From NCBI GenBank assembly GCA_029260345.1, contig JAJDDK010000006.1:558001-622000 (forward strand): a DNA stretch of 64,000 nucleotides. The letters run 5' to 3'. The DNA is from Phycisphaerales bacterium (GTDB taxonomy: Bacteria > Planctomycetota > Phycisphaerae > Phycisphaerales > UBA1924). The notes below the pieces were generated by a model. The model did no database searches. It was not told where the DNA came from and saw only the letters and a list, made by a program, of their open reading frames with translations. Of this stretch, positions 1 through 64,000 are shown piece by piece (within the stretch, counting starts at the first letter, position 1; every line of letters begins with the position of its first letter). The position numbers were made by a program, and so were the translations under genes.

Positions 1-216
1 ACGCGAACCGGGTTCATCTACGGTTTGGCCGAAGCGACGGAGGCGTCGGATCGATTAACGAATGCATGGAACTCGCGTCAGGCAGTTGAAAAGACTCGCA
101 ATGCGGCTGAGCGCGAAGCATGGGAGTCACTCGTGGCACAACTCGAGGACACCTGGACGGCCATCGTGGAAGCGTATGGTCCTTCGGAAGAGGAGCTGGC
201 CTTCGTGGCGCCATGA
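1..216 (+). CDS. C-terminal end of an unidentified protein (5' partial)
   Basis: The frame is open from the first base and ends at TGA 214-216, giving about 71 residues of a C-terminus whose start lies before the window. The segment is charged and probably helical, with no motif I recognise. It is not the C-terminus of TrpE (anthranilate synthase component I), which might have been expected next to trpG. The stop overlaps the trpG start in an ATGA arrangement, so the two are probably translationally coupled in one operon. Confidence 0.5.
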   Translation, partial: TRTGFIYGLAEATEASDRLTNAWNSRQAVEKTRNAAEREAWESLVAQLEDTWTAIVEAYGPSEEELAFVAP

Positions 217-872
217 TCCTCCTCATCGACAATTACGACTCGTTCACATGGAATCTGGTGCAGCGCATCGGGGAGCTTGACGCTTCACTCGATGTGCAGG
301 TTGTCCGCAACGACAAAATCAAACCGGATGACATCGAGTCGATGCGGCCTGAGCGGATTTTGATTTCACCGGGGCCGTGCACGCCGACGGAGGCAGGCGT
401 GTCCAATGACATTGTGTCGAGATTCGCCGGACGCATCCCGATTTTGGGCGTCTGCCTCGGGCACCAGTGCATCGGATTTTCGCATGGCATGACGGTTCTG
501 CGGCACAGCCGCATCATGCACGGCAAGACTAGTCAGGTGCACAACGATGGTCGCGGCCTGTTTCAAGGATTGAGCAATCCATTCACGGCGACGCGGTATC
601 ACAGCCTCGTCGTGCTGCGTGATTCGGTGCCGGCCGAAGGGTGGGAGGTTTCCGCATGGACATCCGACACGCTCGAATCGGGAGAGACGGTTGAGGTAGT
701 CATGGGGCTTCGCCGCAATTGGGGCGTAGGCAGCGATGCGGCGCCGCTCGAAGGGGTGCAGTTTCACCCGGAAAGTTTCCTGACCACCGAAGGCCCCCTC
801 CTGCTTGCGAACTTTCTCGGTGTTCCGAGAGAACGAGCCGCAGCGATTCCGGCCGATCACACCAGCAGCTGA
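213..872 (+). CDS. trpG: Anthranilate/aminodeoxychorismate synthase glutaminase subunit
   Basis: A 219-residue class I glutamine amidotransferase. It releases ammonia from glutamine for the chorismate-using subunit in tryptophan (or, as PabA, folate) synthesis. Visible marks are the N-terminal ILLIDNYDSFTWNL, the oxyanion loop SPGPCTP, the nucleophile elbow GVCLGHQ with its Cys, the MHGKTS and RYHSLVV motifs, and GVQFHPES carrying the catalytic His and Glu. I chose ATG 213 because family members begin exactly with M-I-L-L-I-D-N-Y-D; the frame runs open further upstream but without homology. No trpE/pabB partner is visible, and trpF lies 1.3 kb away on the other strand. TrpG and PabA cannot be separated from this sequence. 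Confidence 0.9.
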   Translation: MILLIDNYDSFTWNLVQRIGELDASLDVQVVRNDKIKPDDIESMRPERILISPGPCTPTEAGVSNDIVSRFAGRIPILGVCLGHQCIGFSHGMTVLRHSRIMHGKTSQVHNDGRGLFQGLSNPFTATRYHSLVVLRDSVPAEGWEVSAWTSDTLESGETVEVVMGLRRNWGVGSDAAPLEGVQFHPESFLTTEGPLLLANFLGVPRERAAAIPADHTSS

Positions 873-958
873 CGACAACAACGGCGTTGCGTATCTCGGA
901 CCCCCATGCGACGATTCTGATTCTTTGCGACTGACGCGACTTCAAGGAGTGATTGCCT

Positions 959-1378
959 GTGTCCGAGACTGCGACCGCTGGACTGGATCGAGCCGTTGTT
1001 GAAGGCATTGTCTTCGATGTGAATGAAGAGTGGATTTCTCTTTCCATCTCCGGGACCAATTACAGGCTGCACCTGATTCCTCCGGACGGGTTTCACCCGG
1101 CGGTCGGATCGAAAGTGCGCGGGCGCGTGCGAGCGACGGCGCGGCGGATTGACGTTATCGCCGCCGGCGGGCGATACATCGAACCGGTTGAAGGACGGCC
1201 TCGCCGGGTGCAGGGACGCGTGATCTCCGTCGACGAAGTGAATGATTCGATCACGGTGAAGGCGGTCATTCCGATGGTGTGCCGCACCAATGGCTTGCAG
1301 AAGGCCGGCAATTTCAAGGTGGATCAGATGGTCAGCTTTGACGTGGAGCCGGGAGCCCGATTTGAGCCGCAGATGTGA
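959..1378 (+). CDS. Conserved-looking protein of unknown function, beta-rich
   Basis: 139 residues, not recognised. After a short Ala/Thr-rich N-terminus the protein looks all-beta, with two similar stretches (VEGIVFDVNEEWISLSI near residue 14 and VQGRVISVDEVNDSITV near residue 83). This suggests two OB- or SH3-like strands sets, but that is inference. There is no signal peptide or membrane segment. GTG 959 is preferred over TTG 953 because AAGGAG at 944-949 sits 9 bases before the GTG but only 3 before the TTG. The stop overlaps the next start (TGATG), so the two genes are probably co-translated. Confidence 0.6.
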   Translation: MSETATAGLDRAVVEGIVFDVNEEWISLSISGTNYRLHLIPPDGFHPAVGSKVRGRVRATARRIDVIAAGGRYIEPVEGRPRRVQGRVISVDEVNDSITVKAVIPMVCRTNGLQKAGNFKVDQMVSFDVEPGARFEPQM

Positions 1379-2199
1379 TGTTTGAGGATCGTCCGTCCAC
1401 CATCGAAGAACCAACGGAAACGAAGCCGTTGCGTCCGTCGATGTGGTGGCGAATCATTTTGCTTCTGATTGCGATTGGCGCCGGCATTGTGGTTGCGATG
1501 GCGCAATCGGGGTCACTGCGTCGCGGCGGCATCGCTGCCCTCGTGGTGACGGCCGCCATCGTCACAGTCGCGGTCGTGCTGGTGTGGGTGTTCAGTACGG
1601 CGCGGCACGGGCGCGAGAAACAACGCCAAGCGCGAATCGAATTTGCTTCCGAACACCCGGTCATCATCCGCAAATCAGATGCCGGCGAACTCAAACGCCG
1701 GTTTCGACAGTTGCCGGAGATCCGGAACAGCGGAAAGATCAAGCACGTCATCGAGGGGGAGCTCGACGGCCGCACGATGTATGGCTTCGAGCACATGCAT
1801 GTCGTGAACACCGGCAACGCCGTCATCCCCGTGCAGAAGACAGTCTACGCGATTGAGACACCCGCTTGGCCGCGCGTGGACATCAAGCGAACAAGCAGCG
1901 TTGGACGGCTTTTTCGACGAGTCTTCGGGAAGACCGATCTTCAATTTGATCTGCCCGAATTCAATCGGCACATGCGCGTGGCCACGACCGATCCGAACTT
2001 CGCCATCACAATGCTTTCTCCGGAATTGCAGCGCCACATTCTGTCCAAAACCTCCGCATCGTGGCGATTGATGGACGGTTGGTTGTTTCTCATTTACAGC
2101 GGACCGATGCGCTTTGATCGCGCTCCGGCGTCAATGGCTCGACTGAGCGAATTCTGGCGTCACATTCCGCCGGAACTTGAATTCTGGCAGTCGGAATAG
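1378..2199 (+). CDS. Two-TM membrane protein with DUF3137-like soluble domain
   Basis: 273 residues. A charged N-terminus (about 20 residues) precedes two hydrophobic helices, roughly residues 22-44 and 50-73, then a cytosolic domain of about 200 residues. The soluble part, with HVIEGELDGRTMYGFEHMHV in the middle and a C-terminus ending PPELEFWQ, resembles the DUF3137 layout (a phosphodiesterase-unrelated unknown family), but that is resemblance by eye only. ATG 1378 overlaps the preceding stop by one base; GTG 1375 is an alternative start. Probably an operon with the preceding small gene. Function unknown. Confidence 0.6.
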   Translation: MFEDRPSTIEEPTETKPLRPSMWWRIILLLIAIGAGIVVAMAQSGSLRRGGIAALVVTAAIVTVAVVLVWVFSTARHGREKQRQARIEFASEHPVIIRKSDAGELKRRFRQLPEIRNSGKIKHVIEGELDGRTMYGFEHMHVVNTGNAVIPVQKTVYAIETPAWPRVDIKRTSSVGRLFRRVFGKTDLQFDLPEFNRHMRVATTDPNFAITMLSPELQRHILSKTSASWRLMDGWLFLIYSGPMRFDRAPASMARLSEFWRHIPPELEFWQSE

Positions 2200-2207
2200 C
2201 GCGGCGT

Positions 2208-2858
2208 TCAGTCCGATCGCTCGGCGTCAGCGCCACGTACCGCGCTGCAAAACGCTCGAATGAGGTCATGGTCTTTCACGCCGCGTGCGCTTTCGATTCC
2301 ACTGGACACATCAACTGCGAACGGTTGCACCGCGCGAATGGCGTCGCCGACATTCTCAGGGGTGAGTCCGCCCGCAAGGATGATGGGCTTTTGAATGGAC
2401 TGCATAGGCGCGGCGAGCGCACTCCAATCAAATGCGGCGCCCATCCCCCCTGCTGACCCATCGACCAGGATCGCATCGACTTCGGCGACTTCGTTCCACT
2501 GTGAAAGTGTTTCAGCGATTGAATCCGCGTGAAATTGAACTGCTTTGATGAGTCGCGGACCGCACTGCACTGCCAAATCGATCGATTCATTTCCGTGGAG
2601 CTGGGAATAGTCAGTCGGGCAGATTTGCTCCAGTTCGCCAAACGCCTCGATTGAAAGGTCAACGGTCAGGCCGACCGTTGTGACGAACGGTGGAAGCGAT
2701 CGAATGATCTCCCATGCGTTTGATGGTTCAATGAAGCGAGGCGACGGAGGGTGAAAAACAAAGCCGAGCGCATCGGCGCCGGCGTTGATGGCGCACGTCG
2801 CGGTGGCCGTGTCGCGCACGCCGCAGATCTTGATTCGAGTTCGTGCAGGACGATTCAT
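2208..2858 (-). CDS. trpF: Phosphoribosylanthranilate isomerase
   Basis: 216 residues, normal for the family. It converts phosphoribosylanthranilate to CdRP in tryptophan synthesis. Diagnostic motifs are KICG near residue 10 (catalytic Cys), GFVFHPPSPR, VGLTVD, QLHG, the catalytic Asp in AILVDGSAGGMG, the phosphate-binding LAGGLTPENV and DVSSGIES..GVKD. The ATG overlaps the stop of the upstream rhomboid gene by ATGA, so it is the last gene of a minus-strand operon guaD-like/rhomboid/trpF. The mixed operon content looks like chance packing rather than a shared pathway. The first few residues before KICG are longer than usual. Confidence 0.93.
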   Translation of the reverse strand: MNRPARTRIKICGVRDTATATCAINAGADALGFVFHPPSPRFIEPSNAWEIIRSLPPFVTTVGLTVDLSIEAFGELEQICPTDYSQLHGNESIDLAVQCGPRLIKAVQFHADSIAETLSQWNEVAEVDAILVDGSAGGMGAAFDWSALAAPMQSIQKPIILAGGLTPENVGDAIRAVQPFAVDVSSGIESARGVKDHDLIRAFCSAVRGADAERSD

Positions 2859-4033
2859 GGTTGATCTTTCATCGCATCCTCGGTTTCGGTGAGGAGCGCC
2901 TCGGCGAGTTGCTTTTGATCGTCGCCGGTGAGTTTGTCGCGCAATTCATGAAGGAGCGGGCGCGCCGCAGCAGGCTTGTCCAGATACCTGGTGTACAAGA
3001 GCGCAAGCAGCAGGCGGATGCGAGGCGTTTCTGAATCGCGCGGATGTTTTTGCAGGAATATGGAGTACGACTCGGCGGCGTCGGCGTGATCGCCGCGCTG
3101 CATGTAGAAGTTCGCGAGCGCCAACTGCACGTCCCGATTCATGGCCGGTCGATCAAAATCAGCGCGCAAGGACTGGTACGCATCGGCGGCGCCGTCGAGG
3201 TTCTCATCCGCGACGAAGGCGCTGATCTCCGCACGTCGCCGCGCCAATTCCTCTTGTCTTGGGTCTTCCTTTGGCGTGCGGCGCGGACCTCGCTGGCCAG
3301 GTTTGTTCGCAGCCCAGGGGTCGTTCCCTCGTGACGTGAGTTCGCGAAAAGCGCGACGGCGCTTGGCTTGTCGACCAAGACTGAAGAGGTCGTACGGTTC
3401 GCGCGGCACAATGCCGGTCGCCAGAAGCGCTAACGCAACCGCAGCTCCATAGACGTAGCCACCCAGATGAGCCAAATACGCGACGTTCGAATCACTTCCG
3501 AAGCCCTGATACATCACATTGAGGAAAATCTGAAAGCCGATGAACCATGCGGCTGGGATTTCAATGACGCCGATGATGAAGATGAAAATAAAGACGCGCA
3601 CGATGGTGCGTGGAAAGAACACCAGAAAGGCGCCGGTGACGGCGGAGATGGCGCCGCTGGCGCCGACGACTGGTGATTCGGGTGTCCACAATGCATGCAG
3701 CCCGCCGGCCGCCATCCCGCCCACGAGATAGAAGAGCAGATACCACCAGCGGCCCAGCCGGTCTTCGAGATTTGGTCCGAAGACGAAAAGGAACAACATG
3801 TTCCCGGCGAGGTGCAAGAAACCGCCGTGCAGAAATTGATACGTGATAAGCGTCCAGGGCTTGAAGCGATCTCCGTGCAGCCAGAGCGCCTCCTGAATGG
3901 CCCCGTAGGCATCGGGCGCAAATCGCTGAAGGAATACGTCGGCAATAAATGTCGCCACACTCACGCCAATCAAGACATGGTTGATCAGTGTCGGGCGTTT
4001 CAGCGGACGGTCTGTGCCGAGTGGGATGAACAC
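2855..4033 (-). CDS. Rhomboid-family intramembrane protease with TPR-like C-terminal tail
   Basis: 392 residues from GTG 4033. Residues 12-210 are a six-helix rhomboid core: HLAGNM (His74, Asn78) of the oxyanion region, catalytic Ser126 in VVGASGAIS, and catalytic His189 in YLAHLGGYVYG. The loop with paired Trp residues is also present. Residues 215-392 are soluble, basic at first, then helical with a TPR-like repeat (ALANFYMQRGDHADAAESY). Longer upstream starts read through the guaD-like gene, so I chose the GTG that sits 4 bases after that gene's stop. Substrates are unknown; rhomboids cut transmembrane segments of membrane proteins. Confidence 0.85.
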   Translation of the reverse strand: MFIPLGTDRPLKRPTLINHVLIGVSVATFIADVFLQRFAPDAYGAIQEALWLHGDRFKPWTLITYQFLHGGFLHLAGNMLFLFVFGPNLEDRLGRWWYLLFYLVGGMAAGGLHALWTPESPVVGASGAISAVTGAFLVFFPRTIVRVFIFIFIIGVIEIPAAWFIGFQIFLNVMYQGFGSDSNVAYLAHLGGYVYGAAVALALLATGIVPREPYDLFSLGRQAKRRRAFRELTSRGNDPWAANKPGQRGPRRTPKEDPRQEELARRRAEISAFVADENLDGAADAYQSLRADFDRPAMNRDVQLALANFYMQRGDHADAAESYSIFLQKHPRDSETPRIRLLLALLYTRYLDKPAAARPLLHELRDKLTGDDQKQLAEALLTETEDAMKDQP

Positions 4034-4037
4034 GTGA

Positions 4038-5285
4038 TTAGATCGTAGCGGGGTCTGCGAGGTCGCCCGCGACGATGCGATGCTCAATGATCGCCGGCGA
4101 CCAGTTGTAGATGAGCCGTCCGACGAGGAATTCGTCGTACCAGGACTCCGGCACGCGAAGCAGGAGCAGATCGGCCCAGGCGTTAGTGCGCAGTCGGCCG
4201 CTGTCCGTCCACCCAAGCGCGTCAGCATTCCCCTCGGTGATCTGGCGCCATGCTTCGGCGGGCGTCGGAATGTGTGCGTGGGGCGCGACCGTGGCTTGCC
4301 GCATTTTGGTGGTGTCGATCATGGCGCAGGCGACGCGCGGCATCGAGACATCCGGCCCGGCGGCGATGTCCGAACCCAACGCGAACCGAATCTCACGCTC
4401 GCGAACCGCATCGAAATTGAACAGGCCGGCGCCCAGAAAGTGATTCGCAGTCGGGCAGTGAACGACGACGGAACCCCGCTCGGCGATGAGGTCCCATTCC
4501 GGATCAGTGAGTTGAACGCAGTGCGCAAGCAAGGATCGCGGCGTCAGCAGTCCGAATCGGTCGTAGACGGAGGTGTAATCGCGATCCTCCGGGAACAGTG
4601 TTTTCACGAGTTCGCATTCGGGGCCGGTTTCCGCGAGATGTGTTTGGAGAAAGGCGCCAGGATTCTCCTGAAGGAACCAGCCGGTCTCAGCGAGCAATTC
4701 TTCGCTGCAGGCCGGCGCGAATCGGGGATTCACCGAAATGCCGACGCGATCATTTTCCGCGTCAGGGAGCGTGACGCTTGGTCGCGGCGTGTGGTTGGCG
4801 CGCCAGTGGTCTTCGGCGGTCAATGCATCGGGGGCGTTCCGGTCCATCGCAATGCGGCCGACGAGTGCTCGAAGACGCGGCCTACGAAGGATCTGGTTCA
4901 CCGCTTCATGCGCGGATTGACCATGACTGGTAAAGAGGCCCGCGAATCCGACAGTGCCTTGGCTCAGCATCGCGCTGATCGCATGGCGCATCATTTGTGC
5001 CGCGGCGCCCCTCCCCCACCAGATTTCGACGGGATAGACCACCCGGTCGAGCCATTCGAGGAGCGAAAGACCATCGCAGCCGATCACATCGAATTGCGGC
5101 GGATGATTGTGGGCGTCGATGAAGCCGGGGACGATGAGTCGGTTTGGGCCGCCAACATGCTGTTGGTCGTCCGGAGGGCGATCGCCGGTCTCGTGGAGCT
5201 CTGCGATCCGTCCGTCGTGAATCCGCAACCATCCCGGTGCGGGAGGTCGGTCCGGATCGGTCAGTAGCATTCCGCTGACAATCAT
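4038..5285 (-). CDS. Guanine deaminase-like amidohydrolase
   Basis: 415 residues of a metal-dependent amidohydrolase (TIM barrel with flanking beta sandwich). Zinc-ligand motif VPGFIDAHNHPPQ (guanine deaminases have PGFIDTHxHxxQ) is followed by LLEWLDRVVYPVE, the HLAETGPECE motif, LAHCVQL, the CPTANHFLGAGLFN segment and the metal Asp in ALGSDIAAG. The LLEWL..YP.E and CP.SN..L..G features are those of guanine deaminase (guanine to xanthine), but close relatives deaminate other purine or triazine rings, so substrate is inferred. ATG 5285 (MIVSGMLL) is chosen over the longer frame because the beta sandwich begins there. Confidence 0.78.
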   Translation of the reverse strand: MIVSGMLLTDPDRPPAPGWLRIHDGRIAELHETGDRPPDDQQHVGGPNRLIVPGFIDAHNHPPQFDVIGCDGLSLLEWLDRVVYPVEIWWGRGAAAQMMRHAISAMLSQGTVGFAGLFTSHGQSAHEAVNQILRRPRLRALVGRIAMDRNAPDALTAEDHWRANHTPRPSVTLPDAENDRVGISVNPRFAPACSEELLAETGWFLQENPGAFLQTHLAETGPECELVKTLFPEDRDYTSVYDRFGLLTPRSLLAHCVQLTDPEWDLIAERGSVVVHCPTANHFLGAGLFNFDAVREREIRFALGSDIAAGPDVSMPRVACAMIDTTKMRQATVAPHAHIPTPAEAWRQITEGNADALGWTDSGRLRTNAWADLLLLRVPESWYDEFLVGRLIYNWSPAIIEHRIVAGDLADPATI

Positions 5286-5535
5286 GATGGTCCAAAGTGG
5301 CGGTCGAGGGCTGTGAATTGGGTGGAGGCAGGGTACCGGTGGTTTGCCGCACGAACCTGTATCCCCAATTAGATGCAATGATTGCCGAATCTTGCTGGGT
5401 TCGAGGCCGCCCCGTATAGTCGTTCGACTTCACTCTGGGAGTCATGGAGCGGCCCCTCGATGGGCTTGGCATATCGGCGCCGCTCCAACGTCATCCGGAA
5501 TTGACCAACCAAGTTGAGAGAGGATTGGACCGGCC
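5286..5535. other. Divergent intergenic region, guaD-like gene / citrate synthase
   Basis: 250 bases separate the divergent starts of the guaD-like gene and gltA. I see one plausible promoter for gltA here (listed separately) and a GAGAGGA ribosome-binding site about 12 bases before the gltA ATG. No RNA gene or long hairpin was recognised. Confidence 0.6.
5392..5420 (+). promoter_or_regulatory. Candidate housekeeping-sigma promoter for gltA
   Basis: TTGCTG at 5392-5397 and TATAGT at 5415-5420 are separated by exactly 17 bases. The -10 box matches the consensus at 5 of 6 positions, the -35 box at 3 of 6. It would give a leader of about 110 bases to the gltA ATG at 5536. Prediction by eye only. 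Confidence 0.45.
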
Positions 5536-6666
5536 ATGTCCACCGCCGCGAAGGGCCTAGAGGGTGTCGTCGCCGCCGAAACCGAGATGTCATTCATCGA
5601 CGGTGAGAAGGGCGTCTTGGAATATGTCGGCATCGCCATCGACCCGCTGGCGCGTCATTCAACTTTTGAGGAGACGGTGTTCCTGTTGTGGAACAAGCGG
5701 CTTCCGAAGGCGGATGAGCTTGCCGCGTTTTCGAAGGACCTTCGCAGCAACTATGGCCTGAGCAAAGAGACCAAGAGGCTCATTGCTTTGATGCCCACCT
5801 CGGCGCAGCCGATGCATGTGCTGCGCACCATCGTCTCGTCACTGGCTCTTGACGATCCGGATCCCAACAGCACGGATCGATCCGCGGTGCAGGCCAAGGG
5901 GCTTCGCATTCTGGCCCAGGCGCCCGCCATTGTCGCGGCGTTCGACCGACACCGGCGCGGGCTGGAGATCATTGAGCCGGACTCGTCACTTTCGTTCGCC
6001 GCGAATTTCCTCTGGCTGCTCAACGGCGAGAAGCCGACGGACACCATGGAACGCGCGTTTGATGCGTGCATGATTCTCCACGCCGACCACGGGCTGAACG
6101 CGTCGACGTTCGCCTGCCGCGTGATCATCTCGACGCTGAGCGATATTTATTCTGCGATCACCGGCGCCATTGGCGCCCTTCGCGGTCCGCTGCACGGCGG
6201 CGCCAACGAAGGCGTCATGGTCGCGCTAAATGAAGTTGGCAGTGTTGGCGAAGTCGAAGACTTTGTGATGGGCAAGCTCAAGCGCAAGGAGCGCATCATG
6301 GGCTTCGGGCACCGTGTGTATAAGGCATACGATCCCCGCGCGACATATCTCAAGACGCTCGCGAAGCAGCTTGCCGAAGACACGGGCAATGCGGAGTTGT
6401 ACGAAAAGTCCAGCCGCGTTGAGCAGATTATGGAGCGCGAAGTCGCGGCCAAGGGCATCTACCCGAACGTCGATTTCTATTCCGCGACGACGTACCACTC
6501 CATCGGTCTGAAGCTAGATCTCTTCACACCGATGTTTGCGCTCTCTCGCATCGCGGGATGGACCGGGCACGCGCTGGAGCAGCTCGATGCGAATCGCCTG
6601 ATTCGTCCAAAGGCGGATTACGTCGGGCCGCACGACAAGCCGTATGTGTCGATGGACAAGCGATAA
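5536..6666 (+). CDS. gltA: Citrate synthase
   Basis: 376 residues, the short form typical of Gram-positive/archaeal-type citrate synthases rather than the roughly 430-residue NADH-regulated form. It condenses oxaloacetate and acetyl-CoA at entry to the TCA cycle. Catalytic triad is visible: His185 in HADHGLNAS, His259 in GFGHRVYK, Asp313 in NVDFYSA. The GALRGPLHGGANE loop and the C-terminal GWTGHALEQ are conserved. A 2-methylcitrate synthase of the same fold cannot be excluded from motifs alone, but nothing nearby suggests propionate metabolism. Single gene, convergent with the next lipoprotein gene. Confidence 0.93.
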   Translation: MSTAAKGLEGVVAAETEMSFIDGEKGVLEYVGIAIDPLARHSTFEETVFLLWNKRLPKADELAAFSKDLRSNYGLSKETKRLIALMPTSAQPMHVLRTIVSSLALDDPDPNSTDRSAVQAKGLRILAQAPAIVAAFDRHRRGLEIIEPDSSLSFAANFLWLLNGEKPTDTMERAFDACMILHADHGLNASTFACRVIISTLSDIYSAITGAIGALRGPLHGGANEGVMVALNEVGSVGEVEDFVMGKLKRKERIMGFGHRVYKAYDPRATYLKTLAKQLAEDTGNAELYEKSSRVEQIMEREVAAKGIYPNVDFYSATTYHSIGLKLDLFTPMFALSRIAGWTGHALEQLDANRLIRPKADYVGPHDKPYVSMDKR

Positions 6667-6672
6667 AGCGAA

Positions 6673-7113
6673 TCACAAACCGAGGCGGGCAAGGGTCGCG
6701 TCCATGACGGCGCGTGGCTCCGCTTCATTTGGGAACGGCTTGACCTGCACTTCGATCTTGACGGACTGATTGCGCTGGATCGCTTTGAAGACGACGCTCC
6801 GCGCGATGAGTTGCCGCGCGCCGGCGCTTGGCGTGTCCGCGATGATCGTGGCGCTCCCTTGCGTGCCTTCTTTTCGAGAGATGACGTACCCGCGCTCAAG
6901 CAAGGCGGCTTCACCGGCGGCCGCGACCGTCAAGACGTCGTATTCCATCGGGACGGACGCGCTCAGGGAAATCCAGTTGTACGTTGCAGGCGTGCGTGAT
7001 TGCCCATGCACAGCCAGACTTGGCTTGCACGCCGCTTGCCCCAGCGCAAGTGTCAGTGCGACGGTGAGGGCGGCTCGTCGGGCTTGCGAATTGGTTCGAC
7101 TCCGGAAATCCAT
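6673..7113 (-). CDS. Small exported protein, probable lipoprotein (DUF3568-like)
   Basis: 146 residues. A basic N-terminus and a hydrophobic stretch (residues 14-26) end at AAC, a plausible lipobox with the Cys near residue 29. The rest is a small alpha/beta domain with the order expected of DUF3568-type lipoproteins: WISLSASVPMEYDVL, then a helix, then repeated strands (ATIIADTPS, VKIEVQVKPF). That relation is by eye only. The start lies about 60 bases inside the end of the upstream NYN gene, so the two are probably transcribed together. Function unknown. Confidence 0.6.
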   Translation of the reverse strand: MDFRSRTNSQARRAALTVALTLALGQAACKPSLAVHGQSRTPATYNWISLSASVPMEYDVLTVAAAGEAALLERGYVISRKEGTQGSATIIADTPSAGARQLIARSVVFKAIQRNQSVKIEVQVKPFPNEAEPRAVMDATLARLGL

Positions 7114-7775
7114 CGGCTCATATCTAAATCGTCAGGAGTGAGCTGATCTCGCCACTCATGAAGGGCTTGTTCGATGGCGGGGTCGTGTTCGACGTGCGGC
7201 AGGGCTCGGTCGGGATGCGAACGTTTTTGGCGCGACGGCTTGGTTTGGCCGTCCTCGTTGCCCGCCGCGGACTTGATGCGGCGAAGCGGATCCTGGTCGG
7301 CGACACCGAATTTCTTGAGCCAGCCTTCAACACCGACGCCGTCAAGGGGGACGTCCGGCTTTGAGAATGCGGCGGTTTCGCGTTTGCCGCGGCCGGCGTC
7401 GAGGTTGAGGCAGCGGAGGAACTCATCGCTGGCCATCCAACTCGCGCGGCGTTTTTTGGCGGCGATGCGGAGCCGCCGGTCGGAACTGACGACGCGGACA
7501 CTTCGCGGGGCGGAATCACGCTCCAGCATGGCTTCGATGACAGAATCCGCGTCCTGGCCCTTCCCCGCGTAGTGAGTTTCGACTCGGCCCGGCAGTTTCA
7601 GCCGCTCTGGAGAGTCGCCATCGCAGACCAGAGTGGTTTGGAGAGAGGAAAACCGGCTGAAGTGGATAAGCTCGGCCAGGCCAATGAGATCAGGCCCGGC
7701 GTGCTCCGGCGCAAGGACACCCGTGACGTGCAGAACGTTGTAGGCATCCACGATGAGCCGTCGAGGTCTGGGCAT
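7053..7775 (-). CDS. NYN-domain (YacP/Rae1-like) predicted ribonuclease
   Basis: 240 residues. The N-terminal 130 residues are a PIN-like NYN domain: LIVDAYNVLH with the first metal-binding Asp, TTLVCDGDS, the central acidic stretch AGKGQDADSVIEAML, and VRVVSSDRRLR with a further Asp. B. subtilis YacP/Rae1 of this family cuts mRNA on ribosomes. The C-terminal 110 residues are basic and low-complexity (QTKPSRQKRSHPDR) and end in a short helical segment, longer than YacP. The nuclease role is inferred from the family; the acidic residues needed are present. Confidence 0.75.
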   Translation of the reverse strand: MPRPRRLIVDAYNVLHVTGVLAPEHAGPDLIGLAELIHFSRFSSLQTTLVCDGDSPERLKLPGRVETHYAGKGQDADSVIEAMLERDSAPRSVRVVSSDRRLRIAAKKRRASWMASDEFLRCLNLDAGRGKRETAAFSKPDVPLDGVGVEGWLKKFGVADQDPLRRIKSAAGNEDGQTKPSRQKRSHPDRALPHVEHDPAIEQALHEWRDQLTPDDLDMSRWISGVEPIRKPDEPPSPSH

Positions 7776-8055
7776 AGGAGGCGGATTGGTAGGAAGGCCG
7801 GGCCTTCAGGTCTTTCGGCGGTTTGCGATTCGGCGCAACACCCGCCATACTTCGCTCCCACGGGTCCTGCGGCCGGGAGGGCGATCCTTCCATCCAGAGG
7901 CGACCGTGTGGGTTGAAGCGCCCCAGTCGCGAACTTTTCGAGCCGACGGGAACGCAACGTGTGTGGAGTTCAAACGGGTCGATCCAGCCCCAATCGGAGC
8001 TGGACCGTCGATCCCGCTTTTCAGAATCAGGACAGGAATCGAGGCGACAGAACGT

Positions 8056-8241
8056 ATGGCGATTCGAATCAAAGCGCGCAGTGGCGAACCGGTGGAGCAG
8101 ATGATGCGTCGGTTCAAGAAGCTTTGCGAAAAAGAAGGCTTGAACAAGGACGTCAAGCGGAAGCAGTTCTTCGAGAAGCCCTCGGAGCGCCGCCGTCGTC
8201 GCGCTCGCAAGAGCGACAAGCGACGCGATCCCATTTCCTGA
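8056..8241 (+). CDS. rpsU: 30S ribosomal protein bS21
   Basis: 61 residues: MAIRIKARSGEPVEQMMRRF, then KKLCEKEGL, then REFFEKPSERRRRR-type (here KQFFEKPSERRRRRARK). This is the full bS21 pattern, including the very basic C-terminus that contacts 16S rRNA near the anti-Shine-Dalgarno region. The open frame extends about 300 bases upstream, but that part has no bS21 similarity, so ATG 8056 is the start; GAGG at 8041-8044 is a possible ribosome-binding site. Single gene. Confidence 0.92.
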   Translation: MAIRIKARSGEPVEQMMRRFKKLCEKEGLNKDVKRKQFFEKPSERRRRRARKSDKRRDPIS

Positions 8242-8396
8242 ATTCCTCGATATTTGTGCATCGTCAGGCGCGACCGGGTGGTCGTGTCGCGGCGTGATTC
8301 ACCGTTTGCCGGTGAAGCGAACATGGGGCCGCGCTGTCGTGGACTCCCTCCCGCTTCTTCATTGAAACCATTTCTCGTGACCAGGAGCCTCCGACC
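8242..8396. other. Intergenic region rpsU / hppA
   Basis: 155 bases. It contains a 7-bp hairpin (TTCACCG 8298-8304, CGGTGAA 8310-8316) without a following T-run, so it is not a convincing intrinsic terminator, and an AGGAG ribosome-binding site about 10 bases before the hppA GTG. Nothing else recognised. Confidence 0.4.
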
Positions 8397-11207
8397 GTGG
8401 ACACGTTGCACGTGTTGACGCTTGCGTCAATCGCTGATCTTCCGGTGTGGTATTTCCTTGGACCTGCTGGCGCCATCACAGCGCTGATTATGGCGTTCGT
8501 CTTTTCGCGCAGCGTCATGAGCAAGTCTGAAGGCGATAGCGAAATGATTCGCATCGCTCAGGCGGTGCGCGACGGCGCGATGGCGTACCTCACGCGTCAG
8601 TACCGCGTGGTCGCGATGGTCTTCGTCGGACTTGTGGTGGTGCTCGCCATCATGAGCTTTGGCCTGCACCTTCAGCCGAGATTGACGATCCTTGGCGTGC
8701 CGATCGCCGGTTTGTTGTCCGGTCTGTGCGGCTGGTTCGGCATGAAGATGGCGACGAATGCCTCGGCAAGAACCGCGGCTGCCGCGAAGGAGTCGCTCAA
8801 TGACGGCCTTCGCGTCGCGTTCCGCTCCGGCGCCGTGATGGGTCTGGTCGTCGTCGGTTTTGCGCTGCTGGACGTCTCCGCATGGTTCCTGGCGCTCAAT
8901 GCGTTGGACTTTGGCGGTGATGACCTTCGCATTCTCACCACCGTGATGCTCAGCTACGGCATGGGCGCTTCGACGCAGGCGCTTTTCGCTCGCGTCGGCG
9001 GCGGTATCTACACCAAAGCCGCGGACGTTGGCGCCGACCTCGTCGGTAAAGTTGAAGCCGGCATTCCCGAAGATGATGCGCGCAACCCCGCCACCATCGC
9101 AGACAACGTTGGTGACAACGTCGGCGACGTCGCCGGCATGGGCGCTGACCTCTACGAGTCGTACTACGGATCGATGCTCGCGACGATGGCGCTTGGCGCC
9201 GCCGCGGCGTTCACGATTCCCGGTATTGAAGGCGCCAACCGCGCTCTGCTCGCGATGGCTTTGGCCGTTGCGCCGATCGCGATTGCCGGCATGGGCATTT
9301 TCTGTTCGATCGTCGGCATCTTCGCCGTCAAGGCGAAGGAAGGCGCGACGTTTGCGCAGTTGCTGAAGAGCCTGCATACGGGTGTGTGGGTCGCTTCGGC
9401 GCTGATCGGCGTCGCGGCGTTCGGCATTCTGTTCGCACTGCTATCGCCGGGATCTGATCTTGGAGCCGCACTCGCGGAGCACACCACCATCACATGGTGG
9501 GGCATCGGACTTTCAATCGCGTCTGGCTTGATCGCCGGTTTGGTGATCGCTTATGCGACTGAGTACTACACGAGCTACGAGCATCCGCCCACGAGAAAGA
9601 TTGCGTTGCAAGCCATCACCGGTCCGGCGACGGTCATTATCGCGGGCATCGCTGAGGGCATGAAGTCCACGTGGGCGGCGCTGGTGACGGTGGTCGTTGC
9701 AATTTCCGCGGCGTTCGCGTTCAGCGGCGGCGGAGACAACTTCCTGATGGGTCTGTACGGCGTGGGCATCGCTGCCGTCGGTATGCTCGCGACGCTCGGC
9801 ATCACGCTGGCGACGGACGCCTACGGCCCGATCGCTGACAACGCGGGCGGCAACGCCGAAATGACCGGTCAGCCCCCCCACGTGCGTGAGCGCACGGACA
9901 TGCTTGATTCGCTCGGCAACACGACCGCCGCGACCGGCAAGGGCTTTGCGATTGGTTCAGCGGCGCTGACGGCGCTGGCGCTTTTCGCGGCATACGTGCA
10001 GATCGTTCAAACGCAGCTCAACAGCCAGGCTGTGACGTACGCGCAGAAGAATGCGACGACTATTGAGGCGCCGGACAATTCCGGCAGCCCGTACGTGATT
10101 TATCAGGGCTACGGCCGATTCGCCGTTGTGGCGGACGGTCAGGCGGCCGATGGCGGCACGTATTACAGCGGCGCCATTCTCGTCGATCGAGATGAAATTT
10201 CGTCCGGTCAGTTCCGCGCCATGCAGGTGGGCCAGACTTTTCGCGCATTCCCGATCAACCCGCACGGCGACGACGTCAACATTGATCAGATTCGTGTGGC
10301 GCCGGAGTTCCGTGTCGCAGGCACGATTCCGATCGAAGGTTTCGCACCTGAAGAACTTCCTGAACTCGACTTCCGTGTGGTCTCGACGAGCAACGCCACG
10401 ATCAGCGATGTGCTCGCGTTTTACGATGTGACGCTCTTGAATCCGCGCGTGCTTGGCGGATTGTTCCTTGGCGTGATGCTGGCCTTCCTGTTCTGCGCTT
10501 TGACGATGAACGCGGTGGGTCGCGCCGCCAACGAAATGATGAAGGAAGCGCGTCGCCAGTTCGGCAAGATGCGCGAAGCGTTCCGCTCACAGCACATGAG
10601 CGAAGAGCAGATCGCCAATCCTGAGCAGTGGCCGAAACTGGTCGAATTCGAAGGCATGACGTACCCCGACTACGCCGAGTGCGTTTCGATCTCGACCGCT
10701 GCGGCGCAGCGTGAAATGGTGCGGCCCGCCCTTTTGGCGATCATCATTCCGATCCTTGTTGGTCTGGTGCTGAACGTGCCTGGTGTGATCGGCATGCTGG
10801 CGGGCGGTCTGACGGCGGGCTTCGCGGTCGCCATCTTCATGGCCAACGCAGGCGGCGCGTGGGACAACGCCAAGAAGCTCATCGAGAGCTACGGGCGCAT
10901 CACCGCGAACCAGTTCGTCAACGACGACGCCAAGCGCCAGATCGTTCCTCACGAGATTCGCGATGCAATTGACATTCGCGCACAGGAATACGTTGCGGCG
11001 GGCAAAGGCGAGGCATACGTCTACGGCAAGGGCTCCGACGACCACAAGGCGACTGTCGTCGGCGACACCGTCGGTGATCCGTTCAAGGACACCTCCGGCC
11101 CCTCGCTCAACATTCTGATCAAGCTGATCTCGATCGTCTCGGTGGTCTTCGCCGGGTTGGTCGTGAAGTTCGGGCCGATCTTCGGTTCGATGCTCGGACT
11201 TGGCTGA
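8397..11207 (+). CDS. hppA: Membrane-bound ion-pumping pyrophosphatase, K+-dependent type, with extra loop domain
   Basis: 936 residues, against about 670-770 usual. It hydrolyses pyrophosphate and pumps H+ and/or Na+. The substrate and metal site is intact: DVGADLVGKVEAGIPEDDAR, then NPATIADNVGDNVGDVAGMG, and in the C-terminal part GDTVGDPFKDTSGPS. The K+-dependence signature GNTTAATGKG is present, with Ala511 and Gly514 where K+-independent enzymes have Lys and Thr. Residues about 540-678 are an extra hydrophilic, beta-rich insertion between two transmembrane helices. A GTG start follows AGGAG. The stop overlaps rsfS (TGATG). H+ versus Na+ specificity cannot be told from motifs I can read. 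Confidence 0.93.
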   Translation: MDTLHVLTLASIADLPVWYFLGPAGAITALIMAFVFSRSVMSKSEGDSEMIRIAQAVRDGAMAYLTRQYRVVAMVFVGLVVVLAIMSFGLHLQPRLTILGVPIAGLLSGLCGWFGMKMATNASARTAAAAKESLNDGLRVAFRSGAVMGLVVVGFALLDVSAWFLALNALDFGGDDLRILTTVMLSYGMGASTQALFARVGGGIYTKAADVGADLVGKVEAGIPEDDARNPATIADNVGDNVGDVAGMGADLYESYYGSMLATMALGAAAAFTIPGIEGANRALLAMALAVAPIAIAGMGIFCSIVGIFAVKAKEGATFAQLLKSLHTGVWVASALIGVAAFGILFALLSPGSDLGAALAEHTTITWWGIGLSIASGLIAGLVIAYATEYYTSYEHPPTRKIALQAITGPATVIIAGIAEGMKSTWAALVTVVVAISAAFAFSGGGDNFLMGLYGVGIAAVGMLATLGITLATDAYGPIADNAGGNAEMTGQPPHVRERTDMLDSLGNTTAATGKGFAIGSAALTALALFAAYVQIVQTQLNSQAVTYAQKNATTIEAPDNSGSPYVIYQGYGRFAVVADGQAADGGTYYSGAILVDRDEISSGQFRAMQVGQTFRAFPINPHGDDVNIDQIRVAPEFRVAGTIPIEGFAPEELPELDFRVVSTSNATISDVLAFYDVTLLNPRVLGGLFLGVMLAFLFCALTMNAVGRAANEMMKEARRQFGKMREAFRSQHMSEEQIANPEQWPKLVEFEGMTYPDYAECVSISTAAAQREMVRPALLAIIIPILVGLVLNVPGVIGMLAGGLTAGFAVAIFMANAGGAWDNAKKLIESYGRITANQFVNDDAKRQIVPHEIRDAIDIRAQEYVAAGKGEAYVYGKGSDDHKATVVGDTVGDPFKDTSGPSLNILIKLISIVSVVFAGLVVKFGPIFGSMLGLG

Positions 11208-11614
11208 TGGTTGCGGCGGACGCTACATCTGAGCGGCTGAATGAGTCTGCGCGACGCGTCGCTATCGCGGCGGCGCGCGGACTCGACGAAGGCAAGTGCG
11301 AAGAAATCATCGTCATTGATGTGCGCGATGTCAGCCAGGTGACGGACTACATCGTCATCGGGTCAGGCACCAGCGACCGTCAGATGCGCACGGCGATCCA
11401 CAAGGCGGAAGACGCCGTCAAGGAACTTGGCGAAGACGTCTTCCGCAGCGCCAAGGATCCGTCGTCGACGTGGATCGTGCTGGACTTCATCGACGTCGTC
11501 GTGCATGTGTTTGAGCCCGGCATGCGGTCGCATTACGACCTTGAAATGCTCTGGGGCGATGGTTATCGGATTGACTGGAAATCGGAATCCATCAACGGCG
11601 CCACGGGCGGCTGA
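11207..11614 (+). CDS. rsfS: Ribosomal silencing factor RsfS
   Basis: 135 residues of the RsfS/DUF143/iojap family, which binds uL14 on the 50S subunit and blocks subunit joining in starvation. Family pattern: VIDVRDVSQVTDYIVIGSG, SDRQMRTAI, the TWIVLDFIDVVVHVFEP core strand pair, and the terminal YDLEMLWGD. ATG overlaps the hppA stop by one base, giving coupled translation with the pyrophosphatase, an unusual partner (rsfS is commonly next to nadD). Confidence 0.9.
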   Translation: MVAADATSERLNESARRVAIAAARGLDEGKCEEIIVIDVRDVSQVTDYIVIGSGTSDRQMRTAIHKAEDAVKELGEDVFRSAKDPSSTWIVLDFIDVVVHVFEPGMRSHYDLEMLWGDGYRIDWKSESINGATGG

Positions 11615-11654
11615 CTGAGAGCGCTCTTGCGGCGGGGCCAGCTACACTTGGCGC

Positions 11655-13271
11655 ATGGCCCGCGGGATTTCACTCGCCAACAAGTGTCAGCTCCTGTTTG
11701 GCGCCGCGGTCGTGCTGATTGTCACGGCGGCGCTCTTCGGACCGTGGCTGCGCGTCGGCTCCATTATTGATCAAAGCGAGCTTGGCGCCTTGCGTGACTT
11801 TGCCGCGGTCGAAGCGCAAGCGCCGGGTGACTTGCTCGTGCAGCGCATTTCGGCCGGCGCCGTGGACGCCATTTCTCGCGATGAGTTCATTGAGTCCGCG
11901 TTTGAGCGGTTTCGTGAGGATCCCGAGCGGGCGGAGCATAGTGAAGCCATTTGGGATTCCGGTGACCGTGTGTATCGCTTTGCGCGGCCGGTTCGGGCGG
12001 AAGACGGCACGGTCGAATCCATTGTGATGGTGCGTCACCGGGCGCCGCGTGCGGCGGGCCGACTCTTTGTGAACCGTTTGTTCCTTCTGAGCGCCGGACT
12101 GATGGCGGGCGGGCTGGCGGTGCTTGTGTTCTATCTGATCACCACACGCCTGATTCTTTCGCCGGTGCGTTCTCTGAAAGACACCGCGGAACGCATCATC
12201 GAAGGCGATCCGGATGCGCGGGCCGAAATCAGGACCGGTGACGAGTTTGAGCAGCTTGCCGATGCATTCAACGGCATGCTCTCCGGCCTCGAAGAGAAGC
12301 GCGAGCAGCTTCGCGCAGCGAACCAGTCGCTTGACTTGAAAGTGTCACGGCTCGAACAGGCCAACCTCGCGCTGCACGAAGCGGCCAAACTCAAAGGCGA
12401 CTTCATTGCGGCGGTCAGCCATGAACTTCGCACGCCGTTGAATTCGATTATCGGTTTTGCTGAATTGCTTCAGGAAATCGCCGAGCGCGACCAGGACGCG
12501 GGTCTGGTGCGCGATCAGGATGAATGGCTCAAACGCAAACGCTACCTCGACAACATCGTCGCGGCGGGGCGCAGCCTGCTTGAAATGATCAATGAACTGC
12601 TCGATATGGCCAAGATCGAAGCAGGCAAGATGGACTTGCACGTTGAACTCATGAGCGTGTCGGAAGCGTGCGATGGTCTGATGGCGCTGATCCGACCGCA
12701 GGCCGAACGGAAGCGCATCACACTGATCTATGAAACGGCGGCTGGACGCCTCGCCGACGAGGGCGCCGACGGCGCTCCGATCATCGAGACTGATCCCCGA
12801 AAATTTCAACAAATCGTGTTCAACTTCCTGTCGAACGCGGTCAAATTTACACCGGAGAATGGGACGGTCACGCTGCGAAGTGAGCGGCTCATCGGCGGGG
12901 ACGGCGAATCACGTGTGCGCGTGAGCGTGATCGACACTGGCCCGGGCATCGCCAAAACGGATCAGGAGCGAATCTTCGAAAAGTTCACGCAAATCGAGAG
13001 CGGCCATACGCGGCTGCACGCGGGCACCGGTCTTGGCCTTGCCATTGCGCGCGAACTGACGCAAATGATTCAGGGCGAAATTCAATTGGTGAGTGAATCC
13101 GGGCGCGGCTCGATGTTCAGTCTCATTGTTCCAATGCGGATGGATCCGGAGTCAGCGGCGGACATGACGCTGCGACTGGCTGGGAAAGCAAAGTCGGGCG
13201 ATGGTTCACCGGTAATTGATGCCGAACCGGTTGATGAACCGCCACGGCTGCCGCAGAAAACATCGTCTTAA
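11655..13271 (+). CDS. Membrane sensor histidine kinase (HAMP-HisKA-HATPase)
   Basis: 538 residues. TM1 about 10-33, an extracytoplasmic sensor of about 100 residues without a fold I recognise, TM2 about 143-167, HAMP about 168-220, a short coiled coil, HisKA with phospho-acceptor His256 in AVSHELRTPLNSIIGF, and a HATPase_c domain with N box NFLSNAVKFTPENG, G1 DTGPGIA, F box IFEKF and G2 GTGLGLAIARE. The C-terminal 45 residues are an unstructured tail. No response regulator gene is next to it, so it is an orphan kinase in this window. Stops overlap with yraN on the other strand. Confidence 0.92.
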   Translation: MARGISLANKCQLLFGAAVVLIVTAALFGPWLRVGSIIDQSELGALRDFAAVEAQAPGDLLVQRISAGAVDAISRDEFIESAFERFREDPERAEHSEAIWDSGDRVYRFARPVRAEDGTVESIVMVRHRAPRAAGRLFVNRLFLLSAGLMAGGLAVLVFYLITTRLILSPVRSLKDTAERIIEGDPDARAEIRTGDEFEQLADAFNGMLSGLEEKREQLRAANQSLDLKVSRLEQANLALHEAAKLKGDFIAAVSHELRTPLNSIIGFAELLQEIAERDQDAGLVRDQDEWLKRKRYLDNIVAAGRSLLEMINELLDMAKIEAGKMDLHVELMSVSEACDGLMALIRPQAERKRITLIYETAAGRLADEGADGAPIIETDPRKFQQIVFNFLSNAVKFTPENGTVTLRSERLIGGDGESRVRVSVIDTGPGIAKTDQERIFEKFTQIESGHTRLHAGTGLGLAIARELTQMIQGEIQLVSESGRGSMFSLIVPMRMDPESAADMTLRLAGKAKSGDGSPVIDAEPVDEPPRLPQKTSS

Positions 13272-13669
13272 CGGCGAATTGCATTCTCGAGGTGCCGCAG
13301 TGTCGGCTGACCTTGCTCGGGCCAGTCAATAGCGATGACGTCGATGCGCAGCGGGCGATCGCGCCAGCCGCGTTGCGCCGCGAACTGCTCGACCAGTTGA
13401 ATGAGCTTGCGCTGCTTTTTGTGCGTGATCTGCGCTTCGGGCGGCGGCGCCGCGGGATTGAATGCTTTCGTTTTGACCTCAACAAACACGAGCGTGGTGC
13501 GGTCGGGCGCCAGGGCGACAATGTCCAGCTCCCCCACTCGCGTGCGCAGATTACGGGCAAGAATGCGGTAACGACTGCGGCGCAGGTGGCGGGCGGCGTG
13601 TTTCTCACCTGCGCGCCCGAGGCGCTGGGTTCCAGCGGGCCGGCGTGGAATTCGTCGAAGGAGTGCCAC
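13268..13669 (-). CDS. yraN: UPF0102/YraN-family endonuclease-like protein
   Basis: 133 residues. YraN core: LGRAGEKHAARHL, the metal-site strand RVGELDIVA (catalytic-type Asp), LVFVEVKTK (E-x-K of the PD-(D/E)xK nuclease fold) and a C-terminal RIDVIAID strand. Cellular role is not established for the family. GTG 13669 is chosen because TTGAGG lies just before it, partly inside the upstream gene's stop codon, and the longer frame reads through the upstream gene. Runs directly after the parvulin-like gene. Confidence 0.85.
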   Translation of the reverse strand: MALLRRIPRRPAGTQRLGRAGEKHAARHLRRSRYRILARNLRTRVGELDIVALAPDRTTLVFVEVKTKAFNPAAPPPEAQITHKKQRKLIQLVEQFAAQRGWRDRPLRIDVIAIDWPEQGQPTLRHLENAIRR

Positions 13670-13676
13670 GCGAGCC

Positions 13677-14990
13677 TCAATTGAGTTGCGAAAGCAAGTA
13701 GCGCTCCGCCGCGATCTCGTACAGGCGGATTTCCATGAGTTCGATCTCGCGGTTGGCGCCGCCAAGCCCGCTTCGATCCAGGAGCGACAAGAAGTATTCG
13801 TTCTCCGCGAGGCGCACTCGTTCGTTGAAGATCTGCTGATAAATCGAGGTCTGCACGTCGTAGAGCGATTCGCTGATGCGACGGACTTCGTCGAGCCTGA
13901 TCCACCACAGGCTGGAGCCGACTTCAAATGGCCCGGCGGATTGCCCCGGCGTGAGATTCTTCGCGGCTTCATTCATTGCGGCGGGGCCGAAGAATGTCGT
14001 TGATTTGTAATCGGGCCCGGAGAGCGCGATTTCCAGTTTATTCTCATTCTCCGTTTCGTAGTTGCTGTACTGAGCGGCAATGTCTCGGAAAGGCTCACCT
14101 TGAGCGAGCGCGGCTTCCACACTTTCTTTGGCCACATCACTGGAGTATCGAATGCGAATCACTCGAAAGATGGCGGTCGCGGGCGGGTTGTAGATGGCGC
14201 GGTCGCGTTCGTAGCGCAAACGGATGTCGCGCCACGGCACATGCACTTTGTTCTGCAAAATGCGCCGAAGCCAGGACCGGATGAGCTCTTCGTCACGCTT
14301 CGCCTTGACCGCTTCTTCCAGCGTGATTCCCTGCTCTTCGAGGAACTTGCGCTGCGCAAACTGTTCGCTGCCGCGCGATTCGCTGATGAGATTTTCACGG
14401 AGCGAACGGACGAAGTTGACGACGCCGGCGCGCTGCTCGGGCGTGAGAGATGATTCCACTTCGGAAAGAAGCAATTCATCGCGAATGCGGTCGCGCAAGG
14501 CCAGACGAATTTCACTCTGTGCAAATTGCAGCCATTCCTCAGGAGGCATGCGTTCCGCCTCGGCCCGGAGACGTGCATCCATGGTGCTGAAAAAATCGGA
14601 AGCAAAGAGCGGTCGCCCGTTGATCTGTCCGACCATCGCATCAACGCGAACCCGCTCAGTGCGGTTCCTGGCGTTCTTGTCGTGCAATTCTTCAACGACT
14701 TCCGCTTCGACGACATCCATGGTTTCGGTCGGCGGCGCGGACTCCGTCGCTCGGGCAGACGAATTGTTCGCGGCTGATGGCGTCGCGGGCGTCGGGCGGG
14801 AAACTGGCCGCTGAAAGGCTGGCGCGAGCGTGACCACTTCCGGTTCGGGCAGCGTTTGCTTGTCAATGGTGTCCGGCGCCGGTGGGAGTTCGACTCGATC
14901 AACCGATCGCAAGCCGCAGCCGGCTACAAGAACGCTGGCCGCCAGAAATAGGCACAGTCCTACGCTACTAAATTCGGAGCTCCGCGCCAT
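13677..14990 (-). CDS. SurA/parvulin-like lipoprotein, probably degenerate PPIase
   Basis: 437 residues. Signal peptide with lipobox VAGC (Cys25), then a Pro/Ser/Thr-rich linker to about residue 110. A helical SurA-N-like chaperone part (about 115-270) follows, and then a PpiC-like domain (about 285-390) with IFRVIRIRY, GEPFRDIAAQYS and an ending like AGPFEVGSSLWWIRLDE. The first strand lacks the usual A-R-H-I-L His of active parvulins, so a chaperone rather than isomerase role in envelope protein folding is inferred. AGGAGG lies 6 bases before ATG 14990. It is divergent from the DUF1844 gene. Confidence 0.78.
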   Translation of the reverse strand: MARSSEFSSVGLCLFLAASVLVAGCGLRSVDRVELPPAPDTIDKQTLPEPEVVTLAPAFQRPVSRPTPATPSAANNSSARATESAPPTETMDVVEAEVVEELHDKNARNRTERVRVDAMVGQINGRPLFASDFFSTMDARLRAEAERMPPEEWLQFAQSEIRLALRDRIRDELLLSEVESSLTPEQRAGVVNFVRSLRENLISESRGSEQFAQRKFLEEQGITLEEAVKAKRDEELIRSWLRRILQNKVHVPWRDIRLRYERDRAIYNPPATAIFRVIRIRYSSDVAKESVEAALAQGEPFRDIAAQYSNYETENENKLEIALSGPDYKSTTFFGPAAMNEAAKNLTPGQSAGPFEVGSSLWWIRLDEVRRISESLYDVQTSIYQQIFNERVRLAENEYFLSLLDRSGLGGANREIELMEIRLYEIAAERYLLSQLN

Positions 14991-15132
14991 CAATTGCCTC
15001 CTGCAGGTGTCGCGGCGAACGCCCGGGACCATCCAATGACCGATGCTACGGCGTCGCGACGCATCCGCCAAGCTTGGCCTACACTGGCGGTAATTCGACC
15101 CTATTTTCAGGACACAAGACGAGGTGCGCCGG

Positions 15133-15594
15133 ATGGCGAAGTTGATCGACCCAACAGGCGGCGATGACGGCGGCGAAAAGCCCAAGATCATCGTCGACAG
15201 CGACTGGAAAGCGGAAGCCCAGAAGGAAAAAGAGCGCCTTTCCGAGGCGGAGACGCAATCCGCCAGTGAAGGCGCCCCCGGCGGTTTGCCTGATGCGGAT
15301 TTCCGTGGGCTCATCGGCGCCATGGCGACGCAAGCCATGATGTATCTGGGCGCGTTCCCGGACGAACAGGGACGGGCAATTTTCGCTCCAGAATATGCAC
15401 GTCACTACATCGAACTGCTCGGTGTGATCGAAGAAAAGACGAAGGGCAATCTCACAGAAGAAGAGGACAAGGAACTGACCGGCGTCCTTCATGAGCTTCG
15501 CGTGCGATTTGTCCAGATCGTGCAGGGTGTCGCTGCGGCGGCTGCAGAGGAAGAAGCTCAGGGACAGGGCGGAGCGCCGATGCCTGAGGCGTAA
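15133..15594 (+). CDS. DUF1844 family protein
   Basis: 153 residues. The C-terminal 90 residues have the DUF1844 pattern: FRGLIGAMATQAMMYLG, then an insert, YARHYIELLGVIEEKTKGNL and TEEEDKELTGVLHELRVRF. The N-terminal 60 residues are hydrophilic and probably disordered. Function is unknown; the family is frequent in planctomycetes, acidobacteria and deltaproteobacteria. ATG 15133 is preferred over GTG 15124 because GAGG at 15121-15124 is well placed 8 bases before it. Confidence 0.85.
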   Translation: MAKLIDPTGGDDGGEKPKIIVDSDWKAEAQKEKERLSEAETQSASEGAPGGLPDADFRGLIGAMATQAMMYLGAFPDEQGRAIFAPEYARHYIELLGVIEEKTKGNLTEEEDKELTGVLHELRVRFVQIVQGVAAAAAEEEAQGQGGAPMPEA

Positions 15595-15685
15595 GGTCAG
15601 GAACTGCCGCCAATCGGTGTATTGAGCCGATTGAGACTTTGGGCGGCCCTGTCCGAGCCGCCCATCAGATCGAGTCATCAATGGA

Positions 15686-16531
15686 ATGGGGACTCTTCAC
15701 GTGACGCAGACCGGCTCCTTCCTGCAACGGCACCATTTCCTGCTCCGTCGGCTTCACTCGTTGAGCGGCATTGTGCCGATCGGCGTGTTTCTGATAGTTC
15801 ACCTCACGACAAACGCCAGCGTCGTGTGGGGCATGGTGAACAGCTCCAAGTACGACGGATTGCACGGCGGCGCCGCGACGTTTCAGCACGAAGTCAATTT
15901 CATTCACAGCCTGCCGTTTCTGATTCTCATCGAAATCTTCGGGCTGTGGCTCCCGATCGCTTTCCATTCAATCCTTGGCATCTATTACGCGACGACCGGT
16001 CGATCGAATCTGACGCGGTATCCGTATCAGGACAACTGGCGATACTCGTTGCAGCGCATCAGTGGGTACGTCGGCGTGCTGTTTATTTTCTATCACGTCG
16101 CGACGCTGCGCTGGGGCTGGACCTTCCTGATCCCCGGCGGCACGAAATGGGATGGCGAGTTTGCCGCGTCAACCATGGCCAGCGCTTTGCAAGGTGGAAC
16201 GGACGGCATGACCACCGCGGGGCTGTTCGTCTCGCTGTGCTACATGATCGGCGTGTCATTGCTGGTGTTTCACTTGGCCAATGGACTGTGGACCGCTGCG
16301 ATTACATGGGGTCTCACCGTTTCAGACAAAGCGCAGCGCCGATGGGGCCTTGTGTGCGCTGGTCTTGGCGCCGGGCTGATGGCCCTCGCATGGTCCGCCG
16401 TGATTGGCTTTGCAACGCTTGATCCTGCCGAAGCGCAGCTTGCGGAAGAGCATGTGAATCGCGGGCACGGCGTTGAACCAGCTCACGTTGATTCAAATGT
16501 TGCGATGACGACTTCTGGGAATGAGGAGTGA
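15686..16531 (+). CDS. sdhC: Succinate dehydrogenase cytochrome b subunit, di-heme type
   Basis: 281 residues with five predicted transmembrane helices, like the single membrane anchor of Bacillus succinate:quinone reductase. Heme-ligand candidates are the His residues in RRLHSLSG/LIVHLTTN, FIHSLPF/AFHSILG, IFYHVATL and LLVFHLANG. This type carries two b hemes and normally passes electrons to menaquinone. First gene of sdhCAB; stop overlaps the ribosome-binding region of sdhA. The C-terminal 35 residues after the last helix are a hydrophilic extension. Confidence 0.9.
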   Translation: MGTLHVTQTGSFLQRHHFLLRRLHSLSGIVPIGVFLIVHLTTNASVVWGMVNSSKYDGLHGGAATFQHEVNFIHSLPFLILIEIFGLWLPIAFHSILGIYYATTGRSNLTRYPYQDNWRYSLQRISGYVGVLFIFYHVATLRWGWTFLIPGGTKWDGEFAASTMASALQGGTDGMTTAGLFVSLCYMIGVSLLVFHLANGLWTAAITWGLTVSDKAQRRWGLVCAGLGAGLMALAWSAVIGFATLDPAEAQLAEEHVNRGHGVEPAHVDSNVAMTTSGNEE

Positions 16532-16533
16532 CG

Positions 16534-18510
16534 ATGGCCGCAGGCAGCGGATCAGAGAAACGCGTGATTGTGATCGGCGGCGGTCTGGCCGGACTTGCGG
16601 CGTCGGCGCGCCTCGCAGAGCAAGGCATTCAAGTTGATTTGTTTTCGATCGCGCCGGTGAAGCGGTCGCACTCCGTGTGCGCGCAAGGCGGCATCAATGC
16701 ATGCAACGAAGTCGCTCGTCAGCAGGGTTTCTCTGAGTGGGCGCACATGGACGAGACGCTGTACGGCGGGGATTTTCTTGCCGATCAGCCGCCCGTCTAT
16801 GAGATGACGCACTGGGCGCCGAAGATCATTGATCTCCTCGATCGCATGGGCGTTCCGTTTAATCGCACGTTCGAGGGGTATCGCGACTTGCGGCTCTTCG
16901 GCGGTTCGCTCTTCAAGCGCACACACTTTGCGGGCGCCACGACCGGGCAGCAATTGCTTTATGCGCTGGATGAACAGGTCCGCCGCGCTGAGCAAGACGG
17001 CATGGTCACCAAGTACGAATTCTGGGAGTTCCTCTGGCCGGTGACGGAGGAGGTTGATGGCGAGCGCCGTTGCGTCGGCATGGTCGCCCAGGATCTGCGC
17101 ACCATGCAGGTTCGCGCTTTCCGCGCTGGCGCAGTCGTCATCGCCACTGGTGGCTGCGGGCTGGTCTTCGGCAAATCGACGAATTCAGTCTCGTGCACCG
17201 GCGCTGCGGCGGCGCGCTGCTATCAAGCGGGCGCTTGGTACGCCAACGGCGAGATGATTCAGGTGCATCCGACGGCCATTCCCGGCGCGGACAAATGCCG
17301 ATTGATGAGTGAATCGGCGCGTGGCGAGGGCGGTCGCGTGTGGGTGCCGCGCACGAAGGGTGACAAGCGAGACCCGCGCGATATTCCAGTCCCGGAGCGG
17401 TGGTACTTCCTTGAAGAGAAGTATCCGAAGTACGGGAATCTGGTGCCGCGCGATATTGCAAGCCGCGAGATCTTTGATGTCTGTGTGAACCAGGGCATGG
17501 GGATTGGCGCCGAGAACATGGTGTACCTCGATCTCACGCACAAGTCGCGCGAGGAATTGGACCGCAAGCTGCGCGGCATTCTCGAGATCTACGAGAAATT
17601 CGCCGGTGAAGACCCGCGCGATGTGCCCATGAAAATCTTCCCCGCCATGCATTACACCATGGGCGGGCTGTGGACCACGTTTACACCGGAAGAGCGCACC
17701 GCAGACTCGGTGATGGATCGCGACTCCAATCGCGAGCGCGTCATCGGCATGCAGATTGACGCCAAGAACACCATGAGCACGAATATCCCCGGGCTCTATG
17801 CGCTCGGTGAGGTGAACTTTGCGTATCACGGCGCGACGCGGCTCGGCGCCAACGCGCTCTTGTCGTGCATCTTTGATGGTTTGTTCGCCGGCGTCGGCAT
17901 TGCGAATTACGTGCGTGATGACGCCCCGGACGAAGAAGCGGTGTCATCGGCGCCGTTTGATGCGGCGGTCAAACAGGAAGAAGCCAAAGTGGAATCGCTG
18001 CGCAGTCGCGCTCAGCAAGGGCTTACTGATCCTGCGGTCAATCCATACGTGATTGCGCAGGAGCTTGGCAAGGAAATGACGGACGCTTCGACCGTCGTCA
18101 AGACGGGCGAGCGGCTGGAGAAGGCGCTGAACAAGATTCAGGAGCTTGGCGAGCGATGCTCACGGGCGACGCTTGCGGACGCGTCGCTGTGGACGAATCA
18201 GAACATGGCGTTCACGCGGTCACTGTCGGACATGGTCAAACTCGCGGAAGTCATTCTCGCCGGCGGCATCGAGCGCCGAGAGAGCCGCGGTTCGCACTTC
18301 CGGCTGGATTACCCGGATCGGGATGACGATCAATTCCTGAAGACCACCGTCGCGGAATACGACGCGGCGACTGGGCGTCCGAAGATCAGCTTCCGTGAAG
18401 TGATCACGCCGCTCGTGAAGCCTCGTGCACGTACCTATGGCAAGGTCGAGAAGAGCAGCGATCCGGCGCCGGAGCCACGCGAAACAGTTGCGGCCGAGGC
18501 AACGAGCTAA
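16534..18510 (+). CDS. sdhA: Succinate dehydrogenase flavoprotein subunit
   Basis: 658 residues. Oxidises succinate to fumarate in the TCA cycle, on the cytoplasmic face. N-terminal FAD fold VIGGGLAGLAAS; RSHSVCAQGGINA near the covalent flavin site; substrate-site segments HPTAIPGADKCRLMSE and ARGEGG; MHYTMGGLW; and the flavin-closing ALGEVNFAYHGATRLGANAL. ATG 16534 follows TGAGGAG at 16522-16528; the GTG 16528 alternative would bury this site. The C-terminus past PKISFRE is about 40 residues longer than needed and Ala/Glu-rich. Confidence 0.95.
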   Translation: MAAGSGSEKRVIVIGGGLAGLAASARLAEQGIQVDLFSIAPVKRSHSVCAQGGINACNEVARQQGFSEWAHMDETLYGGDFLADQPPVYEMTHWAPKIIDLLDRMGVPFNRTFEGYRDLRLFGGSLFKRTHFAGATTGQQLLYALDEQVRRAEQDGMVTKYEFWEFLWPVTEEVDGERRCVGMVAQDLRTMQVRAFRAGAVVIATGGCGLVFGKSTNSVSCTGAAAARCYQAGAWYANGEMIQVHPTAIPGADKCRLMSESARGEGGRVWVPRTKGDKRDPRDIPVPERWYFLEEKYPKYGNLVPRDIASREIFDVCVNQGMGIGAENMVYLDLTHKSREELDRKLRGILEIYEKFAGEDPRDVPMKIFPAMHYTMGGLWTTFTPEERTADSVMDRDSNRERVIGMQIDAKNTMSTNIPGLYALGEVNFAYHGATRLGANALLSCIFDGLFAGVGIANYVRDDAPDEEAVSSAPFDAAVKQEEAKVESLRSRAQQGLTDPAVNPYVIAQELGKEMTDASTVVKTGERLEKALNKIQELGERCSRATLADASLWTNQNMAFTRSLSDMVKLAEVILAGGIERRESRGSHFRLDYPDRDDDQFLKTTVAEYDAATGRPKISFREVITPLVKPRARTYGKVEKSSDPAPEPRETVAAEATS

Positions 18511-18549
18511 GACGCCATTCAACACGATCATCATTGAACGGATTCATTC

Positions 18550-19389
18550 ATGACCTCCCCCACTCCCGTATCTCAGGATTCCGCGAAGCACGAACTCGGC
18601 GCTGAGCGATCGGTGTATTTCCGAATCAAGCGGTGCGATGGCCCGGGCAAAGCGACGCGATGGGAGCGGTTCAAGGTCAAAGTGACGCGCGGCGAAGGCG
18701 CCAATGTGCTGGCGTGCCTGGAGCGCATAGCCGCGAATCCGGTCACGGCGGACGGCGCCAAGACGACGCCGGTCGTGTGGGACGCGGGCTGCCTCGAAGA
18801 AGTGTGCGGCGCTTGCACGATGAACGTCAACGGGAAAGTGCGTCAGGCGTGTTCCTGCCTGATCGACACGTGCGCGCCGAATGACGGCGATGAGGTCGTG
18901 CTTGAGCCCATGCAGAAGTTTCCGATCGTTCGCGATCTCTGGGTCGATCGGTCGCGCATGTTTGAGACGCTGAAGCGCGTCAAGGCGTGGACGCCGATTG
19001 ATGGTCTGTACGCCACCGGCCCCGGGCCGAAAGAAACGCCCGAGCGTCAGCAAGAGCGATATATCTACTCAACCTGCATGACGTGTGGCTGCTGCCTTGA
19101 AGCGTGTCCGCAGTTTCAGCAGGAACCGGATGCGTCGAAATGGGACACTTCGTTTGTCGGCGCCAACGCCATTGGCCAGGTGCAACTCTTCAATGAGCAC
19201 CCGACGGCCAAAGAACTGGCGCCGGAGCGGCTGGACGCGATGACGGCCGCGGGCGGTGTGAGTGAGTGCGGCAACGCGCAGAACTGCGTGAAGGTGTGCC
19301 CGAAGGAAATCCCGCTGACGGATGCAATCGCTGCGGTTGGACGCGCGGCGACGATCCATGGGATCAAGCGGTTCTTCCAGGGGAAGTGA
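18550..19389 (+). CDS. sdhB: Succinate dehydrogenase iron-sulfur subunit
   Basis: 279 residues. N-terminal plant-type ferredoxin domain with the 2Fe-2S ligands in CLEEVCGACTMNVNGK and the following QAC; C-terminal dicluster domain with CMTCGCCLEACP and, later, CGNAQNCVKVCPKEIP for the 4Fe-4S and 3Fe-4S clusters. Passes electrons from SdhA flavin to the SdhC hemes. Last gene of the sdhCAB operon, 39 bases after sdhA. No intrinsic terminator is obvious after it. Confidence 0.95.
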   Translation: MTSPTPVSQDSAKHELGAERSVYFRIKRCDGPGKATRWERFKVKVTRGEGANVLACLERIAANPVTADGAKTTPVVWDAGCLEEVCGACTMNVNGKVRQACSCLIDTCAPNDGDEVVLEPMQKFPIVRDLWVDRSRMFETLKRVKAWTPIDGLYATGPGPKETPERQQERYIYSTCMTCGCCLEACPQFQQEPDASKWDTSFVGANAIGQVQLFNEHPTAKELAPERLDAMTAAGGVSECGNAQNCVKVCPKEIPLTDAIAAVGRAATIHGIKRFFQGK

Positions 19390-19419
19390 CAACCAGTCCA
19401 GCTTTTATTGGATTGGCGT

Positions 19420-19884
19420 TCACGAAAATAATGCAAGCAGCATGATTACCGTCGTGGTCGCGCCAAGACCCGCAAAAACAATTCGTCTTTCCTTTGGTCG
19501 CCACGAACGCCACGGGACGACTCCGCCGGGCGCATCGTATGGCTCGCCACATTCCGGACAGGCTCTGGCTTTTTCGTTCATGACAAACGGGTAGCCGCAG
19601 TGCCGGCACATTTCAGGCGCTGCGATGCAGAGATCTGACATGGCGATTTTTGCAGCAAAGTACGTAGCCATTGCGCATGCGAGCAATGCGAAAAGCCACC
19701 AGTCGAACAGACTGAGAAAATCAATGTACAGCAGCCACGAAATGACGAGCAGCAAAAAGATGCCGGCAGCCCCCCACTCAGCGCACGTTCTCAACACGAA
19801 TCGACGCATTTCGGCGCTCGACGATGCGTGACGCCGGGTCGGGCGCACCAGGGCGCGACAGAATCGATCCAATCTTCGATGCAT
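19420..19884 (-). CDS. Membrane protein with zinc-ribbon motif
   Basis: 154 residues. Basic N-terminus, two closely spaced hydrophobic helices (about residues 38-60 and 63-85), a cytosolic zinc-ribbon CRHCGYPF...ACPECGEPY (four Cys, about residues 93-115), and a third hydrophobic segment at the C-terminus. The Cys motif and hydrophobic pattern argue that it is a real gene although unrecognised. ATG 19884 or the in-frame ATG 26 codons on could be the start. It lies after the rpoC terminator and is convergent with sdhB. Confidence 0.55.
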   Translation of the reverse strand: MHRRLDRFCRALVRPTRRHASSSAEMRRFVLRTCAEWGAAGIFLLLVISWLLYIDFLSLFDWWLFALLACAMATYFAAKIAMSDLCIAAPEMCRHCGYPFVMNEKARACPECGEPYDAPGGVVPWRSWRPKERRIVFAGLGATTTVIMLLALFS

Positions 19885-19901
19885 GATCGAAAAGCCTAAT
19901 G

Positions 19902-19933
19902 AAAAAACGCCCGCCGGAATCCCGACGGGCGTT
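19902..19933 (-). terminator. Intrinsic terminator after rpoC
   Basis: An 8-bp stem (AACGCCCG 19906-19913 with CGGGCGTT 19926-19933), extended by CGG/CCG after one mismatch, and followed on the minus strand by a run of six T. It lies 50 bases after the rpoC stop and should end the rplK-to-rpoC transcription unit. Confidence 0.85.
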
Positions 19934-19982
19934 GGAGTGTTTTCAGATGACTGAGGGAATTCACTTTCCCTCTGGAATCAAC

Positions 19983-24377
<4,395 letters not shown>

Positions 24378-24457
24378 CGGGATGCAGCTCCCAGCTGGTG
24401 GTGATCAACGCGATGAATCGCGGCGAGGTCGTAAGTCTGAACGTCAGAGCTTTGGAA

Positions 24458-25012
24458 TCAGCCCTGGGGAAGGCCGGAAGGCGGAGGCGTAATGCGCCAA
24501 CCTTCGGGCGTCTTGATGGCCTGAATGTCCCACGTCTTGTCGCTCGTGGGCTTTGAAAACTGGAAGGTCGCAAACGCGCCGTCGTCTGACACTTTCTCAT
24601 AAGAGAGAGCGCCGATTTCTCCGGCGAGCGCGGCTTGCGCCATCGCGATTGGGGCGCCGGCCTCAGCCGCGCGATCCCAACCTTCTTTCATCTGGTAGAG
24701 CTTCTCGGTGCCGGGCGCGTCGGGAACGAGCACGGCGATGGCGACATCAAGTTTGCCTTGCTTGACGCCCTCGATATAGGTCTCGAGCGCTTCGTCGGCG
24801 GTGTCATCTTTCACCGTCAGGCCGGCGGGTTGAGCCGCCGGAGGCGGCGCTGATTCCTGTGGCGCCTTCGATGTTGACGACGGCGCGGAGGAGGGCGCCG
24901 CGGTCTCGGTGGCGCTGTCATTCTCAGGCGTTTCACTGCCGCCACACGCGGAGAGCGTCATGGCCGCGGCAAGCGCCGTGGTGAGCTTCAAGATGTGAAT
25001 CGCAGTCTTCAC
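24458..25012 (-). CDS. Lipoprotein of unknown function inserted between rpoB and rpoC
   Basis: 184 residues from GTG 25012, which AGGAG precedes by 9 bases. Signal peptide with lipobox LSAC (Cys23), then a Ser/Ala/Pro/Thr-rich linker to about residue 70, then a roughly 110-residue domain (ADEALETYIEGVKQGKLDVA at its start, TPEGWRITPP near the end). The pattern, helix first and a strand with G-W-R-I near the end, resembles NTF2-like DUF4878 lipoproteins; by eye only. It lies 58 bases after the rpoB stop and 80 before the rpoC start, same strand, so it should be transcribed with them. Confidence 0.75.
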   Translation of the reverse strand: MKTAIHILKLTTALAAAMTLSACGGSETPENDSATETAAPSSAPSSTSKAPQESAPPPAAQPAGLTVKDDTADEALETYIEGVKQGKLDVAIAVLVPDAPGTEKLYQMKEGWDRAAEAGAPIAMAQAALAGEIGALSYEKVSDDGAFATFQFSKPTSDKTWDIQAIKTPEGWRITPPPSGLPQG

Positions 25013-25070
25013 GGAGCGTTTCTCCTGGCAAGTTGGCGCCTTCGTCGCGCCGGACACTGACGAACTGACC

Positions 25071-28000
25071 TCAAAGAAGTGAGCCGCCTTCGAGACGCTT
25101 CTTCTCAAGCGAAATGTTCATGCCGAGGCCCTTGAGTTCATTGCAGAGCACGTCGAAAGCGACGGGCATGCCGGCCTCAAGCGTGTTGGCGCCCTTGACC
25201 ATGGACTCGTAGATTTTGGTGCGACCCTCCACGTCGTCGCTCTTGACGGTGAGGAGTTCTTGCAGGATGTACGCCGCGCCGTATGCCTCAAGACCCCACA
25301 CTTCCATCTCACCGAAGCGCTGACCACCGGTGCGGCTCTTGCCGCCAAGTGGCTGCTGCGTGATGAGTGAGTATGGCCCCGTGGCGCGGGCGTGGATCTT
25401 GTCATCCACCAAGTGGTGAAGCTTGAGCAGGTACATGTAGCCCACGGTGGTGCGCTGGTGGAACTTCTCACCGGTGCGACCGTCGTAGAGCTGCACCTTG
25501 CCGCCGCGCGGCATTTCCGCGAGGAGTTCATCCGGCGATGGGTGCGTGCCGTTGTCCTCGCAATCCTTCCATCGGGCGCGCACGTGACTGTTCGCGTCTT
25601 CGATGCAGGCGTGGACTTCGTCTTCCGTCGCACCGTCGAACACGGGTGTGACGGCCTGGAAGCCGAGCACCTGACCGGCCCACCCGAGATGCGTCTCGAG
25701 AATCTGACCGACGTTCATGCGGCTGGGCACGCCGAGCGGATTCAGCAGCACGTCAACCGGCGTGCCGTCTTCCATGAACGGCATGTCCTCTTCCGGCACG
25801 ATTCGGGCGATGACGCCCTTGTTGCCGTGACGACCGGCGAGCTTGTCACCGACCGAGAGGCGGCGTTTGGTCGCGAGATAAATCTTGACCATCTCGAGGA
25901 CGCCGGAGGGCAGTTCGTCGCCGCGCTTCATGTGCGACAACTTGCGCTGCTTCTCAGTTTCGACAGCCTGAATGCGCGGCCAGAACTGGTTGTACAGGCG
26001 CTCGCCTTCGTCCTTCGCTTCCTTCGAGCCCTTGATCCACTTCAAGTCGAAGTTCTGGATCTGCTCGATGATGACTTCCGGAATGTCCGAGGCGCCGACC
26101 TTCTGACGCGTGGACGGGTCGACCATTTCGGAGCCGACGACGTCGTTGATGCGCGCCACCATCTGGCGGAACGTTTCGATCGCCTTGGCGTCCATCTCCG
26201 CGGAGTACGCGTCCATCTCGGACTGGAGGCGCTTCTTCTGCTCTTCCGTGAAGTGAGCGCGGCGGGCGAAGCGGCGGGCGCCGATGACGATGCCTTCGGA
26301 GCCGGCGGGGACTTCAAGCGAATCGTTCTTCACGTCTTCGCCGGCGCGGCCGAAGATGGCGTGAAGCAGTTTCTCTTCCGGCGTGAGTTCAGACTTGGAC
26401 TTCGGCGAGACCTTGCCGACGAGGATGTCGCCAGGGCCAACGCGGGCGCCGAGACGAATCACGCCGTGCTCATCGAGATTGCCAAGCGCCTTTTCGGAGA
26501 CGTTGGGGATGTCACGTGTGAACTCTTCGCGACCGAGCTTCGTCTCGCGAATTTCAACATCGAATTCGTCGATGTGAATGCTCGTCATTTCGTCGCGCTT
26601 CACGAGGCGCTCGGAGATGACGATCGCGTCTTCGAAGTTGTAGCCGTCGAAGGTCATGAACGCGACGAGCGCGTTCTTGCCGAGAGCGAGTTCGCCCTGC
26701 TTCGTAGAAGCGCCGTCCGCAATGATCTGACCCTTCTCAACCTTGTCGCCGATTTCGACAATCGGGCGCTGGTTGAGGCAGGTGCGCTCGTTGAGCTTGG
26801 CGAACTTGCGAAGCTCGTACTCGTCCGTGTCGTCGATGATGATGCGGGTCGCATCGACAAAGGAGACGACGCCGGAGCGGCGAGCGCGGACGATCATGCC
26901 GGAGTTGCCGCCGACGACCTTTTCCATGCCGGTCGCCACCAGTGGCGGCTCGATCTTGACGAGCGGCACGGCCTGGCGCTGCATGTTCGAACCCATGAGG
27001 GCGCGGTTGGCGTCGTCATGCTCGAGGAACGGAATCAACGAGGCGGAGACGCCGACGATCTGCTTGGGGGCGATGTCGACGTACTGCACCTGCGATGAAT
27101 CGACCTGGGCCAATTCACCGTCGACGCGAGCGAGCACCGACCCCTTCATGAGGCGGCCCTTCTCGTCGAGCGAATCGCACGGCGTCAGGATCGCTTTCAT
27201 TTCTTCGTCAGCGCGAAGATGAACGACTTCGTCAACAAGGTCGCCGCCCTTGACGACGCGGTACGGCGTCAGCAGGAAGCCGTACTCGTCGATCGACGAA
27301 TAGATGCCGAGCGAGCAGATGAGACCGATGTTCGTGCCTTCCGGCGTTTCGATCGGGCAAATGCGGCCGTAGTGCGAAATGTGAACGTCACGCACTTCGA
27401 AGCCGGCGCGCTTGCGGTTGAGACCGCCGGGACCGAGCGCGGACAAACGGCGCTCGTGCACGAGGCTCGAAAGCGGATTCGTCTGGTCAACGACCTGCGA
27501 CAACTCGGAGCGACCGAAGAAGAAATCGATCGCCGACGAGATCGCCTTGGAGTTCACCAGATCAGCGATCTTTGTGAGCTCGTCCGGGTCCTTGACGCTC
27601 ATGCGCTCCTGCACGGTGCGACGGAGCTTAAGGAAGCCCTTGCGCATCTCTTCGACGGCGAGCTCATCGAGCGTGCGCAAGCGGCGGTTGCCCAGATGGT
27701 CGATGTCGTCGAGCTGCGCGATCGGGCGACCCGTGTTCGGGTCCGGTCGCTTGCTGCGCAGATCAAGCATGTACTGCACGACGCGGAGGAAATCCTCAGC
27801 GCGGATGAACATGTGATCTTCCGGCACGTTCAGATCGAACTTGCGATTGATGCGGAAGCGGCCGACCTTGCCGAGGCGGTAGCGCGCATCGTCGTAGAAC
27901 TTCTCCTGGAAGAGCTGCTTTGCCTTGTCCACCTGTGGCGGATTGCCGGGGCGCAAGCGCGTGTAGATCTTCAGGAGCGCGGCTTCGTATTCGTTCTTCG

Positions 28001-28883
28001 CGATCTCGTCAAACTGCTCGAGCTTCTCTTCTGCGACGGAATTGAGAATGAGCGGGTCGGACGGATTCTGAATGACGCGAATCTTCTTCAGCGAAGAATT
28101 CTGAATCGCTTCGAACGCTTCGCCGATCTGACGACCGACGTGGACCAGCTCTTCGCCGGTTTCCGTATCGATGATGGACTGCGCGGCCCAATGCTCGGGC
28201 GCGAGCTTCTCCACGGAGATTTCGTTGATCTCGTAGAAAAGGCTGAGGATCGCTTCGGTGGAAGCGATTGACTCGTCCAGGCATCGCAGGAACGTGGTCG
28301 CGGCGAGCTTGGTGGACTGGTCAATGCGCATGACCAGCACGTCTTTCTTGGTGACTTCAAGCTCGATCCATGAGCCGCGCTCTGGGATGATGCGCGCGGA
28401 ATGGAGCGGCCGGTCCGCCTCAGCGGAGATGATTGAGAAATCAACGCCCGGTGAACGGTGCAGCTGATTGACAATCACGCGCTCGGCGCCATTGACAACG
28501 AACTCACCACCGCCGAGAAGAATCGGGATCTCGCCGAGGTAGATGTCCTCGTCCACGAGATCGGGATGATCTTTCCGGTCAAGCCGGACGCGCACGCGGA
28601 ACGGGCGTCCGTAGGTGAGACGGAGTTCGCGGCACTCATCAGGCGTGTAGCGCGGCTCTTCGAGCGAATACTGGATGTATTCGAGCGACATGGTCCCGTC
28701 GTATGAAACGATCGGGAACATCTCGCGCATCAGCGATTCCAGCCCGGTGTTGACATCGCGCTGGTCAGGCTTGAGATCCAGTTGTAGGAATCGCTCGTAA
28801 GCGTTGCTTTGAACGGTGGTGAGGTCAGGGACGGGGATCGCGTCGCCGCGTTTGGAGAAATCGCGCACTTTGGTCGCAGCCAT
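25071..28883 (-). CDS. rpoB: DNA-directed RNA polymerase subunit beta
   Basis: 1270 residues. Recognisable along the length: protrusion/lobe segments after EDIYLGEIP, the rifampicin pocket with [27 protein letters not shown]-type sequence, [16 protein letters not shown], the [12 protein letters not shown] fork, the [12 protein letters not shown] active-site strand, [14 protein letters not shown], and the C-terminal [25 protein letters not shown] clamp. Rif-cluster residues look standard (Gln, Asp, His, Arg, Ser in place; the position after QTN is PLSS). ATG 28883 follows GAGGAG by 5 bases; the upstream open frame has no homology. Confidence 0.97.
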
Positions 28884-29102
28884 CGATCTCCTCGCGATGG
28901 AAGTCGCAGCCTCGCTGGCGCGAAGCCGCTGGTTCGGATGAGGCACGAAAATGAAAGTGGTCGCCGCTGGGTGGATCTGAACGAGTCGAGCCCATCAGGT
29001 TAGGCCGTTGGCGCCAATCTTGCAAGTACGGGCACGCCCAAAAACACCCCGGCCGGTTGAGTGGCCGGGGTGAAGGGCCTGTTTTTTCGAGGTGCAGGGT
29101 GG
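28884..29102 (-). other. rplL-rpoB intergenic region
   Basis: 219 bases separating rplL from rpoB. It contains a strong hairpin with T-tract (listed separately) and the rpoB ribosome-binding site. In E. coli this interval holds the attenuator and RNase III site that set the ribosomal protein to polymerase ratio; a like role here is inference. Confidence 0.5.
29040..29072 (-). terminator. Hairpin with T-tract between rplL and rpoB (partial terminator/attenuator)
   Basis: A perfect 10-bp GC-rich stem (CACCCCGGCC 29045-29054, GGCCGGGGTG 29063-29072) with an 8-base loop, followed on the minus strand by five T (29040-29044). It lies 30 bases after the rplL stop, inside what is usually one transcription unit. 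The plus-strand side also has a T6 run, 29082-29087, so it could work both ways. Confidence 0.75.
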
Positions 29103-29513
29103 TTACTTGATCTCGATGGTGGCGCCGGCTTCCTCGAGCTTGGTCTTGAGCTCTTCGGCTTCTTCCTTCGAAACGCCTTCTTTGACGGCCTTGGGAGCGT
29201 TGTCCACGAGGTCCTTGGCTTCCTTGAGGCCGAGCGAAGTGATCTCGCGAACGACCTTGATGACGCCAATCTTCTTGTCGCCGGCGCCTGCGAGGACGAC
29301 GTCGAACGTCGTCTTCTCTTCTTCGCCGCCGCCACCGTCGCCGCCCGCAGCCGGGCCGGCCATCATGACAGCGCCACCGGCGGCCGCCTCGATGTTGTAG
29401 GTGTCCTTCATGTAATCACCGAGATCAACGGCTTCCTTGAGGGTGAGACCCGCGAGGTCATCACCGAGCTTGCTGATCTTGGCGTCGAATTCTTTCACTG
29501 CTGTGTCGGACAT
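29103..29513 (-). CDS. rplL: 50S ribosomal protein bL12 (L7/L12)
   Basis: 136 residues. N-terminal helical dimerisation part ([15 protein letters not shown]), Ala/Gly-rich flexible hinge (about residues 42-64), and the C-terminal factor-binding domain [39 protein letters not shown], ending EAGATIEIK. Stalk protein that recruits and activates translational GTPases. The Gly-rich hinge [10 protein letters not shown] is longer than in E. coli. Confidence 0.96.
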
Positions 29514-29656
29514 TGGATTCTGCCTTTATCGTTGTCTTCCGGGGCGGCCCTGCCGCGATCCGGTTCGGCGACTCGAAGAGGGGCTGGACGTCCAACCTTT
29601 AACCCGTGGGCCAGTTCGAGCCGGGTGCCTGTTGATTTGAATCACACCGCCATTGG

Positions 29657-30202
29657 TCAACCGACCTTGGCGATGGTCTCCCCCTTCTCGAGCTTTTCTT
29701 CGATCGCTTTGATGATGCCTGCAAGGCGCCCGCCCGGGCCCTTGACCTGGCCCATGAGATTGCGTCCAGGGCTGAGGACCAGCGTGACTGCCTGGGCGAT
29801 GGCTTCATCGCGCGTCGGGAATTTGCTCAGGGCCTCGACGCCAGCGGCGCCTTCAAAGAGCTGGCCGTCCAGCACGGCGCCCTTGAGTTCAAGACTCTTG
29901 ACTTGCTTGGCCCACTTCACGAGTTCACGGGCGACGTCGACCACGCTTTCGGAGCCGTACGCCAGCGCGGACGGTCCTTCGAGCAGTGTCTCAAGCCCAG
30001 CGAGTGAACCTTCCGAGAAGGCGCGCTTGGCAAGGTTGTTGCGCACCACGGTGATGCGGATTTCCTTGCCGGCCAGCTCGGTGCGCAGGCGGTTGTTGTC
30101 GTTCGCGGAAATGCCGCGAATGGAAACGAGCAGCGCGTTGTCCACGCCGTCGAGTCGCTCGCGATAATCCTGCATCAGCAGATCTTTGACTGCTTTGCTC
30201 AT
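29657..30202 (-). CDS. rplJ: 50S ribosomal protein uL10
   Basis: 181 residues. Forms the base of the ribosomal stalk, binding 23S rRNA through its N-terminal domain and bL12 dimers through its C-terminal helix. Conserved pieces: LLVSIRGISANDNNRLR, VVRNNLAKRAF, EGPSALAYG, LKGAVLDG, and the C-terminal helix with LAGIIKAIEEKLE. In most bacteria uL10-L12 represses its own mRNA. A gap of 143 bases to rplL is larger than average; no known leader structure was recognised in the short 26-base rplA-rplJ gap. Confidence 0.95.
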   Translation of the reverse strand: MSKAVKDLLMQDYRERLDGVDNALLVSIRGISANDNNRLRTELAGKEIRITVVRNNLAKRAFSEGSLAGLETLLEGPSALAYGSESVVDVARELVKWAKQVKSLELKGAVLDGQLFEGAAGVEALSKFPTRDEAIAQAVTLVLSPGRNLMGQVKGPGGRLAGIIKAIEEKLEKGETIAKVG

Positions 30203-30228
30203 GGCTGTGTCTCTTGTGGCGAGGCGGT

Positions 30229-30951
30229 TTATTCGCTCGTCATCGCGAAGGTGACGGGAACGCCCGGCGTCATGGTGCCTTTGAGGGTGATCCTTTTGAC
30301 AAACTGTCCCTTGACGCTGCTGGGCTTCGACTTCTCAATCGCGCCGATGAAGTGCGTCAGATTTTCGACGAGGTCGTCGTCCTTGAAGCTCATCTTGCCA
30401 ACGACGGCGTGAACGTTGCCGCCCTTGTCATTGCGATATTCAAGCTTGCCTGCGGCGAATTCGCCGACGGCCTTGACTACATCCTGCGTCACCGTGCCCG
30501 CTTTCGGCGAGGGCATCAAACCCTTGGGGCCGAGGACGCGACCGAGCTTACTGATGACGCGCATCATGTCGGGGCTGGCGATGGCGACGTCGAAGTCGAG
30601 GAAACCCTTCTCGAGTTCCGCAACGAGTTCTTCGCCACCGGCTTTGACGGCGCCGGCAGCGAGCGCGTCCTTGATGACATCGGGCGTGCAGAACGCAATG
30701 ACGCGCTTGCTTTTGCCGATGCCCTTGGGCAGCGCGATCGAGCCGCGAATCGCCTGATCAGCGTGCTTCGGATCAATGTTCAAGTGCATGCACACTTCGA
30801 CCGTCTGGTCGAACTTGGGCGCTTTGAACTTCCGAAGCGACTTGACCGCCGCTTCCGGCGACAGACGTTCGGTCGGTGATTTTTCAATGTTCTCACGCAT
30901 GCGTCGGCCATAGCCGCGAAGCGAACGATGTGGTGCAGCAGTCTTCGCCAT
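30229..30951 (-). CDS. rplA: 50S ribosomal protein uL1
   Basis: 240 residues. Typical segments: FDQTVEVCMHLNIDPKHADQ, RGSIALPKGIGKSKRV, MMRVISKLGRVLGPKGLMP, GTVTQDV, EYRNDKGGNVHAVVGK. L1 stalk protein, involved in release of deacylated tRNA from the E site, and often an autoregulator binding its own mRNA. The first 35 residues form a basic extension (RSLRGYGRRMRENI), somewhat longer than the usual start. Starts 3 bases after the rplK stop. Confidence 0.96.
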   Translation of the reverse strand: MAKTAAPHRSLRGYGRRMRENIEKSPTERLSPEAAVKSLRKFKAPKFDQTVEVCMHLNIDPKHADQAIRGSIALPKGIGKSKRVIAFCTPDVIKDALAAGAVKAGGEELVAELEKGFLDFDVAIASPDMMRVISKLGRVLGPKGLMPSPKAGTVTQDVVKAVGEFAAGKLEYRNDKGGNVHAVVGKMSFKDDDLVENLTHFIGAIEKSKPSSVKGQFVKRITLKGTMTPGVPVTFAMTSE

Positions 30952-30954
30952 GGA

Positions 30955-31383
30955 TCAGCCCTCCACCACAGAGACGCCCATGGAACGGGCGGTGCCTTCG
31001 ACCATGCGCGCCGCGGCGTCGATGTCCACAGCGTTCAGGTCGTTGATTTTTTCCTGAGCGATCGCCTTGGCCTGCGTCCGCGTGATCTTGCCGACGATCG
31101 TCTGCGGCTCGCCTGAGCCTTTTTCGATGCCGGCGGCTTCGCGAATCAGCACGGAGGCCGGCGAAGATTTGATCTCGAATTCAAAGGAGCGGTCCGCATA
31201 GACCTTCACCACGCAGCCGACGATCTTGCCGTTGAGCTGCGCGGTCGCTGCATTGAACTGTTGAATGAACTGACCCGGATTCACGCCGTTGCCGCCGAGA
31301 ATCGGACCAAGCGGCGGGGCCGGTGTGGCCTTCCCGCCGGGCGCGGTCAGCTTGAACTGTTTAACAATTTCCTTCTTCGCCAT
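30955..31383 (-). CDS. rplK: 50S ribosomal protein uL11
   Basis: 142 residues. Pro-rich N-terminal domain binding thiostrepton/EF-G region (GGKATPAPPLGPILGGNGVN, FIQQFNAATA) and C-terminal rRNA-binding domain (SFEFEIKSSPASVLI, IVGKITRTQAKAIA, ARMVEGTARSMGV). GGAGGTGGAG directly before the ATG is a strong ribosome-binding site. First gene of the rplKAJL-rpoBC unit, with a candidate promoter about 120 bases upstream. The nusG and secE genes usually upstream are absent. Confidence 0.96.
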   Translation of the reverse strand: MAKKEIVKQFKLTAPGGKATPAPPLGPILGGNGVNPGQFIQQFNAATAQLNGKIVGCVVKVYADRSFEFEIKSSPASVLIREAAGIEKGSGEPQTIVGKITRTQAKAIAQEKINDLNAVDIDAAARMVEGTARSMGVSVVEG

Positions 31384-31500
31384 TGATCTCCACCTCCCAC
31401 CCGGCGCGAAGGGCGAAGAGCGCCTTTTCTGGGTGGTGCACGCGGTTTCAGTTTGTGCGGCGGAAGATCACAGAAGACCGCCCGCCGCGAAGAGCCGAGC

Positions 31501-31528
31501 AGTGTAGCGAACCTAAAAATGTATTCAA
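31501..31528 (-). promoter_or_regulatory. Candidate promoter for rplKAJL-rpoBC
   Basis: On the minus strand, TTGAAT (31523-31528) and TACACT (31501-31506) are separated by 16 bases; each matches the sigma-70 consensus at 4 of 6 positions. It lies just after the stop of the preceding minus-strand gene and gives a leader of about 110 bases before rplK. By eye only. Confidence 0.4.
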
Positions 31529-31536
31529 GCGGATCC

Positions 31537-32445
31537 TCAGGCGGCCGGGTCGGGCCAGGCGGTGACGATGGCGGGATCCAGCCCTAAGCCGCCGGCTCGC
31601 TGGAGCATCTTGAAGGCGATGTCGTCGCGCCCTTCGGCCTGAATCAGGATCGCGACGAGGAGCCAGCCTCTGGCGGTGCCGGTTTTTTGAGCAACACGAA
31701 CGGCTCCGACTACGAGATCGCGCAATTCCAGCGGCGAGGCGAAAAGCGCCTTGCCATCGAGCGGAAAAACGGCGATTTCAGGATCGCTGGCATAGACCTC
31801 AAGGAGGATGTCTGCGGCGGTGGCGAAATCGAGCTCAGCGGCGTGGGCCAGGCCGAGCAATCGCTTTCGTTCCACATCGCGGGGATTCGACCGCAATTCG
31901 GAGTTCAATAAGTCGATGGCTTCTGCGTACGCGCCCTGGAAAACCAACTCCGGTGCAGTGAGCGGCGCCGGCGGAATGTCATTGAGATCCTGCGGCGGAT
32001 AGATGATCAGATTGGGATCGATTTTTCGGTAGACGCCTGCAATCGGCGGGTAAAAGTAATAGCTGTTGTTGTAGCTGATGCCGGGACCGAATTCCCACGT
32101 GCCGTAGCTGTAGCCTTGGAACGGATTCCAAAGCGGGTAAAACTGATCTGTCGTCGCCGGTGTATTCAGCGACAAATGAGGCACGTTTGGGGCGCCCTGC
32201 GGCAATCCATTTGCGGGGTTGAGGACCGGCCCACTCGGGGTCGTGGGCGCGCCTATTGTGCCCCCCGGATTGGCCGGAGGCGTTGTCGGCGGGGACGGGT
32301 TATTCACCTTGTCCGGCTCCGCGTCATTCTCCGTCTGAGCGACCGCCACCCCAGTACTATTCAACATCGCCAAGGCCAGAGCGGTGAAACCGAGCCAGCC
32401 GACGAAACGAATATCTAGCCTCGTTTGGGATTTGTCCGGCGTCAT
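31537..32445 (-). CDS. Secreted Pro-rich protein with TPR-like repeats
   Basis: 302 residues. Signal peptide about residues 12-36 (LGFTALALAMLNSTGVAVAQ, Ala-x-Ala type cut), then a Pro/Thr/Asn-rich low-complexity stretch, then a Tyr/Phe-rich segment (GYSYGTWEFGPGISYNNSYY), then from residue 165 TPR-like helices (FQGAYAEAIDLLNSELRSNP, DVERKRLLGLAHAAELDFATAAD). The repeats suggest a protein-protein contact role in the periplasm, or the outer surface if secreted further. Not recognised as a named family. It occupies the place where secE/nusG would be expected upstream of rplK. Confidence 0.7.
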   Translation of the reverse strand: MTPDKSQTRLDIRFVGWLGFTALALAMLNSTGVAVAQTENDAEPDKVNNPSPPTTPPANPGGTIGAPTTPSGPVLNPANGLPQGAPNVPHLSLNTPATTDQFYPLWNPFQGYSYGTWEFGPGISYNNSYYFYPPIAGVYRKIDPNLIIYPPQDLNDIPPAPLTAPELVFQGAYAEAIDLLNSELRSNPRDVERKRLLGLAHAAELDFATAADILLEVYASDPEIAVFPLDGKALFASPLELRDLVVGAVRVAQKTGTARGWLLVAILIQAEGRDDIAFKMLQRAGGLGLDPAIVTAWPDPAA

Positions 32446-32570
32446 GGGCCACTCCTGCGTGGAATTGGAGGGCGAAATTCGCCTCCTATTGCGGCCAGAT
32501 CAGTGGAATCTACGATATCTGATTCTACAACCGACAACCCCCAAGTCTTCATCTTTCGCGGAGCCACCGC

Positions 32571-33470
32571 ATGATCGTTGATTTTCGAACACAGCTTCAT
32601 CCCACGGCCGATCCCGAATCGGACGCGTGCTGCCTGTCGCCCGGCGCTCAGGCGGACGCGATGCAGTGCGTGGATGTCGCGGTGATTCTTGGTTGGAGAT
32701 CTGAACGTCTCGGCGTGGACACGCCCCCGGAGACGATCGCGTCCTATGTAAATGATGACCCGGCGCATCGTGTCGGGTTCGCCGGCATCGATCCGCTGGC
32801 TGATTCAGCGCTGGACGATCTGTGCCGCGCCCGTGAACTCGGGCTGTCCGGTATCACCATCAGCCCGGCTGATCAGGGATGCCGACCGACGAATGATCGC
32901 GCCATCGAGGTTCTTGATTGGTGCGCGCGTCGACAGATGCCGGTGCTCGCCGCGAACCCGTGGCTGACTGATCGGCGAAGTGTTCTGGAGTTTGCACGCC
33001 CGGCTTTGTGGGATGAAGTGCTGCGCGATCTTCCGTCACTCACGCTGGTGCTCGGCGATCTCGGTTCGGCATGGGTGGACGAAGCTCTGCTGATGGTGGC
33101 GCGCCACGAACGCGTGTTCGCTGAGATCTCGGGCGTCGCGCCCAATGTGTGGTCGCTGTACAACGCCTTACAGACGGCGCTGGAACGGCGCGTCACGCAC
33201 AAGCTGCTGTTTGGTTCGGGCTTCCCGCGTGAATCGCCGGAGACCGTCATCGAGCGGATCTATTCGATCAACTCGATTCGCCAGGGCTCGTCGCTGCCGA
33301 CGGCGCCTCGCGAGTTCCTTCGATCCATCGTTGAGCGCGACACGCTCCGCTGCCTCGGCATTGATCACCTGTCGGCGCCGCGTCGCGGACCTGAGCCGCC
33401 GGTCGTGCATGTGCGTGCGGATTCGGACAGCGGAATTCTCTCGGTGGCGACTGCCGCTGAAGCTCGATAA
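32571..33470 (+). CDS. Amidohydrolase-fold protein with missing metal ligands
   Basis: 299 residues with the outline of an Amidohydro_2 (TIM-barrel) protein: a first strand MIVDFRTQLHP, a central LVLGDLGSAWVDEAL and a late LLFGSGFPRESPE. In active members these positions read D-x-H-x-H, G-H-x-G and F-G-S-D-x-P. Here the first His is replaced, the second His position is Asp and the metal Asp is Gly, so metal catalysis is doubtful. Downstream tail (residues 275-299) is variable. It is 8 bases before nnrE, same strand, so probably co-transcribed. Function unknown. Confidence 0.65.
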   Translation: MIVDFRTQLHPTADPESDACCLSPGAQADAMQCVDVAVILGWRSERLGVDTPPETIASYVNDDPAHRVGFAGIDPLADSALDDLCRARELGLSGITISPADQGCRPTNDRAIEVLDWCARRQMPVLAANPWLTDRRSVLEFARPALWDEVLRDLPSLTLVLGDLGSAWVDEALLMVARHERVFAEISGVAPNVWSLYNALQTALERRVTHKLLFGSGFPRESPETVIERIYSINSIRQGSSLPTAPREFLRSIVERDTLRCLGIDHLSAPRRGPEPPVVHVRADSDSGILSVATAAEAR

Positions 33471-33478
33471 CGAACGCT

Positions 33479-34258
33479 GTGTCTGCAGATCGCTTTGCTT
33501 CGATTGTGTTGCCTGCCGCGCTGGCGGGCGCCGCAGATCGCTATGTCTTTGATTGCGAATCGGTGCGAGCGCTCGATCGTGCGGCGATTGACGAGTTTGC
33601 CATTCCCGGAATCGTCTTGATGGAAAACGCCGCGACGGCGCTGGCGCATGTGGCGCATGCCATGTGCGGCGTCGTGGGGTCGAACGTGCTCATCGTGTGC
33701 GGGCCGGGGAATAATGGCGGCGATGGGTTTGCTCTGGCGCGCAAACTGTCGAACCTCGGCGCATTCGTGCGCCTCGTTTCACTGTGCCCTCGGCAGAAAT
33801 ACAAAGGCGATGCGGCAGTGAATCTCAACATTGTTGAGCGCATGAAGCTGCCGATCAGTTTTTCATCATCGAGAGATGTGACGAATGAACTCGAAGCGGC
33901 ATGGTCATCGCTTGGGGAATGCGGCTTGTTGGTTGACGCGTTGTTTGGGACGGGGCTGACCGAACCGCCGCGCTCGCCGTTCGATGTGGCGATCACATGG
34001 ATGAATGCGCAGCGGTCAACGGGCCAGGCGGCCACTCTCGCCGTCGATCTCCCGAGCGGGCTGGATTGCGATGTGGGCACGCCGCTAGATGAGGGCGCAG
34101 TCGTTCATGCCGATGTGACGGTGACGCTCGCGGGTTGGAAGCGAGGCCTGTTGGCGCCCGCATCACGCGCGTATTCCGGCGCTGCTCTCGCGGCGGACAT
34201 CGGTGTCCCGTGTGAATTGCTGGATCGATTCGGTGAACGAATCGATGGAGCGCATTGA
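33479..34258 (+). CDS. nnrE: NAD(P)H-hydrate epimerase (YjeF N-terminal domain only)
   Basis: 259 residues. Epimerises damaged R-NAD(P)HX to the S form for repair. YjeF_N motifs: IPGIVLMENAATALA, the Gly loop GPGNNGGDGFALARKL, VDALFGTGLT with the catalytic Asp, and AVDLPSGLDCDVG. The ADP/ATP-dependent dehydratase domain that is often fused C-terminally is absent, so the repair partner must be elsewhere. GTG 33479 is the first start after the preceding stop; no strong ribosome-binding site is visible. Convergent with pdxH. Confidence 0.88.
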   Translation: MSADRFASIVLPAALAGAADRYVFDCESVRALDRAAIDEFAIPGIVLMENAATALAHVAHAMCGVVGSNVLIVCGPGNNGGDGFALARKLSNLGAFVRLVSLCPRQKYKGDAAVNLNIVERMKLPISFSSSRDVTNELEAAWSSLGECGLLVDALFGTGLTEPPRSPFDVAITWMNAQRSTGQAATLAVDLPSGLDCDVGTPLDEGAVVHADVTVTLAGWKRGLLAPASRAYSGAALAADIGVPCELLDRFGERIDGAH

Positions 34259-34278
34259 CGAAAACGTCGGGTGCGCGG

Positions 34279-34950
34279 TTAGGGCTGCAATCTCGTGACC
34301 GACCACGGACCGCCCGAGAAGCCGTCGCCGCTCGTGTTGAGCGTTCGTTCCCAACGCGCCCGGTCGTGCACTCGGCCGGGTCCGCCAACCCACAATTCAA
34401 CGCGATTCGCCCAGACGTGGTAGCCACCCCAGTGCGGCGGGCGGGGAATCTCTTCGGCTTCCATGTCGTCGAGACTCACTTTGAATCGCGCCATTGCATC
34501 AACAACTTTTGAAAGCAGTTCGTCTCGCGATGCGATCGGTTTGCTTTGGTCGCTCGCCCACGCGCCAAGGCGGCTTTCAATGCGGCGTGATTGAAAGTAC
34601 GCGTCACTTTCCTGATCCGTTGTTTGTGTCACACGGCCCTCAATGCGCACCTGCCGATCGAATGCATCCCAATGAAAAAGCAGCGCGACTCGCGGCTCAT
34701 GTTTAAGGGCCATCCCTTTGCGGCTCTGGCGATTCGTGTAGAACGTCACGCGTCCCAGTGATTCATCGATGCCCTTGCACAAGACGGTGCGTGCGGATGG
34801 CTGACCGTCCGCATCTACCGTTGCGAGCGTCATCGCGTTGGGATTGGGTTGAATCCGCTGGGCGAACGCCTCATCGAGCCATGCGTGAAACAGCGGCATC
34901 GGATCGGCCGGCAGCGGATCAGGAAGCGCATGTTCGATCTCGTAGGGCAT
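34279..34950 (-). CDS. pdxH: Pyridoxamine 5'-phosphate oxidase
   Basis: 223 residues, normal length. FMN enzyme that makes pyridoxal 5'-phosphate from pyridoxine/pyridoxamine phosphate. Motifs: NAMTLATVDADGQPSARTVL, FYTNRQSRKGMAL (FMN phosphate), ALLFHWDAFDRQVRIEG, SRLGAWASDQS, and the C-terminal PPHWGGYHVWANRVELW ending in RLQP. ATG 34950 (MPYEIEHALP) is chosen; an upstream in-frame ATG adds 11 residues without homology. Divergent from dnaB. Confidence 0.93.
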   Translation of the reverse strand: MPYEIEHALPDPLPADPMPLFHAWLDEAFAQRIQPNPNAMTLATVDADGQPSARTVLCKGIDESLGRVTFYTNRQSRKGMALKHEPRVALLFHWDAFDRQVRIEGRVTQTTDQESDAYFQSRRIESRLGAWASDQSKPIASRDELLSKVVDAMARFKVSLDDMEAEEIPRPPHWGGYHVWANRVELWVGGPGRVHDRARWERTLNTSGDGFSGGPWSVTRLQP

Positions 34951-35057
34951 CGTCACGCGGGTAGAGTAGGCCGCACGGCCCAATTCTGGGGTTGGGATCG
35001 TGTGGATATATTGGTGCGGCTCACATTTTTCGAGTGCATGGAGGCACGCTGATCGGC

Positions 35058-36692
35058 ATGGAGAACGGCGCGGGTGAAAACGGAGGACGGGAACGAGGCC
35101 GGCGCGATCGGGGGCGGTCCGGAATCACGGTCGATCTCGCGAAACTGTTTGAGCAGTTGCCGCCGGCGTCCGTCGAAGCGGAGATGTCACTGCTTGGGTC
35201 GATGATCCTTGACCCCGCCGTGATCAGCGAAGTGCTGCACTACGTCCGCTCCGGCGAATCGTTTTACCAGGACTCGAACAAAGTCATCTTTGATGCGCTG
35301 GTGCAGCATTACGACATGCACCAGTCAGGCGATCTGGCGCTGCTCATTGAAGTTCTGAAGGACAAGGAATCGCTCGAACAGGTCGGCGGGACGGAGTATC
35401 TCGTGCGGCTCGCCGAATCCGCGCCATCCGCCGTCAACGCCCCCCACTACGCGCGCATCGTTGCGGAGAAGCACAAACTGCGCCGGTTGATCGAAGCCGC
35501 GGGTCAGATTGTGTACGACGCGTATCACGCGGGTGAACTCGGCCCCGATGGCGCCCGTGACGTGCTGGATAAGGCGGAGCGCCTCGTCTTTGACGTGGCC
35601 GAAGAAGCGCAGATGTCCACGGCGCAGCAGCTCAAGGATTTGCTGCATCAAACGATGGAGATGCTGGAGGCAAACGAAGGTCGCTCCGTCACGGGCATTT
35701 CCAGCGGGTACGTTGATCTCGATGAGATGATGAGCGGCTTGCAGGCAGGCGAACTCGTCATCCTTGCGGCGCGGCCTTCCATGGGCAAGACGGCAATGGC
35801 GCTGAACCTTGCGGAGAATGTTGCACTCGGCGGTGGTCCGGGCGGGGCGCCGTCACCAACGCTCTTCTTCAGTTTGGAAATGAGCCGCCAAGCGGTGACG
35901 CAGCGCCTCATGTGTTCACGCTCGGGAGTGGATTCGCAGCGTCTCCGCCGCAATATTCTGAATGACGACGATTTTCAGCGCCTCATGGGCGCATGCGGCG
36001 AGCTTGGCGATGCGCCACTGTTTATTGATGACACCCCGGGCATGACCGTGACGCAACTTCGCGCCCGCGCGAGGCGCATGGCGGCGCAACACGGCATCAA
36101 GAGCATTTTTGTGGATTACCTTCAGTTGCTGACGGCGCCGGGGTCCGGGCGCGAAAGCCGCCAAGTGGAAGTGTCGGCGATCAGTCGCGGCATCAAGGCG
36201 CTGGCGCGTGAACTCAACGTGCCAATCGTGTGTTTGTCACAGCTCAATCGTGGCGCTGAACAGCGCGAAGGGCACCGGCCGCGCATGAGTGATCTGCGCG
36301 AATCAGGAAGTATTGAGCAGGATGCGGACGTCATCATTCTGCTGCATCGCGAGGCGTACTACCACGTTGGCGATGACGACTGGCATGCGGACAACCCGGA
36401 CCGTGAGAATCTGTCTGAACTGATCATTGCCAAGCAGCGAAACGGCCCAACCGGAGTGGTTGAGCTTGAATGGGACGCGAAGACGACGCGATTCAATCAG
36501 CGCGAATGGCGTTCATCAGCGCCTCCGGCGCGTGTGGTGACAACGCCCGCGGCCAGCGCCGCCGTCAATGCCCCCTTCCAGCCGGGAAGTTCGTTCTCCT
36601 CGCGACCGAAGACCGGGCCGGCGGAAGATCATCGCGATGGCGGCGGGCCGGATGACGCCTATGACGCGGACATTGACGGAATCCCGATCTGA
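35058..36692 (+). CDS. dnaB: Replicative DNA helicase DnaB
   Basis: 544 residues. N-terminal primase-interacting domain (PPASVEAEMSLLGSMILDP), linker, then RecA-type motor: Walker A AARPSMGKTAMALN, SLEMSRQAVTQRLM, Walker B SIFVDYLQLL, and the DnaB motif 4 arginine-finger region SDLRESGSIEQDADVI. Unwinds DNA at replication forks as a hexamer. A Gly/Arg-rich N-terminal extension (about 25 residues) and a 60-residue disordered C-terminal tail are additions to the core. ATG 35058 is chosen since the open frame before it has no DnaB similarity. Confidence 0.95.
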   Translation: MENGAGENGGRERGRRDRGRSGITVDLAKLFEQLPPASVEAEMSLLGSMILDPAVISEVLHYVRSGESFYQDSNKVIFDALVQHYDMHQSGDLALLIEVLKDKESLEQVGGTEYLVRLAESAPSAVNAPHYARIVAEKHKLRRLIEAAGQIVYDAYHAGELGPDGARDVLDKAERLVFDVAEEAQMSTAQQLKDLLHQTMEMLEANEGRSVTGISSGYVDLDEMMSGLQAGELVILAARPSMGKTAMALNLAENVALGGGPGGAPSPTLFFSLEMSRQAVTQRLMCSRSGVDSQRLRRNILNDDDFQRLMGACGELGDAPLFIDDTPGMTVTQLRARARRMAAQHGIKSIFVDYLQLLTAPGSGRESRQVEVSAISRGIKALARELNVPIVCLSQLNRGAEQREGHRPRMSDLRESGSIEQDADVIILLHREAYYHVGDDDWHADNPDRENLSELIIAKQRNGPTGVVELEWDAKTTRFNQREWRSSAPPARVVTTPAASAAVNAPFQPGSSFSSRPKTGPAEDHRDGGGPDDAYDADIDGIPI

Positions 36693-37706
36693 TCAATTGA
36701 GGATCGAGTCCTCGCCATGAAACTCGATGGATTCCGGTGTCGCTTTCTCGCCGGTGAACTTGCTGCCCGTTGGGTACCACGGCGACGCATCAGTCTTTGA
36801 GTCGCGCTCCGTCATCGGCGCGACGTGGCCATCGAAATACGTGACGTTGATTGCGCCACCGTGCCGGTAGGAAAGACGTCGGCGCTCAGCATGAACGGCA
36901 TGGCCAAACCCGCCGATATCAAAGCCCGGCGACGACGGACCGGTTCCATACGCGGTCGAACCAACATAAATCGGCGTTGACGTGGTGAATGAACCGTAAT
37001 ACTCCGGCTTCGGACTCACATCGAAATCCAGCACCCCACCGGCAGTGAGGAAGCGAGTGCCATCAGCCATGAACACTTTGGTTGAATGTTGTTTGCCAAC
37101 GTTCTCGAGGCGCGGCAGATACTTCCTGGGCGGCACGGCGGGCCCCGGAAACGGATAGCGCCGGTATTCCGTGGGTGAGTATCCCGGCCCCGCAAAATGA
37201 AACGGCGCCGGCGCGAGATAACTGATCTGCCGAATCCCTTCCCGCTCCAGCAAAGGAACGAAATCGGAATGGAGGTCATTCGAATACCCCCACGTTTTGT
37301 CGTTCAGACGTGTGGCCTCCGGGCACCCCAGTTCCTCGAAGATCTGTTTGGTGCGCTCCGCTCGATTCGGTGAAAGCTTGGCGTCTTCGCCGATGACGGG
37401 GCTGATCCAGTCGTACGTCGTGGTCGGCGTCGATGGCGTCGTGTTTCCTTCAAGAAGCAACGCGGCGTTCACCGTTTGGTGGTACCTCAGCCCCGTGCGA
37501 TTGACACCGGGAATCCATTCGTTGTCATTCACGCTGTAGGCAAGCGCCGCATGATGCAGCCGCTTCTGTGTACTGGCGCACACAGCGCTGCGGGCGGAGC
37601 TCTTCGCATTCAAGAGCGCCGGCACCGTCAATCCCATAAACAGGGAAACGAGCGAAATACCGATCAGGATTTCAACGAATGTGACGCCTCGATGTAGCCG
37701 CGACAT
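36693..37706 (-). CDS. Type IV pilin-like/pseudopilin protein (planctomycete type)
   Basis: 337 residues. The N-terminus has the prepilin peptidase signal: MSRLHRG, cut before VTFVEILIGISLVSLFMGL, with Glu at position +5 and a hydrophobic helix. The rest is a large globular domain with the family-typical C-terminal pattern RHGGAINVTYFDGHVAPM. Such proteins are numerous in planctomycetes and are thought to be pseudopilins of secretion or surface systems; the role of this one is unknown. No other secretion gene is nearby. Convergent with dnaB, with adjoining stops. Confidence 0.82.
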   Translation of the reverse strand: MSRLHRGVTFVEILIGISLVSLFMGLTVPALLNAKSSARSAVCASTQKRLHHAALAYSVNDNEWIPGVNRTGLRYHQTVNAALLLEGNTTPSTPTTTYDWISPVIGEDAKLSPNRAERTKQIFEELGCPEATRLNDKTWGYSNDLHSDFVPLLEREGIRQISYLAPAPFHFAGPGYSPTEYRRYPFPGPAVPPRKYLPRLENVGKQHSTKVFMADGTRFLTAGGVLDFDVSPKPEYYGSFTTSTPIYVGSTAYGTGPSSPGFDIGGFGHAVHAERRRLSYRHGGAINVTYFDGHVAPMTERDSKTDASPWYPTGSKFTGEKATPESIEFHGEDSILN

Positions 37707-37789
37707 GGCGTGCCTCCTTCATCTTTGAAGTGAGGCGCAGGCTAAATTGAAATCGCGGAGCTTTCGACCCGCCGTGGAAAAGGTGTGGA

Positions 37790-38407
37790 TTACGGCGACA
37801 TCAATCTCCAGCCGTATTCCTTCCACTGCGCCTGCGGGATCTCGTCGCCCGGCGAAAAATCGACGCCGGGAAATTCGCCGAACACGCCGGCGCCGTTCGT
37901 CACCTGTTGTGGCAGCGGCACTTCGCACGATTCGCATGCGGCTCGCATGGCGCTATTGCTGTTCGGACCCAGAAGAAAATACGCTTCTTCAAACAAGCGA
38001 TCGCGCTGAAGGCATCGCGCCGTGGCCGGAGACAAGAGGAAGACTTCTTCGAGTCGCTCCTTCGTCGAACCGAGCGCCGGCAGCACGCGAATTCCTTTTT
38101 CCATTCGGGCGATTCGGGCGGCGCCACCGGGGTCGAGTGTCCAATCAAAATCGCTGCGCATCGCAGTGTTGGCGAATTCGACAATTCCGTCGAGCTCATT
38201 GTGCCCGGCCGGGCAATCGATCTCCAGGAACATGTGCCGCCCCCGGCCCGCGACGACCCACGATCTCAACTCCGCGCGGCAGTAGTCCGCCGGCGCCTCA
38301 ACGCTTTGCGGCTCGGGGGTCCATTCGCCGGTGTGAGCGCACGATCCTGCCAAGAGCGGGAGGCTCATCGCCAGCAACAGGATTGATCCGGTTCGAAAAC
38401 TCGCCAT
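37790..38407 (-). CDS. Lipoprotein of unknown function
   Basis: 205 residues from ATG 38407 (MASFRTGSIL). Signal peptide LLLAMSLPLLAGSC with lipobox AGSC (Cys22). The mature part has six more Cys residues (for example DYCRAEL, EIDCPAG, ARCLQR, ACESCEVP), which suggests disulfides in the periplasm, and no motif I know. The upstream in-frame ATG would destroy the signal peptide arrangement. It is divergent from the aldolase gene and follows the pilin-like gene on the same strand at 84 bases. Confidence 0.6.
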   Translation of the reverse strand: MASFRTGSILLLAMSLPLLAGSCAHTGEWTPEPQSVEAPADYCRAELRSWVVAGRGRHMFLEIDCPAGHNELDGIVEFANTAMRSDFDWTLDPGGAARIARMEKGIRVLPALGSTKERLEEVFLLSPATARCLQRDRLFEEAYFLLGPNSNSAMRAACESCEVPLPQQVTNGAGVFGEFPGVDFSPGDEIPQAQWKEYGWRLMSP

Positions 38408-38517
38408 CGACGCAGGACAGTATGATCGGTCTGCCTGCCGGGAAAGACCGTATTCCGGGAATCCTGAAAGGCCTGACGTCTGCATTTCCGCCACTGCGAA
38501 TCGAGGGAGCGAACGCC

Positions 38518-39543
38518 ATGCTGATGACCACCAAACCCATGTTCGATCTGGCCTACGACGGCGGTTTCGGCGTCGGCGCCTTCAACGTCAACAATATGGA
38601 GATCACGCAGGGCATCATCGAGGCCTGTGCCGCGGAGAAAAGCCCGTGCATTCTCCAGATCTCCAAGGGCGCGCGGCAATACGCGAACATCCGCTTCCTC
38701 AAGCACATCATCGATGCCTGCGTCGAGGAGTATCCCGATGTCCCGATCGCAATTCACTGCGATCACGGCGACACGGTCGAACTCATCCGCGACTGCGTCG
38801 AGGACGGATATACGTCCGTCATGATTGACGGCTCGCATCACCCGTACGAGGAAAACGTGCGGCTGACGAAGGAAGCGGTGGACGTGGCCCACGCCGCGGG
38901 CGTGGTGGTTGAGGCGGAGCTCGGGATGCTGGGAGGGATCGAGGAAGACGTCGTCGGCCTTGATGCGCACGAGTATCAGAAGAACATCGAAAAATTCCTG
39001 ACCGACCCTGATGAGGCGAAGGACTTTGTCTCACGCACCGGTCTGGATTCGCTTGCGGTCGCCATCGGAACGAGCCACGGCGCCTTCAAGTTTGCGAAGG
39101 AGCCAAAGCTGGCGTTCGATCGCATCGAGCAGATCATGAAGACGTGCCCCGGCGTGCCGCTGGTGATGCATGGTTCGAGCAGCGTTCCGAAAGAATTCAT
39201 CGACCTTGTGAACAAGTACGGCGGCGACATGCCCAACGCGATGGGCGTCCCGGAGGAGCAGATCGCGATGGCTGTGCGCAAGTACGGCGTCTGCAAAGTG
39301 AACATCGACACAGACCTGCGCCTTGCAATGACCGCCAAGATCCGCGAAGTCTTCGCGACCAAACCCGCCGAATTCGATCCCCGCAAGTATCTCGGCCCTG
39401 CCCGTGACGCGATTCTGGACATGGTGAAGCGCAAACTGCATGTGCTCAACAGCGCCGGCAAGGCGGATGACGTCATCAAACACTGGAAAAAGCAGGGCGA
39501 GCCGTTGCCGGCGTATTACGGCAAGCATGCGGCGGCCGTGTGA
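38518..39543 (+). CDS. fba: Class II fructose-1,6-bisphosphate aldolase
   Basis: 341 residues. Zinc-dependent aldolase of glycolysis/gluconeogenesis, splitting fructose-1,6-bisphosphate to DHAP and GAP. Metal and substrate motifs: AIHCDHGDT (Asp and His), VEAELGMLGGIEED (Glu), LAVAIGTSHGAFKF (second His), VMHGSSSVP (third His) and KVNIDTDLRLAMT (phosphate site). Good ribosome-binding site GAGGGAG before ATG 38518; the open frame runs 257 codons further upstream without homology and overlaps a lipoprotein gene. A tagatose-bisphosphate aldolase of the same subfamily is a less likely alternative. Confidence 0.92.
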   Translation: MLMTTKPMFDLAYDGGFGVGAFNVNNMEITQGIIEACAAEKSPCILQISKGARQYANIRFLKHIIDACVEEYPDVPIAIHCDHGDTVELIRDCVEDGYTSVMIDGSHHPYEENVRLTKEAVDVAHAAGVVVEAELGMLGGIEEDVVGLDAHEYQKNIEKFLTDPDEAKDFVSRTGLDSLAVAIGTSHGAFKFAKEPKLAFDRIEQIMKTCPGVPLVMHGSSSVPKEFIDLVNKYGGDMPNAMGVPEEQIAMAVRKYGVCKVNIDTDLRLAMTAKIREVFATKPAEFDPRKYLGPARDAILDMVKRKLHVLNSAGKADDVIKHWKKQGEPLPAYYGKHAAAV

Positions 39544-39614
39544 ATTCAAACGAAATAACGAACGAGATCATTGCGCGCCGGTGAGCGCGGCCGGAAATCC
39601 GATATCACTTAGCA

Positions 39615-41579
39615 ATGCTCTCACGCATCCCCATCAAGGTCTCTGCGCCACTGATCATCGGCCTGCCCGTTCTTGCGGTTGGGGTTGGGTTGTCCGCAAT
39701 GTGGAATGGACAATCCCACCGCGCGGTGCGCGAGCTGGCCGACAACGAGATTCTGCAGATTCACGCGTATGCGTCGTCCAAAGTCGGCGATGTGCTTTCG
39801 ATCCCTTTGCGCATTTGCGAAGTCAACGCGCACTTGATCCGCATTGGCGCGCTCGATCCTGAAGACCTTGAATCATGGCGACCGACGTTTGCACGGATTG
39901 GTCATTCGTTTGACGCCCTCAGCGCGATTTCGTGGGGCGCTCCGGACGGGCGAGCCGCCTGGATCAGCCGCTACCCGGATGGCTCCATCTACTGGGCGCT
40001 CAAGAATGATCCTTCCTCCCCGATGATGTACGAGTGGCGCGTTGACGAGACCGGCGCCATTCCGCTGCGGACTTCGAGCGAGTTTGAGTTTGATGTGACG
40101 ACGCGGCCGTGGTTCACCGCGCCGCGCGATGCGGGTGGGGCGACGTGGAGTGAGCCGTTTGTGTGGGTTGGAGGCGAAGGCGCCGAGACAACGCTTGGCA
40201 TTGCTTACGGCATTCCGATTTATGGCATGGACGGTGAGTTCGTCGGCGTGATCGATGCGGACTTTTCCCTCAATGACTTGTCAGCGTTCTTGCAGACCAT
40301 TGAAATTGGAAAGACCGGCGTCGCGGCGCTGTTCGATGATGGCGGCCACCTTCTGGCCACTTCGTCCCATCACGACATCGCAACATCTGAAGGCGAGCGC
40401 CTGCATGCAAGCGAATCAGAGCACGCGCTTATCGCGGCGACTTCGGAATATGCGGCCGGCGCTGATCACGAAGCTGATCGCCTTTCGACCATGGAAATTG
40501 AAGGCGAAACGCACCTCATTCACATCGCCCCAATCGGTCACGACATTGGGCTGAACTGGTCGCTCGCGACGATTGTTCCCGAAAGCGACTTTGTCGGCGG
40601 GATCGAAGCGAGTCTGCGGCGAAGCTCAATCGCGTCTATTGTCGCGGTCGGGCTTGCCGTCATGGTCGGATTCATGGCGGCTCGGTGGCTGGTTGGCCCC
40701 CTGCTCACGCTGGTGACCGCGGTGCGCCGCATCGGACAGGGCGATCTCGACACGCGCGTCGAAATGCGGCATGCGCCGGAATACACCAACCTTGCTGACG
40801 AAATCAACGAAATGGCGATCGGTTTGCAAGACCGCCTGCGCATGCGCGAATCGCTTTCGCTGGCGATGGAAGTGCAGAAGAATTTGCTTCCTGCCAGTGA
40901 GCCGAAGATCAAAGGCCTCGACGTCGCTGGGCACAGCACGTATTGCGATGAAACCGGCGGTGATTACTACGACTACCTCGACGTCAGCGATGTTGACGAT
41001 GACTCCGTCGTCGTCGCGATGGGCGACGTCATGGGGCACGGCGTCGCCGCGGCGATGCTGATGGCGACGGCGCGGGGCGTGCTGCGCAGTCGCTGCACCA
41101 CGGCAGGGTCACTCGCGGACTTCCTCGGTCATCTCAATGAAATGCTCGTGCATGACACCGCCGGTCAGCGTTTTATGACGATGCAGCTCCTGACCATCTC
41201 TTCGAGCCGCCATGTGATGCGCTGGGCCAGCGCCGGGCACGGGCCGCCGATCGTCTACGAGCCAAAGACGGATTCCTTCCCGGAATACGAAGGCGGCGGG
41301 CTTCCCCTCGGCGTGATGGAAGGCGAGGATTACGAGGAATACGAAGAGACCGGCGTTGGAAAGGGCTGCATCATCCTCGCCGCGACGGACGGGCTGTGGG
41401 AAGCGAAGAATGAAGAGAACGAGCTCTACGGCATGGAGCGCGTGCACAAATTGATTCGCGCCAATGCAAAGAAGAAGTCACGCGAGATCAGCGAAGCCAT
41501 CCGTGATGCGCTGGCGCGGCACCGAGGTGAATCCGCTCCGGATGATGATTTGACGTTTGTGGTGGTGAAGGTGGAGTAG
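39615..41579 (+). CDS. Membrane Cache-HAMP-SpoIIE (PP2C-type) serine phosphatase
   Basis: 654 residues. TM1 about 13-31, a large extracytoplasmic double-Cache-like sensor (about 35-335; FDVTTRPWFTAPRDAGGATW and GVIDADFSLNDLSAFLQ are Cache signs), TM2 about 342-365, HAMP (residues 366-420, GQGDLDTRV), a short helix EVQKNLLPASEP, then a PP2C/SpoIIE domain with the metal Asp motifs ETGGDYYDYLDV, VAMGDVMGHGVAAAMLMA, WASAGHGPP, and DDDLTFVVVKV at the end. An RsbU-like output, probably dephosphorylating an anti-sigma antagonist; the partner is not in the window. Not a histidine kinase. Confidence 0.9.
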   Translation: MLSRIPIKVSAPLIIGLPVLAVGVGLSAMWNGQSHRAVRELADNEILQIHAYASSKVGDVLSIPLRICEVNAHLIRIGALDPEDLESWRPTFARIGHSFDALSAISWGAPDGRAAWISRYPDGSIYWALKNDPSSPMMYEWRVDETGAIPLRTSSEFEFDVTTRPWFTAPRDAGGATWSEPFVWVGGEGAETTLGIAYGIPIYGMDGEFVGVIDADFSLNDLSAFLQTIEIGKTGVAALFDDGGHLLATSSHHDIATSEGERLHASESEHALIAATSEYAAGADHEADRLSTMEIEGETHLIHIAPIGHDIGLNWSLATIVPESDFVGGIEASLRRSSIASIVAVGLAVMVGFMAARWLVGPLLTLVTAVRRIGQGDLDTRVEMRHAPEYTNLADEINEMAIGLQDRLRMRESLSLAMEVQKNLLPASEPKIKGLDVAGHSTYCDETGGDYYDYLDVSDVDDDSVVVAMGDVMGHGVAAAMLMATARGVLRSRCTTAGSLADFLGHLNEMLVHDTAGQRFMTMQLLTISSSRHVMRWASAGHGPPIVYEPKTDSFPEYEGGGLPLGVMEGEDYEEYEETGVGKGCIILAATDGLWEAKNEENELYGMERVHKLIRANAKKKSREISEAIRDALARHRGESAPDDDLTFVVVKVE

Positions 41580-41601
41580 AGGCAGCGACGCACCTTCCAA
41601 C

Positions 41602-41642
41602 GGCGCCGTGGTCTTGCCATCGGCCGACAAGACCACGGCGCC
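41602..41642 (+). terminator. Strong 15-bp hairpin after the SpoIIE phosphatase gene
   Basis: A perfect 15-bp stem (41602-41616 with 41628-41642) and an 11-base loop 23 bases after the phosphatase stop. It is followed by CTTTGG rather than a long T-run, so termination strength is uncertain. Confidence 0.6.
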
Positions 41643-41657
41643 TTTGGAAAAGCGCGC

Positions 41658-41689
41658 AAAAAAGCGCCGCGGAGCCTCCACGGCGCTTT
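41658..41689 (-). terminator. Intrinsic terminator after the sulfatase gene
   Basis: A 9-bp stem (AAAGCGCCG 41661-41669 with CGGCGCTTT 41681-41689) with an 11-base loop that can extend by a few pairs. On the minus strand it is followed by six T (41658-41663). It lies 30 bases after the sulfatase stop, converging on the hairpin of the phosphatase gene. Confidence 0.75.
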
Positions 41690-41718
41690 GAGTTGGTCAT
41701 TCAAATCACGTCAGACGA

Positions 41719-44205
41719 TCAGTTGTTCATCGTCCGAATCATCGCGGCTTTCTTCGCTTCATCAGCCGGCGCCATCTGGCTCGGTCCGAGTTTGAAATGA
41801 ACCTTGCCAAGTTGTCCGGTGAACTTGAACGGCAGCTTGTAGTCGTCGTTCAACGGCGTGCGCGTGTCCATGCCGACGTCGAGCGATTCATCAATCGTGA
41901 GAATGGCGGGAATTGAGCCCGGCATCTTGACGGTGTCCACGGTCTTGCCGTCCACCTTGAAGACACCCGTGCCGCCCTTGCCCATGCCGGGGCCGTCGTA
42001 GGTGAAGTCAAACTCGATTGTGTGCTTGCCGCGCGAGAGGGCGCTGGCGCCTTCCCATCGGAAGTGATGCAGGCCGAGCAGGTTGTACGAGAACACCGGC
42101 TTGCCTTCGAGCAGATACATCCCGTATCCGCCGAATCGTCCGCCGCATGTGACGATCATGCCCTCGCCGCCGCCATTGGGGACGGTGATGTCAGCGGTGA
42201 TCGTGAAGGATCGGGCGAGAATGTTCGGCGCGGCGCTGTTGGGAATGCCGTTCATCTCCGTCGTGTAGGTGAACTCAGAGAGGCCGGCGGTGTAGCTCGG
42301 TTTGGGCGAAAGAATGCGCGGCAGGATTGAATTGTCCAGCGGAAGCACGTTGTACTTCGACGCTTCCACCCAGAAGAGGTCCTGCAATTCGCGCAGCTTG
42401 TCCGGGTTCTTCTTCGCAAGGTCGTTCATCTGGGAGAAGTCGTCGTCAATGTTGTACAGCTCCCAGTTGTAGCCGCTCACGACGTTGGGGAACTTCGCCA
42501 GGCCCATGAGCCACGGCGGCGCCGGCGGGGTCGTCGTCGCGACCCAGCCTTCGTGATACAGCGCGCGGTTGCCGAACATTTCGAAGTACTGCGTCGTGCG
42601 ATGGGACGGCGCCTTCGCGTTTTCTTTGTCCCACGTGTACACCATCGAAACGCCTTCGATCGGTTTCTGCTTGATGCCGTCCACCATGTCGGGCGCCGGG
42701 ATGCCGGTCGCTTCGAGGATCGTCGGGACGACGTCGATGAAGTGGTGGAACTGCGTGCGGATGCCGCCCACGTCCTTGATGCGCTTCGGCCACGCCATCG
42801 TCATGCCCTGGCGGGTGCCGCCGAAGTGCGAGGCGACCTGCTTGGTCCACTTGAACGGCGTGTCAAACGCCCACGACCATGCGACCGACATGTGCGGCGT
42901 CGTTTCCGGCGAACCCCACACGTCGTAGAACTTCATCTGCTCTTCAACCGGGACATCAATGCCCTGAATCGCGGCCATATCGAACGGCGTGCCGATCGTT
43001 GAGCCCTCGGCGCTCGAACCGTTGTCACCACTGATGTAGATGATCAACGTGTTGTCGAGCTTGCCCATGTCTTCGACCGCTTGAATGACGCGGCCGATTT
43101 CGTAATCGGTGTAGGCGACGTACGCCGCGAAGACTTCAGCCTGGCGCGCGAAGAGTTTCTTCTCCTGCGCGGTGAGCGTGTCCCACTTGGAAAGTTTGGC
43201 GCCGTTGAATTCGGGCTGTCCGTCCGGCCACGGAGTGAGCTGAGTGCCGGGCGGGATCACGCCGAGTTTTTTCTGGTTGGCGAAGATCTGCTCGCGCAGT
43301 TCGTTCCAGCCCATGTCGAACTTGCCCTTGAACTTGTCGATCCACTCCTGCGTGGGCTGGTGCGGGGCGTGCGTCGCGCCGGGCACGTAGTAGCAGAAGA
43401 ACGGCTTGTCAGGTGCGGTTGCGTTGAGTTGATTCAGGTACTGAATCGCATCGTCCGCCATGCCGGTGATGAGGTTGAAGTTCGGGTCTTCGCGCCACGG
43501 ATGGATCTGCGTGTGGCCGCGGAAGAGCCACGGCGTCCACTGGTCGGTCTCGCCGCCCATGAAGCCGTAGAAGTAGTCAAAGCCCATGCCGCTGGGCCAC
43601 TGATCGAACGGCCCTGCCACGCTGTACTGATAGTCCGGCGTGTTGTGGTTCTTGCCGAACCATGAGGTCGCGTAACCATTCTCGCGGAGGATGTTGCCGA
43701 TGGTGGCGTTGTCCGGCCCGATGATGGAGTCGTAGCCGGGGTAGCCGGTGGCCTGTTCCGAAATCACACCGAAACCAACCGAATGGTGATTGCGCCCGGT
43801 GATGAGCGCGGCGCGCGACGGCGAACACAGCGCGGTGGAGTGCATCTGCGTGTAGCGCAAACCCATCTTCGCGATGCGATCCATCGTCGGTGTCGGGATG
43901 ACGCCGCCGAAGGTGTCGTAAATGCCGTAGCCCTGATCGTCGGTCATGATCAGGAGCACGTTGGGCGCGCCCTCCGGCGGGACGATGTTCGCCGGCCAGA
44001 ACGGTTTGGAGTCTTTCGCGTCCAGACCAATCTTGCCGCCAAAGGGCGGCGCCGGCGCCGGGAGATAGCTGCCGTCAATCGTGGTCGTGGCGCTTGGAGA
44101 ACCGGGCTCGCCGGTCGTTTGTTGTTTGTTCTGCGCGCACGCAGAAAACGTGGCGCCGACAAGCACCGCGGCTGCCGCAGCACGCGCGGCGAAGTGCAGT
44201 TTCAT
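41719..44205 (-). CDS. Arylsulfatase-type lipoprotein with C-terminal lectin-like domain
   Basis: 828 residues. Signal peptide with lipobox FSAC (Cys23). Sulfatase domain from about residue 80: metal Asp89/Asp90 in LIMTDDQGYG, the formylglycine motif Cys127 in LCSPSRAALITGRN, FGKNHN (Lys/His), then YISGDNGSS metal strand (Asp-Asn). From about residue 640 to 820 there is a concanavalin/LamG-like beta domain (SYNLLGLHHFRWEG, HTIEFDFTYDG). The Cys must be oxidised by a formylglycine-generating enzyme not in the window. Family known for desulfating algal/host polysaccharides; substrate unknown. SD GGGGA lies about 10 bases before the ATG. Confidence 0.88.
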   Translation of the reverse strand: MKLHFAARAAAAAVLVGATFSACAQNKQQTTGEPGSPSATTTIDGSYLPAPAPPFGGKIGLDAKDSKPFWPANIVPPEGAPNVLLIMTDDQGYGIYDTFGGVIPTPTMDRIAKMGLRYTQMHSTALCSPSRAALITGRNHHSVGFGVISEQATGYPGYDSIIGPDNATIGNILRENGYATSWFGKNHNTPDYQYSVAGPFDQWPSGMGFDYFYGFMGGETDQWTPWLFRGHTQIHPWREDPNFNLITGMADDAIQYLNQLNATAPDKPFFCYYVPGATHAPHQPTQEWIDKFKGKFDMGWNELREQIFANQKKLGVIPPGTQLTPWPDGQPEFNGAKLSKWDTLTAQEKKLFARQAEVFAAYVAYTDYEIGRVIQAVEDMGKLDNTLIIYISGDNGSSAEGSTIGTPFDMAAIQGIDVPVEEQMKFYDVWGSPETTPHMSVAWSWAFDTPFKWTKQVASHFGGTRQGMTMAWPKRIKDVGGIRTQFHHFIDVVPTILEATGIPAPDMVDGIKQKPIEGVSMVYTWDKENAKAPSHRTTQYFEMFGNRALYHEGWVATTTPPAPPWLMGLAKFPNVVSGYNWELYNIDDDFSQMNDLAKKNPDKLRELQDLFWVEASKYNVLPLDNSILPRILSPKPSYTAGLSEFTYTTEMNGIPNSAAPNILARSFTITADITVPNGGGEGMIVTCGGRFGGYGMYLLEGKPVFSYNLLGLHHFRWEGASALSRGKHTIEFDFTYDGPGMGKGGTGVFKVDGKTVDTVKMPGSIPAILTIDESLDVGMDTRTPLNDDYKLPFKFTGQLGKVHFKLGPSQMAPADEAKKAAMIRTMNN

Positions 44206-44610
44206 GATTCTCAGTCCCCTTAAATAACCGTGTGCATCCCGCCCCTCGCAGGATTGGGGTCGAACACATCAGTGTGAACCGTCTGAATCCTAAAAATACT
44301 GGGGGCGGGCTGGGGGGACAACTCGAGGGGAAAACGCGGTGATTGGTCTTCGTGAGGGATGAATGCGGGTGATTGGGTTTTGTTTTTGGCTGTCGAGGTT
44401 CGATGTGCCGTGGTCTCGCTGAAGGCGAGGCGATGAAGGTGGCTGCACACGCAACGCACGACCCGGTCTGCGACCGGACCATGGCACATAGACTCGGTGC
44501 TCCCTAGTGATCAAACCCGGCCACCTGCCTAAGCCTTGTGCGTCATGAAAGGCTTTAATGCTTGTGAATTACGGCTTTAGCGGAAGCAGTTTGCTCGCCC
44601 AGGCCTAATC
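44206..44610. other. Intergenic region at the left edge of the AT-rich cassette
   Basis: 405 bases between the divergent sulfatase and phosphotransferase-fold genes. The first 300 bases are of host-like base composition with no gene found; about position 44510 composition shifts to AT-rich. No transposase remnant, tRNA or direct repeat with the right edge was recognised. It must contain the promoters of both genes, but none stands out. Confidence 0.5.
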
Positions 44611-45828
44611 ATGCGTCTGGAAACCTTGACGCGAGGTGAGCTTGGAAAGGAATTGCTAGATTATTTGAAAGTCTATTCCGCCCTTCACAGACGAGCTTCG
44701 ACCATGAAAACTGTCGTGTTTGATCATCTAAATCTCAATGATGCAAGTCGAACCCTCATATCCAAAGCCATTGACCCTTCGCAGCACGTCTTCTTGGCCG
44801 CGTTAGACAAGGGACTTAGCGGTTCATCGGTTTGGCTCGCGCGATGGCCTGTTCATCCATCTATCCAATCGAAGTATCATGTGTTTAAAATTGGACCAGC
44901 TTCAAAATTAACCCGAGAGCATGATGCTATTGTAAAGATTGTTTCACGCATTGAAAAAGGTTTTCCAAATGTAGAGTTCATTCAATCCGAAAACGATGAA
45001 CTTGATCTTGCATTGTTGCTCCAGGAATTCGTCGGAACTTCCGACGGTGCTGTCAGGAATCTCAAGTCATATTTTGCTCGTGCCAAACCATCCGAAGCAG
45101 AAGGCGTGATTAACAAATTATATTCCGAGCGACTTCATGCATGGCATTATGAAGTGAAGTCGGCACAGCATAATCACGACGAAGGCACGCCTCCAAGTAC
45201 ATATGCGGAGGCGTTGGATTGGTGGGTTAGTCGAGCTAATATCAATGAGGCCGCAGAAAGCGTTGGAAAGTCTAGTATTGAAAAACTGCTGGGTGAAAAA
45301 TTTGGCTTTTCAATTGACTCATTACAGCATGAACTTGGGCGGTTGGCGAGCTTGGCCGATACATTTCCCATGGGGCCAGTGCATGGGGATCTTCATGCAC
45401 AGAATATACTTTTGGATTCCTATGATCAAATTCAGGTAATTGATTATGGATGGACCAGTTTTCGTTGGAGGGCAATTGATTTTTTAATGTTAGAGTGCTC
45501 ACTCAAATTTCTCGTCGCACCGAATTACGTTGACATCAATGATTTGTTATTGCTTGATGACGTTGTTGAGGCGGGATCAATGATTGATTTTGTTCGCCTA
45601 AATGAATGTCGCTATGGTGAACGTCTTGAATCAATTGCTAGAGCGGTGCGGGCAATTCGGCATCATGCTCTTACGTCTGGGGCGAGTTCAACAATTTTAC
45701 AGTACAGGCGAGGTTTAGCAATGCTAATGAATGGGTTGACTTCGCTTCCCGGTGATGTGAACAAAGCCTATCTTCTTTGTAGTCTCGCGAGGACGATGAA
45801 TCAGGTGCGCTGCGATGAAGAGAACTAA
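44611..45828 (+). CDS. Phosphotransferase (APH/kinase-fold) protein, first gene of AT-rich cassette
   Basis: 405 residues. Residues 1-70 are a helical N-terminal region. The N-lobe follows: LDKGLSGSSVWLARW is the nucleotide-binding strand-turn, Lys93 in HVFKIG and Glu in LTREHDAI would be the salt bridge. The C-lobe carries PVHGDLHAQNILLD with catalytic Asp260 and Asn265, and Asp278 in QVIDYGWTSF as the DFG-like metal ligand. This layout is APH/choline-kinase-like rather than protein-kinase. All catalytic residues are present, so it should be an active ATP-dependent kinase of an unknown small molecule or protein. AT-rich codon use differs strongly from neighbours. Overlaps the next gene by 14 bases. 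Confidence 0.7.
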   Translation: MRLETLTRGELGKELLDYLKVYSALHRRASTMKTVVFDHLNLNDASRTLISKAIDPSQHVFLAALDKGLSGSSVWLARWPVHPSIQSKYHVFKIGPASKLTREHDAIVKIVSRIEKGFPNVEFIQSENDELDLALLLQEFVGTSDGAVRNLKSYFARAKPSEAEGVINKLYSERLHAWHYEVKSAQHNHDEGTPPSTYAEALDWWVSRANINEAAESVGKSSIEKLLGEKFGFSIDSLQHELGRLASLADTFPMGPVHGDLHAQNILLDSYDQIQVIDYGWTSFRWRAIDFLMLECSLKFLVAPNYVDINDLLLLDDVVEAGSMIDFVRLNECRYGERLESIARAVRAIRHHALTSGASSTILQYRRGLAMLMNGLTSLPGDVNKAYLLCSLARTMNQVRCDEEN

Positions 45829-46447
45829 AGAATCAAACCTTCTACAGGGTCCGTATGATCATTTGTACAGCGCGACGCAGTATCTTTGGCCGCTGAGGCC
45901 CGGGCGAATGGTCAAGCGTGCAGTTGAGATCGCTAGTCCTGGTCGGGCGCTCGATTTGGGTTGCGGTGATGGCAAGCATCTCGTTTATCTTCAAGAAATG
46001 GGATGGTGCGTAGATGGGGTCGACATCAGTCAAATAGCACTGGCAAAAGCTCGTGAGCGAATAGCGACTCACTGCGGCTTGTTGTCGGGGAATTTGCTTT
46101 GTAATGACGTGGTGAGTGCGCCAATAAATTTACAGCAGTATAAATTAATCATAATGTATGGACTTTGTCATTGTCTTGATGAAAGAAAATATCTTAGCTT
46201 ATGGAATAATATCCGATCGAATGCAACGCATGGGACAATTGTCGCCTATGCATCATTTGACGATGGCTTGCCGATACCTAAAGAGCATGGGACTGGTGCG
46301 CTATACTTGCGTTCTCGCGAGAGAGTGCTCTCTAGTTTTGGCGGAATGACGGTTCACTGTACTGAAACTGGCACTATTCAAGAGCGCCATGGGGCGGGTG
46401 AGTTACACGAACATTCGATGACTTGGGTATTAGCGGAGGTCGTTTGA
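45815..46447 (+). CDS. Class I SAM-dependent methyltransferase (TehB/Methyltransf_11-like)
   Basis: 210 residues. SAM-binding motif I ALDLGCGDGKHLVYL (about residues 44-59), motif II acidic residue in VDGVDISQIALAKAR, and motif IV-like KLIIMYGLCHCLDE (about 110-123). The N-terminus GPYDHLYSATQYLWPLRPG and the small-molecule-type core suggest a metabolite or lipid rather than DNA target; no DNA target-recognition domain is present. Its start lies 14 bases inside the kinase gene and its stop shares a base with the next gene's ATG. The same AT-rich composition indicates joint acquisition. Confidence 0.72.
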   Translation: MKRTKESNLLQGPYDHLYSATQYLWPLRPGRMVKRAVEIASPGRALDLGCGDGKHLVYLQEMGWCVDGVDISQIALAKARERIATHCGLLSGNLLCNDVVSAPINLQQYKLIIMYGLCHCLDERKYLSLWNNIRSNATHGTIVAYASFDDGLPIPKEHGTGALYLRSRERVLSSFGGMTVHCTETGTIQERHGAGELHEHSMTWVLAEVV

Positions 46448-46974
46448 TGACGAGTCGATGGTTTATCTCAGGCTTGCCTGCGTCAGGCAAGACTACAGTC
46501 GCGAAGCATTTAAGCAGGCTGACCAGTGCTCCAGTTGTAGATGTGGGCGATGTCCTTCGCGAAGCGCTGGCGGGTGAAGGAGTTTTGTGCGAGCATCGTT
46601 CCGAAATTGGCCCAAAATTTATTAAACAATTCGGGCGGGATTCAATACATTTTCCGATCATAGCGAAAGTACGCCAGAAAGAAGATGTGATTGTTGATGG
46701 TGTGCGGCTGCCGAATACTTTGAGTGAATGTAAAAAGGCGATCAAATGCCGGACATTATATGTGCATGCCGATGACAAGGAGCGGAAAGAACGCAAATTG
46801 AGCGCGCTGACAAGAAATGGGTTACCAGTTTCTGAAGCTATTTTGAAATGGAACGAGTATTCACTGTTTGACGATGAAGCAAGGGGAGCGCGTTATGTTG
46901 CAGATGAAGTAATCGAGAATACGCAGAGTCTAGATGAGCTATTTCAGAGAATAAGGGCGCTGCTTGTCGTGTGA
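46447..46974 (+). CDS. P-loop kinase-like protein (AAA_18/UPF0200-like), third cassette gene
   Basis: 175 residues. Walker A at the N-terminus: FISGLPASGKTT (Lys15). Then VVDVGDVLREAL, the adenylate-kinase-like lid helix, a Walker B-like strand DVIVDGVRLPN, and TLYVHADDKERKERKLS with basic residues as in dephospho-CoA kinase/AAA_18 proteins. The layout resembles archaeal UPF0200 and nucleotide kinases such as phage dNMP kinases; substrate unknown. ATG 46447 overlaps the methyltransferase stop (TGATG); an upstream in-frame start at 46423 is possible. Closes the cassette; no gene follows on this strand. Confidence 0.7.
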   Translation: MTSRWFISGLPASGKTTVAKHLSRLTSAPVVDVGDVLREALAGEGVLCEHRSEIGPKFIKQFGRDSIHFPIIAKVRQKEDVIVDGVRLPNTLSECKKAIKCRTLYVHADDKERKERKLSALTRNGLPVSEAILKWNEYSLFDDEARGARYVADEVIENTQSLDELFQRIRALLVV

Positions 46975-47076
46975 GAAGGCAGATCTTGCTGAGCATGTTT
47001 GTAAAAGCTTGGAGGTATACTTGGAAAAAAGACAAAGCTCATCGCGTATTTGAAGGCCATTCTAGGAATCGTGATT

Positions 47077-47448
47077 TCATTGTTCAGCCCGCGCATGCTT
47101 CTCCGCCGCAGTCAGCATTTTCTCGTACCGCTCCTGCGGCAGGCCGAGTTTGTCGGCGAAGTGTTGGAGGACGACGCGTTCGGATTGAGTCAGCACGCCG
47201 TCGGCGATGGCGACCTGGAAGAGGGCCTTCATGGTCTCGTCGGGGTCGGTCTTGAAGATGTCGAACTGGGTTTGAAAGAAAGACGGGTCTTCGCTGGCGC
47301 GGTTGATCATGGCTTGCAGCGAGGCGCCGCCGACGCCGGCGTTTTCGGCGAGTCGTTTGAGGAGCGGGTGCTCGGCGCCGCAGACTTCGCCGTCGATTCC
47401 GGCGACGCAGCAGGCGGCACGGAGGACTTCGACGTGTCGCATGGGCAT
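47077..47448 (-). CDS. TerB-like (DjlA N-terminal-type) helical protein
   Basis: 123 residues, all helical. The TerB family pattern includes VAGIDGEVCGAEHPLLKRLAEN near the start and VAIADGVLTQSERVVLQHFA near the end, each with Asp-Gly at a helix turn (metal-binding-like). Function unknown; TerB proteins sit in tellurite-resistance and membrane-stress modules. ATG 47448 is the only good start. It lies just right of the AT-rich cassette, with normal host composition. Confidence 0.7.
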   Translation of the reverse strand: MPMRHVEVLRAACCVAGIDGEVCGAEHPLLKRLAENAGVGGASLQAMINRASEDPSFFQTQFDIFKTDPDETMKALFQVAIADGVLTQSERVVLQHFADKLGLPQERYEKMLTAAEKHARAEQ

Positions 47449-47484
47449 GGTGCGGCTCCTTCTCTGGGGCGGTCGCAGTCTAGC

Positions 47485-47628
47485 TCACCGCAGAGGCGCA
47501 GAGGGCGCGGAGATGAGAATTGGGCAGTGGTCCAGAATCGCTGGAATACTGTGGCCTGCGGCAAGTCTCGATCCTTCTCTCCTCAAATTCAAATCTTTCT
47601 CTCAGTGATCTCTGCGCCTCTGTGGTGA
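47485..47628. repeat. Dispersed inverted-repeat element (TTCACC.CAGAGGCGCAGAG arms)
   Basis: A 19-bp near-perfect inverted repeat: left arm TCACCGCAGAGGCGCAGAG at 47485-47503, right arm CTCTGCGCCTCTGTGGTGA at 47610-47628 (one mismatch), separated by 106 bases. The sequence type is a common non-coding mobile-repeat remnant in bacterial genomes. No open reading frame inside; no target duplication identified. Confidence 0.7.
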
Positions 47629-47634
47629 ACCTCC

Positions 47635-47655
47635 GGACGGGCGAGACGCCCGTCC
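47635..47655. repeat. Palindromic GGACGGGC repeat element
   Basis: GGACGGGC 47635-47642 pairs with GCCCGTCC 47648-47655 around a 5-base loop, 8 bp perfect. A near-identical copy (two differences) occurs inside bioF at 48615-48635. Lies between the TerB-like gene and the bioF 3' end. Confidence 0.7.
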
Positions 47656-47676
47656 CACCGACCATGTTGCATTTCC

Positions 47677-49047
47677 TCACTGAACTGGAATCGCATCGAT
47701 GAGCCGCGCGAGCTGTGCATCGGTGAGATCCGCGTGAAGTGAAATACGCACGCGGCTTGTGCCTTGCGGCACACTTGGCGGTCGGATCGCGGGCGCATAG
47801 AACGTCGCGGATTCGAGGCGCTGCGCGAGTTGCAATGCTTCGTGTGGCTCGCCGACAACGAGCGGGATGATCGGGATCGGATCGTCGCCGAGTGTTTCGC
47901 GCGGCCAGTTCTTTTCGATGAGCGCTGCGCGCAATCGTTGTGCGAGTTCGGCAACGCGCTTTCGCCGGTGCGGCTCGTCGCGAATGACGTCGAGCGCCGC
48001 GTCGATGGCGGCGACCTGTGTTGGCGGGACGGCGGTAGTGAAAATGAACTGGCGCGCGAAGTTGGTGACGGCGTCGATGACGAGTTGGGGTCCGGTGATG
48101 ACGCCGCCGAGTGAGCCGAGGGCTTTACTTGCAGTGGAGACGCAGATGTCAGCGGCGTGGTTCGCGGATTCATCGGCGCCGCTGCCAGTCCCGCCGAGGA
48201 GGCCGGTGGCGTGGGCTTCGTCGAGGATGAGGCAGGCGGAGGAGGAAGAGGAGGAGGGAAGGGATTCGCTTGCGCGAGGGTTTGATTCAGACCCCTCACC
48301 CCGGCCCTCTCCCGTAGGGAGAGGGAGTTGGGAGGAAGAAGGAGCGCTGGCGCGAGGTTTGATTTGGGTCCCCTCGCCCCGGCCCTCTCCCGGGGGGAGA
48401 GGGAGTTGGGAAGAAACTTTGGGGCACAGTTCATTGCGGAGGGCGGCGAGGGCCGCGATTGGGGCGAGGTTGCCGTCCATGGAGAAGACGCTGTCGGAGA
48501 CGAGCCAGATCGTGGAATTGGGGTTGCGGCCCAGATGGCGTTCCGCCAGGACTCGCGCGTGGTGAAAGTCTCGGTGGGCGTAGCGGCGGAAAGAAGTTCG
48601 CGGCGTCGCCGTCTGGACGGGCGAGATGCCCATCCCGCCGACGCCGCCGGTTCCGGCGTCGATGAGGCTTGCGTGATTGAGACGATCCATCAGAAAGAGA
48701 TCGCCGGGTTGCGGCAGCGCGCTGAGCAGTGCGAGATTTGCCATGTAGCCGGTTGGCAGAATCAGCGCGGCTTCGGCGCTCTTGAATGATGCGAGCCGCG
48801 CTTCGACGCGTCGCTGCTGTTCGGTGGTTCCGCCGATGAGACGCGAAGCGCCGGCGCCGACCCCCCACTGTGCTGCCGCCTGCTGCACTGCTTCCACGAG
48901 ATGCGGATGTGTGCGCAATCCGAGGTAGTCGTTTGTGCCAAGATCGATGAGATTCGGATTGGGCGTGCGGAGCGATCGCGCGAGGTCTTCGCGCTTGCGC
49001 GTTTCAAGGCGATGAGAAAGGGCGCGCAGCCATCCGGGGTCGGGCAT
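47677..49047 (-). CDS. bioF: 8-amino-7-oxononanoate synthase with in-frame repeat insertions
   Basis: 456 residues versus about 385-400 usual. PLP enzyme joining pimeloyl and alanine in biotin synthesis (or a close KBL/AONS relative). Motifs: IDLGTNDYLGL, GVGAGASRLIGG, LPTGYMANLALL, DRLNHASLID, SDSVFSMDGNLAPI, the PLP-Asp strand LILDEAHATG, and the Schiff-base Lys in STASKALGSLGG. Two extra in-frame blocks exist: about residues 131-150 (contains the GGACGGGC palindrome) and about 207-269 (two tandem CCCTCTCCC repeats plus a poly-Ser run). They sit in loops between strands, so the enzyme may remain active. No other bio gene is near. Confidence 0.85.
   Translation of the reverse strand: MPDPGWLRALSHRLETRKREDLARSLRTPNPNLIDLGTNDYLGLRTHPHLVEAVQQAAAQWGVGAGASRLIGGTTEQQRRVEARLASFKSAEAALILPTGYMANLALLSALPQPGDLFLMDRLNHASLIDAGTGGVGGMGISPVQTATPRTSFRRYAHRDFHHARVLAERHLGRNPNSTIWLVSDSVFSMDGNLAPIAALAALRNELCPKVSSQLPLPPGEGRGEGTQIKPRASAPSSSQLPLPTGEGRGEGSESNPRASESLPSSSSSSACLILDEAHATGLLGGTGSGADESANHAADICVSTASKALGSLGGVITGPQLVIDAVTNFARQFIFTTAVPPTQVAAIDAALDVIRDEPHRRKRVAELAQRLRAALIEKNWPRETLGDDPIPIIPLVVGEPHEALQLAQRLESATFYAPAIRPPSVPQGTSRVRISLHADLTDAQLARLIDAIPVQ
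48267..48333. repeat. CCCTCTCCC palindromic repeat, copy 1 (inside bioF)
   Basis: About 67 bp with a perfect 9-bp palindrome (CCCTCTCCC 48305-48313, GGGAGAGGG 48317-48325, loop GTA). Read on the minus strand in frame it encodes PLPTGEGRGEG. Copy 2 follows at 78 bases distance. Confidence 0.85.
48345..48412. repeat. CCCTCTCCC palindromic repeat, copy 2 (inside bioF)
   Basis: About 68 bp with the same 9-bp palindrome (48383-48391 with 48395-48403, loop GGG), most bases matching copy 1. Encodes PLPPGEGRGEG in the bioF frame. Same class of dispersed repeat found in many GC-rich genomes. Confidence 0.85.
48615..48635. repeat. GGACGGGC palindromic repeat, copy in bioF
   Basis: GGACGGGCGAGATGCCCATCC differs at two positions from 47635-47655 and forms a near-perfect hairpin. 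Translated in the bioF frame as MGISPV within an extra loop of about 20 residues. Confidence 0.7.
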
Positions 49048-49079
49048 GCGAAGCAGTATGGCGTTCGGGCAAGCGGGCG

Positions 49080-49442
49080 TCAGTGAGACATATCGGCGAA
49101 CGTGTCGTCGGGGACGACGCGGTCGGTCGAGACATCGAGATTTTCGAGAACGCTGTCAAGATCCTCGACGGACTTCTGCATGAGCCGTCCGACTTTGAAT
49201 TTGACAACCTTTTTCGCCGGCACTTTGACGCGCTCCAGCGTGCGCGGATTTTGGGCCACGCGTGGCGCTCGTTCTTTCGTCTCGAAGACACCAAAATCTC
49301 TGAACTCGAGGCGATTGCCGCGACCAAGTTCGAGAATCATGTTGTCGAGCAGACTTTGAACGAGCCGTTTGACGATGACGCGCTTCATGCCAGTGTCGCG
49401 CGCCACCTGCTCAATCAGGTCTTTTTTTGTCACAGTCGCCAT
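49080..49442 (-). CDS. HU/IHF-family DNA-binding protein
   Basis: 120 residues against about 90-100 usual. Nucleoid protein: KKDLIEQVARDTGMKRVIVK, dimer helices, then FRDFGVFETKERAPRVAQNPRT with the DNA-arm (R-x-x-R-x-P-R-N-P-like) and KVVKFKVGRLMQKSV. The arm Pro (AQNP) that bends DNA is present. The C-terminal 30 residues are an acidic extension (SVLENLDVSTDRVVPDDT), unlike the standard proteins. Upstream of bioF by 32 bases and on the same strand, so possibly co-transcribed. Confidence 0.9.
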   Translation of the reverse strand: MATVTKKDLIEQVARDTGMKRVIVKRLVQSLLDNMILELGRGNRLEFRDFGVFETKERAPRVAQNPRTLERVKVPAKKVVKFKVGRLMQKSVEDLDSVLENLDVSTDRVVPDDTFADMSH

Positions 49443-49477
49443 CGCCGGATGCCCCGATAATCCGCGAAGGAATCAGA

Positions 49478-49621
49478 ATGGATGGTCATGCATCGTCGTC
49501 GCGCCCTGACTTCGATGATGACTTTTACGGCTGGGCGATGGACGCCCAACGCCCAGTATGGTGGAAACGCCGGGACAGGTCAATGATGAAGTGCGGACCT
49601 GACCGCTGTTGGGGAAAGTAA
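49478..49621 (+). CDS. Short ORF resembling the N-terminus of DUF29 proteins, possibly a remnant
   Basis: 47 residues from ATG 49478, preceded by GAAGGA at a good distance. FDDDFYGWAMDAQRPVWWKRRD matches the start of DUF29 proteins (YDxDFYAWAxxQAxLLR), but the usual LEE-I-E-SL body is missing and it ends soon afterwards. Likely a truncated remnant or a chance match; the gap otherwise (49443-49638) holds nothing. Confidence 0.35.
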   Translation: MDGHASSSRPDFDDDFYGWAMDAQRPVWWKRRDRSMMKCGPDRCWGK

Positions 49622-49638
49622 TTGTGGTGAAGGCCGGT

Positions 49639-50088
49639 TCAGCGGACGTAGGGCTGGTTGAACCAACGCTCGCGGGCCGGTGAAAGTACGGGGATCGTGC
49701 GATCCAGGATGGCGCCGCGCCAAACGCCATACGGCGCCAGGTATGGCAGGATCGGCGCGGGCTGACCGTAGAACTCCGAGTCGCGGTACAGGTTCGCTTC
49801 GAACTCGCGCTGCTGGGTCTCAACGCCGACGGCGTTGTTGTTGCGCGCATATTCCCATCGCATGACATCCGCAGAATAGCCCTGTTTTTCCAGCTCTTTT
49901 CGCATGGTTGGCCCGTCAAAGACGAGCGCGCCCGAGCGCACGGAAACAGGGACTGAGCGATCCACCACGCGATGCGTGCCGCGAGCGCAGCCACTCAATG
50001 TTGCGGCGGCGCTCAACAACGCAAGCGCGGTGAGGCCGGCGCCACGGCGCCAGCGCGAACGACATTTCTTTGGTTGGCACTGATACAC
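49639..50088 (-). CDS. Lipoprotein of unknown function
   Basis: 149 residues if started at GTG 50088. Basic N-terminus RSRWRRG, hydrophobic stretch LTALALLSAAATLSGC with lipobox LSGC (Cys34), then a mostly polar domain (MRKELEKQGYSADVMRWEY, LAPYGVWRGAI, ending RERWFNQPYVR). The open frame continues upstream through tRNA-Arg, so the longer form is wrong. The start is uncertain since no clear ribosome-binding site precedes GTG 50088. Not recognised. Confidence 0.55.
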   Translation of the reverse strand: MYQCQPKKCRSRWRRGAGLTALALLSAAATLSGCARGTHRVVDRSVPVSVRSGALVFDGPTMRKELEKQGYSADVMRWEYARNNNAVGVETQQREFEANLYRDSEFYGQPAPILPYLAPYGVWRGAILDRTIPVLSPARERWFNQPYVR

Positions 50089-50214
50089 GTCACCCAAGTG
50101 TGCAAGAATTGCGCGGATTCGCCACTTCGAAATGTAAAATTGGAAACTTTCGAGGTTATCGGAGTCAGGGGACGTGGCCCGACCCCAGACATGCACGCCG
50201 ATGAACCAAAAAAA

Positions 50215-50288
50215 CGCCCCGGGCAGGACTCGAACCTGCGACCTGCGATTTAGAAGACCGCTGCTCTGTCCAGCTGAGCTACCGGGGC
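50215..50288 (-). tRNA. tRNA-Arg (anticodon TCT)
   Basis: 74 bases. On the minus strand it folds into a cloverleaf: acceptor GCCCCGG/CCGGGGC, D arm GCTC/GAGC, anticodon stem GCGGT/ATCGC with loop CTTCTAA (anticodon TCT, reading AGA/AGG), T arm GCAGG TTCGAGT CCTGC, discriminator G. CCA is not encoded. A T7 run follows and could end transcription. Confidence 0.95.
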
Positions 50289-50297
50289 TTGGCATCG

Positions 50298-50326
50298 AGC
50301 GTATCCCGTCCTGAATGAGCGGACAA
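50298..50326 (-). promoter_or_regulatory. Candidate promoter for tRNA-Arg
   Basis: Minus-strand TTGTCC (50321-50326) and TACGCT (50298-50303) are 17 bases apart; the -10 box lies 9 bases before the tRNA 5' end, as usual for tRNA genes. Matches to consensus are partial (4 and 3 of 6). Confidence 0.4.
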
Positions 50327-50400
50327 CGGCACACCGGAACGATACGCTAGCGCGCGGCGTCGGCGAACACGTCAATTGCGAATCAAGAGGGTGGCCAGGC

Positions 50401-50916
50401 ATGGCGCGAGACGAGATCGTGACGATGTTTGTTGAAGTGCCCAAGGGCAGCCGCAACAAATATGAACGCAACGAAGCGACCGGGGAGATCTACCTCGATC
50501 GCACGCTCTTCACGGCGACGCACTATCCGGCAGACTATGGGTTCATCGAGAACACCTTTGCGGAAGATGGCGATCCGCTGGACTCGCTCGCCCTCGTCTC
50601 CGAGCCGACCTTCCCCGGATGCCGCATCCGCATTCGCCCCATCGGGCTCTTCCTGATGGAGGACCAGGGGCAGCCGGATCACAAGGTGCTGGGCGTTCCG
50701 CTGGGAGAGCCGCTGTGGCAGGACGTGAAGACCCTAGATGATCTTCCGGCCCACATCATCCGCGAGATGGAGCACTTCTTCATGGTTTACAAAGACCTTG
50801 AAGCCAAGAAAACTGCCTCGCTGGGGTGGCGCGGGCTCGATGAGGCGCGGCGGGTCATCGACGCTGCTCGTGAAGGATTTCGTGATCGAGAAATGCATGC
50901 GCCGCGTCAAGGATGA
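50401..50916 (+). CDS. ppa: Soluble inorganic pyrophosphatase (family I)
   Basis: 171 residues. Mg2+-dependent cytoplasmic hydrolysis of pyrophosphate to phosphate. The family I signature DGDPLDSLAL with clustered Asp is present, with FTATHYPADYGFIENTFAED before it and IRPIGLFLMEDQGQPDHKVL after (Asp-x-Gly-x-x-Asp/Lys). Catalytic Lys/Arg/Tyr residues appear in the KYERNEATGEIYLDR stretch. The genome also has the membrane pyrophosphatase at 8.4-11.2 kb. Monocistronic, 130 bases from the tRNA. Confidence 0.94.
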   Translation: MARDEIVTMFVEVPKGSRNKYERNEATGEIYLDRTLFTATHYPADYGFIENTFAEDGDPLDSLALVSEPTFPGCRIRIRPIGLFLMEDQGQPDHKVLGVPLGEPLWQDVKTLDDLPAHIIREMEHFFMVYKDLEAKKTASLGWRGLDEARRVIDAAREGFRDREMHAPRQG

Positions 50917-51010
50917 ATGCGCGGTTCCCGGCTATGCTTCGGGTCCCTTCTCCTCCTGTTTCGCGGGAATCCTTCCGGTCGGACGGGAGTTGGCCTGAGC
51001 GGAGACGACG

Positions 51011-51994
51011 GTGAGCCGGATCGATTCCATTGCGACGCCCGAACGGCGCGAGTTGTCATCTGTCGGTGGTGGGCGCCCTCGCGTCTCGATCGGGACGCTG
51101 ATCGAACTCACCAAGCCACGCATCACCAAACTCGTGGTCGTGACGACCGGCGTCGGTTTTGCACTGGCGGCAATCGGTGGCGGGCTCGGCGCTGTTGACC
51201 TGATCGTGACCGGCATCGTTTGCTTGATCGGGACCGCGCTGAGCGCTTCGAGCGCAAATTCACTGAACCAGTGGTGGGAACGTCGACGTGATGCGCTGAT
51301 GCCGCGCACGTGCGCCCGGCCATTGCCGACGGAACGGGTGTCACCCCGAGTGGCGCTGACCTTCGGACTGGGTTGTGGCTTGGCGGGCGTTCTGGCGCTT
51401 GCGTTGTTTGTTTCACTTGCAGCCGCAGCCGTCGCGCTGGCGACCATCTTGATTTATGTCTTGCTGTACACACCGTCGAAACCGATGACGACGACATCGA
51501 CGATCATCGGCGCTGTACCCGGCGCGTTGCCGCCAGTGATTGGCTGGGCGGCGGTGACAAGTGATGGCGCGGGCTGGTCAACGCTTACGCATGCGGCTCC
51601 TTGGTCGCTCTTTGCAATCATGTTCATCTGGCAGATCCCCCACTTCCTCGCGATCGCGTGGATGCATCGCGAGGGATACGCCGCCGGCGGTTTCCGAGTG
51701 CTGCCGCTCGTGGATCCTGATGGACGCCGCACGGCGAACGCGACGATCGCCTGGCTGTGCGCTTTGATTCCAATCTCGCTGACGCCCATTGTCGCCATGC
51801 CGGATCGGCTCGGCTGGGGATACGCCATTGTGGCGGTGCTGCTCGGTGCGTTCTTCCTGCGTCCGGCGATTTCGTTTGCAACAACGCGTGACGACGCCAG
51901 CGCACGTCGCGTCTTTTTTGCATCGATCATCTACCTGCCATTGCTTCTCGGCGCCATGGTGGTTGACGCGATCATCACCACGTTTCTTCTTTGA
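51011..51994 (+). CDS. ctaB: Protoheme IX farnesyltransferase (heme O synthase)
   Basis: 327 residues. UbiA-type prenyltransferase with about eight transmembrane helices: LTKPRITKLVVVTTGVGF, then NQWWERRRDALMPRTCARPLP, a second Asp-rich region around LYTPSKPMTTTST, the GAVPGALPPVIGW motif and IWQIPHFLAIAWMHREGYAAGG. Converts heme B to heme O for cytochrome oxidases. In the first prenyl-diphosphate motif the usual D-x-x-D has its first Asp replaced by Arg (ERRRD). GTG start follows GGAG. First of the ctaB/ABC/SCO1 operon; stop overlaps the next ATG. Confidence 0.9.
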   Translation: MSRIDSIATPERRELSSVGGGRPRVSIGTLIELTKPRITKLVVVTTGVGFALAAIGGGLGAVDLIVTGIVCLIGTALSASSANSLNQWWERRRDALMPRTCARPLPTERVSPRVALTFGLGCGLAGVLALALFVSLAAAAVALATILIYVLLYTPSKPMTTTSTIIGAVPGALPPVIGWAAVTSDGAGWSTLTHAAPWSLFAIMFIWQIPHFLAIAWMHREGYAAGGFRVLPLVDPDGRRTANATIAWLCALIPISLTPIVAMPDRLGWGYAIVAVLLGAFFLRPAISFATTRDDASARRVFFASIIYLPLLLGAMVVDAIITTFLL

Positions 51995-52965
51995 TGCCGC
52001 AAGCGAGCGAAGCGATGCCATCCTACGCCGTGCAACTGGAGCATGTCGGCCGAATCTATGCCGGCGCCCGACGCACGCCTCCGCGGACCGCGCTCGACTC
52101 GATCTCCCTCACCATTGAGCGCGGCGCCTGGGTCGCCATCCTTGGGCCAAATGGCTCAGGAAAATCGACCATGTTGCGCATTGTCGGCGCCATGGACCGT
52201 CCAACGCAGGGAAGTGTCCGATGGTTTGGTGATGCAGATGCAACGTCGCGGCAGCGTCAATCGCGAATTGGCGTCGTTCTGCAAACGACATCGCTTGATC
52301 CGCTGCTGACGGCGCGAGAAAACTTGTCACTGCAAGGCGCCGTGTTCGGAATGGATCGCGCCATGTGCGCATCGCGCATAGATGACGTCGCGGTGGAACT
52401 TGCCATTGCAGACCGGTTGAATGATCGCGTTGGCGCCTTGTCCGGCGGGCTGGCGCGGCGCGTTGATCTCGCACGGGCGCTGCTCACCAATCCTGAACTG
52501 CTCCTATTGGATGAAGCGACGGCCGGACTCGACCCGCCGGCGCGAAATGAATTTCTTGACGCCATTGCACGCCGCCGCATCGATTCGGACATGACGGTCC
52601 TTATGACGACACATCTCATCGAAGAGGCAGAACGCGCGGATCGCGTCATCATGATGGATCAAGGCGCGATCGTCGCCGATGGGGCGCCACAAGACCTCAG
52701 GAGTGAATTGGCTTCGAAGAACGAATTTGCAATCCATTCCTCGATTGAATCAGCGTCACTCTTGCGCGACCGAGGGTTTCGCGTCATCGATTCCAGCGAT
52801 GGAATTATCGCCATGTTCTTTGGGGATGACGAGAGGGATATCGCAAGCGCTCTTCGCGAACTTGCCGCAGCAGGCTTTACGGCGCGCATCGGCGCCCCGA
52901 CACTTGAAGATGTGTTTGTAGCCCGGACCGGCCATGTGCTGCGCACCGATCGGAGCGGCGCGTGA
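51994..52965 (+). CDS. ABC transporter ATP-binding protein
   Basis: 323 residues. Walker A LGPNGSGKSTM (near residue 47), signature LSGGLARRVDLARALL, Walker B LLLDEATAGLD, and a C-terminal accessory domain with GFRVIDSSDGIIAMF. Resembles DrrA/NodI-like exporters' ATPases, which drive type 2 (ABC-2) permeases. ATG 51994 overlaps the ctaB stop; the permease gene overlaps its stop (GTGA). The position between ctaB and SCO1 suggests export or maturation of a cofactor for cytochrome oxidase (heme or copper), inferred from context. Confidence 0.88.
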   Translation: MPQASEAMPSYAVQLEHVGRIYAGARRTPPRTALDSISLTIERGAWVAILGPNGSGKSTMLRIVGAMDRPTQGSVRWFGDADATSRQRQSRIGVVLQTTSLDPLLTARENLSLQGAVFGMDRAMCASRIDDVAVELAIADRLNDRVGALSGGLARRVDLARALLTNPELLLLDEATAGLDPPARNEFLDAIARRRIDSDMTVLMTTHLIEEAERADRVIMMDQGAIVADGAPQDLRSELASKNEFAIHSSIESASLLRDRGFRVIDSSDGIIAMFFGDDERDIASALRELAAAGFTARIGAPTLEDVFVARTGHVLRTDRSGA

Positions 52966-53741
52966 GTGCATCCACATCATCCACTGTGATTGGGCGGCGT
53001 GCGCTGCTTGGACTGATGAGTCGGGAGTTCAAACGCTTTGTGCGCCAGCCGAGCCGCATCATTGCCGCCGTAGGAACACCCCTGCTTTTCTGGGGGTTTA
53101 TGGCGTCCGGCTTTGCGTCATCGGTTTTTCCCGGCGCCGAGGAAAGCGATGGCTCATACACCGCTTATCTCATTCCCGGGGCGGCGACACTCGTCGCGAT
53201 GTTTGCGTCAATTTTCGCTGCGATGTCATTAATTGAAGATCGCCGCGAAGGGTTTCTTCGAGCGGCGCTCGCGAGTCCGGCGCCGCGATGGGCCATCGTC
53301 GGCGCCAAAGCCGGCGCCGGCAGCGCTGTGGCCACACTTCAGGCGAGCATAGTGCTGCTCGCGGCGCCCCTGGTCGGCGCACAGTTCATCTGGCCGGGAC
53401 TTCTTCTGGCGCTGGTGTGGCTTAGCGTGGCTGCTGCGGCGCTCACGTCACTCGGTTTGGCACTGGCGTGGGTTGTGAACTCAAGCGAAGGGTTTCATGG
53501 CGTCATGAATGCAGTGCTCATGCCGATGTGGCTGCTCAGCGGCGCTATGTTTCCGATTGATGGCGCCGCGTCGTGGCTTCGCCCCGTGATGCTCGTGAAT
53601 CCACTTTTCTGGGCAACAGAAACTGTGCGTGACGCGTTGAGCGGATCGCCACCGGGCTGGACAGCGCTTGGATCAGTGGGGTTTCTTGTCGCGGCGGTCA
53701 CGTTTGCAACCGCAGTGATGGCGCGCTCGACTCGTTCGTGA
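52962..53741 (+). CDS. ABC-2 type transporter permease
   Basis: 259 residues, six hydrophobic helices. ABC-2 membrane signature: the conserved first helix before GFMASGFASSVFPG, the central LSLIEDRREGFLRAALASP-type coupling helix, and the late NAVLMPMWLLSGAMFPID with PVMLVNPLFWATE, as in DrrB/NodJ permeases. Forms a transporter with the preceding ATPase; its GTG start overlaps that gene's stop by four bases. Substrate unknown. Confidence 0.87.
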   Translation: MSASTSSTVIGRRALLGLMSREFKRFVRQPSRIIAAVGTPLLFWGFMASGFASSVFPGAEESDGSYTAYLIPGAATLVAMFASIFAAMSLIEDRREGFLRAALASPAPRWAIVGAKAGAGSAVATLQASIVLLAAPLVGAQFIWPGLLLALVWLSVAAAALTSLGLALAWVVNSSEGFHGVMNAVLMPMWLLSGAMFPIDGAASWLRPVMLVNPLFWATETVRDALSGSPPGWTALGSVGFLVAAVTFATAVMARSTRS

Positions 53742-53773
53742 TATTGATGCAATCGTTCGGAGGATTCTGGAGT

Positions 53774-54421
53774 ATGGCTCGTGTCGTCATTCCAATCGTG
53801 CTGATTTCGGCTGTCCTTGCGACGGCGGCTGTTGGTGTGCTGAGCATGTTGCGGCCCGAGCGTCCAAGCGCATTAACGCCGGATCCAAACATGGATCTGT
53901 TATCCATCCCGACGTTCGAACTGGTGGATCAAGACGGTGAGCCGTTCACGCGCGATCACTTTCTTGGCAAGATCACGATTGTCGACTTTTTCTTCTCCAA
54001 TTGCCCGTTCATCTGCCCGCCGATGTCGCGCCACATGAAGCGATGCCAGGACGAGCTTGCGGACACCGGAGTGCGGCTGCTGAGCATCTCCGTTGACCCC
54101 GAGCATGACACTCCCGAGCGGCTTCGTGAATACGCAGATGAACTCGGCGCGAACACTGATCGCTGGCGCTTCGCGACCGGGGATCGAGCCGAAGTTACAA
54201 AAATCTTGACCGAGGGACTCCTGCTTGCCGCGCCGACCGAAAATGCGAATCAGCCCATCAACCTTGAAGGCGGCGGTCAGATGAGCAACATCTCGCATCC
54301 CTCCCACTTCATTCTGGTTGGGCCAAGCGCGGAAATCATTTCGCTCATCAACGGGCTTGATCAAGCGCACGTTGATGCGCTCATCAGGCGAACAAAAGCG
54401 GCGTGGGACGAAATTAACTAG
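53774..54421 (+). CDS. SCO1/SenC-family copper chaperone-like protein
   Basis: 215 residues. N-terminal membrane anchor (about residues 4-24, PIVLISAVLATAAVGVL), then a thioredoxin fold: FELVDQDGEPFTRDHF, copper-binding Cys pair in SNCPFICPPMS, SISVDPEHDTPERL and the distal His in NISHPSHFILVG. SCO proteins help assemble the CuA center of cytochrome oxidase. GGAGG precedes ATG 53774; a GTG 12 codons earlier, overlapping the permease stop, is the alternative start. Linked to ctaB, so this run is an oxidase assembly cluster. Confidence 0.9.
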   Translation: MARVVIPIVLISAVLATAAVGVLSMLRPERPSALTPDPNMDLLSIPTFELVDQDGEPFTRDHFLGKITIVDFFFSNCPFICPPMSRHMKRCQDELADTGVRLLSISVDPEHDTPERLREYADELGANTDRWRFATGDRAEVTKILTEGLLLAAPTENANQPINLEGGGQMSNISHPSHFILVGPSAEIISLINGLDQAHVDALIRRTKAAWDEIN

Positions 54422-55560
54422 AGCGGTGATTCATCAAATTGGTATTGCACGCCGCGCTGTTGCAAAGCACTGAGCATGTCTTCAACGAGTGACGAATCCG
54501 ACGCCAGTCGCTCCGGTGGCAAGACGCCGGACTGAGAAATCCTGCCTTCAAGGAGAAGCCGCGCTGCGATAGCACAGGGAAATGCGGTCGTTCTCGCCAT
54601 GCTCGTCGCTCGTTGGTTGGCGTCGTAGAAATCCAGCAAATCCCATGTCAGGCGAACCCGCCGGCCGTTTCGTTCCCCGTCCGCAAAGACGCGCATGACG
54701 GTGAGATCCTCTTCGCCATCCTCGTACGTCCATTTCGGGAACATCAGCGCACTGGTGACGTCAAGCGGACGCACGGTGGCGTCGCCGACAGTGATCGGAT
54801 TTTTTTCGAACAAGCCCGTGTCGCGAAACACGCGCATCAGTTCAATATGACCGGGATAGCGCAGCGTCTTCTCCTTCATATTCGGCACGGAGAGTGTGTC
54901 CGCGAGACTGCGCAAGCCGTCCGTATTGAATGCCTCCAGCGTGTCCACACCGGGCAGGTTGATGAGCTCCGGTTCTGAAAGCGCTTCACGCACGATCAAC
55001 TTGCCGTCCTCGACGTATCGCGCGGGGCGCGTGTATTCCTCGATGACATCCGCCGGGCTGAAACCCGCTTTGTATTCAAAGGGCCAGTGGCGCCTTCGCG
55101 GAAGACCACCGACGTAGATTTCAATTCGTTCGCATGGGTCCAGCAGATGCGCGGCATACCCGGCGAGCAGGTTGCTCATGCCCGGCGCGACGCCGCAATC
55201 GACGATGGCGGTGACACCGGCGGCTCGCGCCTGTTTATCAAGCTGTAGCGCATCTTCGGACATGAACGAAATGTCGCAATACGGTTTGCCCGCTTCGATG
55301 ATCTCCCCGAGCGCCTGAAAGCCCAAACCGCTGGCAAGGGCGCCGCAGACCAGGTCTGACTCGCGGGCGATCGCGCTGATGGCCCCCGGCGCTGAGAGAT
55401 CAATCCGTCGCGTTGAAATGCTTGCGCCGGAACGCTCAAGTCGTTCGAGATTGGCGGCGCGGCTGTCCACCGCCAGGACGTCGAAACCGTTTTCCTGGGC
55501 CAGATCCTTGGCGATCAGAGAACCCACCATGCCGGCGCCAAGCACTGTGATGCGAGTCAT
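54418..55560 (-). CDS. Saccharopine dehydrogenase family oxidoreductase (lysine 6-dehydrogenase-like)
   Basis: 380 residues. N-terminal NAD(P) Rossmann fold ITVLGAGMVGSLIA, with VLAVDSRAANLERL; then KPYCDISFMSEDAL and the family's GVAPGMSNLLAGY segment; the C-terminal half has GFSPADVIEEYTRPARYVEDGK and NLPGVDTLEAFNTDGLRS. The layout fits Sacchrp_dh_NADP proteins close to lysine 6-dehydrogenase or carboxynorspermidine-type enzymes. ATG 55560 is preceded by AGGAG at 6 bases; upstream frame lacks homology. Stop overlaps that of the SCO gene (convergent). Confidence 0.82.
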   Translation of the reverse strand: MTRITVLGAGMVGSLIAKDLAQENGFDVLAVDSRAANLERLERSGASISTRRIDLSAPGAISAIARESDLVCGALASGLGFQALGEIIEAGKPYCDISFMSEDALQLDKQARAAGVTAIVDCGVAPGMSNLLAGYAAHLLDPCERIEIYVGGLPRRRHWPFEYKAGFSPADVIEEYTRPARYVEDGKLIVREALSEPELINLPGVDTLEAFNTDGLRSLADTLSVPNMKEKTLRYPGHIELMRVFRDTGLFEKNPITVGDATVRPLDVTSALMFPKWTYEDGEEDLTVMRVFADGERNGRRVRLTWDLLDFYDANQRATSMARTTAFPCAIAARLLLEGRISQSGVLPPERLASDSSLVEDMLSALQQRGVQYQFDESPL

Positions 55561-55741
55561 GCACGCTCCTGAATTGAATTGGAGGCTTCCGTCCGCTCTG
55601 GCAGGGCTTGTACACGGGGGCCTCGATTCGGGCAAAATCGAGAGAGCCACACGCCAAGGCGGCTAGAATCTTCATTGTCAGGCAACCGCATGACGGCGGC
55701 AGCCGAACAACCCGCCGACGAAACGTATGACGAGGGTTGAA

Positions 55742-57631
55742 GTGAATCGACGCGCGATATCGTGGAAAACAACTGGGGCAGTCAAGGCCGCTCTGGCGAC
55801 CGCTTGTCTGGCGCTCCTGCTCAGCGCCATCGTGAGCGGTTGTGGCGCCGCCCCGCGAAAACGATCACAGGCTGGCGCCACCCCCATCACCCGAGATGTG
55901 GACCCGATTCTTCGTGGCCTTGTGGGGTCGATGACCTCGCTTCGCGGCCGCGAACCCATGATGGTCTCGGGCTATGGCATTGTTGTTGGGTTGAATGGCA
56001 CGGGTTCGTCAGACATGCCGGTCAACGTTCGTTCGTACATGGAACGTGAAATGGCGCTTCGTGGCGTCGGTCAGGTGTCTCGTGGATTCGGGGAAATGTC
56101 TCCGTCGGAACTTCTCAACGATCCCAACACAGCCGTCGTTTTGGTGCAGGCGGCGATTCCCCCGGGCGCCCCAGACGGAACAAGATTCGACGTGCTTGTG
56201 CGCGCCTTGCCGGGCACCTCAACGACCAGCCTGGAAGGCGGGCGCCTCTGGACCACCAGTTTGTTCCGGGGCAACTTTGTGCCCGGCGGACCAGCCACCG
56301 AGCCGCTCGCTGAAGCCAATGGGCAGGTGTTCATCAATCCATTTGTTGACCCCGCGGAAGCCAGCGAGACGGCGTTCTCCAGCAATGCCGGGCGCATTCT
56401 CAATGGCGGCGAGGTCATTGAAGCGCTGGACCTCTTGCTCGTGCTTGATAACCCATCGCATGCGCGGGCACGTTCAATCGTTGCCGCGATCAACTCGAAA
56501 TTTCCTCAGGCGTCAGAAGATCGTCTTGCCGCCGCGTCCGGGCGCAGCGAAGAAGTCATTGAACTCAATGTTCCGTACAAGTATCGCAAGGACACGATTC
56601 GATTTATTCAGTTGGTCTTGCACACGCGAGTTGAAATGGCGTTTGCGCAGGAATACGCCGTGCGCTATACCCGAGCGCTCCGCGAGCAGCCCGCACTGGC
56701 GCAACAGATCATGTGGGGACTGCAATCGCTTGGCGCCATTGCGCTGCCGCAGATTCGCGAACTGTATGACTACTCGGAGTTGACGCCTCGACTTGCGGCG
56801 CTCGAAGCCGGGGCTGGTTTGAAGGATCCACTCGTCGAACCTCACCTGATTGAGCTCGCGGAAGAAGGGCCGCCAGCGTTGCGCACGCGCGCGATCGAGA
56901 TGTTGGGTGAATTGAAGCCGGATCCGTCGGCCAATCTGGCGCTGCGGCGACTGCTGAGCGCTGAGGAGATGGACGTTCGGGTCGCGGCGTACGAAGCGTT
57001 GCACCAACGGTTTGATCCAGCCATTGAGCGCACGCACTTTGACGGCAAATTCATGATGGACGTCGTCCCGTTCGGCGACCCCATGATCTACATCAACCAG
57101 CAGGGCCAGCCGCGCATTGTCCTCTTCGGAGCCAACACCGAGGTTGAGCGTCCAGCGTTCGTCGCCGCATGGGATGACCGTCTCATGCTCACGGCGGACG
57201 ATCCGGAATCAAACCTGCGGGTGTACTACCTCGACTATCGTTCCAACCGATCGACCACTGCTTCAGTGAAGCCGTCCGTCCCGGAGTTGATTGAGTTCTT
57301 TGAGCACAAGACGACTCCCGAAGCGCCGGCGCCGGGACTGAACATGACCTATTCAGAGGTCGTCGGCGCCTTGTACGAAGTCTGGCGTGCCGACGCGATT
57401 CCCGGGGTCTTTGTCGCTGAACAGGATCGTCTCATTGCGGAGCTCTTGCGGTCTTCGCAGACCATTGCGGCTAAGGAACGCCCAGAGACCAGCGGCGACG
57501 ATCCAGAAATTTATGAGCCCACAATGGCGCTTCCCGGTCAGGGGCAGGGCCCGAGATTGAGTGATCAACCCCGAAGCTACGTGGTGCCTCTCAAGCGAGC
57601 ATCGCAGACCAACGCCAATCCTCCTGACTGA
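55742..57631 (+). CDS. FlgI-like (flagellar P-ring domain) lipoprotein with HEAT-like repeats
   Basis: 629 residues from GTG 55742 (GAGGG spaced 5 bases before; ATG 55727 is a longer option). Signal peptide with lipobox VSGC (Cys34). Residues about 55-330 resemble the FlgI P-ring fold: YGIVVGLNGTGSSD, then NTAVVLVQAAIPPGAPDG and SLEGGRLWTTSLF. Residues 330-455 look like HEAT/PBS repeats (EEGPPALRTRAIEMLGELKP, EEMDVRVAAYEALHQRF). The C-terminal region is unrecognised with a disordered end. No flagellar gene is in the window, so the role outside flagella is unknown. Confidence 0.72.
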   Translation: MNRRAISWKTTGAVKAALATACLALLLSAIVSGCGAAPRKRSQAGATPITRDVDPILRGLVGSMTSLRGREPMMVSGYGIVVGLNGTGSSDMPVNVRSYMEREMALRGVGQVSRGFGEMSPSELLNDPNTAVVLVQAAIPPGAPDGTRFDVLVRALPGTSTTSLEGGRLWTTSLFRGNFVPGGPATEPLAEANGQVFINPFVDPAEASETAFSSNAGRILNGGEVIEALDLLLVLDNPSHARARSIVAAINSKFPQASEDRLAAASGRSEEVIELNVPYKYRKDTIRFIQLVLHTRVEMAFAQEYAVRYTRALREQPALAQQIMWGLQSLGAIALPQIRELYDYSELTPRLAALEAGAGLKDPLVEPHLIELAEEGPPALRTRAIEMLGELKPDPSANLALRRLLSAEEMDVRVAAYEALHQRFDPAIERTHFDGKFMMDVVPFGDPMIYINQQGQPRIVLFGANTEVERPAFVAAWDDRLMLTADDPESNLRVYYLDYRSNRSTTASVKPSVPELIEFFEHKTTPEAPAPGLNMTYSEVVGALYEVWRADAIPGVFVAEQDRLIAELLRSSQTIAAKERPETSGDDPEIYEPTMALPGQGQGPRLSDQPRSYVVPLKRASQTNANPPD

Positions 57632-57816
57632 ATGATGTGTTTTCCGCGGCAATCTGATTGGTGCATCTGTGGCCTCAACTCCGGCTGGCCGGGGCGGTTG
57701 GCGGCAGTCGCTGCGATCGGTCGATACACTCCCTCAGCCCCATGGATGGGGCTTGTCGGGCAGGACGGCCGCCAACGGTCGGGCCCGGCGTCATCGGCAT
57801 GGAGGCCGCCATCGTG

Positions 57817-60800
57817 ATGCGACTCGCCAAAGTCACGCTCTGCGGATTTAAATCGTTCGCAGACCGCACCGAATTCACCTTTGATGACGCGGTGACCTGC
57901 GTCGTCGGGCCCAATGGGTGCGGAAAGTCCAACATTGTGGATGCGATCAAGTGGGTGCTCGGTGAGCGCTCCGCGAAATCGCTGCGTTCCAAGGAGATGG
58001 CCGACGTCATCTTCGCCGGCAGCGCCGGACGCGCCCCCAGCGGTATGTCGAGCGTCACGCTCACTTTCGAGAATCCACTGCTCGAGAAGCCCATAGAGCC
58101 GACCGCCGAAGACGAAGCAATCTCCGATGGTTCGGACGATGACGGCGGTGACAGTCTGATCCAGCGATCCGGCCTTCGCCGGCGCCCCCTGCCGATTGAC
58201 ACCGAGATCGTGGACGTCGAGCGGCGTCTTTACCGCGATGGCGGCAGCCAATATCTGATCAACAACAAGAAAGCCCGGCTGCGCGACATCCGCGAGCTGT
58301 TCCTCGACACCGGCGTCGGCGCAGATGCCTATTCCATCATCGAACAGGGCAAAGTCGATGCGATGCTGCTCTCGTCTCCAGTGGAGCGGCGAACGGTCTT
58401 CGAGGAGGCCGCAGGCGTCGCCAAGTTCAAGGTGCGACGCATCGAAGCGCAGCGCAAGCTCGAACGCGCAGAAGTCAATCTGGTGCGGGCCCGAGAGCAA
58501 CTGGATTCCACGGAGCGCCGTTTGCGCACCGTGCGCAATCAGGCCGCCAAGGCGCGCCGATTCAAAGAGCTTGATGCGCGCTATCGCGGTTTGCGACTCG
58601 GGCTGATGCTTGTGCAGTACGACGAATTGCGACAGCGGCTTGATGGATTGACGTCGCGATTGCATGGGCTCGAATCCGAGCGCCGCCGCGCCGCAGAACA
58701 GCTTGAATCGCTCGAATCCGAAAAGCAGGATTCGGAACTCACGCGGCACGATCTCATATCGCGCCAGCGCGAACTGGACACCGCCCGCCAACAGGCTGAG
58801 CACGAAGCACAGCATGCCCTTCAGCGTGAACAGCTCACCCGGCGATCGCAGGAAGAAACAGCGTCGCAGCTTCAGTCGGATCGCGCACGCCTGGATGAAC
58901 TCGATCGAGCCGCGGCTGAAATCGCCGATGAGATCACCTCGCATACGAATGAAGTCTCCAGTCTCGAAGCTGAAGTGGCGACTGCGGAACAAGAACTTTC
59001 GGCCCAGACAGAGCGCCGCGCTGCGTTGCAGTCCGAACAGATTGATCAGCGGCATCGGGTATCGGAGAAAGAAGCGTCCGTCGCGAAGATCGCCCGCGAA
59101 CACGCCGGCCTGACAGCGCGGCTTGATTCTGAACGCGGTCGAATCGAGTCAATGACGGAGCAGATCGAACAGCACGCCGGCGCCATCACCACGCTTGAAG
59201 AGGAACGCGCCGGTCTTGAGTCCGCATTCGCGGCGTCGGAATCCAATGGCGCCGATCTTTCCCGGCGCATGACGCAGGTTCAGACAGAACTCAACGATTT
59301 CGATGAGCGATCGGCGCTGCTGACCGACGATCAGCGGCGTCTGGGAGATCGGCTCAACGCGCTTGAACAACGCCGCATCGGTCTGGACAGCCGACGTCAA
59401 ACGTTGCGTGAGATGGTCGAATCGCATGTGGGCTTGGGCGATGCCGCTCTCGATGTGTTGCAGCGTCGCGACACCGGCGACGCGGAAGGACCATTCGCCG
59501 GCGTACTGGCGCCACTTGCGGATCTCATTGAGACGAACGCCAGTGACGCCCGAGCCGTGGAGGCCGCGCTGGGGACGAATCTTCAAGCGCTTGTCGCCCA
59601 ATCAATGACCGGCCTGATAGATTCCGGCGCGCTCGAATCGCTCACCGGTCGCGTCGTGTTTCTTGATGCGGCGACGACAGCGCCGCCCGACAGCGACCTG
59701 GACATTCCAAATGGGGTCACACCAGTCACCCACCTCGTTCGATGTGATGCGCGGATCGAAGGCGTCATCGCGCGGCTTCTCCACAATTCGTATCTCGTGC
59801 GCGATCTCGACGCGGCGATGATGCTCTCCTCCGGACCGTTGCGTGGCGCTCGATTCGTCACATCATCCGGCGAGATCTATGAATCAAGCGGGCGCCTGGT
59901 CGCCGGTGTGACCGGCGAAGGCGAAGCGGGCGGGTTGCTGCAACGCCGCGCCGAATTGCAGAGTCTCGACGCTGAGATCTCGACGCTCGACGCCGCAATC
60001 GGAGAAGGACAGCAGGAGCTTCAAGGCGTTGATGCACGCGCCGCGAGCCTGGATTTGGCTCGGTCGGAGTCACGTCAGCGTTTGGCCGATCTTGAGCGCT
60101 CGATGATTGCGGAAGAGAGCCGCATGGAGCGCATTCGCACGGATCTTGGCCGATTGGATCGTGAAATGCCGCGGCTCCGCGCCGAGCAGGAACAAAGTCG
60201 GGAACGACTCGATCGCATACACGCCGAGTGCGCAGAGCTTGAGCAGCGCATCGGAAAGCTGCAGCGCCTTCACGATGAACTCGAGGCGGAAGCTACGGAG
60301 ATGCGAGCGTCCTACGAAGCGCGGCAGCGTGCCATGGAGGAAGCGGCAGAAAGCGTGAGCGCCGCACGGGTGCTCGTCACGCAGCGAAGTGAAAAATTAC
60401 AAGGGGTGCGCGGCGAGCTTCGTCGCGCGGCGGTGCGATCAGAAGAAATCGCACGCGAGTTGGAATCGAGCCGAACCCACATTGAGTCCCGCGAAGCGCG
60501 ATTGACTGAGCTTCGAGACGTCATTGCCCAGTCCACAGAAGCGCAGCGCATCGCAAAGGAAGCGGCCGAGACTGCGACCGCCTCTCTTGACGAACTCGAA
60601 GGCGAACTCACGGATGCTCAGGAGCAATGTGATCGGTTGGCGGAGAGCGTCGGCGCTTCACGCGATCGCGTGCGGCATCTCGAACGCGACTGGAACGCCG
60701 TTGAGCTTTCGCGCCGTGAAATCGAAGTGAAGCGCGAAGGGCTGGAGCAGCGCGCCGTTGACGAACTGGAGATCGAACTACCCTCCGAACTCCTCGCCTA

Positions 60801-61686
60801 TCGCGAATTGCTGACCGACGACGAGGTCATCCCGATTCGCGAAGACGAAGCGGCAACTGAGGTTGAGGCGCTCCGCGACGAAATTCGCCGCCTTGGCAAT
60901 GTCAATCTCGACGCCATTGATGAGGAAACGCGTTTAGAGGACCGCAACGAAGATCTGGCGCAACAGGTCGCGGACATTGACGCCGCGCGTGAGCGCCTTG
61001 AGACGCTCATCACGCACCTCAACAATGCGTCGCGCGATCGCTTCCGTGATGTGTTCGAGACCATCCGCGAGAACTTTGCGGGTGATCAGGGCATGTTCCG
61101 CAAACTCTTCGGCGGCGGCAATGCGGAAATCCGCCTGATGCCGAACGACGGGACGGGCGAAGTGGACTGGCTCGAGAGCGGGGTTGAAATTATCGCATCG
61201 CCTCCCGGCAAGCGGCCGCGCTCGATCAATCAGTTGTCCGGTGGTGAAAAAACGATGACCGCCGTCGCGCTGCTGATGAGCATCTTCGAGAGCAAAGTGT
61301 CGCCGTTCTGTCTGCTGGACGAAGTGGACGCGGCATTGGATGACGCCAACGTTGAGCGATTCTGCGGCATCATGCAGGAGTTCCTTGATCGCAGCCACTT
61401 CATTGTGGTGACGCACAATCGGCGAACGATGCAATTCGCCGATCGACTTTACGGCGTCACGATGCAGGAGCGCGGCGTGTCGAAGCGCGTAAGCGTGTCG
61501 CTCGACCAGGTCGGCGACAACGGCGAAATCCGAGCCACAGGTGACGACGAGACAGAAGCCGCGCCAAAGCCGATGCGCGCTAAATCGCGGCGTTCACTTG
61601 CGGCCATGCGCGAGAACAAGGCGCCCATCGAAGTCGAAGACCCCTCGCACGAATCGCTGGCGGTGGATGCAACGTCAACTACTTGA
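57817..61686 (+). CDS. smc: Chromosome segregation protein SMC
   Basis: 1289 residues. Walker [17 protein letters not shown] with [14 protein letters not shown]-terminal head to about 200; long coiled coil with heptads; hinge about residues 560-720 ([20 protein letters not shown] and [13 protein letters not shown]); second coiled coil; C-terminal head with [19 protein letters not shown] and the Walker B/D-loop [14 protein letters not shown]-driven condensin for chromosome folding. The C-terminus has about 60 extra hydrophilic residues. ATG 57817 (or GTG 57814) starts at [14 protein letters not shown], the normal first strand. Confidence 0.95.
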
Positions 61687-62589
61687 CGGAATCGCGACAT
61701 CACTGATGAATCGAATGGTGTGATCCACGAGCGTCTTCAGCGCTGGAGATAGCGCGGCGTCCGGATCAGCAGGATTCACCGTATTCATGATGTGATTGGT
61801 TTCCGGGAGAATCAGTGTCTCGGCGATCGGGCACGCGCGTGCAATGCGTTCGGCTGATTCAGCAGGAACGGTCGGGTCGTCGGCGCCGTGCGCCACGAAC
61901 ACGGGGCAGAGGATTTGGGTGCAGAGCTCAATCAGGTCGTGATTCTCGGGTTCATCGCGCTGTTCGGTCAACCATGCCGAATCGACTCTGAGCGATTGCC
62001 CGGTGCGAACGGACGGAGAGACAATCGCGCCTTCGGTTTCGAACATTTCGATCGCATCTGGTGACAGATTGCAGGTTGAATCCGGCGCTGCGATGGTGAT
62101 GACGCCGGTGGGTTGTGGCGACACTCCATCACGAAAGCGCCGGCCTGCGGTCAGCAGGCATGCTGAGCCACCTCGGCTATGTCCCATCAAGATGATCGGT
62201 ACATCGGCGGCGCTTCCCGGCGCCTCGCCGGTGGCGACGGCGCGAAGCATGGCGCTGAGATCGAAGACCTGTTTGTTCCACGTGTCTTTCTCGAAGAGAT
62301 CAGGCCGAGCGAATGTTGAGACATCATCAGTCATGCCCGAGTGAGAAAAATTGAATCGGTGCACCACAATGGGCAGCGCATTGGCGAGCTGCGCCGACAG
62401 CACCGGGATGAATCCGTAGTCCTTGTATCCTTTAAAACCGTGCGCGAAGATAACATTCGCGCGAATGCCGCCATCGTCGGTGGCGCAGTCAGACGACACC
62501 AGGATCGTTTCACCCTCGGCGCCGTTAAGTGTCCAGTTGTGGGTCTTCACTGACTTGCTCGCAGAACAAGTCGCCATCACGTTGAGCAT
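61675..62589 (-). CDS. Alpha/beta-hydrolase (esterase-like)
   Basis: 304 residues. Oxyanion-loop [11 protein letters not shown] (near residue 50), nucleophile elbow [11 protein letters not shown] with Ser, acid in [12 protein letters not shown] and His in LPETNHIMN give a full catalytic triad. The N-terminus resembles dienelactone hydrolase/BAAT-like relatives. Substrate unknown. The stop overlaps the end of smc by 12 bases on the opposite strand. ATG 62589 or an in-frame ATG four codons on could be the start. Confidence 0.8.
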
Positions 62590-62619
62590 CGAGGCTTCGT
62601 CGCGGGGCGAAAGCGTATG

Positions 62620-63645
62620 TCAGAGCCGCTCAATCACTGCATCAGTAAACGCGCGGGTGCCGAGATCGCCACCGAGATCGCGCGTTTTCTGGCCATCTTC
62701 AAGCGCGGAATTGTAAGCGCCCTTGATGCGCTTGGCGGACTTCCGGGCATTTTCGTCGTTCCGGGACTCGGAGATATGATTCAGCATCATCGCGGCGGAC
62801 ATCACGATGGCCAGCGGATTGGCGACATCCTGACCGGCGATGTCCGGCGCTGATCCGTGGACCGCCTCAAAGACGGCGTCCGTGTCACCGATGTTGGCGC
62901 CCGGTGTGACGCCAAGCCCCCCCACCAGCCCGGCGCACAGGTCCGACATGATGTCGCCGTACAGGTTCTCGCAAAGAATGATGTCGAACTGCGACGGATC
63001 CTGAACGATCCGCATGGATCCGGCGTCAATGATGACTTCTTCATACCGGATATTGCGATAATCGCGTTCGTGAACCAACCTGGATTGCTCGATGAAGAGG
63101 CCGTCAGACAGCTTCATGATGTTGGCCTTGTGGAACGAAGTGACTTTTTCGCGTCCTCTATCCGTGGCATACCGGAACGCCCACTGGGCGATGCGTAAGC
63201 ATGCTTCGCGCGTCGCCACCTTCATTGAAACGATCACATCTTCCGTGATGCGATTCTCGATGCCGCTGTAAAGGCCTTCCGTATTTTCACGGACGACAAT
63301 CAAATCAACATTTTCAAAACGTGTCTTTACGCCGGGCAAACTACGCACCGGTCGCACGGCGGCATAAAGATTTAGTTTCTTTCGCAGCGCGACATTGACG
63401 GAGCTGAATCCGCCGCCGACAGGGGTCGTGCAAGGGCCCTTGAGGGCAACACCATGCTCGCGGACCGCCTCGATCGTGTCCTGCGGAAGGACGTGATCGG
63501 CGCCGCGCTCGAGCGCGGCGACACCGGCGTGCCGCTCAACAAATGTGACCGGGGCTTCTGCGGCCTCGAGAATGCGTCGTGCGGATGCGGTCACTTCAGG
63601 ACCGATGCCGTCACCGGGAATCATCACCACCGTATGCGTCGTCAT
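62620..63645 (-). CDS. Isocitrate dehydrogenase, NAD-type
   Basis: 341 residues. Decarboxylates isocitrate to 2-oxoglutarate. Typical parts: VMIPGDGIGPEV, the TTPVGGGFSSVNVALRKKL segment (conserved Ser and Arg for substrate), the next RPVRSLPGVK, VVRENTEGLYSGIE, VTSFHKANIMKLSDGLF (Lys/Asn) and ENLYGDIMSDLCAGLVGG with the metal Asp. The fold is shared with isopropylmalate dehydrogenase, but GGGFxSxNVALR is an isocitrate dehydrogenase sign. ATG 63645 begins MTTHTVVMIP; the upstream frame lacks homology. Starts 10 bases after the hldD stop. Confidence 0.87.
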   Translation of the reverse strand: MTTHTVVMIPGDGIGPEVTASARRILEAAEAPVTFVERHAGVAALERGADHVLPQDTIEAVREHGVALKGPCTTPVGGGFSSVNVALRKKLNLYAAVRPVRSLPGVKTRFENVDLIVVRENTEGLYSGIENRITEDVIVSMKVATREACLRIAQWAFRYATDRGREKVTSFHKANIMKLSDGLFIEQSRLVHERDYRNIRYEEVIIDAGSMRIVQDPSQFDIILCENLYGDIMSDLCAGLVGGLGVTPGANIGDTDAVFEAVHGSAPDIAGQDVANPLAIVMSAAMMLNHISESRNDENARKSAKRIKGAYNSALEDGQKTRDLGGDLGTRAFTDAVIERL

Positions 63646-63655
63646 GGGAGCGAGT

Positions 63656-64000
63656 TTATCGACTCCGCGCCGTGGCGAGGTAAGCGCTGTAATCCGCAAT
63701 TGCTTTCTTTGGCTCAAACCGCGGCGACCAGCCCAGTGCATTCGTCGCCTCCGACAAATCGGCACAGGTGAAATCCTGATAAAACGCGCGAATCTCAGGT
63801 GGCATTTCGAAATATTCGGTCGCCGAATCCTTCGCCGTGGCGCCAAGACCGGCCCGCACGGCGTCCGCAATGTCGTTGAAGGATGTCGGCGTTCCGTAGC
63901 CGCAGTTGTACACGCCGGGTGTCGCTTCGGGTGACGCCGCCGCGAGCGTGCATTCCACGACGTCCATCACGAACACCTGATCCCGAGCTTGCTCACCGTC
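63656..64000 (-). CDS. hldD: ADP-L-glycero-D-manno-heptose 6-epimerase, C-terminal part (5' partial)
   Basis: 115 residues of a truncated extended short-chain dehydrogenase/epimerase, running off the window edge. DGEQARDQVFVMDVVE at the edge, GVYNCGYGTPTSFNDIADAV, EYFEMPPEIRAFYQDFTCAD and ALGWSPRF match the C-terminal substrate-binding half of HldD/RfaD, which makes the heptose donor for LPS core. Other NAD-dependent sugar epimerases share the fold, so specific assignment is likely, not certain. The catalytic Tyr-x-x-x-Lys lies outside the window. Confidence 0.75.
   Translation of the reverse strand, partial: DGEQARDQVFVMDVVECTLAAASPEATPGVYNCGYGTPTSFNDIADAVRAGLGATAKDSATEYFEMPPEIRAFYQDFTCADLSEATNALGWSPRFEPKKAIADYSAYLATARSR

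What the first reader, a model, noticed from the sequence alone, without database searches (positions are those of the whole stretch)
44611..46974. Compact AT-rich three-gene cassette: APH-fold kinase, SAM methyltransferase, P-loop kinase
Seen: three same-strand genes whose frames overlap by 14 bases and then by one base (TGATG), so they are one translation unit. Base composition changes abruptly to AT-rich around 44.5 kb and back around 47.07 kb. All three keep catalytic residues (Asp260/Asn265/Asp278 and Lys93 in the kinase; DLGCGDG in the methyltransferase; GLPASGKTT in the P-loop protein). Established: each fold acts on small molecules or nucleotides. Inference: a horizontally acquired pathway or defence-like module that phosphorylates, methylates and re-phosphorylates a small molecule. 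No transport or resistance gene lies beside it, and I know of no described operon with this trio.
Basis: partly seen in the sequence, partly recalled or inferred. Interest (0 to 1): 0.72.

Follow-up and report, generated by a model that had tools for sequence, protein, structure and literature searches.

The report
Mobile kinase–methyltransferase–kinase operon
A small, probably recently acquired set of three linked bacterial genes (a sugar-type kinase, a methyltransferase and a nucleotide-type kinase) recurs in the same order in distant bacteria and has relatives inside what look like virus-defence gene clusters, so it probably builds or alters a nucleotide-like molecule, though nobody has tested this.

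Summary
Three same-strand genes overlap by 14 bases and by 1 base in an AT-rich islet of about 2.5 kb (GC 0.46 against 0.60; GC3 0.40-0.45 against 0.67-0.84 in six neighbours). A was not found in 60 relatives. A is an APH-fold kinase of Pfam family TCAD9, B a class I SAM methyltransferase, C an adenylate-kinase-like P-loop kinase nearest to UPF0200. The trio recurs. A motif scan of about 85,000 species genomes returned nine stretches; three hold close A orthologues, and two of those three (Solirubrobacter phytolaccae, an actinomycetote MAG) carry A-B-C in the same order and strand; a Thaumarchaeota MAG has A alone. In Solirubrobacter a ribonucleotide-reductase-like gene overlaps A upstream. 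In a Bryobacterales MAG, homologues of all three lie in one gene run with SIR2 (ThsA-like), Ham1, HIT, dCTP-deaminase-like and AIRS genes. Another TCAD9 run holds HMUDK_hel, MazG, ThsB-type TIR and Nmad2. But none of 15 other TCAD9 loci in the phylum sample has B or C. I read the trio as a horizontally moving module that makes or modifies a nucleotide-like molecule, probably in phage conflict. Substrate and defence role are inferred. New variant of a known kind.

The parts
44500..47070 (.). AT-rich islet that carries the trio
   Evidence: Composition profile; GC and GC3 of genes; edges approximate. No direct repeats span both edges; two short inverted pairs do (16 and 14 nt, 81 and 86% complementary) and may be chance. 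No Rfam match.
44704..45828 (+). A: APH-fold small-molecule kinase, Pfam TCAD9 (PF19974). ORF open from ATG 44611 (405 aa); probable start ATG 44704 (374 aa)
   Evidence: TCAD9 81.9 bits, cut-off 40, E 6.9e-23; APH 30.2 bits, cut-off 23.2. Orthologues at 40/37/34% identity. Model pLDDT 75; APH-superfamily kinases at Z 12-16 in the listed rows, best glucosamine kinase 6hwl Z 16.1 (rmsd 4.8, 303 aligned) and 5-methylthioribose kinase 2pyw Z 15.5, tied.
45815..46447 (+). B: class I SAM-dependent methyltransferase, TehB/Methyltransf_25-like
   Evidence: Methyltransf_25 47.6 bits (cut-off 27), TehB 37.7 bits (cut-off 20.4); orthologues 44/41% identical; NCBIfam TehB equivalog cut-offs not reached.
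46447..46974 (+). C: adenylate-kinase-like P-loop kinase, nearest to UPF0200 / PRK08356
   Evidence: AAA_17 43.4 and AAA_18 34.7 bits, above cut-offs. Best NCBIfam match PRK08356, 33.1 bits, far below its cut-off of 189. Model pLDDT 92.9; UPF0200 SSO1041 3h0k Z 18.2 (rmsd 2.6, 160 aligned) and AMP-bound 3lw7 Z 18.1, adenylate kinases at Z about 15-17. Orthologues 31/29% identical.
45815..45828 (+). 14-base overlap of A and B
   Evidence: in L054 A and B overlap too (ATGA); in L060 they are 7 bases apart.
46445..46449 (+). TGATG stop/start of B and C
   Evidence: in L054 B and C overlap (GTGA, or longer from an upstream ATG); in L060 they are 2 bases apart.
47077..47448 (-). Flank: TerB-domain gene, neighbour of AONS-like and HU genes, not part of the cassette
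   Evidence: TerB 42.5 bits; HU-AONS-TerB order kept in G031 (L086), followed there by a GNAT-like gene (by eye) instead of the trio. In G009 TerB lies apart from HU-AONS; in G028 no HU or AONS match was found on the 8.6 kb held.
41719..44205 (-). Flank: sulfatase gene
   Evidence: Sulfatase 198.9 bits.

Best explanation
The trio is a horizontally moving, translationally coupled three-enzyme module that makes or modifies a nucleotide-like small molecule, most likely as part of phage conflict. Proposed route: A, an APH-fold kinase, phosphorylates a hydroxyl of a nucleoside-like or ribose-bearing compound; B methylates the compound; C, an adenylate-kinase-like enzyme, adds a further phosphate to the monophosphate. 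The product would act as an antimetabolite (in the manner of viperin products) or as a signal or signal precursor for an effector encoded elsewhere. In a larger relative the same activities are joined to a SIR2 effector and nucleotide-processing enzymes, and in one relative a ribonucleotide-reductase-like gene is coupled to A. Shown by sequence: the genes, their families and predicted folds, the gene order and its recurrence, the islet, and the neighbours in relatives. Inferred: co-transcription, nucleotide substrate, reaction order, antiviral role.
For: Recurrence: in the genome-contig scan (84,980 species) for a motif of A, 9 stretches matched; 5 of 9 encode an A relative, 3 of 9 are close (E 2e-75, 4e-68, 2e-64), and 2 of those 3 have B (E 1e-50, 2e-47) and C (E 4e-12, 2e-18) directly downstream on the same strand (E-values are for the ORFs of the 12 stretches fetched). 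C has an NMP-kinase fold with an AMP-bound nearest structure, and 3 of 3 C members match PHROG 139, deoxynucleoside monophosphate kinase, though the window protein only over residues 6-42. Solirubrobacter: a protein with the RNR barrel domain (PF02867, 165.6 bits) and an NPCGEQ motif whose stop overlaps the start of A; two RNRs matching the whole profile lie elsewhere in that genome. Bryobacterales L058/L070: on one strand a C-like domain (hhalign probability 90.5, E 1.4e-6, 164 columns), a B-like MTase (98.9 bits, E 2.2e-29 to the B profile), SIR2 (PADLOC ThsA 5.7e-28), Ham1, HIT (PADLOC ThsC2 2.7e-5), DCD, a TCAD9-like kinase (to A: E 2e-11, E 3.5e-12 to the A profile; not scanned by Pfam) and AIRS (Pfam for the others; layout). 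L062/L071: HMUDK_hel, TCAD9, MazG/MazG_C, ThsB_TIR, Nmad2. L069: the trio lies between a SIR2_2 protein and a dGTPase-like HD protein, with a phage integrase beyond. Patchy distribution.
Against: No substrate is known for any of the three. In the window no effector, nuclease, TIR or SIR2 family was found among the ten flanking proteins scanned (of 17). TCAD9 genes in the 15 other loci of the Planctomycetota sample have no B or C relative beside them (0 of 15; four of those stretches are shorter than 10 kb). The Thaumarchaeota A orthologue has no B or C on the 14 kb held. Around L054 the other neighbours do not look like defence genes (by eye; not scanned). APH-fold kinases act on sugars, choline, homoserine, drugs and, in lanthipeptide synthetases, peptides; Z scores do not separate these, so a nucleoside substrate for A is a guess. 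The C-like match in L070 had no specificity control against other P-loop kinases. B's best PADLOC match (mad2, E 1e-11) lies in the methyltransferase part and may be generic. Only three trios are known, two of them apparently from one class.
Confidence: 0.42

Rival explanations
1. Small-molecule natural-product or self-resistance cassette: the trio tailors or inactivates an antibiotic, peptide or nucleoside-type compound, with no antiviral role.
For: Foldseek ranks aminoglycoside phosphotransferases first for A; one A member matches the class III lanthionine synthetase model (E 6.9e-6) and lexapeptide LxmKY is among the fold rows (Z 14.0); C matches CPT, chloramphenicol phosphotransferase-like, below cut-off; the RNR-like gene in L054 could serve a nucleoside product.
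Against: No transporter or synthase lies directly beside the trio in the window; in L054 and L060 not all neighbours were scanned. The window's A matches no APH resistance model at E 1. Relatives sit with SIR2, TIR, MazG, Nmad2, Ham1 and DCD.
Confidence: 0.2
2. Metabolic salvage module: a nucleoside kinase, methyltransferase and NMP kinase for salvage or detoxification of an unusual nucleoside, moved horizontally as a metabolic trait.
For: NMP-kinase fold of C; RNR-like neighbour in L054; ordinary flanks in the window.
Against: Patchiness (1 of 61; 4 of 392 with only distant other hits; 1 of 219; 1 of 151), the SIR2-bearing relative, and SIR2, HD and integrase neighbours in L069.
Confidence: 0.17
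3. Nucleic-acid end or tRNA modification: C acts as a polynucleotide kinase and B as an RNA methyltransferase, as in Pnkp/Hen1-type repair.
For: C has a weak match to PHROG 505, polynucleotide kinase (E 7.9e-4), and B to PHROG 4752, tRNA methyltransferase (E 0.0012).
Against: No ligase, phosphatase or RNA-binding domain was found in the trio; Hen1 matches only at E 0.0034 over 51 residues of B; C lies nearest to nucleotide kinases.
Confidence: 0.08
4. A is a protein kinase or toxin (HipA- or Bud32-like) and B and C modulate it.
For: Weak Bud32 and Ser/Thr kinase matches of A (E 0.00016 to 0.14); Pkinase 18.3 bits, below its cut-off of 31.7; PADLOC mad6 and PD-T4-6 at E 0.003-0.005.
Against: TCAD9 and APH exceed their cut-offs, the protein kinase families do not; VIA-align rows put metabolite kinases first.
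Confidence: 0.07

Closest known systems
TCAD9 (Pfam PF19974), named as linked to vWA-MoxR-VMAP conflict systems (PMC10910872, one figure-legend passage seen; PMC7159879, passages seen on APH-superfamily domains among VMAP effectors, which do not use the name TCAD9)
   Same: A matches the family above its cut-off and keeps its catalytic residues.
   Different: No vWA, MoxR or VMAP gene among the ten flanking proteins scanned; A belongs to a clade set apart from the nine other TCAD9 or TCAD9-like proteins in the tree (SH-like support 0.987, 19-22% identity).
Thoeris, in particular type II with an added HIT protein ThsC (PMC8565338, passages seen)
   Same: A relative run of genes (L070) has a ThsA-like SIR2 and a ThsC-like HIT gene beside TCAD9-like, B-like and C-like genes; another (L071) has a ThsB-type TIR.
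   Different: The trio itself has neither ThsA nor ThsB; PADLOC gives it no Thoeris match.
Nucleotide-modifying defence systems (PMC13092281, DefensePredictor, passages and legends seen): 5-hydroxymethyluracil kinase and thymidylate synthase among newly validated domains, dNMP kinase and NMAD in the legend of validated systems; aGPT-Pplase, MazG, MazG-C and dUTPase predicted, not validated
   Same: Same theme of nucleotide-active enzymes in defence; L071 shares HMUDK_hel, MazG and Nmad2 with these.
   Different: The APH kinase-methyltransferase-NMP kinase trio was not in the passages seen; supplements were not seen.
Prokaryotic viperins / ddhCTP with a nucleotide kinase partner (search listing only; mechanism recalled)
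   Same: Would work alike if the trio makes an antimetabolite nucleotide.
   Different: No radical SAM enzyme in the trio; chemistry differs.
UPF0200 / SSO1041 adenylate-kinase-related proteins (PDB 3lw7, 3h0k)
   Same: Closest fold and full-length sequence match to C.
   Different: 22-24% identity; neither of the two papers listed holds the name UPF0200, so its role stays unknown to me.

Membership tests
TCAD9 (PF19974) | Score above the curated cut-off of 40 bits | tested here: met
   81.9 bits; 74.5 bits summed in the genome frame
TCAD9 (PF19974) | APH-type catalytic HGD...N and ID residues | tested here: met
   H258, G259, D260, N265 and D278 invariant in A3 (four sequences) and in A1 (eight sequences)
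vWA-MoxR-VMAP ternary system | vWA, MoxR and VMAP genes next to the TCAD9 gene | tested here: not met
   None among ten flanking window proteins, both direct neighbours included, scanned by Pfam at E 1e-5; seven further genes between 33.5 and 55.7 kb not scanned
Aminoglycoside phosphotransferase (resistance) | Score above a curated APH resistance model | tested here: not met
   No APH resistance model for the window protein up to E 1; among the four A members two APH(6) models match one member each, at E 0.0026 and 0.0032
Tellurite methyltransferase TehB | NCBIfam TehB equivalog cut-offs (218-303 bits) | tested here: not met
   37-39 bits
Adenylate kinase / NMP kinase fold | P-loop kinase fold aligned over the whole domain | tested here: met
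   Predicted model, Z 15-18 over 156-168 residues in the 50 listed rows
Adenylate kinase (enzyme) | NCBIfam adk cut-off | tested here: not met
   28.6 bits against a cut-off of 168 for TIGR01351; activity not testable here
MADS defence system | PADLOC mad proteins encoded together | tested here: inconclusive
   B matches mad2 (E 1e-11) over positions 282-393 of 492, and A mad6 (E 0.0033) over 24 residues; partial, domain-level matches; no mad match in the ten flanking proteins at E 1e-5
Thoeris | ThsA effector and ThsB (TIR) | tested here: not met
   No PADLOC Thoeris match in the trio or the ten flanking proteins
Anti-phage defence system | Protection against phage | not testable with these tools
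   Needs a bench test

The most novel reading that the evidence does not exclude
The trio is the minimal core of an undescribed family of immune systems in which an APH-fold kinase, a methyltransferase and an NMP-kinase-like enzyme build a methylated, phosphorylated nucleotide. In minimal form the product is an antiviral antimetabolite (in Solirubrobacter further reduced by a dedicated ribonucleotide-reductase-like enzyme); in the expanded Bryobacterales form it is an immune signal read by a ThsA-like SIR2 effector and tuned by Ham1, HIT and dCTP-deaminase-like enzymes.
Probability: 0.18. Interest if true: 0.87.

Novelty: new variant of a known kind. Interest (0 to 1): 0.55.

Why it matters
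If right, it gives a small, testable three-gene core for a group of nucleotide-based conflict operons whose kinase (TCAD9) is, in the passages I saw, named only from its neighbours, and it points to a modified nucleotide that could be found by mass spectrometry. It would also give a reason for a dedicated ribonucleotide-reductase-like gene. Even if the role is metabolic, it is a conserved mobile pathway for which my nine searches found no description.

Tried and rejected
Searches that gave no relative: A in viral contigs and C; A in plasmids and phages (window A; L054 A in plasmids; L060 A in phages); C in plasmids; TCAD9 or TCAD9-like proteins of L058 and L071 in plasmids; single-protein scan of genome contigs with A (17 pattern matches, none confirmed). 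B gave 58 plasmid records, all below 60% identity; not followed. Of the 12 stretches from the two pattern scans, three from viral contigs (L051-L053) and four from genome contigs (L055, L056, L057, L059) gave no A, B or C match at E 0.1 and were dropped.

Rejected or unsupported readings: mobile element with visible ends (no direct repeats across both edges; two short inverted pairs may be chance); Rfam RNA; promoter and terminator scans no better than shuffles; VMAP ternary system. That L054 and L060 stand for two classes was dropped: the 20 non-centre genomes listed are the same, so seems largely to repeat. That the Solirubrobacter RNR-like gene is a mere fragment is weakened by its NPCGEQ motif (its catalytic meaning is recalled) and by C-terminal stretches that align with the full RNRs, but not excluded; its N-terminal part and start are uncertain. 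A bootstrap tree failed (thread setting) and only the FastTree result is used.
Full report
What is there. The window lies on contig C6 of a 3.40 Mb assembly. Its phylum is probably Planctomycetota: G387, which the tool calls same phylum, carries a DUF1559-like protein near its TCAD9 locus (by eye; the link of that family to planctomycetes is recalled). GC drops from about 0.60 to 0.43-0.49 between about 44.5 and 47.0 kb. The three genes are the three lowest-GC genes of 52 called by script in the window, and GC3 is 0.40-0.45 against 0.67-0.84 for six neighbours. A probably starts at Met32 (44704), where its orthologues start.

Families and folds. A: TCAD9 81.9 bits (cut-off 40) and APH 30.2 bits (cut-off 23.2). 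Its model (pLDDT 75) aligns best, with no clear winner, to glucosamine kinase (Z 16.1, rmsd 4.8, 303 aligned), methylthioribose kinase (Z 15.5) and maltokinase (Z 15.1). Foldseek alone ranks APH(3') enzymes first. B: class I methyltransferase, TehB-like but far below the TehB equivalog cut-offs; its best PADLOC match is part of mad2 (E 1e-11). C: AAA_17/18; its model (pLDDT 92.9) is nearest to UPF0200 SSO1041, including an AMP-bound structure (Z 18.1-18.2), with adenylate kinases at Z 15-17. A profile of three C proteins finds SSO1041 nearly full length at E 5e-10; adenylate kinase 9 has a better E-value (2e-12) but only over short, repeated P-loop stretches.

Acquisition. A has no match at E 1e-5 in 60 relatives (1 of 61 with the own genome). 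In a 392-genome sample of the phylum, A finds 4 (the own genome and three distant hits at E 6e-9 to 9e-6), C finds only the own genome at E 1e-6, and the TCAD9 profile finds 16, 15 of them over the cut-off, own genome included. One flank looks ancestral: 4 of 36 genomes of the family had a TerB match, the own genome included. Of the three others, G031 keeps HU, AONS-like and TerB in the same order, followed by a GNAT-like gene (by eye) and not the trio; in G009 HU and AONS are adjacent and TerB lies apart; in G028 no HU or AONS match is on the 8.6 kb held. I saw no direct repeats across both edges and no integrase among the ten flanking proteins scanned.

Is the trio a unit? A scan of genome contigs (84,980 species, tool description) with a degenerate pattern from a motif that A shares with two distant TCAD9 proteins gave 9 stretches. 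Five of the 9 encode an A relative. Three are close: Solirubrobacter phytolaccae L054 (E 2e-75), actinomycetote MAG palsa_612 L060 (E 4e-68) and Thaumarchaeota MAG L061 (E 2e-64). L054 and L060 carry B (E 1e-50, 2e-47) and C (E 4e-12, 2e-18) next on the same strand in the order A-B-C (E-values against the ORFs of the 12 stretches fetched). L061 has A alone on the 14 kb held. The orthologues are 40/37/34% (A), 44/41% (B) and 31/29% (C) identical to the window proteins. A FastTree tree of 13 TCAD9 or TCAD9-like proteins sets the four close A proteins apart from the other nine (0.987), with the order inside unresolved (0.24-0.58). The A profile at E 1e-8 finds only the centre itself around L054 (1 of 219, its class), L060 (1 of 179, apparently the same class and largely the same genomes) and L061 (1 of 151, its phylum); around L058 (phylum) it finds 2 of 169, L058 itself and one more distant protein. 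The pattern scan misses orthologues that vary in the motif, so the true number is probably higher.

What the relatives keep company with. L054/L068: directly upstream of A, with stop and start overlapping, lies a protein with the RNR barrel domain (165.6 bits). The open frame is 585 aa; tool matches cover residues from about 318 to 581, and by eye the likeness starts near residue 158; it keeps an NPCGEQ motif. Two RNRs that match the whole profile lie elsewhere in that genome. Its other neighbours do not look like defence genes (by eye). L069: a SIR2_2 protein upstream on the other strand, an unmatched ORF, the trio, a small gene, a dGTPase-like HD protein and a phage integrase. L070 (Bryobacterales): on one strand, mostly with 4-base overlaps but with a gap of about 270 bases between Ham1 and HIT, a protein with HARE-HTH, a NUDIX match just under its cut-off and a C-like P-loop domain; a B-like methyltransferase; SIR2 (best PADLOC match ThsA); Ham1; HIT (PADLOC ThsC2); DCD; a TCAD9-like kinase (by likeness to A; not scanned by Pfam); AIRS. 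Near it lie a HEPN_Swt1/DUF499 protein and a gene that reads like a Dam-type methylase (by eye). L071 (Planctomycetaceae): HMUDK_hel, TCAD9, MazG/MazG_C, ThsB_TIR, Nmad2. L005 and L006 have TCAD9 between a DCD-like and an AIRS-like gene with a HIT-like gene upstream (the other genes named by likeness to L058, where Pfam was run). Against this, none of the 15 other TCAD9 loci of the phylum sample (14 of them over the cut-off) has a B or C relative beside it (four stretches are shorter than 10 kb), and several TCAD9 domains are fused to an isochorismatase-like N-terminal part (by eye).

Mechanism. Three things point to a nucleotide-like substrate: the NMP-kinase fold of C, the coupled RNR-like gene, and the nucleotide-processing partners (Ham1, HIT, DCD, MazG, HMUDK_hel, Nmad2) of related TCAD9 genes. 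Two point to conflict: SIR2 and TIR partners and patchy spread. The reaction order is my inference. The PADLOC authors hypothesised that ThsC (HIT) forms or degrades a Thoeris signal (PMC8565338, passages seen). DefensePredictor reports 5-hydroxymethyluracil kinase and thymidylate synthase among newly validated defence domains, lists dNMP kinase and NMAD in the legend of validated systems, and predicts MazG, MazG-C and dUTPase (PMC13092281, passages and legends seen). Kaur et al. (author name recalled) noted active APH-superfamily domains among VMAP effectors that might act on small molecules (PMC7159879, passages seen). TCAD9 is named in a figure legend of PMC10910872.

Limits. Substrate, activity and antiviral role are untested. 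The C-like match in L070 was not checked against unrelated P-loop kinases. Trios number three, two apparently from one class. The literature library holds only open-licence papers, so 'not described' means not found in nine searches there.

Noticed in passing
L068:8031-9788 (-): Ribonucleotide reductase homologue (PF02867, NPCGEQ kept, shorter than the two full RNRs of the same genome) coupled to A in Solirubrobacter phytolaccae.
   Followed up: partly
L070:1328-9142 (-): Eight-gene run in a Bryobacterales MAG: HARE-HTH/NUDIX-like/P-loop protein, methyltransferase, ThsA-like SIR2, Ham1, HIT, dCTP-deaminase-like, TCAD9-like, AIRS. Looks like a Thoeris-like system that I did not find described.
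   Followed up: partly
L071:6446-10963 (+): Planctomycetaceae run HMUDK_hel, TCAD9, MazG/MazG_C, ThsB_TIR, Nmad2, followed by a large WD40-repeat protein with a TIR-like start (the start by eye).
   Followed up: partly
L005:4627-8329 and L006:4623-8355: Shorter set HIT-like, dCTP-deaminase-like, TCAD9, AIRS-like in two further genomes of the phylum, very alike in both (names other than TCAD9 by likeness to L058).
   Followed up: partly
L013, L014, L017, L018, L007: TCAD9 domains fused to an N-terminal isochorismatase-like part (by eye); L007 also has a phosphatase-like C-terminal part (by eye).
   Followed up: no
window:47077-47448: TerB-domain gene next to HU and AONS-like genes; also matches PADLOC PDC-S48 over the TerB part (E 1.6e-8).
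   Followed up: partly
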